DNA from: Marinifilum caeruleilacunae
Lineage (GTDB): Bacteria > Bacteroidota > Bacteroidia > Bacteroidales > Marinifilaceae
Assembly (NCBI RefSeq): GCF_013141825.1
Contig: NZ_RZNH01000035.1
Coordinates: forward strand, 1 to 58,341
Direction of reading: 5' to 3'
DNA: 58,341 nucleotides
Shown: positions 1 through 58,341 of the stretch, in pieces
How the letters are laid out: the number at the start of each line of letters is the position of its first letter
Position numbering within the stretch: the stretch's first letter is position 1
Notes under the pieces: generated by a model
What the model saw: the letters and a program-made list of their open reading frames with translations, nothing else
Database searches by the model: none
Told to the model about the DNA's origin: nothing
Made by a program: the position numbers and the translations under genes

Positions 1-1
1 A

Positions 2-3000
2 GTTTACTACTGGCAAACAAGTGCAAGTGGAATTGATAAGACGAACTCCAATGTAACCAAGGATTTTACAGTTGACGGAGCTACGTATTACATCCGTTCC
101 TATAATGCAACACTTGATACATGGAGTACTGCCCAATCAGGAATAGTAGAGGTTTACAATAACCCTGGCATTCCTGCAGCGCCAACAGCTACCTATGCAG
201 ATGGTGTAACTACACTTCGTATGCCTCAGGCTCCAGATCACGAGACTTATTATTGGCAAAATTCGGTCGCTGGAGAATCAACTGTAGATGTTTCGACAAA
301 TAGAGATTTTACCGTTGATGGGTCAATTTACTTTCTACGTTCCAAGCATAATGTAACAGGGTATTGGAGTGTTGCAAGACAGGGTAATATAACGGTAGAA
401 TCGGAACCAATTACACCATCGACCCCTACTGTGAGTAATCAAACTGGTAAAGTGGTATTGACTATGCCAGTAGCACCATCTGGAGAAAGTTATTATTGGC
501 AGGAAACAGCAGAAAGCACTAGTTTGACAGATTCATTGCCTACTAAGGAGGTTTATGTTAGCAAGACTGTTTATTTAAGATCCAGAAAAGATGCACCAAC
601 TTACCTTTGGAGTAATGCCACATCCATAGAAGTTAATGTGGATGAATCGCCTGTAGTTTACACTAACAAAAATTATATTTTAACAACTATTATTGAGGAA
701 GAAGGGATTACAGATGAAGCTAGTGTGGATGGACTGTCAGTATTCCAAAAATCAGAAAACATTCAATATTTTGACGGTTTGGGTAGACCAATTCAAACGG
801 TAAGCATTAAGATGTCTCCTGATCTTCAAGATTTAATACAACCTATAGTATATGATAACTTTGGAAGAGAAAAAAAATCTTATCTGCCTTTTGCAACAGT
901 TGGTAGGACTACTAATGGAGTACTACATAATGATCCAATCAATAGAAACAACTGGATTAATCATTATGATCATGTAGAATTGGACTTTACTTATGCTGAG
1001 AAAGAGTTTGACGGATCACTTCTGCATAGAGTAGTGGAACAGGGGGCTCCAGGCAGTGCGTGGAAGATTGATAAAACAGATAATGTGTCCAATGGTACAG
1101 GGAGAACAGTAAAGAAGGACTATTTGTCTAATCTAACTAATGAAGTGGTTTGTTTTGAATTAGATGAAAATGGTAATTTGATTCATCATCCTAATCATCA
1201 GTACTATACCGAAAAGGAATTGTATAAAACAATAAGCAAAAATGAAAACTGGGAAGATACAGGTAATACTAATTTAAATAAACTGCATACAATAGAAGAA
1301 TTCAAGGACAAACAGGGACAATTGATATTGAAACGAAGTTATGTGGAAGACTCAAACAATCCAGGAGGAAATCCAAAAGAAGTAAATACCTATTATGTTT
1401 ATGATGATTTTGGACTATTGCGATATGTGTTGCCACCACAAGCTTTTGCAGATGGCAATGTTACAATCAGTAGTGAAGAACTCAGTGGATACTGTTACTG
1501 GTACAAGTATGATGGAAGGAAGCGAATGACCCATAAGAAAATACCGGGAGCAGAAGAGGTATGGATGGTATATGACAGCAGGGACAGGTTGGTAGCAAAA
1601 CAGGATGGTAACCAAAGAAATCGTAAAGATGAGAATGGTCAGCCAAGCCCATGTTGGCAGTTCATCAAATACGATGTATTGAACCGTCCTGTAATGACAG
1701 GAATTTACATCAATGGAGATAGTCAAAGTGGTTTACAGGGTGAAGTAAATAATAACAATAATTATCCAGTGGCTACAATGTTTGAAGAAAGAGATAATAG
1801 TACAGGTAATTTATATGCCTATACTAATCGATCCTTTCCTAAAACGATTTCGGAATTAGATGTGTTAACGGTATCTTATTACGATGATTATAACATTGAT
1901 GGTTTACCTCTGACATCAGATAAGCGAAAATACCATAACGTTACAGGTTATAATGTAATTGCAGAATTACTTCCTGAACCAATGGGACAATTAACAGCCA
2001 CTCTTACCAAGGTATTTAATCCTGGAGTCAATTGGAGAGATGAACTGTGGGCAATTAATTTCTATGATAAGAAGTACAGGATAGTGCAGACTTGGAAGGA
2101 GAATTATCTAATGGGAATAGACCTGATTACTAAACAGTACGACTTTGCAGGAAGATTGGTTAAGAAGCTTCATGATCATAATGTAAATGGTTATACTACT
2201 TATGAAGAGAAGTGGTATGATTACGATCATGCGGGTAGAATGATATCCATAGAGCTGGAGTATAGAGGTGATGCAGTTGAAAAAACGAGGGCGGAGATTG
2301 TTCACATGGATTACAATGAGCTGGGACAATTAGAGAAAAAGGTCTTGTATGGTAATCTTCAACAAATGGATTATCAGTATAATATTCGGGGATGGCTAAC
2401 GCAGATGAATTCGCATAATCCATCGCAAATGGCAGGCAGAGACAATGATAACTTTGGTTTTGAGTTGAATTACGATACGGGTTCTACATTGTTTGGCGGA
2501 CAGAATCAATTCAATGGTAATATTGGAGCTATGCAATGGTGGACTAATGCTGAAGACGGAATAGATCATGAACAGGCCTATGGATACAGGTATGATGCCT
2601 TAAATAGAATTTTAAAGGCGGATTATCGGGAAAATACAGGAACTTGGCACAATCCTATCGATAAATTTGATGTGTTTGACATCACTTATGATCTGAATGG
2701 TAATATTATGACTTTAAGTAGAGATGGAGAGGCAGGTCATATTGATCAGTTGACATATGGATATAAGAATATGAATAATCCAAGATCGAATCGATTGATG
2801 TACGTGAATGACGCACATACTCAATTGATTGGATTTAAGGAGAGTTCCAGTAATCAGGATGAATATGATTATGATTGGAATGGTAACATGAAAAGAGATG
2901 ACAATAAAAATTTGACATCCATTGATTATAACATTCTGAATTTACCGGAAAGTATTGTGAAAAATGTGTCAAACAATGAAAATAGGACAATTCAGTACGC

Positions 3001-4174
3001 ATACGATGCAACAGGTGTAAAACTAGAAAATCGTATAGAAAGTGGTCAAGATTTACAATATTTAGGTAACTTTGTATACATAGATGGTTCTTTGGCATAT
3101 ATTATAAATGAGGAAGGGAAGTTAAATGTAGGAGATAATGGAGAGTACCAGTTCTTTGTAAAAGATCACTTGGGTAATACCAGAATCAGTTTAACGGAGG
3201 ATAAGCAAATTAAGGAAACCAACCACTACTATCCTTTTGGGATGAGAATGGATATGGTAAGTTCTCTTTCAGATGCAAACCAGAAATACCTGTATAACGC
3301 TAAGGAGTTGCAGGATGAGACGGATTGGTTAGATTATGGAGCCAGAATGTATGAGCCAAGTTTAGGAAGATTTATTGGAATTGATATTCTTTCTGATCAA
3401 TTTGCATTTGTAACTAATTATAATTATGCTGAGAACTCTCCTATTGCTAATATTGATCTTTGGGGACTTCAAGCGTTTCCAGTTCATGGTACAAATTCGG
3501 ACTCAGAAACCTTTTATGCATTAAGTGACGATTTTCTCAAGGGATTGTCAGGCAACAGCGAGGTAATTAGAGGTTTTAATTGGCCGAAAGGAACGAATGA
3601 ATTTGATAATAATGAAACGGATCGTGGGGTCGCTGCCCAAGCTTTAGCAGCTTTTGTTTTGGCAAACTTAGATGATAATGGTGAACCCATTACCATAATA
3701 GGGCATAGCCATGGAGGAAATGTTGGTATTCAGGCGATTAATATTATCAAAAAAGCATTAAATAAAAGTAATGATGATAGATTAATAAATTTAATCACAA
3801 TTGCAACTCCAGCGTATAACGGAGTTAATGATATTGAGAATCCATCTAATGTTGAAGTAGATAATCATTTACATTTCTTTAGTAATTATGATGAAGTTCA
3901 GACATTATTGGCCACAATAGCTGGTGGAAAAGTAGCTAGTCGAACATATAATAACCAAAATACTATCAATGTTGAAGTTAAGGATTATATTGATATACCA
4001 ACTAAACCTAATCATTTTGGACGTGTAAGAAATACAAGAGCACCATACTATGATCCAATAAGTTCTCATTTTTTACATACAAGACCCAATTTGCTTAAAA
4101 CCCCAGGATCGTTACCAGAAATAAATATTGACTTTCGAATAAAAAAAATAACCCATAAACAGATAGAGCAATGA
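2..4174 (+). CDS. RHS-repeat protein with Ig-like repeats, DUF6443 domain and C-terminal alpha/beta-hydrolase tip (5' end outside window)
   Basis: The reading frame is open from base 2, so the gene begins upstream of the window; about 1390 codons are visible. In order: three tandem Ig-like repeats of about 75-85 residues to about base 655, each with a YYWQ start and an (I/L)RS strand; a DUF6443-like segment at about 690-1100 (QYFDGLGRPIQT, YDNFGREKKSYLPFA); many YD/RHS repeats (YDYDHAGRM, YRYDALNRI, YDLNGNIM); and the RHS-associated core at about 3165-3470 (HLGNTR, YYPFGMRM, YGARMYEPSLGRFIGID, NYAENSPIANIDLWGLQ). The core is followed by about 234 residues of unrelated sequence. That tip has HGTNS and GHSHGG, a lipase-type nucleophile elbow with the Ser codon at 3707-3709, and a late SSHFLH that could supply the catalytic His. 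In RHS and other polymorphic toxins the variable part after the core is the effector, released inside the RHS shell. I infer an exported esterase/lipase-like effector; a substrate cannot be read from the sequence. Confidence 0.9.
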   Translation, partial: VYYWQTSASGIDKTNSNVTKDFTVDGATYYIRSYNATLDTWSTAQSGIVEVYNNPGIPAAPTATYADGVTTLRMPQAPDHETYYWQNSVAGESTVDVSTNRDFTVDGSIYFLRSKHNVTGYWSVARQGNITVESEPITPSTPTVSNQTGKVVLTMPVAPSGESYYWQETAESTSLTDSLPTKEVYVSKTVYLRSRKDAPTYLWSNATSIEVNVDESPVVYTNKNYILTTIIEEEGITDEASVDGLSVFQKSENIQYFDGLGRPIQTVSIKMSPDLQDLIQPIVYDNFGREKKSYLPFATVGRTTNGVLHNDPINRNNWINHYDHVELDFTYAEKEFDGSLLHRVVEQGAPGSAWKIDKTDNVSNGTGRTVKKDYLSNLTNEVVCFELDENGNLIHHPNHQYYTEKELYKTISKNENWEDTGNTNLNKLHTIEEFKDKQGQLILKRSYVEDSNNPGGNPKEVNTYYVYDDFGLLRYVLPPQAFADGNVTISSEELSGYCYWYKYDGRKRMTHKKIPGAEEVWMVYDSRDRLVAKQDGNQRNRKDENGQPSPCWQFIKYDVLNRPVMTGIYINGDSQSGLQGEVNNNNNYPVATMFEERDNSTGNLYAYTNRSFPKTISELDVLTVSYYDDYNIDGLPLTSDKRKYHNVTGYNVIAELLPEPMGQLTATLTKVFNPGVNWRDELWAINFYDKKYRIVQTWKENYLMGIDLITKQYDFAGRLVKKLHDHNVNGYTTYEEKWYDYDHAGRMISIELEYRGDAVEKTRAEIVHMDYNELGQLEKKVLYGNLQQMDYQYNIRGWLTQMNSHNPSQMAGRDNDNFGFELNYDTGSTLFGGQNQFNGNIGAMQWWTNAEDGIDHEQAYGYRYDALNRILKADYRENTGTWHNPIDKFDVFDITYDLNGNIMTLSRDGEAGHIDQLTYGYKNMNNPRSNRLMYVNDAHTQLIGFKESSSNQDEYDYDWNGNMKRDDNKNLTSIDYNILNLPESIVKNVSNNENRTIQYAYDATGVKLENRIESGQDLQYLGNFVYIDGSLAYIINEEGKLNVGDNGEYQFFVKDHLGNTRISLTEDKQIKETNHYYPFGMRMDMVSSLSDANQKYLYNAKELQDETDWLDYGARMYEPSLGRFIGIDILSDQFAFVTNYNYAENSPIANIDLWGLQAFPVHGTNSDSETFYALSDDFLKGLSGNSEVIRGFNWPKGTNEFDNNETDRGVAAQALAAFVLANLDDNGEPITIIGHSHGGNVGIQAINIIKKALNKSNDDRLINLITIATPAYNGVNDIENPSNVEVDNHLHFFSNYDEVQTLLATIAGGKVASRTYNNQNTINVEVKDYIDIPTKPNHFGRVRNTRAPYYDPISSHFLHTRPNLLKTPGSLPEINIDFRIKKITHKQIEQ

Positions 4175-4485
4175 AAAAGAATAAAATAGCATGTCATGTA
4201 TTTATGATAATTTGGACTTGTGTTAATGTATTAGTTTTTTATGGAAATTTTAAAGGCAGAGTAAGGTTTGGATTAGGCTTGGGAGATTTGTCAATAAGTA
4301 TTCCTTTAATTATTTTCGTGTTAATTATTCTTATTATCTACTTAAGAAATAATTTACAGAGACTAAATAAAGTATACAATACTAAAATTATTATTACTTG
4401 TATTGTTGAATTATTGTTTGTTTTTCTAAAAATGACTTATTTGAGAGGACCAGTAAGTCCTTGGGATGGAAATATTTTTTTTTAA
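4171..4485 (+). CDS. Small three-helix membrane protein, candidate immunity partner of the RHS protein
   Basis: This 104-residue protein starts within the stop codon of the RHS gene (ATGA overlap at 4171-4174), so the two are probably translationally coupled. Three hydrophobic stretches fit membrane helices: residues about 7-25, 42-61 and 76-92, with basic loops between them. I recognise no family. Genes directly after the variable tip of RHS or other polymorphic toxins usually encode the cognate immunity protein, and membrane-acting hydrolase toxins often pair with membrane-bound immunity proteins. The immunity role is therefore inferred from position and topology only. It could also be a membrane anchor or an export helper. 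Confidence 0.75.
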   Translation: MKKNKIACHVFMIIWTCVNVLVFYGNFKGRVRFGLGLGDLSISIPLIIFVLIILIIYLRNNLQRLNKVYNTKIIITCIVELLFVFLKMTYLRGPVSPWDGNIFF

Positions 4486-4605
4486 GGCTAAAATAGGAAA
4501 TTAGTAATTGGAACTTTTATGAACTTAATTATGGATAATAGAAAATTACTATATTAACTAATTATGCATATCTTTAAAAAAAACTTGAGGCGATAAACTA
4601 TAATC

Positions 4606-4644
4606 AAACCCACTTACAAGATTATTGTGAGTGGGTTTAATTTT
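4606..4644 (+). terminator. Rho-independent terminator after the RHS/membrane protein pair
   Basis: AAACCCACT (4606-4614) pairs with AGTGGGTTT (4630-4638), with a further inner ACA/TGT pairing, and AATTTTAT follows. It is the first good stop signal downstream of the RHS pair, in keeping with one two-gene unit. Confidence 0.7.
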
Positions 4645-4799
4645 ATGACCTATAAGGATTAGATTTAAAAAAGGTATGTAAGTTTTCTTCATTTTTGGAT
4701 CATCAAAATTAGAGATTTTAAAATATACTGTTATACGATGAGTTCTAAATAATTAGAAATTGAGTGCTTAACGGGAGAATGGAGAATTTAATCGAACGT

Positions 4800-5774
4800 C
4801 CATTGCTGACTTTTTATTTCATAGTGCACGGATCTTTCCAAGCACATATGAGTATTTACAGTTCTCTTCTCAAACTACCTCAAAAGCTCAATAAAGTGGT
4901 TCTTAGTAGATTTTCATGACCGAATAAATGCCGGTTCAAATTCATTATCTGTACAATAATCGTCCAATTTTGTGCTGATGGTTTCTGGACAATTGTCTAG
5001 GTGAATCATCTTGGGATACCAAGTGCTTCCTTCAAACGATTCAAAACTTGAATAAGCCATAATGAGTGAATAGATAAATAAGCTTCAATGATCAGTACTT
5101 TGATGTGTTATGATAGTTAATAGACTGTTATCGCTGTTTCACTATCCATCGTGTATAACATCTCAAGATCAGAATTGGTTCAATTTTGTAGGATGAATAG
5201 CTGCTTTTTATGTGCGGAAAGGCGTTTATTGGCTTCCCTATGAAGGTTTAGTTTCATTGCCGTATAAATATGATAGACTGTTTTGTAGTCCCAACTATAT
5301 CCTTTCAACCAGAGACGACTTTAGTATATCCAACATCAGTTGGACGAATATTTGTCTGCCACAATTAATTTCTATCACAATAAATAGTTGTTCCATCATG
5401 AGCTAGTGATCTCTCTCTTTTGATTTAAATAGAAAAATTGACTTTACGAGATTCACCAAAAATCCAGTCCTGATGAACACTAATTTAATACTCTTCATTC
5501 ATGTGATGTGGCAACTCTTTTTTTTTGTTAAAAGCTTAAAGCTTTATATCCGTTTGTTCAAAAGAATGTTGAAGCATAATTAGTGATTTATATATCTATT
5601 TTAAACGAGCAATTTCTTTTTTAATATCTTTTTACGTGTTTATCTATAACGCATCCAAACCTCCATATTTAGCTATCCAATTATAAATGGTAGCATCACT
5701 ATTACCTTTCTCTGGTATCCAATAGTATATTAGGAACAAATGATTTGATCCTCTTGACAGTATGTTTTTCTCAT
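4800..5774 (-). pseudogene. Decayed IS3-family transposase (OrfA and OrfB remnants)
   Basis: Read on the minus strand, pieces of an IS3-family transposase are recognisable through many stops and frameshifts. OrfA begins near 5774 with MRKTYCQEDQII, then at about 5660-5720 the helix-turn-helix end SDATIYNWIAKYGGLDA and a Lys/Glu-rich stretch. OrfB shows VYHIYTAMKLNLHRKP near 5240-5280 and, at about 4900-5070, an integrase core in the order SIHSLWLIQVLNRLKEALG, PKMIHLDNCPE (normally DNGPE), FIRS, stop, KSTKNHFIE. This matches the usual IS3 order (VLxRLK, IRxDNGPEF, IQPGKPTQN, IERFN) and resembles the IS407-like group, though the group is recalled rather than tested. The DNG motif is mutated and no full frame survives, so the element is dead. 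The outer ends could not be fixed by eye. Confidence 0.8.
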
Positions 5775-6332
5775 TCTAAGAATTGTTAATCTTTTAAATT
5801 AATAATATTAAAGCTGGCGCACCCAACCAGGATTTTAAAAGTTTAATTTCAAATGCTCAATATAAGTTGAAATGTGCTCAGTTGAAGAAAGGACAGTATT
5901 CAAAAACAATTAAACATAAAAAGAATGGAATTATTTTTACAACTATGAACAATATTATATATGTCTTTATTATAAGTGAGTATTTCTAGATTATGGAATT
6001 GGATATGCTTCTTTTGTATGCAAGTCCATAAAGTAAAAAAAATGTCCATTATTAGTTCATTTCTATCATTAATTCAGTCTTCCAAATAAAAAGTAAACGT
6101 GTAAACTTTCACAATAAGCCTAATCTCCAGATAATTAGAGATTTGAGTTCCTGGTTTACAGGTTACACAAAAAATTTAAACAATCTATGTATTAAGATGA
6201 CATTCTTTTGTAAGATAGAAATATGAACAGACAAGATAAAATATTAATAAACTCACGAAATACTCACGAGTTTATTTAGATTGCTTATAATAGACATCTT
6301 AAATGGTTTTGTAATGTGTTAATTATTAGAAG
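5775..6332. other. AT-rich intergenic stretch without recognisable genes
   Basis: Between the IS relic and the tRNA I see no convincing gene. The plus strand carries a short open stretch at about 5812-5990 with no start context and no recognisable motif. The region may include the outer end of the decayed IS element and its flank. Confidence 0.5.
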
Positions 6333-6408
6333 TCGGGGCGAGAAGATTCGAACTTCCGACCCCACGCCCCCCAGACGTGTACTCTAAACCTGGCTGAGCT
6401 ACGCCCCG
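6333..6408 (-). tRNA. tRNA-Pro (anticodon GGG)
   Basis: On the minus strand the sequence folds as a 76-nt cloverleaf. The acceptor stem is CGGGGCG/CGCCCCG with discriminator A at 6333. The D stem starts GCTC, the anticodon stem is CACGT/GCGTG around the loop CTGGGGG, and the T arm is GGAAG-TTCGAAT-CTTCT. The loop gives anticodon GGG (proline), and the C1:G72 pair is typical of bacterial proline tRNAs. CCA is not encoded. Its 3' end faces the accessory RHS/IS region. Confidence 0.93.
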
Positions 6409-7245
6409 AACTGTGAAAACAAATATAATTCATGTAAAACTTTCAGCAAAAAATTAGAATGAGAAATATTAGGTAAAATTGATTTTGCCGGATAACATTT
6501 TTTGCTCTGGAATAAGCGAAAATAATGATATTGTCTTAAATAGAGAAAAAATTCCATATACATGTAAGATGTATGACAATAAATTACGCAAACGTATACG
6601 TTAAATTTGATCTTTTTCCAGTTAAAGTAAGTATCTCTCTTGTATATAATCTACGGTTAAACTGTCAGGGCAATTCCTATTCTTACGAACTTGGGTGAAA
6701 ATGAGCTTAAAGTGTACTGAAATAATAGACTTTTATCATTTTGATAAAAATGGGTAAATATACCCATATCATTGGTAGTTTGTTATTTATATCTTACGCC
6801 ATTAATGATGATATTGAAATGAAAAGAATAGAATTGAATCATCATGATTTTTATCACTTTTTGACTCTATTAAAACATGTTTTACAATACTTAAGTGATT
6901 TTTTTTAAATTTTTTTTTGAATATAGAAAAAATTAACTAACACACAGAAAGACAAAGAGATAGGAGGATTGTAGTGAAGTGTTCTTTGATATTCAAACGT
7001 TTACGATGGCGTACTGCTGTTTTTAAACAGTTTCTTATCTACAATGAAAGTATTTATATTCGCCAGTGAATAATGAAATAATTCTTTAAACCGTGAAAGG
7101 TTTAAATAAGCAGATCAATTGAATTGATGTAAATATTTTAAGTTGCGCAATTCGGCATGCAAGATTTAAGGTAGAATACGTTTGAGGTAAATTAGAAATA
7201 TCCTTGAGGTTTTCTTAGCAAATTACTTGAAAATAATATTTAAAG
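6409..7245. other. Long AT-rich upstream region of the carboxyltransferase operon with inverted repeats
   Basis: No gene is visible in these 837 bases. Structured elements are a perfect 12-bp palindrome AACGTATACGTT (6591-6602), a hairpin CTGTTT-TT-AAACAG (7017-7030), and a hairpin TTTAAACC-GTGAAA-GGTTTAAA (7085-7106) about 140 bases before the start codon at 7246. The last two could form in a long 5' leader of the operon. No TAnnTTTG promoter stands out. The regulatory role is inferred. Confidence 0.4.
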
Positions 7246-8802
7246 ATGAAGGTATCTGAAAAGTTAGATCTCTTAAAGAAAAAAAGAGAAGAAGTTAAAA
7301 TGATGGGCGGTGAGGCTCGTGTTGCCAAGCAACATGACAAAGGGAAGCTTTCCGCACGAGAGAGAATAGACTTGCTTTTTGATGAAGGAAGTTTTAGAGA
7401 ATTGGATATGTTCGTAGAACATCGTTGTGTAAACTTTGGCTTTGAATCAACTGAAATTCCTGCTGATGGAGTGATTATTGGTCATGGTTTAGTAAACGGA
7501 CGAACTGTATTTGCTTACTCTCAGGATTTTACTTCTAGAGGTGGATCTTTAGGTGAAATGCATGCTGCAAAAATCTGTAAAGTAATGGATTTGGCAGTTA
7601 GCGCTGGTGCCCCAGTTGTTGGATTGAATGATTCAGGTGGAGCACGTGTAGAAGAAGGTGTTGATGCACTAAAAGGTTACGGTGAAATTTTTATGCGTAA
7701 CTCAAGAGCATCGGGTGTTATTCCACAGATTTCTGCCATTATGGGTCCTTGTGCCGGTGGTGCAGTTTATTCTCCTGCAATGACTGATTTTGTTTACATG
7801 GTTAAAAAGCAAAGTCACATGTTTATTACATCTCCATACGTAATTAAAACAGTAACAGGTGAAGAAACTACTTTCGAAGAGTTGGGTGGAGCTATGGCTC
7901 ACAACGCAAAAAGTGGTAACGCACATTTCGCTTGCGATACAGATGAAGAAACAATTGAAGCAATTCGCGATTTGTTAAGCTATTTGCCAAATAATAACCT
8001 TGAGGAAACTCCTCAAATGCAAATGGGTGACGATCCACAACGTGTTTGTGAAGAATTGGATACTATGATTCCTGATGATGCAAAAACACCTTACGATATG
8101 AAGGCTGTTATTGAATCAGTACTAGACCAGGGAGAATTCTACGAAGTGCATGAGCACTATGCAGAGAATGCAATTATCGGTTTCGGTCGTTTAGATAACC
8201 AATCAGTTGGTATCATCGCAAACCAGCCATTAATTCAGGCAGGATGTTTGGATATCGACGCTTCTGATAAAATTTCTCGCTTCGTTCGTACTTGTGATGC
8301 TTTTAATATTCCTATGGTAACATTTGTTGATGTTCCTGGATATCTTCCTGGAGTTCAGCAAGAGCTAGGCGGTATTATCCGTCACGGTGCAAAACTTCTT
8401 TGGAGTTATGCAGAGGCTACTGTACCTAAATTTACTGTGGTAACACGTAAAGACTATGGTGGAGCATACCTTGCAATGTGTTCTAAGCCATTGGGTGCTG
8501 ATATGGTATTCGCTTGGCCAACAGCTGAAATTGCGGTTATGGGTGCTAAAGGTGCTGTAGAGGTAATTTCTTCATACAAAAAAGAAATTGCTGCTGCTGA
8601 CGATAAGCAAGCTAAAACCGACGAAAAGATTAAGGAATACGAAGATGCATTTAACGTGCCTTATTTGGCAGCTCAGCGCGGATACATTGATGATGTAATC
8701 CTTCCTAGCGAAACTCGTGCTCGTTTGATTGATGCATTAAATGCTATGAAAACTAAAGCAGAGGTATTGCCAGCTAAGAAACACGGAAATATTCCATTGT
8801 AA
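7246..8802 (+). CDS. mmdA: Methylmalonyl-CoA/propionyl-CoA carboxyltransferase subunit (12S-type)
   Basis: At 518 residues this is a full-length acyl-CoA carboxyltransferase of the PccB/MmdA family (two crotonase-like halves). It moves a carboxyl group between carboxybiotin and propionyl-CoA/methylmalonyl-CoA. The N-terminal half has [14 protein letters not shown] and the oxyanion-hole region [12 protein letters not shown]; the C-terminal half has FVDVPGYLPG and RKDYGGAYLAM. It is followed by a small protein and by a pyruvate/oxaloacetate carboxyltransferase with its own biotinyl domain. That set matches the parts of a transcarboxylase (12S, 5S, 1.3S) better than a carboxylase, because no biotin carboxylase gene is adjacent. 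A sodium-pumping decarboxylase would need a membrane beta subunit, which is also absent. A second paralogue lies at 39963-41498. Family assignment is firm; methylmalonyl-CoA as substrate is inferred from context. Confidence 0.9.
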   Translation: MKVSEKLDLLKKKREEVKMMGGEARVAKQHDKGKLSARERIDLLFDEGSFRELDMFVEHRCVNFGFESTEIPADGVIIGHGLVNGRTVFAYSQDFTSRGGSLGEMHAAKICKVMDLAVSAGAPVVGLNDSGGARVEEGVDALKGYGEIFMRNSRASGVIPQISAIMGPCAGGAVYSPAMTDFVYMVKKQSHMFITSPYVIKTVTGEETTFEELGGAMAHNAKSGNAHFACDTDEETIEAIRDLLSYLPNNNLEETPQMQMGDDPQRVCEELDTMIPDDAKTPYDMKAVIESVLDQGEFYEVHEHYAENAIIGFGRLDNQSVGIIANQPLIQAGCLDIDASDKISRFVRTCDAFNIPMVTFVDVPGYLPGVQQELGGIIRHGAKLLWSYAEATVPKFTVVTRKDYGGAYLAMCSKPLGADMVFAWPTAEIAVMGAKGAVEVISSYKKEIAAADDKQAKTDEKIKEYEDAFNVPYLAAQRGYIDDVILPSETRARLIDALNAMKTKAEVLPAKKHGNIPL

Positions 8803-8843
8803 GATAGACTTTGTTAAAAATTAATTATTAATACAAGATAATT

Positions 8844-9032
8844 ATGACACGAGAAGAAAAGATTAAAAAAGCAGTTGCTATAGCAGTTGCTCACTATGTA
8901 GAGCAGGAGAAAGCTGAAGCGTTAAAGGTTGAAAGTTCTACAAATAGCTCTTGGTCACGTACTGGCATTAAAATGATGATGACAAAACGTAAGATTGTTC
9001 AGCTACGTGGTCGTAATCTAAGAAGTGCGTAA
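8844..9032 (+). CDS. Small carboxyltransferase-associated protein, OadG C-terminal-like
   Basis: This 62-residue protein lies 41 bases after the carboxyltransferase gene and 48 bases before the next subunit, so it is very probably cotranscribed. It has an N-terminal amphipathic helix rich in Lys, Ala and Glu (KKAVAIAVAHYVEQEKAE) and a basic C-terminus with SWSRTGIKMMMTKRK. This layout resembles the cytoplasmic tail of gamma/OadG-type subunits of biotin-dependent decarboxylases (an Ala-rich helix, then a W-x-x-x-G-(R/K) basic end). The N-terminal membrane helix of OadG is missing. A role in assembling the complex is an inference. Confidence 0.65.
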   Translation: MTREEKIKKAVAIAVAHYVEQEKAEALKVESSTNSSWSRTGIKMMMTKRKIVQLRGRNLRSA

Positions 9033-9080
9033 TTTTTTTCCTGTAACCAGGAGAAGTATTAATTCAAAAAAGATAAAAAG

Positions 9081-10985
9081 ATGATATACGATAAGCATGG
9101 GGTTCTACAAATGAGCGAACTTAATTTCGGTAGCGATCGTCCGAAAGCTGAGAACCCAATTAAAATTAATGATGTAAGTTTACGTGATGGTCACCAGTCG
9201 CTATTTGCTACTCGTGGTCGTACAGAAGATATGTTGCCAGTTGCAGAAATGATTGATGATGCTGGATACAATGCTGTTGAAACTTGGGGGGGAGCAACTT
9301 TTGATACAATGCACCGTTTCTTGGGTGAAGATCCATGGGAGCGTTTAAGAGTATTGAAAAAGCACATGCCTAAAACTCCATTCTCGATGCTTCTTCGTGG
9401 ACAGAATGTTGTAGGATACCGTAACTATGCTGATGACGTAGTGAAGGCATTCGTTCAGCGTTCAATCGATAATGGTATGGATATCTTCCGTTGTTTCGAT
9501 GCATTGAATGATTTCAGAAACTTCGAAACTGCTGCTAAAGTAATCAAAGACAACAAAAAGCATTTGCAAGGTGTGGTATGTTACACACTAAACCAACCTC
9601 GTTTGGGTGGTGAAGTATACAACATGGAATACTACATCAATAAAGTGAAAGATTTGATCGAGTTTGGTGTTGATTCTGTATGTATTAAGGATATGGCTGG
9701 TTTGGTAGCTCCTTATGATATTTACAACCTGGTACGTGAAATCAAGAAATTCACTGATACTCCAATCAACCTGCATACTCACTTTACTTCAGGTATGGGT
9801 GATTTGGCAATTTTCAAAGCAATCGAAGCTGGTGTAGATATCGTTGATACTTGTATCGGACCTTACGCATACCGTACTTCTCATGCTGCTGTTGAGCCAT
9901 TGATCATGTCTTTATTAGGTACTAACCGTGATTCAGGAATGGACATTAACAAGATTAATGCAATTGCTGAAGAAATGGAGAAATACATCCCGAAATACAA
10001 GCACTTAGATAATAACCCTAAGTATGCTACTACTGATATCAACGTATTGTTGCACCAAACTCCAGGTGGAATGCTTTCTAACCTTGTAAACCAGTTGAAA
10101 GCAATGGATGCATTGGATAAACTTCCAGAAGTATTCCGTTTACTACCTAAAGTACGTAAAGATCTTGGTAACATTCCATTGGTTACTCCTACATCTCAGA
10201 TTGTTGGTGTACAGACTGTAAACAATGTGTTGTTCGATTCTTACGAAGGAGAATATGCACAAATTACCAAAGAGGTAAAAGACCTTTGTTACGGATTGTA
10301 CGGTAAAACTACTCACCCAATCAACCCAGAGGTTCAGAAGAAAGCTCTTAAAGATTACCCAAGAGGTGAGGAACCAATTACAGCACGTCCAGGTTCGATT
10401 CTTGAGCCAGAAATGGATGAGGTGAAAAAGACATTTGGTGATCTTGCAAAAGATATCGATGATGAAGTATTGTGTGCACTTTACCCAGTTACTGGGAAAC
10501 GCTTCCTGAAATGGAAATATGGAATGGAAGAAATTCCTGCTGATGTAAAGGCTAAGACAATGGCAGAAGTTGAAAAAGAAGAAGAGCTGGTAAGAAAAGC
10601 ACTTTCTGGAGAATTAACTTCTAAAGGTAAAGGAAACGGTCGTGAGCTTGAAGTTACAGTTGACGGAGAAACATTTACTGTAGAAATCAACGATCCAAAT
10701 GGTCCTGCTGCACCTCAATTCAAAGGCCGTAAGAAGAAAGAAGCTGCTGCTGATGAAACTGCTACAGGTAGTGTAGTTGCTCCAATCCCAGGTATGATTG
10801 TGGAGTGCAAGGTGAAAGTTGGAGACGAAGTAAAAGTTGGAGATACATTAGTAGTACTTGAAGCTATGAAGATGATGAACAATCTTGATGCTAAAGCGGA
10901 AGGTATTGTAAAAGAAATTAAATGTGATTCTGGCGATTCTGTTGCTAAAGGAGATTTACTTTTAGTAGTTGAGCCAAAAGCCTAA
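9081..10985 (+). CDS. Pyruvate/oxaloacetate carboxyltransferase with C-terminal biotinyl domain (5S plus 1.3S fusion)
   Basis: The 634-residue protein has an N-terminal DRE-TIM (HMGL-like) carboxyltransferase barrel: VSLRDGHQSLFATR, the metal/carboxy-lysine region CIKDMAGLVAPYD and LHTHFTSGM. A conserved PYC/OADA domain follows, then a charged linker, and a C-terminal biotinyl domain with EAMKMMN, whose Lys597 is the predicted biotin site. The enzyme exchanges carboxyl groups between carboxybiotin and pyruvate/oxaloacetate. It could be annotated as oxaloacetate decarboxylase alpha or pyruvate carboxylase subunit B. Next to a methylmalonyl-CoA carboxyltransferase, and without a membrane beta subunit or biotin carboxylase, a transcarboxylase is the best reading. 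ATG at 9081 or 9111 (MSELNF) are both possible starts. A strong terminator follows. Confidence 0.9.
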   Translation: MIYDKHGVLQMSELNFGSDRPKAENPIKINDVSLRDGHQSLFATRGRTEDMLPVAEMIDDAGYNAVETWGGATFDTMHRFLGEDPWERLRVLKKHMPKTPFSMLLRGQNVVGYRNYADDVVKAFVQRSIDNGMDIFRCFDALNDFRNFETAAKVIKDNKKHLQGVVCYTLNQPRLGGEVYNMEYYINKVKDLIEFGVDSVCIKDMAGLVAPYDIYNLVREIKKFTDTPINLHTHFTSGMGDLAIFKAIEAGVDIVDTCIGPYAYRTSHAAVEPLIMSLLGTNRDSGMDINKINAIAEEMEKYIPKYKHLDNNPKYATTDINVLLHQTPGGMLSNLVNQLKAMDALDKLPEVFRLLPKVRKDLGNIPLVTPTSQIVGVQTVNNVLFDSYEGEYAQITKEVKDLCYGLYGKTTHPINPEVQKKALKDYPRGEEPITARPGSILEPEMDEVKKTFGDLAKDIDDEVLCALYPVTGKRFLKWKYGMEEIPADVKAKTMAEVEKEEELVRKALSGELTSKGKGNGRELEVTVDGETFTVEINDPNGPAAPQFKGRKKKEAAADETATGSVVAPIPGMIVECKVKVGDEVKVGDTLVVLEAMKMMNNLDAKAEGIVKEIKCDSGDSVAKGDLLLVVEPKA

Positions 10986-11013
10986 TGACTATTTAATTAT
11001 TGAGTTTTTATCG

Positions 11014-11046
11014 CCCCCTGGAAGCCAATCCAGGGGGTGTTTTATT
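11014..11046 (+). terminator. Rho-independent terminator of the transcarboxylase operon
   Basis: CCCCCTGG (11014-11021) pairs perfectly with CCAGGGGG (11030-11037) and is followed by TGTTTTATTTT. It is an unusually GC-rich hairpin for this AT-rich genome and sits 28 bases after the stop codon. Confidence 0.9.
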
Positions 11047-11371
11047 TTATACCTGTTGATAAATGAGGATTAAAATGATTTGTTACAGCTCATGTAATAC
11101 CGATTTAATATCGAAATGAGCCTTTGGTTCGCTTTCTCCCAAAGTCTCTTTCGTTTATTATCGGCATTAACCATTGCAATCTCAATGTTTCGCTTAAGAC
11201 TCACATTGAAATGCAATTGGTATAATAAGTCAATTGAAAAGGCATAAATGATAATTCGATAAAATTGATTCTGTTATCTAATCTTTCTATTAATGAATAC
11301 AGTTAATTATCTGGATATTTTGTAGATTTGTTTGTCCAATTTTAATATAGAAACAGAATAGTTAAAGATAC
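11047..11371. other. Intergenic region before trxB with an unexplained minus-strand open frame
   Basis: The region holds a minus-strand open frame of about 65 codons (about 11073-11270) with no ATG near its beginning; an internal ATG begins MVNADNKRKRLWEKANQRL. Its composition is charged and protein-like, but I recognise no family. It may be a relic or part of a dispersed repeat. Nearer trxB there is a TAGATTTG (11323-11330) matching the Bacteroidetes -7 element TAnnTTTG, about 48 bases before the start codon at 11372. Confidence 0.4.
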
Positions 11372-12364
11372 ATGGAATTTAAATCAATGAACTTAAACGA
11401 GAATGCACCTAAAATCCCTGAAGGTGATGTTGAAAAAATAAAATGTTTAATCGTTGGTTCGGGACCAGCCGGTTATACTGCTGCAATTTATGCGGCAAGA
11501 GCAAATTTAAATCCTGTTGTAATTGAAGGGCTACAACCAGGTGGTCAGTTAACAACAACTACCGAAGTTGATAACTTCCCAGGATATCCTGAAGGGATTA
11601 CTGGGCCGGATATGATGGCAGATTTAAAAAAGCAAGCGGAAAGATTTGGAACGGATTGTCGCTGGGGCTTGGTTACTGCTGTTGATTTTTCGGTGTATCC
11701 ACACAAAGTAGTAGTTGATGAAAAGAAAGTAATCGAAGCTGAAACTGTAATTTTGGCAACAGGTGCTACTGCAAAATATCTTGGTTTCCCAACCGAAGAG
11801 AAATATATGGGATCTGGAGTTTCGGCCTGTGCAACCTGCGATGGTTTTTTCTACAGAGGAAAAGATGTAGCAGTTGTTGGTGGTGGCGATACAGCTGCCG
11901 AAGAGGCAACTTACCTTGCCGGATTGTGTAACAAAGTATATTTAATCGTTCGTAAGCCATTTTTACGTGCATCTAAAGCTATGCAGGATCGTGTTTTCAA
12001 AACTAAAAATATTGAGCTTTTGTTCGAACACAATACTAAAGAGCTATATGGCGATGGCGTTGTTGAAGGTGCGAAGTTAATCAAGAGAATGGGAGAGGAA
12101 GATGAAAGCGAAGTGGACATCAAAATTGATGGTTTCTTTGTAGCGATTGGTCACACACCAAACTCAAAAGTATTTGCTGATTACCTAAAAACTGATGATC
12201 AGGGCTACGTGATTACAGAGCCAGACTCAACCAAGACAAATGTTCCTGGTGTGTTTGCCTCGGGCGATTTAAAAGACCCACATTATCGTCAGGCTATTAC
12301 TTCAGCAGGATCGGGCTGTATGGCTGCTATGGATGCTGAAAGATTTTTGGCAGAAAGAGAATAG
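11372..12364 (+). CDS. trxB: Thioredoxin reductase
   Basis: This 330-residue flavoprotein transfers electrons from NADPH through FAD to thioredoxin in the cytoplasm. Visible are the FAD-binding GSGPAGYTAAIYAARA, the redox pair ACATCDG (Cys153 and Cys156), the NADPH-binding GGGDTAAEEA and the FAD-contacting ASGDL near the C-terminus. The length is slightly above the usual 310-320 because of about 20 extra N-terminal residues; a second ATG at residue 6 could be the true start. It is monocistronic: a terminator follows directly and the next gene is convergent. Confidence 0.96.
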   Translation: MEFKSMNLNENAPKIPEGDVEKIKCLIVGSGPAGYTAAIYAARANLNPVVIEGLQPGGQLTTTTEVDNFPGYPEGITGPDMMADLKKQAERFGTDCRWGLVTAVDFSVYPHKVVVDEKKVIEAETVILATGATAKYLGFPTEEKYMGSGVSACATCDGFFYRGKDVAVVGGGDTAAEEATYLAGLCNKVYLIVRKPFLRASKAMQDRVFKTKNIELLFEHNTKELYGDGVVEGAKLIKRMGEEDESEVDIKIDGFFVAIGHTPNSKVFADYLKTDDQGYVITEPDSTKTNVPGVFASGDLKDPHYRQAITSAGSGCMAAMDAERFLAERE

Positions 12365-12386
12365 AAGCTTTCAAAAAATATAATAT

Positions 12387-12419
12387 TACCCGGCTATTCA
12401 TTATGGCCGGGTATTTTTA
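12387..12419 (+). terminator. Terminator of trxB
   Basis: TACCCGGC (12387-12394) pairs with GCCGGGTA (12406-12413), followed by TTTTTAT. Confidence 0.85.
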
Positions 12420-12426
12420 TGCTTGC

Positions 12427-12457
12427 AAAAAAAGAGGCATCCTCTCGAATGCCTCTT
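12427..12457 (-). terminator. Terminator of the convergent alpha-oxoamine synthase gene
   Basis: Read on the minus strand, GAGGCAT and ATGCCTC (12434-12440 and 12449-12455) form a stem followed by seven T (the A run at 12427-12433). It lies about 25 bases after the stop codon of the gene ending at 12480. Confidence 0.85.
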
Positions 12458-12479
12458 CATATATCTTAATAAAGTAAGA

Positions 12480-13730
12480 TTACTGCTTGAATACATCAGC
12501 AAATTTATCCTTACTGTATTTTCCTTCTTTAAGTTTCTTTGAAACTTCCTTAAATGCGTTAACAGTGTACTCAACATCTTCAAGTGAGTGCATTGCTGTT
12601 GGAATCAAACGAAGTAATAATTGTCCTTTAGGAATAACAGGGTATACTACGATTGAACAGAAAATATTGTAATTCTCTCTTAAATCCATAGTTACCTGGG
12701 TACCTTCAGCAACACTACCAGAAAGATAAACAGGAGTTACAGGAGATTCAGTAACACCGATATCCAATCCAGCTTCTTTTAATCCGCTTTGAAGCGTGTT
12801 AGCTACAGACCAAAGTTTTTCACGAAGTTCTGGCATAGTTCTCAACATTTCTAAACGCTTCAATGAACCTTCAACGATTGGCATTGGAAGAGATTTAGCA
12901 AAGATCTGAGATCTCATTGTATATCTTAGGTAAGTACCAACTTCCTCATCACACGCGATGAATGCACCAATACCTGCCATAGCTTTTGCGAAAGTACTAA
13001 AGTGAAGATCTACTTTGTCTTCAACTCCGAAGTGCTCAATTGCACCAGCACCAGTTTTACCCATTACACCGAATCCGTGAGCATCGTCAACCAATAAACG
13101 GAAGTTGAAATCGTCTTTCATTGCACAGATTTCATCCAATTTACCAAGGTCACCTGCCATACCGAATACACCTTCTGTAATTACAAGGATACCACCACCT
13201 GTTTTTTCAGTCCATTTGGTAGCACGCTCTAATTCCTTGCGAAGGTTATCCATATCGTTGTGAGGATAAACGAAACGCTTACCTGGGTGAAGTCTAAGAC
13301 CATCCATGATACAAGCGTGAGATTCAGAATCGTAAACAATTACATCATGACGACCTACAAGAGCGTCGATGATAGAAACCATTCCCTGGTATCCAAAGTT
13401 CAAAAGAAAAGCATCTTGTTTACCTACGAATTCGGCAAGTTTAGATTCTAATTCTTCGTGGAGACTTGTTTGTCCCGACATCATACGAGCTCCCATTGGA
13501 TAAGCCAAACCCCATTTTGCAGCTGCTTCAGCATCTGTTTTTCTAATTTCTGGGTGATTTGCCAAACCAATATAGTTGTTCAAACTCCATGTTAATACCT
13601 CTTTCCCACGAAACTTCATTCTTGAATTGATTTCGCCTTCCAATTTAGGGAAAGCAAAATAACCATGAGCTTGCTTTGCGTACTGCCCGATATTCCCTTT
13701 CTGGGTCTTAATTTTGTCAAAAATATCCAC
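12480..13730 (-). CDS. Alpha-oxoamine synthase, probable serine palmitoyltransferase (or 2-amino-3-ketobutyrate CoA ligase)
   Basis: This 416-residue, fold-type-I PLP enzyme of the alpha-oxoamine synthase family condenses an amino acid with an acyl-CoA. Visible are NYIGLANHPEI and GARMMSGQTSLHEELE near the N-terminus, the aspartate loop LLVDDAHGFGVMG and the PLP-lysine region STFAKAMAGIGAF. In many Bacteroidetes a homologue of this kind (with YAKQAHGYFAFPKLEGEI near the N-terminus) makes 3-ketosphinganine for sphingolipids. Glycine C-acetyltransferase (Kbl) is close in sequence and cannot be excluded. No threonine dehydrogenase (tdh), the usual partner of kbl, is adjacent, which leans toward a sphingolipid role. 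The gene is divergent from bamD. Confidence 0.85.
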   Translation of the reverse strand: MDIFDKIKTQKGNIGQYAKQAHGYFAFPKLEGEINSRMKFRGKEVLTWSLNNYIGLANHPEIRKTDAEAAAKWGLAYPMGARMMSGQTSLHEELESKLAEFVGKQDAFLLNFGYQGMVSIIDALVGRHDVIVYDSESHACIMDGLRLHPGKRFVYPHNDMDNLRKELERATKWTEKTGGGILVITEGVFGMAGDLGKLDEICAMKDDFNFRLLVDDAHGFGVMGKTGAGAIEHFGVEDKVDLHFSTFAKAMAGIGAFIACDEEVGTYLRYTMRSQIFAKSLPMPIVEGSLKRLEMLRTMPELREKLWSVANTLQSGLKEAGLDIGVTESPVTPVYLSGSVAEGTQVTMDLRENYNIFCSIVVYPVIPKGQLLLRLIPTAMHSLEDVEYTVNAFKEVSKKLKEGKYSKDKFADVFKQ

Positions 13731-13859
13731 GATTTATGCTTTTTTGAGTTATTTTCTTTCTAACTGTGCAAAAGTAATCTTTTTTGGATTTAAAGCAATA
13801 AATTATAAAGATTTGTATAATATACGTGAGAAAGTATGTCATAATTCATATGAAAACTT

Positions 13860-13867
13860 TATCTTTG
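13860..13867 (+). promoter_or_regulatory. Promoter -7 element for bamD-rpoZ
   Basis: TATCTTTG matches the Bacteroidetes -7 consensus TAnnTTTG exactly. Transcription would begin about 5-8 bases later, near 13873, at or past the first in-frame ATG (13872). No clear -33 TTG was found. Confidence 0.55.
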
Positions 13868-13898
13868 CAAAATGCAAAAAAATATAGTAGCGAAGCCT

Positions 13899-14702
13899 AT
13901 GAGAAAAATTGTCTTACTGTTCGTGCTTTTCGCCTTCGTTTTAGGAGGATGTAGCGAGTATCAAAAATTGCTGAAAAGTACCGATAACTCTCTTAAATAC
14001 AAGAAAGCAATAGAGTATTATAATTCTGAAAACTATGCAAAATCTGCAACGCTGTTTGAAGAATTACTTCCGATTTATAGAGGAACAAGTAAAGCAGAAA
14101 CAATTAGTTATTACATATCTTACTGTTCTTACGGGCAGGGAGATTTTATCTCGGCTGGATATTTTTTTAGAAACTTTTTGAAAACATTTCCTGATAGTCC
14201 ATACTCTGAGGAATGTTTATACATGAGTGCATATTGTTATTACATGGAGTCGCCAAAGCCAAGATTGGATCAAACACCAACTCAGAATGCCATTGATGCA
14301 TTTCAGTTGTACATTAACAGGTATCCAAACTCAACTCGAATTCCTGCTTGTAACGAATACATCGATGAATTACAGGATAAGCTGGTATACAAATCATATT
14401 TAAGTGCAAGAAATTATTACGACAGAGAAAAATTCCCATCGGCAATTATTGCATTGCAAAATAGTTTGAAAGATTATCCAGGATCATCGCACCGCGAAGA
14501 TTTGATGTTTATGCTATTGGAATCGAAACACCAATTGGCAGCGAAAAGTATCCCATCTAAGCAACGCGAAAGATACAACAATGCAAAAGAAGAATATTAC
14601 GCTTTTGTAGATGAATACCCTGAAAGTAAGCACATGAAACGTGCCGAAAAAATGCTTGAAGATATGGAAGCATATTTAAGTAAGTTTAATATAAATAATT
14701 AA
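13899..14702 (+). CDS. bamD: Outer-membrane assembly lipoprotein BamD
   Basis: The protein is part of the BAM complex that folds barrel proteins into the outer membrane. From the chosen start it has 267 residues: a lipoprotein signal MRKIVLLFVLFAFVLGGC with lipobox, then a TPR-rich domain with repeated motifs such as YYISYCSYGQGDF and FRNFLKTFPDSPY, typical of BamD/YfiO. An earlier in-frame ATG at 13872 would add nine residues before the signal peptide and would sit only five bases after the predicted -7 element. The second ATG at 13899 is therefore preferred. rpoZ follows 23 bases downstream, a pairing commonly seen in Bacteroidetes. Confidence 0.92.
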   Translation: MRKIVLLFVLFAFVLGGCSEYQKLLKSTDNSLKYKKAIEYYNSENYAKSATLFEELLPIYRGTSKAETISYYISYCSYGQGDFISAGYFFRNFLKTFPDSPYSEECLYMSAYCYYMESPKPRLDQTPTQNAIDAFQLYINRYPNSTRIPACNEYIDELQDKLVYKSYLSARNYYDREKFPSAIIALQNSLKDYPGSSHREDLMFMLLESKHQLAAKSIPSKQRERYNNAKEEYYAFVDEYPESKHMKRAEKMLEDMEAYLSKFNINN

Positions 14703-14725
14703 AATAGATCTAATTCTTACACAGT

Positions 14726-15061
14726 ATGGATTACAAAAAAACAAATGCAGCAAGTTCTACAGTTACTCGCAACATGAACGAAATGAGCAAAGAGGTGGGT
14801 AATGTTTACGAATCTGTTATGATTATGGCTAAAAGATCAAATCAGATTGCTGTTGAACTGAAAAGTGAACTGAATAAGAAATTGCAGGAATTTGCTTCTT
14901 ATACAGATAACTTGGAAGAAGTATTTGAGAACCGCGAGCAGATTGAAATCTCTAAGTATTACGAGAGATTACCAAAACCTACTTTGATTGCGGTAGAGGA
15001 ATTCATTAATGGAGAAATCTATTACAGAAATCCTTCTAAAGAGCAAAAATCAGAAGACTAA
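14726..15061 (+). CDS. rpoZ: RNA polymerase omega subunit
   Basis: At 111 residues this matches the Bacteroidetes-type omega subunit. After a short variable N-terminus come TVTRNMNEMSKEVGNVYES and VMIMAKRSNQIAVELKSEL, the helices that wrap the C-terminus of beta-prime. An acidic C-terminal extension beyond the core is usual in this phylum. It helps assemble and stabilise RNA polymerase. It is cotranscribed with bamD and has its own strong terminator just downstream. Confidence 0.9.
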   Translation: MDYKKTNAASSTVTRNMNEMSKEVGNVYESVMIMAKRSNQIAVELKSELNKKLQEFASYTDNLEEVFENREQIEISKYYERLPKPTLIAVEEFINGEIYYRNPSKEQKSED

Positions 15062-15077
15062 TTAGTAAATAATGGTC

Positions 15078-15116
15078 AAGTTCCCTTTTGTACAAAGAGG
15101 GAACTTTTTATTTTTA
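15078..15116 (+). terminator. Terminator after rpoZ
   Basis: AAGTTCCC (15078-15085) pairs with GGGAACTT (15099-15106), followed by TTTATTTTT. It lies only ten bases before the coaBC start, so coaBC needs either readthrough or its own promoter. Confidence 0.85.
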
Positions 15117-15126
15117 GAAAGAGCTT

Positions 15127-16331
15127 ATGTTAAAAGATAAGAATATCATATTAGGTGTTACTGCAAGTATTGCAGCATATAAAGCAGCTTCTCTTGTTCG
15201 ACTTTTGGTAAAAGAAGGTGCTAATGTAAAGGTAATCATGACTCCTTATGCCAAGGAGTTTATCTCGCCGGTAACCATGGCTACCTTGTCTAAGAATACT
15301 GTATTGTCCGATTTTTTTAAACATGATGATGGTTCGTGGAACAGTCATGTTGACCTTGGAATTTGGGCAGATGTAATGATTATTGCACCGACTACGGCAA
15401 ACACCATGGCTAAAATGGCTCATGGTATTTGCGATAATTTACTTCTTACTACCTACCTATCTGCAAAATGTCCGGTTGTTCATGCTCCGGCAATGGATTT
15501 GGATATGTTCAAGCATCCGGCTACTCTGCGTAATATGGATATTTTAAGATCCTATGGCGATTCATTTATCGAACCTTCGAGTGGGGAATTGGCAAGTGGT
15601 TTGTATGGTAAAGGAAGGATGGAAGAACCTGAAATTATTGCGCAAAAGCTAAGCGAATTTCTTGAGGATAAAAAAAAAAACTAAGTGATAAAAAGATTTT
15701 AATCACTACAGGGCCTACTTACGAAAAGATTGATCCGGTACGATTTATAGGTAATTTTTCGTCGGGAAAAATGGGATATGCCATCGCCGAGGAATTAGCT
15801 GAAAATGGAGCTGAGGTTGTATTGGTGAGTGGGCCAACTGCTTTAAAAGAAAAGCATCCAAACATCAAAAGAATTGATGTTGTTACTGCACAAGAGATGT
15901 ATGAGGCATCTGTGAACAACTTTTCGGATTGCGATGGTGGAATTATGACTGCCGCTGTGGCAGATTTTACTCCCTTACATCCGGAAGATAAAAAAGTGAA
16001 ACGAGGGAAAGAGAATTATTCCATCGAACTTACACCTACCAAAGATATAGCAGCTTCATTAGGAAAGGAGAAATCAAATTCTCAATTTCTGGTTGGTTTT
16101 GCCCTTGAAACCAATAATGAAGAGTTTAATGCCAAGCTTAAACTTGAAAAGAAGAATCTTGATTTTATTGTGTTGAACTCATTAAACGATTCCGGAGCTG
16201 GATTCCAACACGATACCAACAAGATATCTATCATCGATAATAATGGTTTGGCAAAGAAATACGACCTGAAACCTAAAACAGAGGTAGCCAAAGACATTGT
16301 TGCCGAAATAATTGGGTTTTATGAGAAATAA
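15127..16331 (+). CDS. coaBC: Bifunctional phosphopantothenoylcysteine decarboxylase/phosphopantothenate-cysteine ligase, frame split at an A11 run
   Basis: Two halves of coenzyme A biosynthesis lie in different frames. The CoaC half (15127-15684) has the FMN-binding GVTASIAAYKA, the active-site region SHVDLGIWAD and a PTTANTMAKMAHGICDN segment. It ends at a stop just after a run of eleven A (15670-15680). The CoaB half resumes in the -1 frame at about 15681 (LSDKKILITTGPTYEKIDP, then FIGNFSSGKMG) and ends at 16331. Its conserved beginning lies upstream of any ATG; the first in-frame ATG (15771) would cut off the GPTYEKIDPVRFIGN motif. One more A would restore a normal protein of about 400 residues. 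Thus it is a homopolymer sequencing error, a true mutation, or expression by -1 slippage on A-AAA-AAA. Confidence 0.88.
15670..15680 (+). other. Run of eleven A at the CoaC/CoaB junction
   Basis: The run spans codons GAT-AAA-AAA-AAA-AAC-TAA in the CoaC frame. A -1 shift within it joins CoaC to CoaB. Runs of this length are prone to polymerase slippage and to sequencing errors. Confidence 0.9.
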
Positions 16332-16389
16332 GTTGGCATCTGTTTCGTTATAATTTTTAACTTTAGCTGTGAACTTTTGAAATACAATT

Positions 16390-17289
16390 ATGCGTAAATT
16401 CTTTCTAGTATTAATGGTTGCATTGCTCTCGATTCCTGCTTTTTCGCAAGAATTTAAATGCAATATTCAGGTAGTAAGCCAGAAAATTCAGGGAACCAAC
16501 AAACAGGTTTTTAGAACCATGCAGACGGCAATCAATGAGTTTATGAATACTCGTCGATGGACCGATCATCGATACAGTTACGATGAGAGAATTGAATGTA
16601 CCTTCTTATTTAATCTTACCGAGCAAATATCCGCAGATGAATTCCGTGGTAGTTTGCAGGTGCAAGCGAGTCGTCCGGTGTACAATTCATCATACAATAC
16701 CGTATTGCTGAACTTTAAGGATGATGATGTACAGTTTAAATACGTGGAATATCAAACCCTTGATTTTAACGAAACTGTAACGCCTAGCGAACTCACAGGA
16801 CTATTGGCTTATTATGCCTACCTGATTTTAGGGCTTGATTACGACACATTCGCCATGGATGGTGGAGCTCCATATTTTGCAAGAGCCGAATCTATTGTAA
16901 ATAAAATGCAGAATTCTAATACCGTAGGGTGGAAGGCTTATGAAAGCAGGGATAACAGGTATTGGTTAATCGAAAATATACTAAATAATGCATACAGCCC
17001 GGTTCGAGAATGTTTGTATCGCTATCACCGTTTAGGTTTGGACAGGATGTCGGATCATTTGACCGAATCGAGGGCGGAAATTGCAGAAAGTTTACGTTTG
17101 TTGCAGAAGGCATATCGCGCTAAGCCAGGAGCTTTTATTCTTCAAATATTTTTTGATGCAAAAGCGGATGAACTGGTTAATATTTTTAGCGAATCTTTTA
17201 CCGATGAAAAAAAGCGAGTCTTTAATATTCTGAGTGAGATTGATCCTGCAAATATTAAAAAGTATAACAAAATAATCGGGCAAAAGTAA
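16390..17289 (+). CDS. porD: DUF4835 protein, type IX secretion-associated PorD
   Basis: At 299 residues, with a cleavable signal peptide MRKFFLVLMVALLSIPAFSQ, this matches the DUF4835 family. Typical stretches are an early QVVSQKIQGTNKQVF, the central LTGLLAYYAYLILGLDYDTF (conserved tyrosines and aromatics) and the late region GAFILQIFFDAKADELVNIF. The family is called PorD because of its link to the type IX secretion system; its biochemical role is unclear. It is nearly always found between coaBC and recN in Bacteroidetes, as here. The mature protein is expected in the periplasm. Confidence 0.88.
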   Translation: MRKFFLVLMVALLSIPAFSQEFKCNIQVVSQKIQGTNKQVFRTMQTAINEFMNTRRWTDHRYSYDERIECTFLFNLTEQISADEFRGSLQVQASRPVYNSSYNTVLLNFKDDDVQFKYVEYQTLDFNETVTPSELTGLLAYYAYLILGLDYDTFAMDGGAPYFARAESIVNKMQNSNTVGWKAYESRDNRYWLIENILNNAYSPVRECLYRYHRLGLDRMSDHLTESRAEIAESLRLLQKAYRAKPGAFILQIFFDAKADELVNIFSESFTDEKKRVFNILSEIDPANIKKYNKIIGQK

Positions 17290-17303
17290 TACCCGATTTT
17301 TTT
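17274..17303 (+). terminator. Terminator overlapping the end of porD
   Basis: AATCGGG (17274-17280), inside the last codons of porD, pairs with CCCGATT (17292-17298), followed by a run of T. The stop codon lies in the loop. Confidence 0.75.
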
Positions 17304-17312
17304 CTTATTCAT

Positions 17313-17320
17313 TATTTTTG
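17313..17320 (+). promoter_or_regulatory. Promoter -7 element for recN
   Basis: TATTTTTG is a perfect TAnnTTTG match 28 bases before the recN start codon and directly after the porD terminator. No clear -33 element was seen. Confidence 0.5.
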
Positions 17321-17348
17321 CGAAACCTAATTATCTATTTTCAAGAAT

Positions 17349-19004
17349 ATGCTTCAATCAATATCCATACAAAACTTTGCATTAATCAATCAACTGGAAA
17401 TCGATTTTTCTGATGGATTCTCTGTAATAACCGGCGAAACCGGATCGGGAAAATCGATATTGCTAGGTGCTTTATCTTTGGTTTTAGGTCAGAGATCAGA
17501 GGGGAATGTACTAAAAGATAAAGAGAAGAAGTGCGTAATAGAATGCTCATTTTCGATTGAGAAATACAATTTGCAGGAGTTTTTTGAAAGCCGTGAATTG
17601 GATTACGATAAGGAAACACTGGTTCGTCGTGAAATCTTACCCAGTGGAAAAACCAGGGCCTTTGTTAATGACACCCCGGTAAATTTAAAAACGCTAAAGG
17701 AGCTGGGGCTTCGTTTGGTGGATATTCATAGTCAGAATCAGAACCTGGTTCTGGGTAGTTTTGAATACCAGGTAGGGATTGTTGATACCTATGCAAAAAA
17801 TACTTCTGTACTTGCCAAATATCAGTTAAACTTTAAGAAATACCAGGAGCTAAAAAAGGAACTGAAATTACAGGAAGAACAAGCTGCCAAGGAGAAAGCA
17901 GATTTGGATTATTTCCAGTTTCAACTGGAGCAGTTGGTAGAGGCCAATTTAATTGAAGGCGAACAAAAGGAAATGGAAGAGGAGTTGGAAACTCTGAACC
18001 ATGCAGAAGAGATTAAATCCGGATTGTACCAGTCTTATGGTTTGCTGTCGGAAGGAGACTCTTCGGTAATATCGCAACTGAAAGAGGCAAGAAGCTCAAT
18101 GGCTAAAATTCAAGATGTTTTTGGGGAAGCAGATGCCTATTTTGAGAGATTGGATAGTGCTTTAATTGAATTGCAGGATTTATCGCAGGAGATTGATCGC
18201 AGCAATGAATCGGTAGAATTCGACAATGCGCGAATCGATTTTTTGAATCAACGTTTGGATGCAATTTATTCGCTACAGCAAAAGCACAGGGTTGATTCGG
18301 TAGATGAATTGATCAAAATAAGAGAGGAGCTCGAAGGAAAAGTAGGTAAAATAGAATCGAGTGATGAGAGAATTGACGATTTGAAGAAACAATTGTCTGA
18401 ACAGCAATCGAAACTAAAAAAATCTGCAGAAAACCTTACAGGCAGTAGGACAAAAGCAATTCCTAAGATTGAAAAAACAATCACTGCTCAATTGGTTTTA
18501 TTGGGAATTCCTAACGCCAATTTTAAAATACAAATTTCAAATAACGAAGATTTTCAGCAATTGGGAGCCGATAAACTAAGCTTTTTATTTAGTGCAAACA
18601 AGAATGGAAGCTTAGAAGAAGTACAGAGAGTAGCCTCCGGGGGTGAGCTTTCGCGCTTAATGCTGAGTATAAAGTATTTAATTTCTTCTTCAACAGCATT
18701 ACCATCTATTGTATTCGATGAAATTGATACCGGAGTTTCGGGGGAAATTGCAGATAAAATGGGTGCAATGATGAACCAAATGGCTGAAAATATTCAGGTA
18801 ATAAGCATTACGCACCTTCCTCAAATTGCAGGAAAAGGTAAATATCACTACAAGGTTTATAAAGCCGATGATGAACACGAAACCTATTCAAACATCGTAC
18901 TTCTGGACAAACAGCATCGCCTTGAGGAGCTTGCCAAGATGCTTAGTGGCTCTGATTTGACCAAAGCTGCTCTCGAAAATGCTAAAGTGTTGTTAGATAG
19001 TTAG
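17349..19004 (+). CDS. recN: DNA repair ATPase RecN
   Basis: This 551-residue SMC-like protein acts in recombinational repair of double-strand breaks. It has the Walker A motif GETGSGKS near residue 35, a long central coiled coil (about residues 150-390, rich in Glu, Lys and Gln), the ABC signature SGGELSRLMLS and the Walker B region PSIVFDEIDTGVSG, then ISITHLPQIA. The length is normal for the family. It closes the conserved bamD-to-recN cluster and appears to have its own promoter. Confidence 0.96.
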   Translation: MLQSISIQNFALINQLEIDFSDGFSVITGETGSGKSILLGALSLVLGQRSEGNVLKDKEKKCVIECSFSIEKYNLQEFFESRELDYDKETLVRREILPSGKTRAFVNDTPVNLKTLKELGLRLVDIHSQNQNLVLGSFEYQVGIVDTYAKNTSVLAKYQLNFKKYQELKKELKLQEEQAAKEKADLDYFQFQLEQLVEANLIEGEQKEMEEELETLNHAEEIKSGLYQSYGLLSEGDSSVISQLKEARSSMAKIQDVFGEADAYFERLDSALIELQDLSQEIDRSNESVEFDNARIDFLNQRLDAIYSLQQKHRVDSVDELIKIREELEGKVGKIESSDERIDDLKKQLSEQQSKLKKSAENLTGSRTKAIPKIEKTITAQLVLLGIPNANFKIQISNNEDFQQLGADKLSFLFSANKNGSLEEVQRVASGGELSRLMLSIKYLISSSTALPSIVFDEIDTGVSGEIADKMGAMMNQMAENIQVISITHLPQIAGKGKYHYKVYKADDEHETYSNIVLLDKQHRLEELAKMLSGSDLTKAALENAKVLLDS

Positions 19005-19122
19005 ATGATCTTTTTGATTTTTAATTAAAGAATTTATTCAGTCTTAATTAATAAGCTTGTTTAGAATCATTATGCGAATTAATGGTTATCTTTACCACCT
19101 GAAAAATTGAAAATTTCAAATT

Positions 19123-19962
19123 ATGTCGTATAATTTATTAAAAGGAAAAAAGGGGATTATTTTCGGGGCATTGAACGAAATGTCGATCGCCTGGAAAGTT
19201 GCTGAACTAGCTGTTGAAGAAGGTGCTGAAATCGTCTTGACCAATACACCTGTATCGATTCGTATGGGAACAATCGATGAATTGGCTAAAAAATGCAATG
19301 CAGAGGTAATTCCTGCCGATGCAACCAACCCAAAAGATTTGGATGAATTATTTACCAAATCGATGGAAGTGTTGGGCGGAAGAGTAGACTTTGTTCTTCA
19401 CTCTATCGGTATGTCTCCAAATGTTCGTAAGGGTCACGCTTACGATGACTTAAATTATGAATACCTTAAAAAAACACTTGATGTTTCTGCAACATCATTC
19501 CATAAAGTATTGCAATCAGCAAAGAAATTAGATGCAATTAACGAATGGGGTTCGGTAGTAGCGCTTTCTTATGCCGCAGCTCAAAGAACCATGTACGAGT
19601 ACAATGATATGGCCGATGCGAAAGCCATGTTGGAATCAATCGCTCGTAGTTTCGGATACATCTATGGTCGTGAAAGACGTGTACGTGTAAATACAATTTC
19701 ACAATCGCCAACGGTAACAACTGCTGGTAGCGGTGTTAAAGGATTCGATTCTTTGATCGACTTTTCGGAAAGAATGTCGCCGCTTGGTAACGCCGATGCT
19801 CAGGAATGTGCCAACTTCTGTATTACTTTGTTCTCTGACTTAACCAAGAAGGTTACCATGCAGAACTTGTTTCACGATGGAGGATTCTCAAGTATGGGTA
19901 TGAGTTACAGAGCAATGAGCCAGTACAACAAGAGTTTCAATCCTTGCGATTGCAAAGAATAA
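19123..19962 (+). CDS. fabI: Enoyl-[acyl-carrier-protein] reductase (NADH)
   Basis: The 279-residue short-chain dehydrogenase performs the last reduction of the fatty-acid elongation cycle. The cofactor-binding N-terminus is KKGIIFGALNEMSIAWKVA. The active site shows the FabI Tyr-x6-Lys spacing in YNDMADAK, and SQSPTVTTAGSGV with the FDSLIDF segment forms the substrate-binding lid. It resembles the slightly longer Bacteroidetes FabI. It stands alone with a terminator downstream and is not part of a fab cluster here. FabI is the known target of triclosan in many bacteria. Confidence 0.94.
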   Translation: MSYNLLKGKKGIIFGALNEMSIAWKVAELAVEEGAEIVLTNTPVSIRMGTIDELAKKCNAEVIPADATNPKDLDELFTKSMEVLGGRVDFVLHSIGMSPNVRKGHAYDDLNYEYLKKTLDVSATSFHKVLQSAKKLDAINEWGSVVALSYAAAQRTMYEYNDMADAKAMLESIARSFGYIYGRERRVRVNTISQSPTVTTAGSGVKGFDSLIDFSERMSPLGNADAQECANFCITLFSDLTKKVTMQNLFHDGGFSSMGMSYRAMSQYNKSFNPCDCKE

Positions 19963-19984
19963 TAGCATACAATTTAGTCTTTAC

Positions 19985-20014
19985 ATCCGGGTTGAAAAAC
20001 TCGGATTTTTTTTT
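19985..20014 (+). terminator. Terminator of fabI
   Basis: ATCCGGGTT (19985-19993) pairs with AACTCGGAT (19998-20006), with one mismatch, followed by eight T. Confidence 0.75.
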
Positions 20015-20070
20015 GCCAAAATCGTTAATTATATAGACCAAATACATTTTTAAAATCTAGTGATAATATG

Positions 20071-20078
20071 TACATTTG
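20071..20078 (+). promoter_or_regulatory. Predicted promoter -7 element of cysDN
   Basis: TACATTTG matches TAnnTTTG exactly and lies 213 bases before the cysD start, implying an mRNA leader of about 205 bases. No clear -33 TTG was found at the expected distance. Confidence 0.5.
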
Positions 20079-20083
20079 CCCTT

Positions 20084-20291
20084 AATTTTCTTAAACTAGA
20101 TGAGTTTTAAGGAATAATTGCCGATTTGATCGTCCAATAATCAGTTAGTGCCGTTGCGTAAGAGGTTATTGATGTAGAGAAATCTTTCGATGTGCATGCC
20201 AATGCACAATGATTGGAATGTGAAGAAGGAAATTTGAACGGACTGATAAATACCCTTCTGGGTAGATGAGAAGTAAATAAATTATTTTCGA
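20084..20291 (+). promoter_or_regulatory. Structured 5' leader of cysD
   Basis: The predicted leader contains four possible pairings: CTTAAAC/GTTTTAAG (20090-20111, one bulge), CAATAA/TTATTG (20135-20140 with 20166-20171), TGTGCAT-GCCA-ATGCACA (20191-20208) and TACCC-TTCT-GGGTA (20251-20264). An alternative pairing CCAAT/ATTGG (20134-20138 with 20212-20216) would compete with the second. This many helices in an AT-rich intergenic region before a sulfate-assimilation gene suggests an RNA control element. I could not match it to a known riboswitch core. Confidence 0.45.
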
Positions 20292-21197
20292 ATGAAGGAA
20301 TACAATATTAATCATTTAAGAGAACTTGAGGCGGAATCTATTTTCGTAATTCGTGAGGTTGCTGCTCAATTTGAAAATCCTGTGATGCTATTCTCAGGGG
20401 GAAAAGATTCCATCGTAATGTTTCACCTGGCTCGTAAGGCTTTTGCTCCGGCAAAGGTGCCATTTGCTTTAATGCATATTGATACTGGCCATAATTTCCC
20501 GGAAACAATTCAGTTTAGAGATGAATTGATGGAAGAAACAGGAACTCGTCTGATAGTTCGCTACGTTCAGGATTCAATCGACCAGGGAAAAGTAGTTGAA
20601 GAAACAGGATTCGATGCAAGTAGAAATAAATTACAAACAGTAACTCTTCTTGATGGAATTGAAGATCTACAAGTAGATTGTGCTATGGGTGGAGGTCGTC
20701 GTGACGAAGAAAAAGCCAGAGCAAAAGAAAGATTCTTTTCGCATCGCGATGAATTTGGACAGTGGGATCCAAAAAATCAACGTCCAGAGTTATGGAACCT
20801 GTTCAACGGTAAGAAACATATGGGTGAGCACTTCAGAGTATTCCCTATTTCGAACTGGACAGAAATGGATGTTTGGCAGTATATCTATCTGGAAAATATT
20901 AAAATCCCAAATATTTACTTCTCTCACGAACGTGAGGTATTTGTTCGTAATGGTAACTTACTATCGGTTTCTGATTTTATTCCAATGCGTGATACCGAAA
21001 CAGTGGAGAAAAGAATTGTTCGCTTTAGAACCATTGGTGATGCAACCTGTACTGGTGCGGTAGAATCGGAAGCGAATAGCTTGGAAGATATTATCGAAGA
21101 AGTAGCAGCTTCGAGAACTACAGAGCGTGGAACTCGCCACGACGATAAACGTTCTGAGGCAGCTATGGAAGACCGTAAGAAAGAAGGTTATTTTTAG
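20292..21197 (+). CDS. cysD: Sulfate adenylyltransferase subunit 2
   Basis: This 301-residue PP-loop ATP pyrophosphatase forms adenosine phosphosulfate from ATP and sulfate, together with CysN. Visible are FSGGKDSIVMFHLARKAF (PP-loop), ALMHIDTGHNFPETI, and AMGGGRRDEEKARAKERFFS, typical of CysD. The C-terminus (TTERGTRHDDKRSEAAMEDR) matches the family. The length equals the E. coli protein. No cysC, cysH or sulfite reductase gene is nearby, so activation is encoded apart from reduction. Confidence 0.96.
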   Translation: MKEYNINHLRELEAESIFVIREVAAQFENPVMLFSGGKDSIVMFHLARKAFAPAKVPFALMHIDTGHNFPETIQFRDELMEETGTRLIVRYVQDSIDQGKVVEETGFDASRNKLQTVTLLDGIEDLQVDCAMGGGRRDEEKARAKERFFSHRDEFGQWDPKNQRPELWNLFNGKKHMGEHFRVFPISNWTEMDVWQYIYLENIKIPNIYFSHEREVFVRNGNLLSVSDFIPMRDTETVEKRIVRFRTIGDATCTGAVESEANSLEDIIEEVAASRTTERGTRHDDKRSEAAMEDRKKEGYF

Positions 21198-21221
21198 AAT
21201 AATTAGTAATTATTAGTGTTT

Positions 21222-21257
21222 AATGATTAATGAATACAGTTCAGATCATTAATCATT
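21222..21257. repeat. 12-bp inverted repeat between cysD and cysN
   Basis: AATGATTAATGA (21222-21233) and TCATTAATCATT (21246-21257) are exact reverse complements with a 12-base loop; a further ATTAATCATTA copy follows at about 21262. It is not followed by a T run. It may stabilise the 3' end of cysD mRNA or tune translation of cysN. Confidence 0.6.
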
Positions 21258-21282
21258 CACCATTAATCATTAGAAAAAAGAT

Positions 21283-22554
21283 ATGTCAGATAAAACATCA
21301 GGATATTTAGATATGGAGCTTTTGCGATTCACTACTGCTGGTAGTGTTGATGATGGTAAAAGTACTCTTATCGGTAGATTATTATACGATAGTAAAGCCA
21401 TTTTCGAAGATCAAATGGAAGCTATCGAAATCAGTAGTCAAAAAAGAGGCGACGAAGAAGTTGACCTTGCTTTGTTAACAGATGGATTAAGAGCTGAACG
21501 TGAGCAGGGAATTACAATTGATGTTGCCTATAGATATTTTGCGACTCCAAAGCGTAAATTTATTATTGCTGATACTCCAGGTCATATTCAGTATACCCGA
21601 AACATGGTAACTGGAGCTTCAACTGCAAATGCTGCCTTAATTTTGGTAGATTCCAGAAATGGTGTAATCGAGCAAACTTTGCGTCACTCATACATCGCTA
21701 ACCTTTTACAAATTCCACACATTATTGTTTGTATCAATAAAATGGATTTGGTTGGATACTCTGAAGAGACTTACAATAAAATCAAAGAAGATTATAAAAA
21801 AGTTGCAGAGAAATTAAATATTAAAGATGTTCGCTTTATTCCAATTTCAGCAAAATTTGGTGATAATGTGGTAGATGCATCTGAAAATATGGATTGGTAC
21901 CAGGGCGCTACTTTGTTGAATTTGTTGGAAACCATCGAAATTGTAGACGATAGAAACCACGAAGATGCAAGATTCCCTGTACAATATGTAATTCGTCCTC
22001 AATCTGATGAATATCACGATTATAGAGGTTATGCAGGTCGTGTGGCAAGTGGTATCTTCCGTCCGGGTGATAAGGTAAAAGTATTGCCTTCAGGATTGGA
22101 ATCAACAGTGAAGTCAATTGATACCTTTGATGGAGAAATTGAAATGGCTTTCCCACCACAGTCAGTAACCTTAAATTTAACTGATGATGTGGATATTTCG
22201 AGAGGAGATATGATTGTTGCAGCTGATAATGCACCCAAAGCAGAGCAGGAAATCGAAGCCATGATTTGCTGGATGAATGAGCGTGCAATGATGCCAAGAG
22301 GAAAGTATACAATTAAGCATACTTCTAACGAAGCTCGTTGTATGGTTCGCGACGTGAAATTTAAAGTGAACGTGAATACCCTGGAAGAGGTTACCGATGA
22401 CAAGCAGGTAGGATTGAACGATATTGCATGTATCAAATTTAAATCTGCCAAACCTTTATTTGTTGACTCATATAAACAGAACAGAATTACAGGTAGCTTT
22501 ATCATGATTGATGAAGGAACCAACGAAACTGTTGCTGCGGGTATGATTTTATAA
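21283..22554 (+). CDS. cysN: Sulfate adenylyltransferase subunit 1 (GTPase)
   Basis: The 423-residue translation-factor-type GTPase drives the sulfate adenylyltransferase reaction by GTP hydrolysis. G motifs are visible: GSVDDGKSTLIGRLL (G1), the effector region EREQGITIDVAYRYF (G2), ADTPGHIQYTRNM (G3) and CINKMDLV (G4), followed by two beta-barrel domains. It lacks a fused APS kinase (CysC) domain and is about 50 residues shorter than E. coli CysN. It is cotranscribed with cysD, 85 bases upstream, and a strong terminator follows. Confidence 0.95.
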   Translation: MSDKTSGYLDMELLRFTTAGSVDDGKSTLIGRLLYDSKAIFEDQMEAIEISSQKRGDEEVDLALLTDGLRAEREQGITIDVAYRYFATPKRKFIIADTPGHIQYTRNMVTGASTANAALILVDSRNGVIEQTLRHSYIANLLQIPHIIVCINKMDLVGYSEETYNKIKEDYKKVAEKLNIKDVRFIPISAKFGDNVVDASENMDWYQGATLLNLLETIEIVDDRNHEDARFPVQYVIRPQSDEYHDYRGYAGRVASGIFRPGDKVKVLPSGLESTVKSIDTFDGEIEMAFPPQSVTLNLTDDVDISRGDMIVAADNAPKAEQEIEAMICWMNERAMMPRGKYTIKHTSNEARCMVRDVKFKVNVNTLEEVTDDKQVGLNDIACIKFKSAKPLFVDSYKQNRITGSFIMIDEGTNETVAAGMIL

Positions 22555-22575
22555 GAAATCAATCATTCGATATAC

Positions 22576-22607
22576 AAGCTGATATCCATTGGGTATCAGC
22601 TTTTTTT
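22576..22607 (+). terminator. Terminator of cysDN
   Basis: AAGCTGATATCC (22576-22587) pairs with GGGTATCAGCTT (22591-22602, one G-U pair), merging into seven T. Confidence 0.9.
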
Positions 22608-22613
22608 ATGCAT

Positions 22614-22643
22614 AAAAAAAGGCGGCCTTTTAAAAGCCACCTT
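22614..22643 (-). terminator. Terminator of the convergent FadL-like gene
   Basis: Read on the minus strand, AAGGTGGC and GCCGCCTT form an eight-pair stem (one G-U) followed by a T run; it lies 25 bases after the stop codon at 22668. Confidence 0.85.
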
Positions 22644-22667
22644 AAAGAGTAGTAGTGTTATATCGAT

Positions 22668-24137
22668 TTAAAATCTAAATCCAAATGTCATTCTTAATTG
22701 ATGATTTTTGTTGTTCATCGTTACGATATCGCTTCCAGGATAAAATACATAGTCTTCGTCATATTCCCTGAACTGATATCCTAAATCGAAGAAGAAATTG
22801 TTTTGCTTAAAGCCCAAACCTCCAGAGTAGGTTTCATAACCTTCATCAATATCTCCTTTGTAAGGATCGCCAATTCTTGCATAGCCACCTCTTAAGCTAA
22901 AGTTAGGGTTAACTCTTAGTTCACCACCAATTCTCAGGTTGTGTGTTGATTGGTATGATTGAGAAATTGACCTGTTCAATTCGTTGTAATCATCATCATC
23001 AAATTCACTCTTTGAGTAATCGATCATTTCATAATCAACGCTAATTATTGCTCTTTTACCTATCAGGTAAGCTCCACTAAATATCGCTCGAAATGGTGTT
23101 TCAAGGTCGAAATTACTTTTTGCAATAAAGTCAGAATACTTTTCGTGATAAGCATTTCCATCTTCAGGAAATTCAGGCTGATCACTCATGTCGGGCGTAA
23201 ACTGGGAGCTCATATAGGTATCATACCTTTCATCAAGATTGTAATAGGTTGGTGTATGTAAAGCGATTCCAAGTCGAAGATTTTTTATTGGTCTTATAAT
23301 GGCACCAATTTTAAAGTTAACACCGGCACCGGTTGTTTTTAAATACTCTCTAAAAGTAAATTCTTCAAGTGCACTTTCGTTTGGAAGAATTGTTCCATCC
23401 AATCCATAAATGGTTTCAATATAGGTGGTATTTGCCTTATAATACACATCCTGAATACCAATGGATGCTCCCAAATAGAATTTATGAGAAACATTAAAAC
23501 CACCTGCTATGATGTATTCTCCAATATATCCTTTTTCATCGATATATTTCATTTGATCCATTACATCATTCTCGTAAAGAGGGATCAAGTAATTGAAATT
23601 ATCATCATGGTTTAATAAATAGGTGTCGTACGCTAATTGCTCTTCAAATGGATACAAGTTATCAGGATTAGTTCCATTGGACATATTTGCCCAGTAATCT
23701 AATCTCGAACCTGGCGATTCCAAGCTCATCACAAATCCTTCACGATTAAAGTTTGCCACGCGATTGTATCCAATGGCAAAGTTAAAGTTTTGGATTCCTT
23801 TTTCAGGAGCCATGCGTGGTACCATACTGGCAACGTATCCTATGTTTCCAATTGTGAAACTATACTTGTCGTTGGTCTCACCGCTATTGGATGTTTCCAC
23901 CATTTCCAGCGATGGAGTAAAAGTAAATTCAGAGCTTCGGTACACCGCAATACCTGCGGGGTTAATACTTAAGCTTGAAAAATCGCCACCAAGGGCACCA
24001 AATGCACCACCCATAGACATAGAGCGGGCCGTTCCACTATAATCATGCTTTGAAAAACGTAAGGCATCATCAATGGTTTGAGCACTTAAGCTTCCAGATA
24101 ATAGTAGAAGAATGAATATATAATAAATGCGTTTCAT
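22668..24137 (-). CDS. OmpP1/FadL-family outer-membrane transport protein
   Basis: From the chosen start the protein has 489 residues, with a signal peptide MKRIYYIFILLLLSGSLSAQ. The mature start, with ARSMSMGGAFGALGGDFSSL and SINPAGIAVYRSSEFTFTPS, is typical of Bacteroidetes FadL/OmpP1 barrels that move hydrophobic compounds across the outer membrane. The rest is beta-strand rich and ends in QLRMTFGFRF, with the terminal aromatic residue used by the BAM machinery. A longer frame begins at 24173 but adds twelve residues before the signal peptide with a weaker start codon, so ATG at 24137 is preferred. The cargo cannot be told. Confidence 0.88.
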   Translation of the reverse strand: MKRIYYIFILLLLSGSLSAQTIDDALRFSKHDYSGTARSMSMGGAFGALGGDFSSLSINPAGIAVYRSSEFTFTPSLEMVETSNSGETNDKYSFTIGNIGYVASMVPRMAPEKGIQNFNFAIGYNRVANFNREGFVMSLESPGSRLDYWANMSNGTNPDNLYPFEEQLAYDTYLLNHDDNFNYLIPLYENDVMDQMKYIDEKGYIGEYIIAGGFNVSHKFYLGASIGIQDVYYKANTTYIETIYGLDGTILPNESALEEFTFREYLKTTGAGVNFKIGAIIRPIKNLRLGIALHTPTYYNLDERYDTYMSSQFTPDMSDQPEFPEDGNAYHEKYSDFIAKSNFDLETPFRAIFSGAYLIGKRAIISVDYEMIDYSKSEFDDDDYNELNRSISQSYQSTHNLRIGGELRVNPNFSLRGGYARIGDPYKGDIDEGYETYSGGLGFKQNNFFFDLGYQFREYDEDYVFYPGSDIVTMNNKNHQLRMTFGFRF

Positions 24138-24215
24138 ATCTAAAGATTTTAATGAAGCTAGTAGGATTAGCAAAATACAATATAGAATTGTCTGTAAATT
24201 AAATTTTATAGAAGT

Positions 24216-24249
24216 ATCAAGAGGAGTTTGGAGGACTTCTCCTCTTGAT
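24216..24249 (-). terminator. Hairpin after the repeat-rich lipoprotein gene
   Basis: ATCAAGAGGAG (24216-24226) and CTCCTCTTGAT (24239-24249) are perfect 11-bp complements placed just after the stop codon of the minus-strand gene ending at 24256. The tract that follows is AT-rich rather than a pure T run, so it may be a weak terminator or mRNA-stabilising hairpin. Confidence 0.55.
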
Positions 24250-24255
24250 TATCTT

Positions 24256-25992
24256 TTATCTTCGTGCACCGCTGTTTCCACCGCCACCTGAGCTTGATCC
24301 TGATGATGATCCACCACCACTACCACCAGAGCTAAAGCTACCTGATGATCTTGAGCTGCTACCGCTGGATCTGAAACTTCCAGATGATCTTGAACTACTG
24401 CCACTGGATCTGAAGCTACCTGAAGATCTCGAGCTACTGCCACTTGATCTAAAACTTCCTGACGATCTGGATGAACGGCTACTTCCTGATCTAAACGAGC
24501 TTCCCGAGGATGATCTTGAACTACCTGATCGGAATGAACTGTTCGATCTCGATCGAGTTGAGTTACTATTGAATTTCGATCTCGAAGATGAAGAAGAACT
24601 TGATCTGTACAATGGTTTCGATCCTGATGAGTTACTTCTTACTTTTGAGTAAGATGATCTGATGCCTGTATTACCAGAGACTCCTGAGTTTCTTCTAGAT
24701 GAATTATTTGTTGAGTTATAAGAAGGTCTGGTAGCCGACCTGGTTTTGTTATAACTTGGTGAATTGACTCTTCGTGAGTTATTATTATAATTTGAATTTA
24801 CCGATCTTCTGGTATTCGAATATGCACTTCTGTTTTGGTTATACCTGTTTTGCGAACCATATCGTGTTCTTGTTGCAGGAGATCCATCAACACTTCTTCT
24901 TGTAGAAGAATATGAACTTCTTGTTGGATTTGTACCTGTATAAGATCTTCTGGTGCTTGAACTGTAACGAGCAGCAGCTCTGCTTCTTCTGGTATCAGTA
25001 CTTGTAGCTGAAGATACTCTTCTTGAAGTTCTGTTATCAGATGATATTGCTTTGGAATTAGACGAGCTGCGTCTTGACGAAATTGCACTTGCATTGCTTC
25101 GTGCACTCGACCTTCTGCTTAAATCAGAATTGCCTACATTTCCAGCTTTATAACCAGATGCTCTTCTTGTTCCTCTGTAACTAGGTACGCCATAAGGTCC
25201 ATCGTAATGACCAGCATAATAATGATGGTGATGGTGGCCATAGTAATGTCCGTAAGGATAATATCCCCAGTGGTGACCATGGTGATAAGCATAGGGATGA
25301 TTCCATCCAAAATGAACATCCCAGTACCAAGGGTCCCAACCAAAGCCAATGCTCCAACTTGGGAAATGATATCCATAGTAGTCATATGGGTATCTGTATG
25401 TCCAGTAATTTCCGTATCTAATTGTTGAGTAATTGAAGCCAGAGTAATATCGGTAATTGAAACTCGAAGGTGTCCACCATACTTTGTCACCGTCAATGTA
25501 CACATTCCAATCGGAGTCGCCGGCCAGCCACATAGCTAAGCTATATCCACTACCGTCGTAGTATCCAAATCCACGAGGATACATTTCTCTCAAACGTTTG
25601 GCTTCTTCCAGATCACTTTCATTGCCCGTAAATCCGCCATAGTAATAACCAGTTTCTTCAGCTTGATAAACAAGTGTATCAATACTACCAATGGAATCAT
25701 TTGCAAGAATTGCAGAATATTGCTTTTGAATCTCCGCAAAATCGCGATCATCGGCAGGAGCAATGCTGGTTTTCGTTTCTGGTGTTATTTTTGTTTTGTC
25801 TTCTTGAGCAGGAGCAAGTGGGTTGTCTTTTTTGACAGTCACTGTCTTGCTTTCAGCTTTTTGCACAATTAAAGGTGCATCGCTGGGATCATAATAAATA
25901 TCGTCATCGTAGAGGGAAGCTCCCATATACGAAGGCGAACATCCTGTTGCAAACAGGGCAGAAATTAATAGAATTTTGAAATAGGTTTTCAT
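24256..25992 (-). CDS. Low-complexity surface lipoprotein with Tyr/His/Trp-rich and Ser/Arg-rich repeat regions
   Basis: This 578-residue protein has a lipoprotein signal MKTYFKILLISALFATGC. After a charged segment (about 45-100) and a folded-looking part (about 100-170, with WNVYIDGDKVWW), there is a Tyr/Trp/His/Gly-rich stretch (about 170-270) containing runs of His. The rest (about 270-578) is mainly Ser, Arg, Asn and Gly. Near the C-terminus a 13-residue unit SFRSSGSSSRSSG is repeated three times, then a Gly/Ser tail. It looks like a basic, disordered surface protein; I do not know a function. A GGAGG sequence precedes ATG 25992, unusual for this genome. It is divergent from proS. Confidence 0.8.
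   Translation of the reverse strand: MKTYFKILLISALFATGCSPSYMGASLYDDDIYYDPSDAPLIVQKAESKTVTVKKDNPLAPAQEDKTKITPETKTSIAPADDRDFAEIQKQYSAILANDSIGSIDTLVYQAEETGYYYGGFTGNESDLEEAKRLREMYPRGFGYYDGSGYSLAMWLAGDSDWNVYIDGDKVWWTPSSFNYRYYSGFNYSTIRYGNYWTYRYPYDYYGYHFPSWSIGFGWDPWYWDVHFGWNHPYAYHHGHHWGYYPYGHYYGHHHHHYYAGHYDGPYGVPSYRGTRRASGYKAGNVGNSDLSRRSSARSNASAISSRRSSSNSKAISSDNRTSRRVSSATSTDTRRSRAAARYSSSTRRSYTGTNPTRSSYSSTRRSVDGSPATRTRYGSQNRYNQNRSAYSNTRRSVNSNYNNNSRRVNSPSYNKTRSATRPSYNSTNNSSRRNSGVSGNTGIRSSYSKVRSNSSGSKPLYRSSSSSSSRSKFNSNSTRSRSNSSFRSGSSRSSSGSSFRSGSSRSSRSSGSFRSSGSSSRSSGSFRSSGSSSRSSGSFRSSGSSSRSSGSFSSGGSGGGSSSGSSSGGGGNSGARR
24341..24457 (-). repeat. Three tandem 39-bp repeats in the lipoprotein gene
   Basis: Units at 24341-24379, 24380-24418 and 24419-24457 are near-identical at the DNA level and keep the frame (13 codons each), encoding SFRSSGSSSRSSG. 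Degenerate copies extend on both sides. The copy number is likely to vary between strains. Confidence 0.85.
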
Positions 25993-26030
25993 CGTATGTC
26001 CTCCAATAATGAATTTCTAAGATAATTTTA

Positions 26031-26038
26031 TACTTTTG
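26031..26038 (+). promoter_or_regulatory. Promoter -7 element of proS
   Basis: TACTTTTG matches TAnnTTTG exactly, 54 bases before the proS start in the 100-base divergent region. Confidence 0.5.
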
Positions 26039-26092
26039 TAAGGAATTTAATTCAGCCTAAAAGTAGCAAATACTATACCAAAACTATATTTA

Positions 26093-27568
26093 ATGGCAAA
26101 AGTTTTAACGAGCAGAAGCGAAAATTATTCGCAGTGGTATAATGATCTGGTTATGAAAGCAGATCTGGCAGAGAATTCTGCTGTAAGAGGATGTATGATT
26201 ATTAAGCCTTATGGGTATGCAATTTGGGAGAATATGCAAGCGGAATTGGACAAAATGTTCAAGGATACCGGGCATCAAAATGCATATTTTCCATTGCTAA
26301 TTCCGAAATCATTCTTGAGTAAAGAAGCAGATCACGTAGAAGGGTTTGCAAAAGAATGTGCAGTTGTAACCCACTACCGTCTGAAAAATGACCCCAATGG
26401 GAAAGGTGTAGTTGTTGATCCAAATGCTCAATTAGAAGAAGAATTAATTATTCGACCTACGTCAGAAACGATTATCTGGAATACATATAGAAACTGGATT
26501 CAATCCTACAGAGATCTTCCAATTCTTTGCAATCAGTGGGCGAACGTAATGCGTTGGGAAATGCGTACGCGTTTGTTCTTGCGTACGGCTGAGTTCTTGT
26601 GGCAAGAAGGGCATACTGCTCATGCAACAAAAGAAGAAGCATTGCAGGAAACTGAACAAATGATTAATGTATACGGTGATTTTGCAGAAAACTTTATGGC
26701 TGTTCCTGTTTTAAAAGGTCATAAAACAGAATCGGAAAGATTTGCGGGTGCATTGGATACCTACTGTATTGAAGCCTTAATGCAGGATGGAAAAGCACTG
26801 CAGGCCGGAACTTCTCACTTTTTGGGACAGAACTTTGCAAAAGCATTTGATGTAAAGTTTGCTAATAAAGAAGGAAAAGAAGATTACGTTTGGGCTACTT
26901 CCTGGGGTGTATCTACTCGATTAATGGGTGCATTAATAATGGCACATTCTGATGATAACGGTTTGGTATTGCCTCCAAAATTGGCTCCAATCCAGGTCGT
27001 TATTGTACCGATTTACCGAAAAGCAGAAGAATTGGAAAAAATTGCTGCTAAAATCGATCCTATCGTTGCCAAATTGAAAACAATGGGTATTTCCGTTAAA
27101 TTTGATGATAGCGATAACCGCAAACCAGGATGGAAATTTGCAGAGTACGAATTAAAGGGTGTTCCAGTGCGTTTGGCCATTGGTAACCGCGATTTGGAAA
27201 ATGGAACCATCGAATTGGCGCGTCGTGATAACCTGACTAAAGAAACTCTTCCTATTGATGGAATTGAAGAGGTAATTGAGAAGTTATTGGAAGAAATTCA
27301 AAACAATATTTTCCAGAAAGCACTTGATTTCAGAGCTGAAAAAACAACAAAAGTAGATTCGTATGACGAATTTAAAGACTTGTTGGAAACCAAAACAGGA
27401 TTTTTCCTGGCACACTGGGATGGTACAGCAGAAACCGAAGAGCAAATTAAAAATGAGACCAAAGCTACCATTCGTTGTATTCCTTTCGATGCAGAAGAGG
27501 AAGAAGGTGTATGTATGGTAACAGGAAAACCTTCTAAACGAAGAGTTGTTTTTGCAAAAGCTTACTAG
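26093..27568 (+). CDS. proS: Prolyl-tRNA synthetase, archaeal/eukaryal type
   Basis: At 491 residues this charges tRNA-Pro with proline. It is the short class II form lacking the editing insertion of E. coli-type ProS. It has the N-terminal [18 protein letters not shown], motif 1 region [19 protein letters not shown], motif 2 with [24 protein letters not shown], motif 3 [20 protein letters not shown], an anticodon-binding domain (VVIVPIYRK onward) and a C-terminal extension ending in [10 protein letters not shown], whose Tyr is the characteristic last residue of this type. A tRNA-Pro(GGG) gene is also in this window but not adjacent. It is monocistronic with a strong terminator. Confidence 0.96.
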
Positions 27569-27595
27569 GAGAGTTCACAAAACAATCATAATAGA

Positions 27596-27628
27596 AACAG
27601 TCATCGAAATATCGGTGACTGTTTTTTT
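27596..27628 (+). terminator. Terminator of proS
   Basis: AACAGTCATCGA (27596-27607) pairs with TCGGTGACTGTT (27612-27623, one G-U), followed by seven T. Confidence 0.9.
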
Positions 27629-27661
27629 GTATATTTAGGGATTACCTAAAACAACGATACA

Positions 27662-28345
27662 ATGAACATTTTGAACACTAAAACTGCGATTTTAAATACA
27701 ATTCGAGAAAAGGCAACACTAAAACAACAAGTATATCAGAATACAAAAGAGATTTTTGAAGATTTAAGAGATGTATTGGAAGGTTTGGTTTTGGAATACA
27801 ATGAGGAACTAAAAGATGCCGACGAGAAAGTCCAATTGGAATACGAAGATCGCGGAGAGTTCGAATTTCAAATTAAAGTGGCTTCAGATATTTTGGTTTT
27901 TAGTTTACACACCAATGTTTTCCAGTTTAACAGAGATCATAATGTTTGGGAGCAAAACTATGTAAGAATCAATCCCGATAATGCATATTCCGGAATCATC
28001 AACATTTACAACTTTTTATACGACTCATTTAAATACACCCGATACGATGACTTAGGCTACCTGGTAGCACGTATCTTTATCAATCGCGAAAAGCATTATA
28101 TCGTTGAAGGAAAAAGGCAAATGGGCTTACTACAAACCGATTTGTCGGCCAGTAAAGCAACCAAAGAAAGCCTGAGAACAATTGTTGAAACTGCTATCAA
28201 TTACTCTTTAAATTTCGATTTGCTGGTTCCTCCATACGATAATGTAAAAATCATGTCTGTGGCCCAGATTTTCGAGAAAATTCAAAATGCCAGAATACAA
28301 ACTGGAAAGCGTTTGGGTTTTCAATTTAAATCAGACGACGTATAA
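27662..28345 (+). CDS. Conserved-looking protein of unknown function
   Basis: This 227-residue soluble protein shows no signal peptide or membrane helix. The N-terminal 60 residues are helical and charged (REKATLKQQVYQNTKEIFED), the middle has strand-like segments (FEFQIKVASDILVFSLHTNV), and aromatic-rich motifs follow (YNFLYDSFKYTRYDDLGYLV, NREKHYIVEGKRQMGLL). I do not recognise a family. Codon use and composition match its neighbours, it has its own strong terminator, and the frame is intact, so it is very likely a real gene. Confidence 0.8.
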   Translation: MNILNTKTAILNTIREKATLKQQVYQNTKEIFEDLRDVLEGLVLEYNEELKDADEKVQLEYEDRGEFEFQIKVASDILVFSLHTNVFQFNRDHNVWEQNYVRINPDNAYSGIINIYNFLYDSFKYTRYDDLGYLVARIFINREKHYIVEGKRQMGLLQTDLSASKATKESLRTIVETAINYSLNFDLLVPPYDNVKIMSVAQIFEKIQNARIQTGKRLGFQFKSDDV

Positions 28346-28406
28346 GACACTTATAAATGAAGATTTAAATTGACTCTTTTTGCAATCAATTTATTAATAT
28401 TGTAAG

Positions 28407-28435
28407 CGCTTCAAATTTTTGAAGCGTTTTTATTT
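28407..28435 (+). terminator. Terminator of the unknown gene at 27662
   Basis: CGCTTCAAA (28407-28415) pairs perfectly with TTTGAAGCG (28418-28426), followed by TTTTTATTTT. Confidence 0.85.
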
Positions 28436-28474
28436 TACCTATCGGTAAACGTAAACTATTAACAACAAGCAATA

Positions 28475-29701
28475 ATGAGTACTGTAGTAGATAAATTTTT
28501 AAAATACGTAAAGTTCGATACTGAATCGGATACTGAAACAGGTCTTACCCCAAGTACACCAGGACAAATGGTTTTGGCAAAGGAATTGGCAAAAGAATTG
28601 GAAGAAATTGGATTGGAAAATGTAAGCCTTGATGAAAATGGATATGTGATGGGAGTGCTTCCTTCGAATCTCGATAAGGAAGTTCCGAAAGTAGGTTTTG
28701 TAGCTCATATGGATACCAGCCCTGATTTTTCGGGCAAAAATGTAACACCTCAAATCGTGGAAAATTACGATGGCTCTGATATTGTCCTTAACAAAGGTGA
28801 GGACATTGTAATGAAGGTTGCCGATTTTCCTGAACTAAGCAATTATAAAGGCCAGACTTTGATTACTACAGATGGAACAACTCTATTAGGTGCTGATGAT
28901 AAAGCAGGAGTGGCCGAAATTATAACGGCAGTAGAGTTTTTGGCTAAGAATCCAGAAATTAAGCACGGAGCTGTTCATGTTGGTTTTACTCCCGATGAGG
29001 AAATCGGAAAAGGAGCAGATTTCTTCGACGTGAAAAAGTTTGGTGCCGATTTCGCATATACGCTGGATGGTGGAGAGATTGGAGAATTGCAATATGAGAA
29101 CTTTAATGCCGCTTATGCCAAAATTACCTTTAAAGGCCGTAATGTTCATCCGGGAATGGCAAAGGATAAAATGATTAACTCGATGACTATTGCCAATGAG
29201 TTTGCAGCAAGGCTACCAAAGGATGAAGTGCCGGAAAAAACTGAAGGCTACCAAGGTTTCTATCACTTAATAGCAATGAATGGAGGCGTGGAGAGTAGTT
29301 CGCTTCAGTATATCATTCGCGATTTTGATATGACAAATTATGAAGCTCGTAAGAAATTCATTGAAGATTTGTGTGCAGAGTATAATGCCAAATACGGCGA
29401 GGGAAGTGTTAAGCTTGAAATGACTAACCAATACTATAATATGCGCGAAAAGGTAGAGCCTGTAAAGTATATTGTAGATATTGCTGAAGAGGCAATGAAA
29501 GAGGTGGGTGTGTCTCCAATGGTAATTCCAATTCGTGGAGGTACCGACGGCAGCCGATTGTCTTATATGGGCTTACCTTGTCCTAATATTTTTGCAGGCG
29601 GACACAATTTCCACGGTCGTTTCGAATATGTACCAGTACAGTCGATGGAAAAAGCAGTGGATGTAATTTTGAAAATTGTAGACCTGATTGCAAAGCGATA
29701 A
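28475..29701 (+). CDS. pepT: Peptidase T (tripeptide aminopeptidase)
   Basis: This 408-residue M20B metallopeptidase removes N-terminal residues from tripeptides in the cytoplasm. The two-zinc site is visible: [12 protein letters not shown] (His, Asp), [15 protein letters not shown] (bridging Asp), [13 protein letters not shown] (catalytic Glu pair), [17 protein letters not shown] and the late [14 protein letters not shown] (His). The dimerisation domain lies between, with [17 protein letters not shown]. Length and order are normal for PepT. It is monocistronic. Confidence 0.96.
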
Positions 29702-29724
29702 TCCGATTCGAGAAATAGAGTAAG

Positions 29725-29751
29725 AAGGCAGCTAAACAGCTGCCTTTTTTG
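29725..29751 (+). terminator. Terminator of pepT
   Basis: AAGGCAGCT (29725-29733) pairs perfectly with AGCTGCCTT (29738-29746), followed by a T run. Near-identical hairpins end the next two plus-strand genes. Confidence 0.9.
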
Positions 29752-29985
29752 TTCTCCATGAGCTTAAACTTGCAAAATAAGGTGTGCAACTACCCAGAGT
29801 TCGTTCTTATAAACCGAACAGTCATAGATGTTTATAACAATTCATTTGTGAATATTCCGTAACTTTAATAGATGTGATTTGAAGAGCTATCAAATTCCAA
29901 CGGCCTCTCACCTGTGTCGATATAATTTTCTGAATTGATACAGAGCTAATATCCCGATTGAAACAACCTTTAAATATATTGAATT

Positions 29986-30990
29986 ATGGATGTAAAAGCT
30001 TATGCAGCCTTTGAGGCTGGAGCTAAACTGGAAGAATATCATTACGAACTTCCTGCCTTGGAAGATGAACAGGTTGATATTAAAGTGGAATATTGTGGCA
30101 TTTGTCACTCCGATTTAAGTATGCTAAATAATGAGTGGGGAATGACCCAATATCCTTTTGTTCCCGGACATGAAATTGTTGGCGAAGTGATTGCCAAAGG
30201 AAAGGCAGTTCGTCATTTAAATGTGGGCGATAAAGTAGGATTAGGATGGATGTCAGGTTCCTGTATGCATTGTCATGAGTGTATGGATGGAAGCCATCAT
30301 CTTTGTTCCACACTAGAACAAACTATTGTTGGAAGACATGGCGGATTTGCCGATCATGTAAGAGCACATTGGTCCTGGGCAATTCCAATTCCGGCTCATA
30401 TGGATATTAGTAAAGTTGGGCCTCTGCTTTGTGGCGGGATTACCGTATTTAATCCAATTGTTTTATCAGGTGTTAAACCAACCGATAAGGTGGGTGTAAT
30501 TGGTATTGGAGGATTGGGACACATGGCCTTAAAATTCCTGAAATTTTGGGGCTGCGAAGTATTTGCATTCAGCTCTAATCCTTCAAAAAAAGATAAAATT
30601 TTGGAAATGGGCGCAAGCAAGGTAATCAATTCTCGCAATCCAGATGATTTGGAGAGTATCAAAGGTAAGCTGGATTTTATCCTCAATACAACCAATGTAA
30701 CACTCGATTGGGATTCATATCTTTCCACCCTGGCTCCAAAAGGCAAGCTTCATACAGTTGGAGCGGTATTGGAGCCAATGCAAATTCCGGCTTTTAGTTT
30801 AATTATGGGAGAAAAATCGGTAGGAGGTAGTCCTCTTGGTAGCCCTGCATTAACCAGAACAATGCTCGATTTTTGTGTGCGACATGAAATTTATCCTACG
30901 GTAGAAGAGTTTCCAATGTCAGAGGTTAATCAGGCACTTCAACACCTTGAAGAAGGAAAGGCAAGATACAGGATCGTTCTAAAAAATTAG
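29986..30990 (+). CDS. Zinc-dependent NAD(P)-dependent alcohol/aldehyde dehydrogenase (YahK/cinnamyl-alcohol type)
   Basis: This 334-residue medium-chain dehydrogenase interconverts alcohols and aldehydes. Catalytic zinc ligands are in VEYCGICHSDLSML (Cys) and VPGHEIVGEV (His, Glu), with a Cys in LLCGGITVF. The structural zinc site is the four-Cys cluster GSCMHCHECMDGSHHLC. The nucleotide-binding loop is GVIGIGGLGHMALKFLK, followed by FAFSSNPSK; a Ser after the strand suggests NADPH. It resembles broad-specificity YahK/CAD-like reductases, perhaps for aldehyde detoxification. The next gene, on the opposite strand, is a possible redox-sensing HxlR regulator. Confidence 0.92.
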   Translation: MDVKAYAAFEAGAKLEEYHYELPALEDEQVDIKVEYCGICHSDLSMLNNEWGMTQYPFVPGHEIVGEVIAKGKAVRHLNVGDKVGLGWMSGSCMHCHECMDGSHHLCSTLEQTIVGRHGGFADHVRAHWSWAIPIPAHMDISKVGPLLCGGITVFNPIVLSGVKPTDKVGVIGIGGLGHMALKFLKFWGCEVFAFSSNPSKKDKILEMGASKVINSRNPDDLESIKGKLDFILNTTNVTLDWDSYLSTLAPKGKLHTVGAVLEPMQIPAFSLIMGEKSVGGSPLGSPALTRTMLDFCVRHEIYPTVEEFPMSEVNQALQHLEEGKARYRIVLKN

Positions 30991-31009
30991 AACGTTTCTT
31001 AGATCAATA

Positions 31010-31040
31010 AAAGGCAGCCTTAGGGTTGTCTTTCTTTTTT
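31010..31040 (+). terminator. Terminator of the alcohol dehydrogenase gene
   Basis: AAAGGCAGCC (31010-31019) pairs with GGTTGTCTTT (31024-31033, two G-U), followed by CTTTTTT. Confidence 0.8.
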
Positions 31041-31048
31041 ATATTCAG

Positions 31049-31363
31049 CTATTTAATTTCTTGTTCCAATAGCTTACCACCTCGGTACATTGCAATTAAT
31101 ACCGGGTGAATTTCATGGCCCAAATCACTTAAACTGTATTCGACCTTAGGTGGTACTTCCGGATATATTTTCTTCTCGATAAAACCAGATTCCTCCAGTT
31201 CTTTCAGATTTTTACTCAGCATTCGATCGCTTACATCGGGAATCAATTTTACCAGTTCGGAATAACGTTTGGTACCTTGTTTAAGATGCAATATAATGGT
31301 AGCCTTACGTTTTCCTTTTACGTAATTGATAAATGTATCGATGGGACAAACTCCTTTTTCCAA
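31049..31363 (-). CDS. HxlR-family transcriptional regulator
   Basis: This 104-residue winged-helix protein is typical of the HxlR/MarR-like family. It starts MEKGVCPIDTFINYVKGK, with the conserved Cys-Pro at residues 6-7. It goes on with RYSELVKLIPDVSDRMLSKN (recognition helix), LKELEESGFIEKKIYPEVPP (wing) and YSLSDLGHEIHPVL. In several relatives (HypR, QorR) this Cys senses oxidants, quinones or aldehydes. The gene is divergent from a YhdH-type quinone/enoyl reductase, the usual setting for regulation of that reductase and of itself. Confidence 0.92.
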   Translation of the reverse strand: MEKGVCPIDTFINYVKGKRKATIILHLKQGTKRYSELVKLIPDVSDRMLSKNLKELEESGFIEKKIYPEVPPKVEYSLSDLGHEIHPVLIAMYRGGKLLEQEIK

Positions 31364-31383
31364 AACTTTAAATTTTTTATTGC

Positions 31384-31402
31384 CTGATAATCAATAAATC
31401 AG
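31384..31402. promoter_or_regulatory. Candidate operator in the HxlR/reductase intergenic region
   Basis: CTGAT (31384-31388) and ATCAG (31398-31402) form an inverted repeat spaced by nine bases, 20 bases upstream of the HxlR start codon. Short symmetric half-sites with such spacing are usual for HxlR dimers. The assignment is by position only. Confidence 0.35.
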
Positions 31403-31437
31403 AACAAAATGTTAGTATGCGATCTAATTGTAAGTTC

Positions 31438-31468
31438 TTGATTTGTAGATTAAATGCACGTATTTTTG
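31438..31468 (+). promoter_or_regulatory. Promoter of the YhdH-type reductase
   Basis: TTG (31438-31440) and TATTTTTG (31461-31468) fit the Bacteroidetes -33/-7 promoter with a 20-base gap; the start codon is 32 bases beyond. Confidence 0.65.
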
Positions 31469-31500
31469 TTGCAAGATAAGAATAAAAAAAAAGATCAGAT

Positions 31501-32493
31501 ATGAATAAGGAATTTAAAGCACTTAGAATAAGTGAAGAGAATGGAGAGTATATCCGCAAAATTGAGAATAGAAAGATAAGCGATTTGCCGGAGGGAGAAG
31601 TCTTGGTTCGTGTAAAATATTCATCACTGAACTATAAAGATGCACTTTCTGTATCAGGAAATAAGGGAGTAACCCGCAAGTATCCTCATACACCTGGAAT
31701 TGATGCAGCTGGTATTGTAGAAGCATCAACAAGTGAAAAATTTAAACAAGGCGATGAGGTAATTGTAACAAGTTACGATCTGGGAATGAACACCGATGGA
31801 GGTTTTGCCGAATACATCCGTGTTCCGGAATCATGGGTTGTGATCTTACCAAAAGAATTGAGCTTTCGTGATGCTATGATTTATGGAACAGCTGGTTTTA
31901 CTGCTGCACTTTCTGTGTACAAGTTATTGGCATCGGGGCAAACACCAGAAATGGGACCAGTAGTGGTAACAGGTGCGCTAGGAGGTGTAGGTAGCATTGC
32001 CATTAGTATTTTATCATCCTTAGGTTTCGAAGTAATTGCAGCAACTTTCGAATCAACAGGTGACGAGGATGTGCTTCATGAGCTTGGTGCAAGTACCAGA
32101 ATTTCAAAAGAAGTTACCGATGATCAGTCGGGTAGACCATTGTTGCGCCCTCAGTGGGCAGGAGCCATTGATGTAATTGGTGGGAATACCTTACATACTT
32201 TGCTAAAGGCATGTAAACCTCTGGGCACAGTAACTTGTTGTGGAAATGTTGGTTCTGGCGATTTACCAATGAGCGTTTATCCTTTCATTTTAAATGGAAT
32301 TAGCCTGGTTGGTATCGATTCTCAAAATTGTCCAATGCATTTGAGACAAAAAGTATGGGATAGACTGGCAGCAGAATGGAATGTTTACAAACAAAAAGAT
32401 CAGGTAATTGAATCTTCATTAGAAGATTTGGATACTTATATTGACCTTATGCTTCAAAAGAAAAGTAAAGGTAGAGTCATCGTGAAATTGTAA
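31501..32493 (+). CDS. YhdH/AcuI-type NADPH-dependent quinone or acryloyl-CoA reductase
   Basis: This 330-residue zinc-free medium-chain reductase matches the YhdH/YhfP family, whose best-studied member AcuI reduces acryloyl-CoA to propionyl-CoA. Characteristic are VRVKYSSLNYKDALSVSG, HTPGIDAAGIV, the substrate pocket MIYGTAGFTAALSV and the NADPH loop VVTGALGGVGSIAISILS, with CGNVGSGDLPMSVYPFILNG near the C-terminus. The true substrate may be an enal, a quinone or acryloyl-CoA. Given the propionyl-CoA enzymes elsewhere in this window, acryloyl-CoA is plausible. The divergent HxlR regulator suggests induction by a reactive electrophile. Confidence 0.92.
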   Translation: MNKEFKALRISEENGEYIRKIENRKISDLPEGEVLVRVKYSSLNYKDALSVSGNKGVTRKYPHTPGIDAAGIVEASTSEKFKQGDEVIVTSYDLGMNTDGGFAEYIRVPESWVVILPKELSFRDAMIYGTAGFTAALSVYKLLASGQTPEMGPVVVTGALGGVGSIAISILSSLGFEVIAATFESTGDEDVLHELGASTRISKEVTDDQSGRPLLRPQWAGAIDVIGGNTLHTLLKACKPLGTVTCCGNVGSGDLPMSVYPFILNGISLVGIDSQNCPMHLRQKVWDRLAAEWNVYKQKDQVIESSLEDLDTYIDLMLQKKSKGRVIVKL

Positions 32494-32517
32494 TTTCTAA
32501 AGCAGATTGAATCGGTT

Positions 32518-32544
32518 AAGGCAGCTATGTGGCTGCCTTTTTTT
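32518..32544 (+). terminator. Terminator of the YhdH-type gene
   Basis: AAGGCAGC (32518-32525) pairs perfectly with GCTGCCTT (32532-32539), followed by seven T. The stem equals that of the pepT terminator. Confidence 0.9.
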
Positions 32545-32599
32545 ATGGATATAATTAAGATTTAGTATAAAAGGGCAGTTTTTAGATCTAAATAAAGTT

Positions 32600-32607
32600 T
32601 ATTTTTG
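32600..32607 (+). promoter_or_regulatory. Promoter -7 element for the esterase lipoprotein gene
   Basis: TATTTTTG is a perfect TAnnTTTG match. It overlaps an upstream TTG codon (32605) of the same frame, so translation must begin later, in agreement with ATG at 32668. Confidence 0.55.
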
Positions 32608-32667
32608 ATTAGAATCATCAGGCTGATATGTAAACAACTGGCCAGAACAGAAAAACAACCCCTACTA

Positions 32668-33756
32668 ATGATGAAAAAACTATCGAACTTATTGCTTGTG
32701 TTTTCAATTCTTTTTGTCGCTTGCACCAATGAAAAGAAGGTAATCGTAAATTGTTTGAATCCTGCAATTGAATATTCGGGAAGAATAGATACTACAAGTA
32801 CTAACTGTGCCAGGCTATTTTGGTCGGGGAGTTCGATTAAAATTAATTTTGAGGGAGAGTCGATAAAGGCAAAGCTAAAAGATGATAAAGGAGATAATTA
32901 TTACAATGTAATTATTGATGAAGATAGCATTGTATTATTGAGGCCAGACACTATTGTTAAATATCATTTGCTGGCAGAAAATTTGCCCAAAGGAAAGCAT
33001 ACAATCGAGATTTTTAAAAGAACAGAATGGGATAGAGGAACAAGCAGTTTTTATGGATTTGAAATTGGTGGAAACGCGAAAATCTTGCCAAAATCTGAAA
33101 AGCAAAAGAGGAAGATTGAGTTCTATGGGAATTCAATTACAGCAGGTTATGCAGTTGAAGATACATCGGGAGCCGATTCTCCTGATAGCACATTTACAAA
33201 TCATTACCTGAGCTATGCAGCTCTAACAGCCCGACATTTCGATGCAAAACACCATTGCATTTGCAAGAGTGGTATTGGCATCACCATTAGTTGGTTTCCA
33301 TTCGAAATGCCTGATATTTATGACCGCTTAAATCCGGCCGAAGCAGAAAGTAAGTGGGATTTTTCTCTTTATTCTCCCAATTTGCTTGTAGTTAATTTAT
33401 TTCAGAATGATTCGTGGTTGGTTAACAGACCGAAAAGAGCTGAGTTTAAGACAAATTTTGGCAGTAAGCCACCAAGCCAGGAGTTTCTGATCAATGCCTA
33501 TCAACAATTTATATCTCAATTAAGAAGTCATTATCCTGATGCGCAAATAATTTGCATGCTTGGCAATATGGATGCTACCCAAATAGGATCGAAATGGCCA
33601 GAATATATCAAAGATGCAGTAGCTGGCTTAAAGGATGAAAGGATTTTTACGCACTTTGTTCCATACAAAGAAACAGCCGGTCATCCATCTGTAAGCGAGC
33701 AGGAAGTTATGGCAGAAAGCTTGATTCGATTTATCGATGAAAATATAAAATGGTAA
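32668..33756 (+). CDS. SGNH-hydrolase lipoprotein, carbohydrate esterase family 2-like
   Basis: From the chosen ATG the protein has 362 residues. A lipoprotein signal MMKKLSNLLLVFSILFVAC is followed by an N-terminal beta-sandwich (about 30-150, with SGRIDTTSTNCARLFWSGSS) and a C-terminal SGNH hydrolase domain. The nucleophile block is KIEFYGNSITAGYAVED (GNSI instead of GDSI), the oxyanion region SGIGITISWFP, then IICMLGNMD, and the His block ETAGHPSVSEQEVMAESLI. This order is that of family CE2 acetyl esterases, which deacetylate plant polysaccharides. It is expected at the outer membrane. No glycoside hydrolase or SusCD pair is adjacent, so the target glycan is unknown. A small lipoprotein gene follows 24 bases later. 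Confidence 0.85.
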   Translation: MMKKLSNLLLVFSILFVACTNEKKVIVNCLNPAIEYSGRIDTTSTNCARLFWSGSSIKINFEGESIKAKLKDDKGDNYYNVIIDEDSIVLLRPDTIVKYHLLAENLPKGKHTIEIFKRTEWDRGTSSFYGFEIGGNAKILPKSEKQKRKIEFYGNSITAGYAVEDTSGADSPDSTFTNHYLSYAALTARHFDAKHHCICKSGIGITISWFPFEMPDIYDRLNPAEAESKWDFSLYSPNLLVVNLFQNDSWLVNRPKRAEFKTNFGSKPPSQEFLINAYQQFISQLRSHYPDAQIICMLGNMDATQIGSKWPEYIKDAVAGLKDERIFTHFVPYKETAGHPSVSEQEVMAESLIRFIDENIKW

Positions 33757-33780
33757 ATTAGGTAACAAAAATATAAGGTG

Positions 33781-34233
33781 ATGAAATACATCCTTCTCTT
33801 TCTATTATCGGTAACAATTTTCTCCTGCTCAAAATCAAATATGCATGAGCTTGATTTTCTTAGCGGAACCTGGCAGATTGAAGGAAAACAACAGTTTGAA
33901 AAATGGGAGAAGAAAGCTGATGGATTGCTTGGAACAGGCTATAAAATAGAGGATGGAAAGGAAAAACTGTTGGAAACTCTTGCCATTACATATGAGAAAG
34001 GCCATTGGATTTATCATGCAACAGTTGCTAATCAGAATCAGGGTGCAACAATCTCATTTTATCTAAATACAAATGTTTCAGAAGTTTATTCTTTCGAAAA
34101 TACCGAGCACGATTTTCCCAAGAAGATACAGTATCAGATAGTTGATTCTAATAGGTTAAAAGTGAATGTTTTGGGTGAAGGTGAAAAAGGCTTTACTTTC
34201 CTTCTAAATCGGGTAGAAAAGGAAAATCCTTAA
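33781..34233 (+). CDS. Small lipoprotein, DUF6265-like
   Basis: This 150-residue protein has a lipoprotein signal MKYILLFLLSVTIFSC. The body begins HELDFLSGTWQIEGKQQFEKW and has EHDFPKKIQYQIVDSNRL near the end. This is a small lipocalin-like beta-barrel pattern as in DUF6265 proteins (FLSGTWQ...W, then ENPxHDFPxxI). A GTG three bases upstream is also in frame; ATG 33781 is chosen. It is probably cotranscribed with the esterase. Function unknown; a ligand-binding periplasmic role is possible. Confidence 0.8.
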   Translation: MKYILLFLLSVTIFSCSKSNMHELDFLSGTWQIEGKQQFEKWEKKADGLLGTGYKIEDGKEKLLETLAITYEKGHWIYHATVANQNQGATISFYLNTNVSEVYSFENTEHDFPKKIQYQIVDSNRLKVNVLGEGEKGFTFLLNRVEKENP

Positions 34234-34313
34234 TTATTTAATATACACTTCATTTTTCAAGCTTAAAATTCATCTATTTTAATAGCAGAAAGCAAATCAA
34301 TACATCTTTTGTT

Positions 34314-34321
34314 TAAATTTG
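34314..34321 (+). promoter_or_regulatory. Promoter -7 element directly before pabB
   Basis: TAAATTTG matches TAnnTTTG exactly and ends only five bases before the pabB ATG (34326), so the mRNA would be leaderless or nearly so. Confidence 0.45.
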
Positions 34322-34325
34322 CGAC

Positions 34326-35639
34326 ATGCGAAAAAAGCTTACATTTCATATTGCCAATACAAGCAGGTTCAAAGAGCAGCTTCTATTCTGGAGCAAAAAG
34401 TTTCAGTATGTTAGTATTCTTGATAGTCATGAAGTAAACCAGAAAGAAAATTCAAAAGCAGAATACAATACATATGAGTTGCTTGCTGGAATTGATGCGC
34501 TTCAAATTATTGAACCTAAGCAGGATTTTTTCTATTACTTAAGCGAAGGAATAGATCAGGCGAAAGATTGGTGGTTTGGATACCTGGCTTACGATCTGAA
34601 GAATGAAATTGAAGAGTTAAAATCTGAGAACCAGGATGGCCTGGAATTTCCAGAAATGAATTTTTTTCGCCCACGTTGGGTTTTCATCCTAGATGTTGAT
34701 ACCCTTATCATTCACTATTTCGATGAGGAATTTAGCGAGGAAGAAATATACAGACTGGCCAATGAGATTCAAAACCTGGAGGTAAAAAATGAAGCATCTT
34801 TAGCTGTAAATGAGATTAATTCAAGAATCACTCGCAATGAATATATCGATTCAGTAAATCAGCTAAAAGATCATATTCGTAGAGGCGATATTTATGAAGT
34901 GAACTTTTGCCAGGAATTTTATGCCGAAGATTGCTATATCAAACCTCGTGGAACCTACCAAAAATTAACCGAAGTTTCGCCAACTCCTTATTCCGGTTTT
35001 TACCAAATGGGAGAGCAATTTTTACTTTCTGCCAGTCCTGAACGATTCATCAAAAAAGTGGGCAAGAAAATCATTTCGCAGCCCATTAAAGGAACTGCCA
35101 GGCGTGGTGCCAACGAAGAAGAGGACAAGCAGATTAAACACCATTTGTTCAACGATCCGAAGGAAAGAGCTGAAAATATCATGATTGTTGATTTGGTTCG
35201 AAATGATCTTTCGAGAACAGCAGATAAGGGATCGGTTATCGTAGAAGAATTGTGTGGCATTTACACTTTCCCGCAAGTACATCAAATGATATCAACTGTC
35301 GTTTCAGAATTGCGCGAAGATATTCATTTTATAGAAGCCATTCGCCAATGTTTCCCGATGGGATCGATGACTGGGGCTCCAAAAGTTCGAGCCATGAAAC
35401 TTATCGAAAAGTATGAGTCGACAAAAAGAGGGCTTTTTTCCGGTGCTGTTGGATACATTACGCCCGAAGGCGATTTTGATTTTAATGTTGTGATTCGTAG
35501 CATACTTTATAACGCCAGAAATCATTATCTTTCGTTTATGGTTGGTGGCGCAATTACCATGCAGGCCGAAGCAGAAAAGGAGTACGAAGAGTGCATGCTA
35601 AAAGCAAAAGCCATTATGAGGGTCTTAAAAGATGAATAA
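34326..35639 (+). CDS. pabB: Aminodeoxychorismate synthase component I
   Basis: This 437-residue chorismate-utilising enzyme makes 4-amino-4-deoxychorismate for folate. Motifs are LSASPERFIKKVG, SQPIKGTARRG (the Lys of PIKGT is the PabB hallmark; TrpE has Ala there), MIVDLVRNDLSRTADKGSV, GSMTGAPKVRAMKLIEKYE, GLFSGAVGYI and VGGAITMQAEAEKEYEECM. The amidotransferase (PabA) and lyase (PabC) are not adjacent. No in-frame ATG follows soon, so the start at 34326 stands although it is very close to the predicted promoter. A tandem repeat separates it from tilS. Confidence 0.9.
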   Translation: MRKKLTFHIANTSRFKEQLLFWSKKFQYVSILDSHEVNQKENSKAEYNTYELLAGIDALQIIEPKQDFFYYLSEGIDQAKDWWFGYLAYDLKNEIEELKSENQDGLEFPEMNFFRPRWVFILDVDTLIIHYFDEEFSEEEIYRLANEIQNLEVKNEASLAVNEINSRITRNEYIDSVNQLKDHIRRGDIYEVNFCQEFYAEDCYIKPRGTYQKLTEVSPTPYSGFYQMGEQFLLSASPERFIKKVGKKIISQPIKGTARRGANEEEDKQIKHHLFNDPKERAENIMIVDLVRNDLSRTADKGSVIVEELCGIYTFPQVHQMISTVVSELREDIHFIEAIRQCFPMGSMTGAPKVRAMKLIEKYESTKRGLFSGAVGYITPEGDFDFNVVIRSILYNARNHYLSFMVGGAITMQAEAEKEYEECMLKAKAIMRVLKDE

Positions 35640-35653
35640 ACGAATTGGAATTT

Positions 35654-35704
35654 ATTCATTACTAATTATTCATTACTAATTATTCATTACTAATTATTCA
35701 ATAC
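35654..35704. repeat. Tandem 14-bp repeat between pabB and tilS
   Basis: ATTCATTACTAATT occurs three times exactly (35654-35667, 35668-35681, 35682-35695), followed by a partial copy up to 35704, immediately before the tilS GTG start. It fills nearly the whole intergenic gap. Such an array could change in length by replication slippage and alter spacing before tilS. Confidence 0.9.
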
Positions 35705-35708
35705 TATT

Positions 35709-37031
35709 GTGTTTCGTAAGTTAGTTCGATTTGTTGAAGAGGAGGATCTGTTTTATCGCGACGAAAGAATTTTGGTTGCAGTAAGCGGTGGTGTAGACTC
35801 GGTTGTACTTCTTCATTTACTTCTAAAAATGGAAGTGAATTGTGCCATTTCACATTGTAATTTTCACTTACGAGGCGAAGAATCTAATGGCGATTTTGAA
35901 TTTGTAAAGCAATTGGCTCAGTCTTATTCAATCCCATTTTTTTCAAAAGATTTTGATACCAAAGCTTACGCTGATCAGAATAAGATTTCGATTGAAATGG
36001 CAGCTCGAGAACTGAGGTACGAATGGTTCAATCAAATTTGTGAACAGGAAAACTATCAATACATTGCCGTTGGGCACCATGCCGATGATGTGGCAGAAAC
36101 AGTACTGATAAACCTACTTAGAGGTACAGGAATTCACGGTTTAACGGGAATTAAATCGAAACTTGGAAAAGTAATTCGTCCACTTTTGCCTTTTAGTCGT
36201 AAAGAGCTATTGGCGTATGCCGAGCTTGAACAGATTGAATACCGTGAAGATTCAAGCAATATCGAAACCGATTTTGTTCGCAATAAAATTCGTCACCAGG
36301 TAATTCCTGTGCTTGAAGAAATCAATCCTTCCATTCGAAAAACCATGAGTGAGAATGTGCAGCGTTTTAAAGAAGTGGAACGGATCTATAACGATGTGAT
36401 TGATGAAAACCGACTCCATTTAATTTTTAAAAGAGAAGATCAGTTTTTGATTTCTATTGCCAGGCTAAAAGAATTGCCATCTCCTTCGTCGCATTTGTTC
36501 GAAATTCTATCTCCTTACGGATTTCACCATAGAGATGTAAGAATGATCACAAAATCATTGGACTCCATATCCGGGAAACGTTTTTTTTCGTCAACACATC
36601 AATTGCTAAGAGATCGAAAATACCTGATTCTTTCAGAATTGAGCGAGAGTGATTGCAAAGAGTATTTGCTGGAGGAAAAAATGGGTTTAATTGAATTTCC
36701 AATAGAAATGGAGGCTTCTACTTATAGTAAAGAAGCTGATTTTACATTCCCTTCCAATACTAAGATTGCCTGTTTGGACTACGACAAACTGCATTTTCCC
36801 TTAAAAGTAAGAAGGTGGCAAAAAGGTGACAGCTTTCGACCCATAGGAATGAAAGGAAGTAAAAAGGTTTCCGATTTCTTTATCGATCAAAAATTCTCTT
36901 TGCAGGATAAAGAAAATGCATGGTTGTTACTTTCAGGAGATCAGATTGTATGGGTGCTTGGACACCGATTGGATGATCGTTTTAAAATTACCGATGCAAC
37001 TCGCAAAATTTATCGCCTGGAGCTAAAATAG
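35709..37031 (+). CDS. tilS: tRNA(Ile)-lysidine synthase
   Basis: The 440-residue protein modifies C34 of tRNA-Ile(CAU) to lysidine so that it reads AUA. The N-terminal PP-loop ATPase has ILVAVSGGVDSVVLLHLLL, then SHCNFHLRGEES and VGHHADDVAETVLINLLRGTG. The C-terminal substrate-binding domain has FPLKVRRWQKGDSFRPIGMKGSKKVSDFF in two adjoining blocks. The start codon is GTG (35709); no ATG fits upstream because the 14-bp repeat lies there. Length is normal for Bacteroidetes TilS. Confidence 0.94.
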   Translation: MFRKLVRFVEEEDLFYRDERILVAVSGGVDSVVLLHLLLKMEVNCAISHCNFHLRGEESNGDFEFVKQLAQSYSIPFFSKDFDTKAYADQNKISIEMAARELRYEWFNQICEQENYQYIAVGHHADDVAETVLINLLRGTGIHGLTGIKSKLGKVIRPLLPFSRKELLAYAELEQIEYREDSSNIETDFVRNKIRHQVIPVLEEINPSIRKTMSENVQRFKEVERIYNDVIDENRLHLIFKREDQFLISIARLKELPSPSSHLFEILSPYGFHHRDVRMITKSLDSISGKRFFSSTHQLLRDRKYLILSELSESDCKEYLLEEKMGLIEFPIEMEASTYSKEADFTFPSNTKIACLDYDKLHFPLKVRRWQKGDSFRPIGMKGSKKVSDFFIDQKFSLQDKENAWLLLSGDQIVWVLGHRLDDRFKITDATRKIYRLELK

Positions 37032-37197
37032 CCTAATGGTTATTGTAATTCTTTTAAAGAAAATCCACACCGATACATCAGAAAAGTGATGATTTTGAAA
37101 ATCATTGTTTTGTTATCAACAGCTTATATTTTAAAATGCCCCTGATTTTTATAAATTAGTCGGAGTTTTAAAGAACAAACCATTAACAACTCAAAAC

Positions 37198-38280
37198 ATG
37201 ATAAAACTGAAAGAATGCTTGGTAATTTTATTGCTAAGTCTAATTCCTTTTGTCGGATTTTCCCAATCCCATGAGCTAAAAAAGGAGCTGAAAGATTTAC
37301 AAAACTACAATGAGAATCTGGATCATAGAATGGATCGTCTTGAAAAGATGGTTGATGATTTAATTTGGTTCGAAAGAGTAGGAGATGTAGCTCATATCGA
37401 TAAATTGTACATCTATGGACCTCCAAAATGGAAAGAAAAGAATCCAACAGCCAAAGGAGCAGGTAACCCAGTAAAATTTTGGACCTATGCCTTCTTTCCA
37501 AAAAATATCGATGTAAATAAAAAATACCCATTAATAGTTTTGCCTCATGGTGGTGTACATGGCGATTTTACCACCTACTATACTCATATTGTACGTGAAT
37601 TAATTGCCCAGGAGTATATTGTTGTAGCAGCCGAATATCGAGGAAGCACTGGTTATGGTAAAGGTCATTACGAAAAGATTGATTACGGTGGACTAGAAAA
37701 TGAAGATGTTTATGCAAGCCGCAATTACATGATCGAAAACTACGATTTTGTGGATGAGAACAGAGTAGGGATCATGGGATGGAGCCATGGTGGAATGATT
37801 ACCCTATTCAATTTATTTAATCATCCGAAAGATTATAAAGTTGGATATGCAGGAGTTCCGGTGAGCGATTTGGTTGCCCGTATGGGATATATGACTCAAT
37901 CGTACCGCGATTTGTACTCGGCAGATTACCATATCGGAAAAACTGCTAATGACAACCTGGCTGAATATCGCCGTCGTTCACCAGCCTGGAATACTCATAA
38001 ATTCCAGAATACACCATTGTTAATTCACACCAATACCAACGACGATGACGTAAATGTTTTGGAAGTGGAGCATTTAATTAAATCGCTTAAAGCGGATGGG
38101 AAAAAGTTTGAATATGAAATTTTCCAGGCCGTACCTGGCGGTCATTCTTTCGATAGAATGGATACCAAAAAAGCTAAAGAAGTAAGGGTGAAAATTTATC
38201 AGTTTTTGAGTAAACAGTTAAAACCCAATAACCCAATAAACAGTTTGAAAGACATACAGAAAGCAGGATATCGCTTTTAA
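37198..38280 (+). CDS. Secreted S9-family peptidase/alpha-beta hydrolase
   Basis: This 360-residue protein has a signal peptide MIKLKECLVILLLSLIPFVG (cleavage probably after FSQ), a short coiled-coil segment (about 25-55, LKKELKDLQNYNENLDHRMD) and a catalytic domain of prolyl-oligopeptidase type. Visible are PLIVLPHGGVHGDF, VVAAEYRGSTGYGKGHYE, the nucleophile RVGIMGWSHGGMITLF, the Asp in NTNDDDVNVLEVEHL and the His in VPGGHSFDRMD. It lacks the beta-propeller of classical S9 peptidases, so it may act as an esterase or small-peptide hydrolase in the periplasm. Confidence 0.88.
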   Translation: MIKLKECLVILLLSLIPFVGFSQSHELKKELKDLQNYNENLDHRMDRLEKMVDDLIWFERVGDVAHIDKLYIYGPPKWKEKNPTAKGAGNPVKFWTYAFFPKNIDVNKKYPLIVLPHGGVHGDFTTYYTHIVRELIAQEYIVVAAEYRGSTGYGKGHYEKIDYGGLENEDVYASRNYMIENYDFVDENRVGIMGWSHGGMITLFNLFNHPKDYKVGYAGVPVSDLVARMGYMTQSYRDLYSADYHIGKTANDNLAEYRRRSPAWNTHKFQNTPLLIHTNTNDDDVNVLEVEHLIKSLKADGKKFEYEIFQAVPGGHSFDRMDTKKAKEVRVKIYQFLSKQLKPNNPINSLKDIQKAGYRF

Positions 38281-38287
38281 GAATGAT

Positions 38288-38325
38288 AAAAAAGAGCCTG
38301 ATCGTTTCGGTCAGGCTCTTTTTTA
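38288..38325. terminator. Bidirectional terminator
   Basis: AAAAAAGAGCCTGA (38288-38301) pairs perfectly over 14 bases with TCAGGCTCTTTTTT (38311-38324). It can serve both the S9 peptidase gene and the convergent small gene ending at 38336. Confidence 0.92.
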
Positions 38326-38335
38326 TTTTGGAAAG

Positions 38336-38608
38336 TTAGGATACTGGTTCGAGGCTTAAACACTCTTCCAGATTTTTTAGAAGTGCCTTTTTTACTTTAC
38401 GCGGTTTTTCGGCACTAATTTCTTTAAGTGCATCGAAAGCCAAATTTCCAATTTCGTACAATCCCACCGGATTTTTATCGAAATTATAACTTCCAATTAC
38501 ATACTGCAATTTTGCTTTTACTTCATCGTAAGCAGCATTTCCCGGTTTGTTAAGGCAAATTAGTGCTTCCTGGCAAACATCTCTTAGTTTTTCATTTTGT
38601 TCGGTCAT
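38336..38608 (-). CDS. Small all-helical protein of unknown function
   Basis: This 90-residue cytoplasmic protein is predicted mostly helical and charged (EKLRDVCQEALICLNKPGNA, YDEVKAKLQYVIGSYNFDKN, DALKEISAEKPRKVKKALLK). No signal peptide and no family that I recognise. It ends at a strong shared terminator and has neighbour-like codon use, which supports it as a real gene. Confidence 0.7.
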   Translation of the reverse strand: MTEQNEKLRDVCQEALICLNKPGNAAYDEVKAKLQYVIGSYNFDKNPVGLYEIGNLAFDALKEISAEKPRKVKKALLKNLEECLSLEPVS

Positions 38609-38796
38609 AGTTAAAGAATTAGAATTAAACGTTAACTAAATTTACAAAATGAAGACGATTTGTGAATTAACAGTATGTTAGAAAATTGTTTATTATTTAT
38701 GGATGTGCTGTTTTTCCGTATCGCAATTGTTTTCGCTTTGTATCTCAATGGTTTGCGTTATCGAGAATGCTTTTCTACTTATTGGTTTTTTCCTGA

Positions 38797-39393
38797 TTAG
38801 CAATTGCGGTACTTATCGTGCAAACCAATTCCGCTTTTAATCATGGGAACAATTTTCTCCAATCGTTTTATTTTTGTGGCCTCTCTTTTGGCTTCGGCAA
38901 TGTGAAGTATGTACTCTTTTTGCTTGTATGGACTTAATGATTTGAAGCTGTCATTCAGTGCTAAATCACCCTTCAGTTTTTCTGTTAATAGTTCAGGAAT
39001 TTCCAAGTCATTTCTCTTGTTAACTTTTACTTGTTTTCCAGCTTTTTGATTTTCAATAGCCTCGTTTAAGTAGGTGAGAAGCATTTTTTCATCGATTTCG
39101 TTGATAGAGGCAAACCTAAGCTGTCGCATAGCCTGTGTTTTGCCTTCCTGTGCATTGTGTAGTTTTTTGACAGGATCTGATAAGAGTGCACCATTGAAAA
39201 ACCAGATTCCTACATAGCTCTTAAAAGCTCCAATTCCCACCACATTTTTATTAGCGATTGTGTATGTTGGAGCACCCCATTTTATGCATTCTACTAATTC
39301 GGTCTTCTGTAAAATTGATCGCAGTAGAACAAGTTCTTTGATCCACTCTGTTTTACTGTCAATATATTCGTCAACTGTTGTTGCTTTTTTCAT
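38797..39393 (-). CDS. YdeI/OmpD-associated family protein with DUF1801 domain
   Basis: The 198-residue protein has an N-terminal DUF1801-like domain (LRSILQKTELVECIKWGAPT, KSYVGIWFFNGALLSD) and a C-terminal YdeI-type segment: PELLTEKLKGDLALNDSFKS, LSPYKQKEYILHIAEAKREA and TKIKRLEKIVPMI. The second part is a well-conserved helical motif in this family, where the stretch after LSPYKQKEYI is diagnostic. The biochemical role is unknown; some members have been linked to peptide or metal stress. Confidence 0.88.
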   Translation of the reverse strand: MKKATTVDEYIDSKTEWIKELVLLRSILQKTELVECIKWGAPTYTIANKNVVGIGAFKSYVGIWFFNGALLSDPVKKLHNAQEGKTQAMRQLRFASINEIDEKMLLTYLNEAIENQKAGKQVKVNKRNDLEIPELLTEKLKGDLALNDSFKSLSPYKQKEYILHIAEAKREATKIKRLEKIVPMIKSGIGLHDKYRNC

Positions 39394-39425
39394 ACCTTTC
39401 TCGTTTTATTGGAAGTTTAAAATAC

Positions 39426-39457
39426 AAAAAAAGCACAACCTTAAGGTCATGCTTTTT
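39426..39457 (-). terminator. Terminator of the accC-BCCP-pccB-HTH operon
   Basis: The region AAAAAAAGCA...TGCTTTTTT around the palindrome ACCTTAAGGT (39438-39447) can act on either strand. On the minus strand it lies about 100 bases after the stop codon of the HTH gene at 39558. Confidence 0.7.
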
Positions 39458-39557
39458 TATAGTTCTAGTGCTGTATACTCAAAGTTCCAAAAATGTAAAA
39501 CTTAAGTTAAACATTTTAGAAAATGATAAATGCCTGTGGTACCATACAATTTGTTTA

Positions 39558-39953
39558 TCACTTCTTTTTACTACGGAGTAAAACTTCTTTTCTTAAAAAG
39601 GCATTGCCTTTTCTAAGCATCGCATTAGATTCTTTCAAAAAAGAAAGTTCAGGTTGTAAACGACCAAGTTTTCTAGACAGCTCCATTGCCATTTCATGAA
39701 TATGATCATATAAATCGTTAAACTCGAATTCATTTACTGGCAATCTCATTTGGCGTTTGCCAGTAAGTAGCCATGTTGGATCTATATGAGGATAGACAGT
39801 TATAATTCTTGTAAGAATTGAGCCTTTTACTTCTCTATTCTCTTTAATCGTCTTGCTTAGATTACCTTGTTTTACACCAATAGTCCTTTCAAATTGTCTG
39901 ATACTTACCCTCTCGGTTTCAATTATTTCTTTTATTCGTTCGGGTATAGACAT
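39558..39953 (-). CDS. HTH (XRE-like) DNA-binding protein attached to the acyl-CoA carboxylase operon
   Basis: This 131-residue protein has an N-terminal phage-repressor-like helix-turn-helix: RIKEIIETERVSIRQFERTI, then GVKQGNLSKTIKENREVKGS (recognition helix) and the tail ITVYPHIDPTWLLTGK, common to this type. The C-terminal 40 residues form a basic, coiled-coil-like helix (PELSFLKESNAMLRKGNAFL) that could mediate dimerisation. It begins nine bases after the pccB stop codon, so it is the last gene of the operon. I infer a possible autoregulator of acyl-CoA carboxylase. A perfect palindrome at the operon promoter could be its site, but this is untested. Confidence 0.85.
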   Translation of the reverse strand: MSIPERIKEIIETERVSIRQFERTIGVKQGNLSKTIKENREVKGSILTRIITVYPHIDPTWLLTGKRQMRLPVNEFEFNDLYDHIHEMAMELSRKLGRLQPELSFLKESNAMLRKGNAFLRKEVLLRSKKK

Positions 39954-39962
39954 TTAAATTTT

Positions 39963-41498
39963 CTATAAAGGAATATTTCCGTGCTTTTTAGGCGGATTTT
40001 GTTCACTCTTGTTTGCACACATTTCCAATGCCTGTATCAACTTATATCTACTCTCTTTAGGTTGAATAACTTCGTCGATATAACCCAGTTCTGCAGCTTT
40101 ATAAGGGTGTGCGAACTTGTCGCGATAATCTTCGATTGCATCGGCACGTTCCGATTCGGTTAAACCTTTGTGCATAATGTTTACGGCACCTTCGGCTCCC
40201 ATAACAGCAATTTCTCCTGTAGGATATGAATAATTAATATCGGCACCAATATGCTTGGAGGCCATTACATCGTATGCACCACCGTAGGCTTTCCTTGTAA
40301 TCAGTGTAATTTTAGGTACCGTTGCTTCTGCAAAGGCATAAAGCAGTTTTGCACCATGCTTAATAATTCCACCATATTCCTGGGCAGTACCCGGAAGGAA
40401 GCCCGGAACATCCACGAAAGTGATTAAAGGAATATTAAATGCATCGCAGAAGCGCACAAAGCGAGCTGCTTTTGTTGAGCTGTTAATATCTAAAACACCT
40501 GCCATGTTTGCCGGATTGTTAGCAACAATTCCAACTGGTTTTCCGGCTAATCGGGCAAAGCCAATTGTTATATTTTGTGCATAAAGTGGCATTACCTCAA
40601 AAAAGTTGTGATCATCAACAACCGTTTCAATAATATCTTTGATATCGTATGGTTTGTTCGGATCAGCCGGAACAATACTTTGTAGTTTTTCATCCTCGCG
40701 GTGGATGTTATCGGTACAAGGTTTTACCGGAGGATCTTCCATATTATTGGATGGAAGGAAACTGATCAACTCACGCAACATCATCATTGCTTGTTCATCG
40801 TTATCGGCAGTAAAGTGAGCCACGCCACTTTTCGAGTTGTGAGTTAAAGCGCCACCAAGTTCTTCCTTGGTCACCTCTTCGTGAGTTACCGTTTTAATTA
40901 CATCGGGTCCGGTTACAAACATGTAGCTCGTATCTTTTACCATCATAATAAAATCGGTTAGTGCAGGTGAATATACAGCACCACCGGCACAAGGTCCCAT
41001 AATGGCCGAAATTTGCGGAATTACACCCGAACCTCTAACATTTTGATAGAAAATATCGGCGTATCCGGCCAAACTTTGAACACCTTCCTGAATTCTAGCT
41101 CCTCCTGAATCATTTAAACCAATAATTGGAGCGCCCATTTTCATGGCCAATTTGGTGATTTTTACAATTTTATCGGCATTGGCTCTACTCAAAGATCCTC
41201 CAAATACAGTAAAATCCTGAGCAAAAACATAAACCAGTCTGCTGTCTATTTTTCCATAACCGCAAACTACACCATCGCCAAGTATTTTGTTCTTCTCCAT
41301 ACCAAAATCTGTGGAACGGTGAGTTACCATTTTATCAACCTCAACAAATGTTTCGGGATCTAAAAGGTCGTTAATTCTTTCACGTGCTGTTTTTTTTCCA
41401 GCGGCATGATGCTTGTCTATACGAGCTTGTCCGCCTCCTTCTTCAGCAGTTTTATTTAATTCTTCGAATTTTTTGATTTTATCTTCTAATGTCAACAT
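39963..41498 (-). CDS. pccB: Acyl-CoA (propionyl-CoA) carboxylase beta subunit
   Basis: The 511-residue carboxyltransferase moves the carboxyl group from carboxybiotin to an acyl-CoA. It has [20 protein letters not shown] and [12 protein letters not shown] in the N-terminal half, [20 protein letters not shown] and [12 protein letters not shown] in the C-terminal half, and ends [10 protein letters not shown]. It closely resembles the protein at 7246-8802, but here biotin carboxylase and biotin carrier genes lie directly upstream. This makes a complete ATP-dependent acyl-CoA carboxylase. Propionyl-CoA is the most likely substrate in this phylum; acetyl-CoA cannot be ruled out. Spacing to the carrier gene is 31 bases. 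Confidence 0.92.
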
Positions 41499-41529
41499 GC
41501 TTTCTTGTGATTATTAATTCATAACTCAA

Positions 41530-42039
41530 TTAATCAATAAAAATTAAAGGTTGATTTCCATCAATGGTATCATCTTCATTAACAAATATCTCTTTAATTA
41601 CACCATCTTTCATGGCTTTGTATTCACTCTCCATTTTCATTGCTGAAACAATGATTACGGTTTCTCCTTTGCTTACTTCCTGTCCAATCTCAACCGGAAT
41701 TTTAACCACTTTTCCTGGCATTGGTGAAGAAATGGTACTTTCCGAAGCTTCCAGATTTCCTTCATTTCTGGCTTGTAAATACTTGGTTTCAGCATCAATA
41801 ATTTCGGCCTCGTAGGAATGGTAAAAGGTATTGACCATATATTTTTTAGGAGTGCCATTTTCAATTAATTCCACATTAAAAGAACGGCCTTTGTACATCA
41901 CAGAGTAAACTCCGTTTTCAACCTGTTGCATGTCTAAGTCGTACTCTCTGTCGTCGACTATTATTTTTACATGATTGCCATCTTCGGTAAGAAGTTCAAC
42001 ATTGGCAATTCTGTCGTCTAATTTTATTTCTAGTGCCAT
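41530..42039 (-). CDS. Biotin carboxyl carrier subunit
   Basis: This 169-residue protein ends in a classical biotinyl domain with SSPMPGKVVKIPV and VSAMKMESEY; Lys135 is the predicted biotin site. The first 90 residues form the extra domain seen in stand-alone carriers of acyl-CoA carboxylases (beta-rich, with YMVNTFYHSYEAEI). It lies between accC (20 bases) and pccB (31 bases) and links their active sites. It may be biotinylated by the same BirA as the transcarboxylase subunit at 9081. Confidence 0.9.
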   Translation of the reverse strand: MALEIKLDDRIANVELLTEDGNHVKIIVDDREYDLDMQQVENGVYSVMYKGRSFNVELIENGTPKKYMVNTFYHSYEAEIIDAETKYLQARNEGNLEASESTISSPMPGKVVKIPVEIGQEVSKGETVIIVSAMKMESEYKAMKDGVIKEIFVNEDDTIDGNQPLIFID

Positions 42040-42059
42040 AATTAATTTCTTTAGTCTTT

Positions 42060-43583
42060 TTAATTTTCACTTGATCGATACACACTTCTGCGTCGTCCAA
42101 AATCTTTCCACCTGCTGGAAGCTGCAGCCGATTGATCGACTTGTACATTCTTCAATTTGTGATGGTAATCTAAAAAGGCTGTAACTATGGCTAGATCTTC
42201 GAATTGTTGCTTGGCTTCATCATCAGCCAACAAAAATTCTTCGTTATTCTGAATAAAGTGGGTGTCGTAGGTTCCTTCTCTAAACTCTCGGCAGTCCATA
42301 ATTCTTTCGAGGAACTTAATGGAGGTTTTTACACCGGTAATTTTGTACTCATACAATGCTCGTCGCATTCTTTCAATGGCTTCTTCCCGTGTTCTTGCCC
42401 AAATAATCAGTTTTGAGATCATTGGGTCGTAGTGAATCGGGATTTCGTAGCCTTCATAAACATATCCGTCTGTTCTTACTCCCAATCCCATTGGTTCGGT
42501 AATATGGGTAATTAAACCCGGGCTTGGCATAAAGTTATTGTCGGTATCTTCTGCATAAATTCTGCATTCGATTGCGTGTCCAAACTGAAAGACATCCTCT
42601 TGTTTGATATTTAACTCCTTTCCTTCTGCAATCAGAATTTGTTGCTTAACAAGATCATAACCTGTTGTTCTTTCGGTAATTGGATGCTCTACCTGTAGCC
42701 TGGTATTCATTTCCAGGAAATAGAAGTTATGGTCGTTATCTGCTAAAAACTCGATGGTTCCGGCGCCATAGTAATTTACTGCTTTTGCTGCAGCCACTGC
42801 GGCATCACCCATTTTTGCTCTAAATTCTGGTGTCATTAATGGAGAAGGGGTTTCTTCTACCACTTTCTGATGGCGACGTTGAACCGAACATTCACGTTCA
42901 CAAAGGTGAATTACATTTCCATGCTGATCGCCCAGAATTTGAAACTCGATATGATGAGGGGAGGAGATGTATTTTTCTACATAAACCGAATCATCGCCAA
43001 AGGCCGATCTTGCCTCCGATTTAGCAGCGCGAAGTGCACTCAGGATATTTTCTTCCTTATCAACCATTCGCATTCCTTTTCCGCCTCCACCGGCAGATGC
43101 TTTAATCATTACTGGTAATCCAATTTCTCGGATAACTTGGAGGGCATTATCATCATCATCAAGATTTTCTTTTGTACCTGGAACAACGGGAACACCTCCA
43201 TCTATCATCGTTTGGCGTGCGGTAATTTTATCACCCATTGTGGATATCACCTCGGGGGTAGGTCCAATAAAAATGATGCCTTCTTCCTTACATCTTCTGG
43301 AAAATTCTGCATTTTCACTAAGGAATCCATAGCCTGGATGGATGGCATCCGATTTGGATTGTTTGGCTACTTCAATAATCTTATCAATGTTAAGGTAGCT
43401 TTCTGCTGAGGCGGCTGGTCCGATATGATAAGCCTGGTCGGCATATCTAACATGCATTGATGTTCTATCAACATCGGAATACACCGCAACAGATTTAATT
43501 CCTAACTCTCTGCACGATCGCATTACGCGCAGAGCAATTTCTCCTCGATTCGCAACGAGGACTTTTGAAATCTTCGTAATCAT
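42060..43583 (-). CDS. accC: Biotin carboxylase subunit of acyl-CoA carboxylase
   Basis: This 507-residue ATP-grasp enzyme carboxylates biotin with bicarbonate. Visible are KVLVANRGEIALRVMRSCRE, HPGYGFLSENAEFS, the glycine-rich lid MIKASAGGGGKGMRMV, ECSVQRRHQKVVEETPSP, FLEMNTRLQVEHPITE and IECRIYAEDTDNNFMPSPG. The C-terminal 60 residues extend beyond the E. coli enzyme (449 residues) and end in a basic tail (SSRWKDFGRRRSVYRSSEN) typical of propionyl-/acyl-CoA carboxylase alpha subunits in this phylum. It is the first gene of the operon accC-BCCP-pccB-HTH. Confidence 0.94.
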   Translation of the reverse strand: MITKISKVLVANRGEIALRVMRSCRELGIKSVAVYSDVDRTSMHVRYADQAYHIGPAASAESYLNIDKIIEVAKQSKSDAIHPGYGFLSENAEFSRRCKEEGIIFIGPTPEVISTMGDKITARQTMIDGGVPVVPGTKENLDDDDNALQVIREIGLPVMIKASAGGGGKGMRMVDKEENILSALRAAKSEARSAFGDDSVYVEKYISSPHHIEFQILGDQHGNVIHLCERECSVQRRHQKVVEETPSPLMTPEFRAKMGDAAVAAAKAVNYYGAGTIEFLADNDHNFYFLEMNTRLQVEHPITERTTGYDLVKQQILIAEGKELNIKQEDVFQFGHAIECRIYAEDTDNNFMPSPGLITHITEPMGLGVRTDGYVYEGYEIPIHYDPMISKLIIWARTREEAIERMRRALYEYKITGVKTSIKFLERIMDCREFREGTYDTHFIQNNEEFLLADDEAKQQFEDLAIVTAFLDYHHKLKNVQVDQSAAASSRWKDFGRRRSVYRSSEN

Positions 43584-43689
43584 AGTTTTGGTTAATTGTT
43601 AATTGGGCTTATAAAAGCCTTGTTTTAAGTCAATTATTTACCATTAGATTAGGAATAGTTTCCCAAAAAAAAGATAACGCACAGCATAA

Positions 43690-43707
43690 ATATGTTGTGC
43701 AACATAT
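43690..43707. promoter_or_regulatory. Candidate operator at the acyl-CoA carboxylase promoter
   Basis: ATATGTTG-TG-CAACATAT is an 18-bp inverted repeat with perfect 8-bp arms. It begins directly after the predicted -7 element, so it covers the predicted transcription start, the classic place for a repressor. No other copy was noticed in the window. Confidence 0.55.
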
Positions 43708-43737
43708 CAAAAGTAATTAAAAAATCGAAGTTTCCAA
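43708..43737 (-). promoter_or_regulatory. Promoter of the accC-BCCP-pccB-HTH operon
   Basis: On the minus strand, TTG (43737-43735) and TACTTTTG (43715-43708) are spaced by 19 bases and match the Bacteroidetes -33/-7 pattern. The leader to the accC ATG would be about 120 bases. Confidence 0.65.
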
Positions 43738-43780
43738 GTAATTAAATATAAACATGTGTCGATGCGATTTGACATAAAAA

Positions 43781-43796
43781 CATGACAAATGTCATG
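43781..43796. promoter_or_regulatory. Upstream palindrome CATGACA-AA-TGTCATG
   Basis: A perfect inverted repeat with 7-bp arms, centred about 86 bases upstream of the predicted accC transcription start. It could be an activator site (Crp/Fnr-like proteins use TGTxA/TxACA-type arms). The 16-bp symmetry is seen directly; the regulator is unknown. Confidence 0.45.
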
Positions 43797-43942
43797 CTGT
43801 AGGCGCTGTTTTTACTAGGGATTCAAATTCTTATTTTGAATTATTTTATGAATAATTTATGGGATGATAAAAATTGCTCCACACCTTATAAGTGTCAAAA
43901 AATCAAGAAGATAAAATTTGTCTTTTTTCAGTGTGAAAATTT

Positions 43943-45265
43943 TTAATCGTCAAGCCTTGTTTTCAGTTCAAAACCTAAACTTTCAATTTCTTTTTTGATT
44001 TGCGATAAGTTAATTGAGCGACCAACCAAACGCAATATTTTCTGTTCAAGGTTAACTTCGGCAATATCAATATTTTGAATTGCGCTCATGTGTTTTTCAA
44101 CACTATTCTTACAATGGTTGCATTTCATGCCAATTACTTTGACAAAAACTTCCTCTTTTTGTGGAATTGTATGATCAGATTGAAGTTGTTTTTTCGAAGA
44201 AATGTATTTCTGAATGTATCCATTTACAATTAAGAGGGAAAGGCTAATGCTGCTTCCCCATTTTAGCCACTTGGGCAGTTCCCAATGTCCTTCGTGTCCC
44301 GACATATGATGATGCAATCCTACAAAAGAAAACCATTCCCGTGGCAGGAAATGATCAATGATTAATCCAAAAACGATTGCCCCACTAATAATTGTCAGTA
44401 AATAGGCCCACATGGTCTTTTTGCCCAATACTTTGTTCAGCACCGTTATTGTTGCTGCATTGGTAGCAGGTCCGGCCATTAAGAAAACAAGTGCCGCACC
44501 AGGCGATAAGCCTTTCATCATTAATACTGCAGCAACAGGAACCGAGGCAGTTGCGCAGATATAAAGTGGGATGGAAGCAATGAGAATTACCAGCATTCCT
44601 ATAAAATCATTGCCAATAAAGCTTGCAAAGAAATCATCAGGAATTAGCACTGAAATGAACGCAGCAAGTAACAATCCAATAATTAACCACTTCGAAATGT
44701 CTTGAAGAAATTCGACAAATGCATATTGAAATAGTGTATAGAATTTCGACCTTTTGGGTTTAGCTTCTTTCGAATGTGAATCGCAACCGCAATCACTTTT
44801 TTCACCTGAGCAACATGTGTCAACCGAAGCAATATCATTTTTCGTTGGTTCCGAATCATCCACTTTGTTGGTTAATACACCACCAACAAATCCTGTAAAG
44901 AGTGCTATGATTGGTCTGATAATGGCAAATGGTAAGCCTAATAAAGAGTAGGTAACCAGTATGGAATCAACTCCTGTTTGTGGTGTGGATATCAGGAAGG
45001 AAACCGATGAGCCTTTAGTAGCACCACTCTTATAAAATGAGATACCTGTAGGTATAACGCCACAAGAACAAAGCGGTAAGGGAATTCCTATTAAGGATGC
45101 ATTTAATACCGATTTACTGTTTTTCTGACCTAAGTACTTATCGATAAAACGTTGAGGAAATGCAACTTTTAATACGCCTGCAAAGAAAAATCCAAGCATT
45201 AAATAGGGAGACATTTCATTTAAGATTTCCACAAAGTCTAATATGAATTGATTTAAATATTCCAT
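43943..45265 (-). CDS. SO_0444-type Cu/Zn efflux permease with C-terminal HMA domain
   Basis: The 440-residue membrane protein has two repeats of an ArsP/DUF318-type permease. Repeat one has LGFFFAGVLKVAFP and SLIGIPLPLCSCGVIPTGIS; the Cys-Ser-Cys is the metal-site signature. Repeat two has LIASIPLYICATASVPVAAV and FLMAGPATNAATITVLNK. Between them is a Cys/His/Asp-rich loop (DTCCSGEKSDCGCDSHSKE), likely metal-binding. The C-terminus carries a heavy-metal-associated domain, KVIGMKCNHCKNSVEKHMSA. This arrangement fits the SO_0444 family proposed to export copper or zinc. It is divergent from a porin gene, with symmetric sequences in the shared region. Confidence 0.88.
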   Translation of the reverse strand: MEYLNQFILDFVEILNEMSPYLMLGFFFAGVLKVAFPQRFIDKYLGQKNSKSVLNASLIGIPLPLCSCGVIPTGISFYKSGATKGSSVSFLISTPQTGVDSILVTYSLLGLPFAIIRPIIALFTGFVGGVLTNKVDDSEPTKNDIASVDTCCSGEKSDCGCDSHSKEAKPKRSKFYTLFQYAFVEFLQDISKWLIIGLLLAAFISVLIPDDFFASFIGNDFIGMLVILIASIPLYICATASVPVAAVLMMKGLSPGAALVFLMAGPATNAATITVLNKVLGKKTMWAYLLTIISGAIVFGLIIDHFLPREWFSFVGLHHHMSGHEGHWELPKWLKWGSSISLSLLIVNGYIQKYISSKKQLQSDHTIPQKEEVFVKVIGMKCNHCKNSVEKHMSAIQNIDIAEVNLEQKILRLVGRSINLSQIKKEIESLGFELKTRLDD

Positions 45266-45285
45266 TTACATTCTTCGAATTATGA

Positions 45286-45305
45286 AAGTGAATAAGCGTT
45301 CACTT
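45286..45305. promoter_or_regulatory. Inverted repeat in the permease leader
   Basis: AAGTGAA-TAAGCG-TTCACTT has perfect 7-bp arms and lies 21 bases before the permease start codon at 45265. It could be an operator for a metal sensor or a leader hairpin. Confidence 0.4.
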
Positions 45306-45387
45306 CCTGATACTATTTGAGAGTAAAGTTATTAAAATACTTTATGCTTAAAACAGGTGTAATGAATAAAAAGACTTGTGTGTCTGA

Positions 45388-45409
45388 AAATACCAACATG
45401 TAGGTATTT
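45388..45409. promoter_or_regulatory. Inverted repeat between permease and porin genes
   Basis: AAATACC-AACATGTA-GGTATTT has perfect 7-bp arms around an almost symmetric centre. It lies about 80 bases before the porin ATG and about 125 bases before the permease ATG, so one regulator could act on both genes. Confidence 0.4.
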
Positions 45410-45490
45410 CCTTTTATTAAGACTGAATCTATTTTTTGTCGCAGATAATAACACTAACGATTATCAGATTAAAACCTAAGAAAAAACAAA

Positions 45491-46660
45491 ATGAAAAAAG
45501 TATTACTACTAGTAGCGATCTGTTTTGCATTTGGAACTGTAAATGCCCAGGATCAGAAAGAACCACAAAGTATTGGATCAACTATTTTAGAGAAGATTAA
45601 GAGTGAGAAGTTGAGCATTGGTGGTTACGGAGAGGTTCATTACAATCAGCAGATTAGCGGGAATGAGCGTTATAATGGTAAAATGGATGTTCACCGTATG
45701 GTAATGTTCTTTGGATACCAGTTCAACGAAAAAACTTCATTCGTAACAGAGATTGAGTATGAGCACGTGAAAGAATTATACGTAGAGCAAGCATTCTTAA
45801 ACTACAATATTAAACCAAACACTGCAATTCGAGGTGGTTTAATGTTGGTACCAATGGGTATTGTAAATGAATACCACGAACCAACTACTTTTAATGGAGT
45901 TGAGCGTCCGAGTGTTGACAAATACATTGTTCCAACTACCTGGAGAGAAATTGGGGTTGGTATTAATGGTAGATTGGCAAATGCTCCTTTAAAATACCAA
46001 TTGTACATCATGAACGGATTTAACGGTTTCGATGGAAGCGGAAAATTAAGAGGGTCAGATGGTTTAAGAAAAGGTCGTCAGAAAGGTGCTGAGTCTACTT
46101 TTACTTCTCCTTCATTGTCTGCAAAAGTAGATTACTACGGAATTAAAGGTTTAAACCTTGGTTTATCAGGTTATTTCGGAAAAACTCAATCATCAGAATT
46201 TAATGGTTTAGATAAGGATGATGACTTTGCTGAGGCAGTTGCGGATTCAACTCGTGTTGGAATTAGCATGTTAGGTCTTGATTTCCGTTACAAGGCAGAT
46301 GCTTTACAATTGCGAGGTCAGTACATTCATTCTTACATTAGCGATGTAAAAGAATACAACGACAAAACTGGCAAAGACCTGGGTAAGCAAATGCGTGGTT
46401 ACTATGTTGAGGCTGGTTACAATTTGCTACACGGAAAAGAGCAGGCTTTGGTTCCATTCGTACGTTACGAAAACTATAATACTCACCACAAAGTTGATGG
46501 TATTGCAGCAAATAAAGCTTACGATCGTGAAGACTGGTTTTTTGGATTGAGCTATCATCTGGCAAAAGGTGCTGTTGTGAAGGTAGATTACCAGAGATTT
46601 AAAGATGGTAATGACTTGAAAAAGAACTTTATTAATGCTGGTGTAGGCGTTTGGTTCTAA
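45491..46660 (+). CDS. Outer-membrane porin, phosphate-selective porin O/P-like
   Basis: This 389-residue protein has a signal peptide MKKVLLLVAICFAFGTVNA. The mature part is a beta-barrel with KLSIGGYGEVHYNQQISG, FFGYQFNEKTSFVTEIEYEH, NTAIRGGLMLVPMGIVNEYH and many amphipathic strands, ending AGVGVWF with a terminal Phe. The N-terminal GGYGE and the GGLMxxPxGxxNExHEP block are typical of OprO/OprP-like porins in Bacteroidetes, where the ion specificity is usually unproven. It is followed by an FMN-binding protein gene 80 bases downstream. Confidence 0.88.
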   Translation: MKKVLLLVAICFAFGTVNAQDQKEPQSIGSTILEKIKSEKLSIGGYGEVHYNQQISGNERYNGKMDVHRMVMFFGYQFNEKTSFVTEIEYEHVKELYVEQAFLNYNIKPNTAIRGGLMLVPMGIVNEYHEPTTFNGVERPSVDKYIVPTTWREIGVGINGRLANAPLKYQLYIMNGFNGFDGSGKLRGSDGLRKGRQKGAESTFTSPSLSAKVDYYGIKGLNLGLSGYFGKTQSSEFNGLDKDDDFAEAVADSTRVGISMLGLDFRYKADALQLRGQYIHSYISDVKEYNDKTGKDLGKQMRGYYVEAGYNLLHGKEQALVPFVRYENYNTHHKVDGIAANKAYDREDWFFGLSYHLAKGAVVKVDYQRFKDGNDLKKNFINAGVGVWF

Positions 46661-46740
46661 TAGCATAATTACTAAAAATATTGTACTGCAAAGCGAGGGT
46701 TTTCTTGCTTTGCAGTTTTCTAATTTGTAGATGTTTATAC

Positions 46741-47280
46741 ATGAATAGATTGATTCAAATATTGCTGATAACGCTTGTGGTTTTTAGTGGCTTTGAAGCA
46801 CGCGCACAGAAATATCCTAAACCCATTCAGAAAAGAATTGATAAGGCCATAAAGCAAGCCTTTGCTGCTGAAGAGGTGAGCTTTTCAAAAAGCGAAGTGA
46901 GTGCAGATCAAATTGTCCAGTTTCCTGATATCGAAAAGGTTTCTGTATATCAACTGAAAAGTAATGATAGCTTATTGGGATATGCCACATTTGCAAGCTC
47001 TAAGGGAAAAAATGACCTCTTTGATTATTTGGTTCTTTTCGATGAAGAAATGATCATTAAAAAGGTTGTGATATTGGTGTATCGCTCATCCTATGGAGGC
47101 GAGATTATGGCCAAATACTGGCTGAAACAATTTGAGGGCAAATACAAGGGCGAACAAATGGTTTTCGAAAAAGATATTGATAGCATATCGGGTGCGACCA
47201 TATCGGCTCCAGCCATTACCAAAGGAATAAAATCGCTTAGTTTATTAATGGTTCAATTAAAAGAGGCGGAGAATCTTTAG
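46741..47280 (+). CDS. Periplasmic FMN-binding domain protein
   Basis: From ATG 46741 the protein has 179 residues, with a signal peptide MNRLIQILLITLVVFSGFEA. The body is an FMN-binding domain ending DIDSISGATISAPAITKGIK. The SGAT(I/S) motif is the site where ApbE-type transferases attach FMN to a Thr. It may carry electrons in a periplasmic redox chain, as related domains do in RnfG/NqrC and in extracellular electron transfer. An in-frame TTG at 46681 would add twenty residues before the signal peptide and is rejected. Its end overlaps by four bases the convergent mntP gene. Confidence 0.85.
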   Translation: MNRLIQILLITLVVFSGFEARAQKYPKPIQKRIDKAIKQAFAAEEVSFSKSEVSADQIVQFPDIEKVSVYQLKSNDSLLGYATFASSKGKNDLFDYLVLFDEEMIIKKVVILVYRSSYGGEIMAKYWLKQFEGKYKGEQMVFEKDIDSISGATISAPAITKGIKSLSLLMVQLKEAENL

Positions 47281-47843
47281 GAGTGAAAAAACAAATGCTC
47301 AATTAAAATTCTAAGACCAATCAGAATTAAAACAGCTCCGCCAATTACTTCAAATTTTTTACTGGCATTGCTACCAATTTTTTTTCCTAGCAACATACCA
47401 AGCATTGATGCGATAAAGGTTACAATACCAATAATTATTGCGGGCCACCAAATAATCACATCAATTAAGGCCATACTAAAGCCAATTACTAAGGCATCGA
47501 TGCTTGTTGCTACAGATATTCCCAAAAGAACACTTAGTTTTAGCGGATTGAATTTTTGTTCCTCTTCGTGGTTTGTCAGACTTTCATAAATCATTTTACT
47601 TCCTAAACCTGCCAATAGCAGAAAGGCAATCCAATGGTCGAATTCCTGAATCAGATCGTGGATTTCCCAACCTACAAACCAACCAATAATGGGCATTCCT
47701 CCCTGGAATAGGGCAAGAAAAAAGGCGATTTTAACAGCTTGCAAAAATTTTATATCCTTAATTGCCAAGCCGCTGCATACCGAAGCAGCAAAAGAATCTA
47801 CCGAAAGACCTAAGGCGATCAAAAAAATACTGACTAATTCCAT
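47277..47843 (-). CDS. mntP: Manganese efflux pump MntP
   Basis: The 188-residue inner-membrane protein exports Mn2+. Six membrane helices are evident, with the two signature Asp motifs ALGLSVDSFAASVCSGLAI and SVATSIDALVIGFSMALI on helices 1 and 4. The length is normal. The 3' ends of mntP and the FMN-binding gene overlap by four bases. It sits near another metal exporter (43943-45265), so this stretch may serve metal homeostasis. No yybP-ykoY-type leader was recognised upstream (47844-47890). Confidence 0.94.
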   Translation of the reverse strand: MELVSIFLIALGLSVDSFAASVCSGLAIKDIKFLQAVKIAFFLALFQGGMPIIGWFVGWEIHDLIQEFDHWIAFLLLAGLGSKMIYESLTNHEEEQKFNPLKLSVLLGISVATSIDALVIGFSMALIDVIIWWPAIIIGIVTFIASMLGMLLGKKIGSNASKKFEVIGGAVLILIGLRILIEHLFFHS

Positions 47844-47886
47844 TCTATTTTCAATTGGGATTGCAAATTTAATGGATCAGGAGAAT

Positions 47887-47920
47887 TAAAAAAGCGATTC
47901 CTGTAATATAGAATCGCTTT
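47887..47920 (-). terminator. Terminator of the TPR histidine kinase gene
   Basis: Read on the minus strand, AAAGCGATTC and GAATCGCTTT (47911-47920 and 47891-47900) pair perfectly and are followed by a T run. Confidence 0.85.
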
Positions 47921-47939
47921 ATGATATTGTGTTGAGATT

Positions 47940-50087
47940 TTATGCTGTTTTCAGACTCAGAATAAACTCACTGCCTTTGTTTTCTTCACTCTCTACCCAG
48001 ATATCGCCACCATTTTTTTCGGCAAATTCTTTACAGAGTATCAGACCTAGTCCACTGCCGGTTTCATCCTCGGTTCCTACGGTGGTATAATTGCAGTCGA
48101 GTTTAAATAGTTTTTCCTGGTTTTCCTTGCTGATACCAATGCCCGAATCTTTTACCTTAAGAAATACAAATTCTTCTTGTATGTCGGCCGATATTACAAT
48201 TTTACCATTGCTTTCGGTAAACTTAAGAGCATTGCTAATCAAATTTCTTAAAATAGTACTCACCATATTTATATCGCCATAAGCTTTGGTACCCGATTTG
48301 ATATCGGTACTCAGTTTAATCGATTTATCAGCAGCCTTAAGTTTGAAAATAATCAGTGTAGATTGAACCAATTGATAAAGGTCGAATTGTACTGGGTTGA
48401 ATTCCAGTTCGCCTCTCTGACTTTTAGCCCATTGTAACAAGTTCTCCAAAAGTGTAAACAAGTTGTGAGATGATTCGTTTATATTGGCATTGTATTCTTC
48501 AATCAATTCAAGATCTTTTCCCTCTTTTACTTCATCTTTAATCAACTCCGAAAATCCAAGAATTGAATTAAAAGGCGATCTTAAATCATGTGCAATGATG
48601 GAAAAGAATCGATCTTTAGTGGCATTGGTAATTTTGAGCTTTTGGTTATACTCTTCAAGCATGCCATTAATTTTTTTAATGCGCAGGTTAATCTTTGCTT
48701 TCGATTTGTAGAGAAAATAAACCAAAATCAATAATGCCATTGTAATGATAAAGAATACAATCAGGTAATTGGTAAAAGCCCGTTCCTTATCGAGTTTTTC
48801 TTGTGTAAATTCGTTTTTAACTCTAAGAATTTCGTTTTCTTTTTCTTTTTTCTCTGTTTCAAACTGAGTTTGCAGATGAGCAATTTTATCAGATCGGACT
48901 ACGTTTATTAAGCTATCCTTTAAATGGTTGTATGACTCATAGGTCTTGTATGCCTTTTTGTAGTTTCCCGAAGAATAATAATATTCAGACTTCAACTGCA
49001 GGAAACTTCGTTCCATTGTTTTAATTTTCAGTCTTCTGCAAATTTCAATTCCTTCATCAATTAAGCCTTCTACCTTTTGCAGTTTTCCTGAAAACAGATA
49101 TACTTTTGCCAGTGCTTCAAGGTTATAAATGATCTCGGTTTCAAGTTTTAATCTTCTGTTGATTACCAATGAATTATCGAGATAAAAAATGGCTTCGGAA
49201 ATATTGCCTGTTTTAAAGTAATTTTCACCAATATTATTCATAGCCAGCGCTATACCTGGCTCATCACCAATTTCGGTGTAAATGGTAAGTGCTTTCTTAA
49301 AATATTCTAATGCTTTGCCCAGTTTGTTATCGGTTTGATATAAGGCAGCCATATTGTTGTAAATTACAGCTTGAGAGCTTTTATCGTTGTCTTCAATTGC
49401 GAGTAATAGTATTTTATCATAGGTATTAAAAGCCTTTTCGTTTTGTTTCTCATCACTATATATTAAGGCCATATTGAGCATTAAAGTTTTTTGCAGGCTT
49501 TTATTGTTTAGATCCTCCGCAATCTTGTAAGCTTCCAAATATTGATTTAAAGCTATTTCCAAATCGCCACGTTCCCAATAAATAATACCCAAACCATTTA
49601 AGCAACTTGCAATGATTCTTGGATTATCTATATCCTGACAATATTTTATCGATTTGTTAAAGTATTCAATGGCATTATCATATTTGCTAACATCTGTAAA
49701 ATAAGTTCCAAAACGATAATAGAGTAATGCTAAAATTGTAGAGTCTTGTTTTTCGAGAGCAAGCTCTTCTGCTTCTAACAAATGCTTATATGCATTCTCG
49801 AATTCACCTAATGCCCTGTAGCTATTGGCTATGGTTTGGTTGGAATTAATTAAGCTAATTTTATTGTTCTGAATCTTAGCAAGTTCGTAAGATTGTTTGG
49901 CATAGAAAAAAGAACTGTCTAAATTGACTGTATTATACGCTGTGGCAATATCAATTAAAACGTCAGTCTTTTCGTTTTCGGATGCGGTAGTTAACTGCTT
50001 TTTTAGTTGATCTATTTCACTTTGTGCGAAAGTATAGTAGGGGATAAGGCAGCAAAATAGGAATACAAGTTTAAGGGGAAATTGCAT
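47940..50087 (-). CDS. Orphan TPR-containing sensor histidine kinase
   Basis: The 715-residue protein has a signal peptide MQFPLKLVFLFCCLIPYYTF, at least eight tetratricopeptide repeats (about 40-390; for example ASCLNGLGIIYWERGDLEIA), a coiled coil and one membrane helix (about 432-454, NYLIVFFIITMALLILVYFL). The cytoplasmic kinase has the H-box FFSIIAHDLRSPFNSILGFS, the N-box LRNLISNALKFTES, the G1 box VKDSGIGIS and the G2 box GSGLGLILCKEFAEK. The TPRs are thus periplasmic and may sense a protein or peptide. No response regulator lies next to it, so its partner is elsewhere. This domain order is common in Bacteroidetes. Confidence 0.93.
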   Translation of the reverse strand: MQFPLKLVFLFCCLIPYYTFAQSEIDQLKKQLTTASENEKTDVLIDIATAYNTVNLDSSFFYAKQSYELAKIQNNKISLINSNQTIANSYRALGEFENAYKHLLEAEELALEKQDSTILALLYYRFGTYFTDVSKYDNAIEYFNKSIKYCQDIDNPRIIASCLNGLGIIYWERGDLEIALNQYLEAYKIAEDLNNKSLQKTLMLNMALIYSDEKQNEKAFNTYDKILLLAIEDNDKSSQAVIYNNMAALYQTDNKLGKALEYFKKALTIYTEIGDEPGIALAMNNIGENYFKTGNISEAIFYLDNSLVINRRLKLETEIIYNLEALAKVYLFSGKLQKVEGLIDEGIEICRRLKIKTMERSFLQLKSEYYYSSGNYKKAYKTYESYNHLKDSLINVVRSDKIAHLQTQFETEKKEKENEILRVKNEFTQEKLDKERAFTNYLIVFFIITMALLILVYFLYKSKAKINLRIKKINGMLEEYNQKLKITNATKDRFFSIIAHDLRSPFNSILGFSELIKDEVKEGKDLELIEEYNANINESSHNLFTLLENLLQWAKSQRGELEFNPVQFDLYQLVQSTLIIFKLKAADKSIKLSTDIKSGTKAYGDINMVSTILRNLISNALKFTESNGKIVISADIQEEFVFLKVKDSGIGISKENQEKLFKLDCNYTTVGTEDETGSGLGLILCKEFAEKNGGDIWVESEENKGSEFILSLKTA

Positions 50088-50285
50088 TTTTAATAAAAGT
50101 CGTTGGTTTACAATAGCTGTTAGATTATCGGTGTACGCAATAAAATGGTTTTGGTTATTTGATTTTTAGTTATTTAGATTGTTTATTTCTAGTTTGGTTG
50201 GTTGTAGGTTTTAAACGACCGATAAATATACAATTTTTTTGGAGTCATAAATCCCTGATTTTAAAAATATCAGCTATTGATATAT

Positions 50286-50319
50286 AAAAAAAACCTTCCA
50301 GTTGATCTGAAAGGTTTTT
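50286..50319 (-). terminator. Terminator of the nadBCA operon
   Basis: Read on the minus strand, a stem pairing AAACCTTTCAG with CTGGAAGGTTT (one mismatch) is followed by a T run (the A run at 50286-50293). It lies directly after the nadA stop. Confidence 0.75.
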
Positions 50320-50327
50320 GGTATGCT

Positions 50328-51254
50328 TTAGCCAATTTCGAGCATCCTTTGTATGGATGTAATGGCTTTTTTTGAAATTTCTTCAGGAACTTTTACTTCG
50401 TATTTTTCTTCGAGTAAAGCGTCTAAAACTCCTTGTAGTTTTACTCTTTTCATCGATCCGCAAATTGTTTTAGGGTGAATAAGAATAAACTCTTTTCCAG
50501 GATTTGCTTTTTCCAGTTGGTGTAAGGTTCCTAGTTCGGTAGCAATAATGAACTGTTTTTTCTCCGATTCTGCAGCATGCTTAATAATTCCTGCCGTAGA
50601 GTAGAAGTAGGCATTTGGCATGTTCAAAATCTCATCGTCATTTGCGCAGTTGCTTTCAGGATGAATAAGAATATCAGCTTCAGGGTATTTATTTCCCATT
50701 TCGATGATCATATTGCTATCAATTCTTTCATGAACACAGCAATCGCCATCCCATAAATCCATTTCAATACCAGTTTTTTTAACGATATATGCTCCAAGGT
50801 TTTTATCTGGTGTAAAAAATATTTTTTTATCCTTACCCAGGTGCTCAACTACTTGAATTGCATTTGAAGATGTACAGCAATAATCTGTTTCAGCCTTTAC
50901 TTCTGCGGTTGTATTCACATAGGAAACGACCAAGCCACCAGGATTTTTTTCTTTCCAGTTTTGAATGTCTTTTCCTGTAATACTTTCTGCAAGAGAGCAG
51001 CCACATTTTTGGGCTGGGATAAGCACTTTCTTTTGTGGAGAAATAACCGAAGCGGTTTCTGCCATAAAATGTACACCACAAAAAACAATAATATCGGCTG
51101 TTGTGTTGCCAGCTTCTCTGGCCAATCCTAAGGAGTCGCCTATATAATCTGCAATGTCCTGTACTTCAGGATGTGTATAGTAATGAGCAAGAACAATGGC
51201 ATTTTTTTCCTTCTTCAGCTCCTCAATCTGTCTAATAATATCTTTATTTTCCAT
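50328..51254 (-). CDS. nadA: Quinolinate synthase A
   Basis: This 308-residue 4Fe-4S enzyme condenses iminoaspartate with dihydroxyacetone phosphate to quinolinate. The three cluster Cys lie in FCGVHFMAETASVISPQKKV, DYCCTSSNAIQVVE and PKTICGSMKRVKLQG. Substrate-binding blocks are AHYYTHPEVQDIADYIGDSL and HPESNCANDDEI. It is the third gene of nadB-nadC-nadA, 25 bases after nadC, the complete de novo route from aspartate to nicotinate mononucleotide. Confidence 0.96.
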   Translation of the reverse strand: MENKDIIRQIEELKKEKNAIVLAHYYTHPEVQDIADYIGDSLGLAREAGNTTADIIVFCGVHFMAETASVISPQKKVLIPAQKCGCSLAESITGKDIQNWKEKNPGGLVVSYVNTTAEVKAETDYCCTSSNAIQVVEHLGKDKKIFFTPDKNLGAYIVKKTGIEMDLWDGDCCVHERIDSNMIIEMGNKYPEADILIHPESNCANDDEILNMPNAYFYSTAGIIKHAAESEKKQFIIATELGTLHQLEKANPGKEFILIHPKTICGSMKRVKLQGVLDALLEEKYEVKVPEEISKKAITSIQRMLEIG

Positions 51255-51279
51255 TTTAGGAAATTACTTTCGATTTTAA

Positions 51280-52128
51280 TTATAGTATAATATTTTGGCT
51301 AATATCAAGCGCTTTTACCGAGTGGGTAAGTGCTCCTATTGATATAAAATCCACTCCAGTTTCTGCAACGCCTTTCAACCTTTCAAGGTTCATATTACCC
51401 GAAGCTTCAGTTTTGGCTTTTCCATCAACCATTTTTACTGCCAATGCCATGTCTTCGTTGCTCATATTATCAAGCATAATGATATCTGCGCCAGCATGTA
51501 AGGCTTGCTCAACTTCTTTAATGTTGGTGGTTTCTACCTCAACCTTAATGTGTTTTGGAATCGATTTTCTGATTTGTTCAACGGCTGGAGCGATTCCTCC
51601 GGCAACTTTGATATGATTGTCTTTAATCATCACCAAATCGTACAAACCAATTCGATGATTGGTGCCACCTCCTGTTTTTACGGCATATTTGTCCAGGGTT
51701 CTTAAGCCTGGAACCGTTTTTCTGGTATCTAAAATCTGAACATTAGTATGTTGTACTTCAGCAACATATTTTGCTGTTTCGCTGGCAATTCCCGACATGC
51801 GTTGCATCAGGTTCAGAGCCAGTCTTTCACCAGTAAGCAATGCTCTAAAACTTCCTTGTATTTCTACAATTACATCTCCTTTTATTACAGTATCACCATC
51901 TTTCACAAGAGGGGACCATTTTAGATTTGGATCTAGTTTTTTGAACACTCTTTCAGCTACAGGTAAACCTGCAATTACGCCATTTGCTTTGGCTGTCATA
52001 CTTGCCTTTGCTACCGAGTTTTCAGGCACTAAATTATTGGTGGTGATATCACCATCACCAATATCTTCACGAAAAGCATGTTCGATGATATATTCTAATT
52101 CTTGAATATTCAATCCTAATTCTTCCAT
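51280..52128 (-). CDS. nadC: Nicotinate-nucleotide pyrophosphorylase (carboxylating)
   Basis: This 282-residue type II phosphoribosyltransferase turns quinolinate and PRPP into nicotinate mononucleotide. It has LTGERLALNLMQRMSGIAS, LDTRKTVPGLRTLDKYAVKT with GGGTNHRIGLYDLVMIKDNH, VEVETTNIKEVEQAL, IMLDNMS and TGVDFISIGALTHSVKALDI. The conserved Arg, Lys and His residues of the active site are present. It sits between nadB (15 bases) and nadA (25 bases). Confidence 0.96.
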   Translation of the reverse strand: MEELGLNIQELEYIIEHAFREDIGDGDITTNNLVPENSVAKASMTAKANGVIAGLPVAERVFKKLDPNLKWSPLVKDGDTVIKGDVIVEIQGSFRALLTGERLALNLMQRMSGIASETAKYVAEVQHTNVQILDTRKTVPGLRTLDKYAVKTGGGTNHRIGLYDLVMIKDNHIKVAGGIAPAVEQIRKSIPKHIKVEVETTNIKEVEQALHAGADIIMLDNMSNEDMALAVKMVDGKAKTEASGNMNLERLKGVAETGVDFISIGALTHSVKALDISQNIIL

Positions 52129-52143
52129 CTGATTGAAATAATA

Positions 52144-53724
52144 TTATTCTGATTTTACTTCTATGGGCACAAAAGTAAGCTCTTTATTTAATTCTTGTAT
52201 AGAGTGAGCAAGAAAGTCTTCATTTTCTGTGATAAAATCTTCCCGATAATGACCTCCGCGACTTTCTTTTCGTGCCAAAGCTGCATTTGCCATCAATGAG
52301 CAAACGCTTAGCAGGTTCTTCATGCGAATGCTATAATATTCATTCCGCTTAAAAGGGAAACTTTTTTCTGTTTCAGCAATTACATTCAATACTTCCATTA
52401 AGCCATCGGCACTCCTAACAATTCCAACTTTATTATTCATTGCTTCGGCTATATCATTCGAAAGGTTTAAAAATACTGTCGAAAGAGTATTGTCTATTTC
52501 AATTTCTTGACGATTCGAAGAGAAATTCTCTCGGTCTGATTTAACGCCTAAAGAGTGAGCGATTGCTCGTTTTCCGAAAACAAGGCATTCTAAAAGAGAA
52601 TTAGAAGCCAATCTGTTTGCCCCCATAACACCAGTTGATGCCAATTCACCACAGGCATACAAGTTTGAAATATTTGTTTGTCCGTTGATATCGGTTTTTA
52701 TGCCACCAACTGTATAATGTGCTGCCGGAGCAATTGGAATTTCACTTAGAAAATCGGCTCCGGACTCTTTACATTTTTCGTAAATTGATGGGAATCGTTT
52801 TCTTAACTTCTCACTATCTAAGTGCTTTAAGCTAAGCATAACATGATTGGTATTGTACTTTTGCATTTCGTTAAAAATGGATCGAGCAACAATATCGCGC
52901 GGAGCAAGTTCGGCCAAGTCATGAATTTCCAGCATAAAGCGTTCGCCATTGGAATTCAGTAAATGAGCACCTTCACCTCGAACAGCTTCACTAATCAGGA
53001 ATGTATATCCTTTATCGGTATAAAACGAACTTGGATGAAATTGAATGAATTCCATATCGGCAATTTGAGCACCTGCCTGATAGGCAAGAGCTATTCCATC
53101 ACCAACTGTGGTTTCCGGATTGGTAGATCGTTGATATACAGCAGAGGCTCCTCCCAAAGTTAAGATGGTCGATTTTGCCTGTACACAAAGATTCCTATGG
53201 TTTGTAATATTAAAACTCTTGGCTCCAAAACAATGTTTATCTGCTACAAGTAGTTGGTAAACCATCTGGTTTTCGAATATTTCTATTTTGTTGGAGTCCA
53301 ATACTTTTTGGATGAGAAACTGAACCAATTTTTTGCCTGTAGAATCGCCACCAGCATGCAAAACCCTTCTTCTATGGTGTCCACCTTCCAATGCCAACGC
53401 CAGTTCACCATTTTCGGTATCGAACTGCATTCCCATTTCGATAAGGTCTTTGATTCGCTCCGGCCCCTCGTTTACAAGAATATCAACGGGCGTATAATCA
53501 CACAAACCTCTTCCGGCTACAATTGTGTCTTCCAAATGCAATTCGGGGAAATCTGTATCGCTGGTAACAGCTGCAATACCACCTTGTGCGTAATAAGAAT
53601 TACTTACATCAAGTTTCGATTTGGTAACAATCGCAACAGATCCATATTTAGAGGCCTCAATGGCCGAATACAATCCTGCAAGTCCACTTCCGATTATTAA
53701 AAAATCGAATTGTTTGTGTAACAT
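52144..53724 (-). CDS. nadB: L-aspartate oxidase
   Basis: The 526-residue flavoprotein oxidises L-aspartate to iminoaspartate, the first step of NAD synthesis. It has the FAD motif FLIIGSGLAGLYSAIEASK, SNSYYAQGGIAAVTS, HVLHAGGDSTGK-type sequence (RRRVLHAGGDSTGKKLV), DMEFIQFHPSSFY, HDLAELAPRDIVARSIF and AAHYTVGGIKTDINGQTNIS. This composition distinguishes NadB from succinate dehydrogenase. It heads the operon nadB-nadC-nadA. A near-consensus -7 element TATTTTCG lies on the minus strand at 53754-53747, 23 bases before the start. Confidence 0.95.
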   Translation of the reverse strand: MLHKQFDFLIIGSGLAGLYSAIEASKYGSVAIVTKSKLDVSNSYYAQGGIAAVTSDTDFPELHLEDTIVAGRGLCDYTPVDILVNEGPERIKDLIEMGMQFDTENGELALALEGGHHRRRVLHAGGDSTGKKLVQFLIQKVLDSNKIEIFENQMVYQLLVADKHCFGAKSFNITNHRNLCVQAKSTILTLGGASAVYQRSTNPETTVGDGIALAYQAGAQIADMEFIQFHPSSFYTDKGYTFLISEAVRGEGAHLLNSNGERFMLEIHDLAELAPRDIVARSIFNEMQKYNTNHVMLSLKHLDSEKLRKRFPSIYEKCKESGADFLSEIPIAPAAHYTVGGIKTDINGQTNISNLYACGELASTGVMGANRLASNSLLECLVFGKRAIAHSLGVKSDRENFSSNRQEIEIDNTLSTVFLNLSNDIAEAMNNKVGIVRSADGLMEVLNVIAETEKSFPFKRNEYYSIRMKNLLSVCSLMANAALARKESRGGHYREDFITENEDFLAHSIQELNKELTFVPIEVKSE

Positions 53725-53827
53725 TTTAGAAAAATCTTGGTTCGTGCGAAAATAGTTATTTTCATTCTATCGATGCTAATTTTAGATGAAAAATAAATCC
53801 AGATTCTAAAATCATATTGAAGATCAG

Positions 53828-53858
53828 AAAAAAAGGTGACAAAATTGCCACCTTTCTG
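53828..53858 (-). terminator. Terminator of the trehalose synthase/phosphatase gene
   Basis: Read on the minus strand, AAAGGTGGC pairs with the TCACCTTT side (one mismatch) and a T run follows; it lies 17 bases after the stop codon at 53875. Confidence 0.8.
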
Positions 53859-53874
53859 ATATTGAGTTCAACTT

Positions 53875-56079
53875 TTATTCAAGATTCGATAACAGGCTGC
53901 GTACTTTTGAAACAGAATCTACTTTGTACCTGGCGGCTGTATGTTTTAATCCTACCTTAATGGTAATGGCCGTATCGGGTAGTTCTCTAAACATGTATTC
54001 ATCGGTCCAATCATCGCCAAGAGCCAAAATAAAATCGAAATTTTGATTTTGAAGAAATTGTAATGAAGCCATTCCTTTGTTGATTCCACCACTCTTCACT
54101 TCTATGACTTTATTTCCTTCCAGGATTTCCAGGTTGTGATTGGCAATCATGGTGGTTAACTCATCTTTTAATTCATTGGCACGTAGCTCACCTTGCTCGG
54201 GTTCCGATTTTCTAAAGTGCCATACCAGCGAATAGTTTTTTTCTTCGATAAATGATCCTGGTGTTCTGTCTACAAAAGTCTCAAGTATTGGACGAATACT
54301 TGGTTTCCAGGTGTCGTTGGCATTGGCTAGCATTTTCCACTCTTTGTTGTATTTCTTAATCCAAACACCGTGTTCTACAATCAAGTTGATTTTATGACCA
54401 TCGAACCAATTCTCCAAACTTTCTCTATCGCGACCGCTAATAATTGTAATTACATTTTTAGGATCTTCTTCCAATTGATACAGGATTTTATGAAGCTCCT
54501 CGTCTGGTTTTGCATCGTTTGGATTCTTTTTAAATCCTGTTAAGGTGCCATCGTAGTCTAAAAATATGGATCGTTTTTGTGAATTGGCATACTCTGTTTT
54601 AATTTTTTCCAATATGGAAGTATTCACTTTTTTGGCATAAATTGAACTTTGCAATTTTTCAACTTTTCGTAGCGATTTCACAAATTCAGACGACCATTTG
54701 AACACATCGTATCTCTTGATTCGATCTTGAAGGTAAATCATTCGTTCTCTTTGTTCTTCAAGCGGCATGGTTAAAGCCTGGTAGATACTTTGGGCAATCT
54801 CTCCCGTATTGTTTGGATTAATCATAAGTGCTTCGCCCATTTCCTTTGAAACTCCGGCCATTTCACTCAAAATGATCACTCCTGTGCGGTTGGTACGGGA
54901 AGCGACATACTCTTTTGCCACCAAATTCATTCCGTCCCTTACCGGTGTAACCAAAGCAACATCACAGGAACTGTAAAGTTCAATCAGATTCTCAAAAGGT
55001 AATGATCGGTAGAAATACCAAACAGGTGTGTAGTTAATACTTCCAAATCTACCATTTACATTACCTACTAATTCGTCTACTTCTCGTTTTAAGTTGATAT
55101 AATGCTCTACTGTACCTCTCGATGGAACTGCCAACATAATCAATGTAACTTTACCAATAAATTCGGGATACTCTTCCAAAAACTTAGCAAATGCTTGTAA
55201 ACGGTTGGGTATTCCTTTGGAGTAATCCAGTCTGTCGATGGAAAGTATTAATTTTCTGTTGGGAGAAACAAGGAAGTATTTTTCCAGTTCACGATGAAGT
55301 TTCGATTTTTCCTGCAGTGGCTTCTGAAAAGTCTGAATTGCTGCGTCTCTAAATTTATCGTAATCAATTCCCATCGGAAACGAATCAACGATTACAATTC
55401 GGTCTTCGATGTGTATTTCGTTAAAAGAAATCTCGTAACCCATTAATCGACGTACACAACTAAAGAAGTGTCGCTGATAATCGAAAGTATGAAATCCAAT
55501 TAAATCGGCGCCTAGCATTCCTTGAATTAATTCTTTTCGCCATGGTAATATTCTAAATACCTCGAACGACGGGAAAGGGATATGCAGAAAAAAGCCTACC
55601 GTAACACCTGGCTTTTGCGATTTAATCATTTCTGGTACCAATAAGAGTTGGTAGTCATGAATCCAGATGGTGTCGCCTTCTTCAAGTGTTTCCAAAGCCT
55701 TGTCGGCAAATTTCTGATTTACGCTAACAAATGCATCCCAAAGTTCAGGGCTATAGTCTATGTATTGAGCAAAATAATGAAACAGTGGCCAAATGGTTCT
55801 GTTGCTGAATCCATCGTAATACAAATCGATTTCTTCTTTTGACAGGTGAACTGATACACAATCTTCTTCGATTAGTTTTTCATCGATATTTGATTGTAAT
55901 TCTTCATTCAAATCATCACTTGGCAAGCCTGGCCAACCGATCCATTTCCCATTATATTCTTTGTATACAGATCTCATTCCGGTAGCTAAACCACCAACAC
56001 TAGGTACAAGTTCAATATGATCATTTTCTACATTTATACTTACTGGAAGTCGATTGGAAACGATGTGAATTCTATTCAT
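53875..56079 (-). CDS. Bifunctional trehalose-6-phosphate synthase/phosphatase
   Basis: The 734-residue fusion makes trehalose from UDP-glucose and glucose-6-phosphate. Residues 1 to about 480 are a GT20 synthase: IHIVSNRLPVSI, GGLATGMRS, IWIHDYQLLLVPEMI, SIDRLDYSKGIPNRLQAFAKF and LVTPVRDGMNLVAKEYVAS. Residues about 500-734 are a HAD-type phosphatase (OtsB-like): IFLDYDGTLTGF (nucleophile Asp), VITIISGRDRESL and LALGDDWTDEYMF. Both domains keep their catalytic residues. It is divergent from a GH15 gene. Trehalose usually serves as an osmolyte and stress protectant, fitting a marine organism. Confidence 0.95.
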   Translation of the reverse strand: MNRIHIVSNRLPVSINVENDHIELVPSVGGLATGMRSVYKEYNGKWIGWPGLPSDDLNEELQSNIDEKLIEEDCVSVHLSKEEIDLYYDGFSNRTIWPLFHYFAQYIDYSPELWDAFVSVNQKFADKALETLEEGDTIWIHDYQLLLVPEMIKSQKPGVTVGFFLHIPFPSFEVFRILPWRKELIQGMLGADLIGFHTFDYQRHFFSCVRRLMGYEISFNEIHIEDRIVIVDSFPMGIDYDKFRDAAIQTFQKPLQEKSKLHRELEKYFLVSPNRKLILSIDRLDYSKGIPNRLQAFAKFLEEYPEFIGKVTLIMLAVPSRGTVEHYINLKREVDELVGNVNGRFGSINYTPVWYFYRSLPFENLIELYSSCDVALVTPVRDGMNLVAKEYVASRTNRTGVIILSEMAGVSKEMGEALMINPNNTGEIAQSIYQALTMPLEEQRERMIYLQDRIKRYDVFKWSSEFVKSLRKVEKLQSSIYAKKVNTSILEKIKTEYANSQKRSIFLDYDGTLTGFKKNPNDAKPDEELHKILYQLEEDPKNVITIISGRDRESLENWFDGHKINLIVEHGVWIKKYNKEWKMLANANDTWKPSIRPILETFVDRTPGSFIEEKNYSLVWHFRKSEPEQGELRANELKDELTTMIANHNLEILEGNKVIEVKSGGINKGMASLQFLQNQNFDFILALGDDWTDEYMFRELPDTAITIKVGLKHTAARYKVDSVSKVRSLLSNLE

Positions 56080-56322
56080 AAAATGTGGTTTTTTATTTTG
56101 GTAGAAATGCTATGATTCTCGTGAAATTTCTATAATTTCCAAGCTGTTTCTAACACAATTGATTAAAATTTAACATGATTGTATTTGAAAAATCACTTTG
56201 ATAATTCAAATATTACGTGTTAAGTGTTTGATTATAGGTGTGTTTGTGTGTTGTAAGTCTGTTGGTTTCGTTCTGGAAACAACAGTATGTTTTATGATTA
56301 AGCTCTAAAATAGTGATTTTTT

Positions 56323-58134
56323 ATGAAGAATTTAAATTATGGAGTAATTGGTAATTGCCGTAGTGCTGCTTTAATATCAGAAAGTGGATCTTTGGATTGG
56401 GTATGTTTACCGCAGTTCGATTCATCTTCGGCATTTGCAAAGATTTTGGATAAGGAGAAAGGTGGGAGTTTTGAAATTATTCCTGAAAATTTAATTGCCA
56501 TTAAGCAAGAGTATCGAAAATCAACAAATATTTTAAAAACCATTTTTGATTGTAGTGATGGTAGTTTTGAAGTGTTGGATTTTATGCCCAGGTATTTTAC
56601 CGATAAGAAGGATTATTATGCACCACCAGATGTGATTCGCTTTTTTAGGTTGATATCGGGTAAGCCAAGTTTTCGTTTAAAGTATGATCCAAAATTGGAT
56701 TATGCCCGCAATGAGACCAAGAGTAAAATATCGAGAGATGGTTTTATTAAATCCTATACTACTTCCGGCAATTACGATTCTCTCTATCTGTACTCGAGCT
56801 TCGAGGCATCAGATATTGTGGAAGGCAGAAGAATTACTCTGGAAAAAGAGGAGTTTTGTTTGGTGAGTTACAATCAGAAACTATTGGAGCAAACCCAGGA
56901 AAGAATATATTTGAAATTACAACGAACCAAAACGTATTGGTTAGATTGGGCCGAACGATCAAAAGTTCTGCCAAAGTATGGAGAAGAAGTATTAAGAAGC
57001 GCCCTGGTCTTAAAACTCTTGAGTTACCAAAAGAGTGGTGCAGTTTTGGCGGCATTAACTACTTCATTGCCCGAAACCATAGGAGAAGTGCGCAATTGGG
57101 ATTATCGCTTTTGTTGGATCAGAGATGGTTCAATGGTTGTGAAAATTCTTACCCAACTAGGGCATTATAATGTTGCGAAGCGTTATCTCAAATTTATCAT
57201 GGATATTATTCCTGAGAAGAATGAGAAAATTCAGATCATGTATGGGATCAATGGGGAGAAGAAGTTGTCGGAATATGAACTGGAGCATTTGGCAGGATAT
57301 GAAGGATCGAAGCCGGTAAGAATTGGTAATGCTGCATACAAACAGAAGCAAAATGATATTTATGGTATTTTGTTAGACTTGATTCATCAGCATTTTGAAA
57401 TGTTCGAAACTTCGCTGGAACATAGTGAGGAGTTATGGACTATTGTTAGGAGCATAGTAAAAGTTGTAGAAGAGAACTGGAAAAAACCAGATAGAGGTAT
57501 TTGGGAGATTAGGGGAAGAAGTCTTCACTTTACTTTTAGTAAGGTAATGTGTTGGGTGGCCTTTGATAGAGCAGTTAAAATTGCAGATCTTTTAAAACGA
57601 GATTACTATGTTGCAAAATGGAAAGTGCTTAGACATTCGGTTAAGGAAGATATCTACAAAAAAGCCTGGAACGAGAAAAAGAAAGCTTTTAGCCAGTTTT
57701 ATGGATCAGAAGATATGGATGCATCGGTTTTACTAATGGAACCTTATGGTTTTATTGATGCCAGTGATGAGAAGTTTAAATCTACAGTGCTGACCATACA
57801 AAAAGAATTAGAACACGATGGACTGATGTATCGATATAAAAATCAGGATGATTTTGGTACACCTAAATCAGCATTTACAATTTGTTCTTTTTGGTTAATC
57901 AACAGTTTATTTAAAATTGGTAAGAAAAAGGAAGCAAAGGAAAAATTTGAGAAACTCCTGAGCTATTCCAATCATTTGGGATTGTTTGCCGAAGACATTG
58001 ATTTTGCTACAAAAAGAATGCTTGGAAACTTTCCACAAGCGTATTCTCACCTGGCCATTATCGAAACTGCCCTAAATTTTTCGGGAACTCAATTTGAGGA
58101 TGAGGATAATTTGCTGGAACAATTGAATGGCTAA
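56323..58134 (+). CDS. Glycoside hydrolase family 15 protein (glucoamylase/trehalase-like)
   Basis: This 603-residue cytoplasmic protein has no signal peptide. It begins MKNLNYGVIGNCRSAALISE, followed by GSLDWVCLPQFDSSSAFAKI, the usual start of bacterial GH15 proteins with an N-terminal beta-domain. The catalytic (alpha/alpha)6 barrel has ALTTSLPETIGEVRNWDYRF then CWIRDGSM, and the general-acid region DRGIWEIRGRSLHFTFSKVM; a late FPQAYSHLAIIETALN is also typical. GH15 enzymes next to trehalose synthases are often trehalases or act on related alpha-glucosides. The position divergent from the synthase/phosphatase supports a trehalose role, not proven here. Confidence 0.9.
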   Translation: MKNLNYGVIGNCRSAALISESGSLDWVCLPQFDSSSAFAKILDKEKGGSFEIIPENLIAIKQEYRKSTNILKTIFDCSDGSFEVLDFMPRYFTDKKDYYAPPDVIRFFRLISGKPSFRLKYDPKLDYARNETKSKISRDGFIKSYTTSGNYDSLYLYSSFEASDIVEGRRITLEKEEFCLVSYNQKLLEQTQERIYLKLQRTKTYWLDWAERSKVLPKYGEEVLRSALVLKLLSYQKSGAVLAALTTSLPETIGEVRNWDYRFCWIRDGSMVVKILTQLGHYNVAKRYLKFIMDIIPEKNEKIQIMYGINGEKKLSEYELEHLAGYEGSKPVRIGNAAYKQKQNDIYGILLDLIHQHFEMFETSLEHSEELWTIVRSIVKVVEENWKKPDRGIWEIRGRSLHFTFSKVMCWVAFDRAVKIADLLKRDYYVAKWKVLRHSVKEDIYKKAWNEKKKAFSQFYGSEDMDASVLLMEPYGFIDASDEKFKSTVLTIQKELEHDGLMYRYKNQDDFGTPKSAFTICSFWLINSLFKIGKKKEAKEKFEKLLSYSNHLGLFAEDIDFATKRMLGNFPQAYSHLAIIETALNFSGTQFEDEDNLLEQLNG

Positions 58135-58154
58135 TTTCAAATTTTTGAAATAAA

Positions 58155-58189
58155 AAAAGGAGCATTGATTTCAATGCTCCTTTTATTTT
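58155..58189 (+). terminator. Terminator of the GH15 gene
   Basis: AAGGAGCATTGA pairs with TCAATGCTCCTT around 58157-58182, followed by TTATTTTATT; the stem is perfect and flanked by A and T runs, so it may work in both directions. Confidence 0.88.
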
Positions 58190-58195
58190 ATTGTA

Positions 58196-58341
58196 TGTCC
58201 CGTCCTGAAATAAGTTGACAGTAAATCGACTTATTTATGAAAATATTGAGAAAGACTGTAGCAAGGCGTACCCAACGAAATTATAATTTATCCTTTAAAT
58301 TGTCAGTTGTACGTCAAGTTGAAGAAGGGGAAATGACCTAC
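58196..58341 (+). mobile_element. Left end of an IS3-family insertion sequence (truncated by window edge)
   Basis: The sequence TGTCCCGTCCTGAAATAAGT (58196-58215) looks like the terminal inverted repeat of an IS3-family element, beginning with TG as these ends do. The transposase OrfA start follows 41 bases into the element. The rest lies beyond the window. It is inserted seven bases after the GH15 terminator. Its OrfA differs from the decayed IS3 relic at 4.8-5.8 kb, so two IS types are present. Confidence 0.75.
58237..58341 (+). CDS. IS3-family transposase OrfA (3' truncated by window edge)
   Basis: Thirty-five codons are visible. The basic beginning MKILRKTVARRTQRNYNLSF continues with KLSVVRQVEEGEMTY, the first helix of the OrfA helix-turn-helix domain (compare the usual YSxxFKxxVVxEVExGxxSx pattern). 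There is no stop before the edge. The usual partner OrfB would be produced by frameshifting further right. Confidence 0.78.
   Translation, partial: MKILRKTVARRTQRNYNLSFKLSVVRQVEEGEMTY

What the first reader, a model, noticed from the sequence alone, without database searches (positions are those of the whole stretch)
3471..4485. RHS protein with a lipase-like tip coupled to a three-helix membrane protein: a candidate effector-immunity pair
Directly after the conserved RHS core (ending IANIDLWGLQ) the sequence changes to a 234-residue domain with HGTNS, GHSHGG (Ser codon 3707-3709) and a late SSHFLH, consistent with a Ser-His-Asp hydrolase. The next gene starts inside the stop codon (ATGA) and encodes 104 residues with three membrane helices. 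RHS toxins carry variable effectors after the core and are followed by immunity genes; a lipase-type tip with a membrane-bound protector would fit attack on lipids. The pairing is not one I can match to a named family.
Basis: partly seen in the sequence, partly recalled or inferred. Interest (0 to 1): 0.75.

Follow-up and report, generated by a model that had tools for sequence, protein, structure and literature searches.

The report
RHS lipase toxin with membrane immunity partner
A giant RHS protein of a Bacteroidota bacterium ends in a lipase-like domain and is followed by a tiny three-helix membrane protein; relatives elsewhere suggest the two form a toxin-protector pair for fighting other bacteria, with the protector belonging to a family that has no name yet.

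The parts
2..4174 (+). RHS protein gene, 5' end cut off by the contig end (1390 aa present)
710..1081 (+). DUF6443 domain of the RHS protein (residues 237-360)
   Evidence: E 9e-35
3227..3469 (+). RHS repeat-associated core (TIGR03696), ends ...IDLWGLQ
3470..4174 (+). variable tip: alpha/beta-hydrolase (lipase-like) domain, 234 aa plus stop; predicted toxin
   Evidence: AF2 pLDDT 84.5, pTM 0.83; PDB matches; Pfam
3701..3718 (+). GHSHGG nucleophile elbow; Ser codon 3707-3709
3890..3892 (+). predicted catalytic Asp (residue 149 of the aligned fragment), in 65 of 65 tips
4067..4069 (+). predicted catalytic His (residue 208); His in this column in 45 of 65 tips
4171..4485 (+). 104-aa three-helix membrane protein (family A), predicted immunity protein; ATGA overlap with the RHS stop
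4270..4287 (+). GxGLGD motif in the loop between helices 1 and 2 of the partner
   Evidence: G34, G36, L37, D39 invariant in 10 of 10
4444..4464 (+). RGxxxPW motif in the C-terminal tail of the partner
   Evidence: R92 and G93 in at least 9 of 10; the PW part is missing in several shorter members

Best explanation
This is an RHS polymorphic toxin with its immunity gene. The RHS protein carries a C-terminal serine hydrolase of lipase fold that, after release in or at a rival cell, hydrolyses lipid esters of the envelope. The 104-aa protein sits in the producer's inner membrane and blocks the enzyme from the periplasmic side, using the GxGLGD loop and the RGxxxPW tail. Shown here: gene anatomy, fold model, conserved Asp and mostly conserved His, recurrent adjacency, co-inheritance of partner type with tip type, a fused copy and a copy in a T6SS gene cluster. 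Inferred: toxicity, lipid substrate, export and delivery route, topology (charge bias only), and inhibition by direct contact.
For: Fold. Asp149 and His14 in 65 of 65 tips, His208 in 45 of 65. Family A at the 3' side of the tip in 11 of 82 loci, and one of four partner families in 55 of 82. Label clustering on the tip tree: 12 changes against a shuffled mean of 38.4, as low in 0 of 200 (quick tree). Persicobacter tip about 48% identical on a core of only about 33%. L020: a related lipase and family A between TssD (Hcp) and VgrG genes. L027: tip and family A in one open frame. RHS core upstream in 62 of 74 segments scanned. K/R: 46 in N-terminus plus loop 2 against 21 in loop 1 plus tail, ten family A proteins, summed by hand (L018 alone goes the other way, 2 against 3).
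Against: In 395 phylum genomes not chosen by tip, 5 credible family A genes were seen, and only the window's lies beside a tip (own C159 copy). None of the other tips read in the same kind of sample has a recognisable family A gene after it (by eye). His208 does not align in 20 of 65 tips. GHSHGGN at 65 of 65 is partly by construction, because one of the two scan patterns asked for it. 57 other genomes of genus, family and order gave no second tip with the single sequence. No toxicity, lipase or protection data.
Confidence: 0.8

Rival explanations
1. The tip is a secreted or surface lipase/esterase for nutrition or surface modification, and the small membrane protein is an accessory (a lipase foldase, release or anchoring factor) rather than an immunity protein.
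For: Best structural matches are ordinary lipases and esterases; the genome has the T9SS marker SprA and no VipB match.
Against: Partners are of at least four families with no sign of kinship (hhalign probability 0.3-1.7% between pairs of A-D), which is odd for a dedicated foldase; a related pair lies in a T6SS gene cluster and another is a short core-tip cassette behind an RHS gene; most of the related domains follow RHS cores (62 of 74 scanned).
Confidence: 0.1
2. The tip is an antibacterial serine hydrolase, but its target is not lipid (for example a thioester or another ester), and the partner guards the membrane only because the toxin arrives through it.
For: Pfam matches at E up to 1e-3 include Thioesterase (24 of 65 members) and general hydrolase families as well as Lipase_3 and PGAP1 (50 of 65 each); a thioesterase is tied with the top structural matches.
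Against: Membrane or lipoprotein partners point to the envelope; a review names lipases among classical effectors whose immunity proteins are sent to the periplasm (PMC10433429, passages).
Confidence: 0.25
3. Family A is a small membrane protein family of unrelated function that happens to lie next to the tip.
For: 4 of 5 family A genes in the sample not anchored on tips are not next to a tip.
Against: Family A was credible in only 4 of 395 genomes, so its presence at the 3' side of the tip in 11 of 82 tip loci is very unlikely to be chance; one copy is fused in frame.
Confidence: 0.05

Closest known systems
Tox-ABhydrolase3 toxins of polymorphic toxin systems (Zhang et al. 2012, PMC3482391; passages read)
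   Same: alpha/beta-hydrolase with GHSxG, RHS-fused, listed for Bacteroidetes and Firmicutes among others, thought able to act on lipids by likeness to lipases
   Different: The paper lists Imm66 and Imm69 as partners; here the partners are small membrane proteins or lipoproteins of four families, and the ten members scanned have no Pfam or NCBIfam match above cut-off. Whether the tip falls inside their alignment could not be tested.
T6SS phospholipase effectors Tle with their immunity proteins (PMC10433429, passages)
   Same: Serine lipase fold, periplasm-acting toxin inferred from the immunity protein's place; weak match to the Pfam Tle3 model; one relative (L020) lies between TssD and VgrG genes
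   Different: Tle3 cut-off not reached (22.9 against 27 bits); the window's genome gave no VipB match; the carrier is an RHS protein.
TslA/TilA, T7SS lipase toxin with immunity lipoprotein (PMC10730906, abstract and section list)
   Same: Antibacterial phospholipase neutralised by an envelope-anchored protein
   Different: TslA has its lipase at the N-terminus and an LXG-like C-terminus; TilA is a lipoprotein, not a three-helix membrane protein.
BaCT/BaCTic of TANFOR polymorphic toxins in Bacteroidetes (PMC7073777, passages)
   Same: Bacteroidota polymorphic toxin with a cognate immunity gene directly downstream; the paper notes that several immunity families can serve one toxin family (colicin M)
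   Different: BaCT is a DNase and its carrier is TANFOR, not RHS.

Membership tests
RHS polymorphic toxin with immunity gene | RHS repeat-associated core directly before a variable tip | tested here: met
   TIGR03696 at 3227-3469; 62 of 74 upstream segments of related loci, the window's included (8 of 82 loci had too little upstream frame to scan)
RHS polymorphic toxin with immunity gene | tip moves independently of the core | tested here: met
   Persicobacter tip about 48%, core about 33% identical; own genome has four other RHS genes with other tips
RHS polymorphic toxin with immunity gene | small gene directly downstream that belongs with the tip | tested here: met
   but orphans exist
RHS polymorphic toxin with immunity gene | tip toxic, partner protective | not testable with these tools
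   bench assay needed
RHS polymorphic toxin with immunity gene | N-terminal delivery domain | not testable with these tools
   the gene is cut off by the contig end
alpha/beta-hydrolase, lipase-like | fold with nucleophile elbow after a strand | tested here: met
alpha/beta-hydrolase, lipase-like | Ser-Asp-His triad | tested here: met
   Ser and Asp 65 of 65 (Ser partly by scan design), His 45 of 65 in the aligned column; distances in the model were not measured
Pfam DUF676 / DUF900 | gathering score | tested here: met
   tip alone 22.0 (cut-off 20.3) and 21.4 (20.5); in the whole protein both fall below the cut-off, 18.1 and 17.4
T6SS Tle3 (PF24322) | gathering score | tested here: not met
   22.9 bits, cut-off 27
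Tox-ABhydrolase3 (Zhang 2012) | GHSxG alpha/beta-hydrolase fused to RHS | tested here: met
Tox-ABhydrolase3 (Zhang 2012) | partner Imm66 or Imm69 | tested here: inconclusive
   no Imm model among Pfam matches of the window's partner at E up to 1; that Pfam holds Imm66 and Imm69 models is recalled, not checked
Tox-ABhydrolase3 (Zhang 2012) | falls in the published alignment | not testable with these tools
T6SS-delivered effector | T6SS sheath gene in the genome | tested here: not met
   PF05943 VipB: no match in the window's genome, control genome E. coli rang; only this one marker was tried

The most novel reading that the evidence does not exclude
One lipase-toxin family is countered by at least four unrelated envelope-anchored protein families recruited independently, and the GxGLGD three-helix family protects from within the bilayer by shielding or altering the toxin's target lipid at the periplasmic leaflet, rather than by plugging the enzyme like an ordinary immunity protein.
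Probability: 0.15. Interest if true: 0.7.

Novelty: new variant of a known kind. Interest (0 to 1): 0.52.

Why it matters
RHS lipase tips have been predicted since 2012, but the protectors found here (a GxGLGD three-helix family, a Firmicutes three-helix family with a C-terminal domain, a family of mostly lipoproteins and a family with three to four helices) match no Pfam or NCBIfam model above its cut-off in the ten proteins scanned. They give a ready test set for how membrane proteins neutralise lipases, and for how one toxin lineage changes its protector. Orphan family A genes would be candidate defence genes against such lipases.

Tried and rejected
Single-sequence searches with the tip found no second tip in 58 genomes of genus, family and order (own included) or 295 of the order (own included), and nothing in viral contigs, genome contigs (63 pattern matches, none confirmed) or phages. 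The plasmid search gave one record, the Persicobacter relative, and the two-sequence alignment then opened the family (345 stretches, 133 confirmed, best 80 kept; the other 53 were not seen). A second viral scan found nothing. The 104-aa protein had no plasmid match, nor had the L014 partner. A PDB sequence search gave only weak matches, best E 0.2, mostly pyrophosphatases; rejected. Weak NCBIfam matches of the partner (ATP synthase subunit I, bacteriocin immunity LacI) lie far below their cut-offs; rejected. The two relatives' matches of the partner (L006, L007) are parts of larger membrane proteins; rejected. Common origin of partner families A-D: hhalign probabilities 0.3-1.7%, so not supported; of eight single partners compared with A-D the highest was L015 against A, 29.7% over 22 columns, too short to count. 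Family A in 244 genomes of the class of G704: none, but the answer itself warns that an empty result without a known positive shows nothing. Charge bias as a topology argument for family B is weak.

Rows dropped: from 82 loci, 70 passed a length and motif filter; 65 went into alignment A3 (window plus 64 loci; L013, L080, L082, L088 and L092 were left out, and L004 stands as the window). Twelve failed the filter: L027, L040, L045, L054, L059, L070, L071, L076, L081, L084, L091, L093. Of the 13 genome matches, eight gave a readable frame (L102; L101, L103, L105-L109); L104 was scanned but my motif did not find it, and L110-L113 were not looked at. The lipobox count is 12 of 17 family C proteins (L051 not counted). 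The genome searches scored at most 12 and 7 first-look candidates per genome, so misses are possible.

Novelty in print was checked only in one open-access library.

Full report
Observation. The window is contig C111, whole, of a 5.27 Mb genome in 202 contigs; its RHS gene runs off the contig's start. ORF 2..4174 is an RHS protein whose 5' end is cut off. The TIGR03696 core covers 3227-3469. The tip starts at 3470, and the next ORF, 4171-4485, overlaps the stop as ATGA. That the organism is a member of the Bacteroidota is my inference from its RHS type, its SprA gene and the relatives found.

Relatives. The Persicobacter plasmid CP012861 carries a tip about 48% identical on an RHS core only about 33% identical, followed by a 250-aa gene with three predicted membrane helices. 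The genome scan returned 80 of 133 confirmed loci, mostly in Bacteroidota and in Paenibacillus and other Firmicutes, with a few others such as L091 and L093 at the weak end of the list. An RHS core was found upstream in 62 of 74 segments scanned.

Partners. In 82 loci (80 plus Persicobacter plus the window), 55 have a member of one of four families at the 3' side of the tip on the same strand, in nearly all cases starting within about 250 bases of the tip frame's stop: A (GxGLGD, three helices) 11, B (three helices plus a C-terminal domain, Firmicutes) 18, C (mostly lipoproteins) 18, D (three to four helices) 8. The family profiles were built from 52 of these loci by BLAST clustering, so those match by construction; L027, L045 and L079 were added by the profiles, the last two at 405 and 670 bases. 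The script skipped frames over 3000 aa or with masked stretches. Two loci (L046, L078) have a further B match downstream. In L027 family A lies in the same open frame as the tip. The remaining 27 loci have other or no recognisable partners; several of these are also hydrophobic or lipoprotein-like, others are distant relatives or lie at contig ends. Ten proteins scanned (four of A, two each of B, C and D) have no Pfam or NCBIfam match above cut-off. Profile comparison gives no sign that the families are related. On a quick tree of 65 tips (49 with A-D, 16 other) the partner label needs 12 changes, against 38.4 in shuffles, as low in 0 of 200; near-copies help such clustering.

Carriers. In Flavobacterium branchiicola (L020) a stand-alone 296-aa lipase and family A lie between TssD (Hcp) and VgrG genes, with a DUF4280 gene further upstream. 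In the closest relative on the tree, a Saprospiraceae MAG (L014), tip and family A form a short core-tip cassette downstream of an RHS gene with another tip. L031 and L042 sit on proteins with an fn3 match and no RHS match, and L039 is a 367-aa stand-alone protein. So the pair travels as a module.

The counter-evidence. Searching 395 genomes of the phylum with the family A profile, not anchored on tips, gave matches in 7 genomes; three of the matches are parts of much larger frames, one with stops inside (L097-L099, judged from the table alone), and five genes in four genomes are credible. Only the window's is next to a tip. The own-genome copy on C159 lies in a row of small genes, on a contig without an RHS core match, and the three in other genomes have no tip or RHS gene within the roughly 1.5 kb on each side that I read. 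I read them as orphan immunity genes, a known phenomenon in Bacteroidales (PMC12247911 and PMC10470768, search listing with abstract starts), but this is inference; on the family A tree orphans and linked copies are mixed with weak support. In the tip search of 395 genomes, 13 have a match at E up to 1e-6. Of the seven others that gave a readable frame, four (L101, L103, L105, L106) have RHS-like sequence before the tip by eye, L107 is broken, L108 and L109 are not RHS proteins, and none has a recognisable family A gene behind it (by eye).

Mechanism. The model of the 104-aa protein has helices at 2-28, 36-63 and 67-88. In ten family A proteins, N-terminus plus loop 2 hold 46 K/R and loop 1 plus tail 21 (summed by hand; L018 goes the other way), which by the positive-inside rule (recalled) puts the GxGLGD loop and RGxxxPW tail outside. 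A review states that the place of an immunity protein points to the compartment of its effector, with lipases as a classical periplasmic example (PMC10433429, passages). So the likely mechanism is a lipolytic toxin acting on the envelope, blocked at the periplasmic face of the inner membrane. Delivery is open: SprA of the T9SS is present and VipB gave no match.

Known or new. RHS-fused alpha/beta-hydrolases with GHSxG were named Tox-ABhydrolase3 in 2012, with Imm66 and Imm69 as partners (PMC3482391, passages). The kind is therefore known; the partner families and their replacement along one lipase tree are what I did not find described in the searches listed under Tried and rejected.

Noticed in passing
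L119 (own genome, contig C194): A 433-aa frame with an N-terminal stretch that looks like a signal peptide, BACON domains and repeats 51-93% identical to the start of the window runs off the contig end; upstream lies a 999-aa BACON/RHS-repeat ORF.
   Followed up: partly
L005:6990-7301 (own genome, contig C159): Second family A gene in a row of small ORFs with no RHS gene beside it; one upstream neighbour is DUF4261. A possible island of orphan immunity genes.
   Followed up: partly
L027: Tip and family A partner fused in one open frame in Chitinophaga filiformis.
   Followed up: partly
L020:3458-8781: Lipase plus family A pair between TssD (Hcp) and VgrG genes in Flavobacterium branchiicola.
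   Followed up: yes
L008, L009, L010, L012: Four more RHS genes of the same genome, each with another tip and a small downstream ORF; the L012 tip looks by eye like a cysteine amidase.
   Followed up: no
L108, L109: Non-RHS proteins (open frames of 568 and 590 aa) with a GHSHGG hydrolase region, each followed by a small hydrophobic ORF; the L108 fragment scanned had no Pfam match at E up to 1e-3.
   Followed up: partly
L014:2705-5558: A broken RHS core piece and three ORFs that look by eye like an IS66-type transposon lie between a full RHS 3' end and the lipase cassette.
   Followed up: no
window 4486-7246: Gene-poor stretch with only short ORFs and a tRNA-Pro at 6332-6408, before a 518-aa ORF that looks by eye like an acyl-CoA carboxyltransferase.
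   Followed up: no
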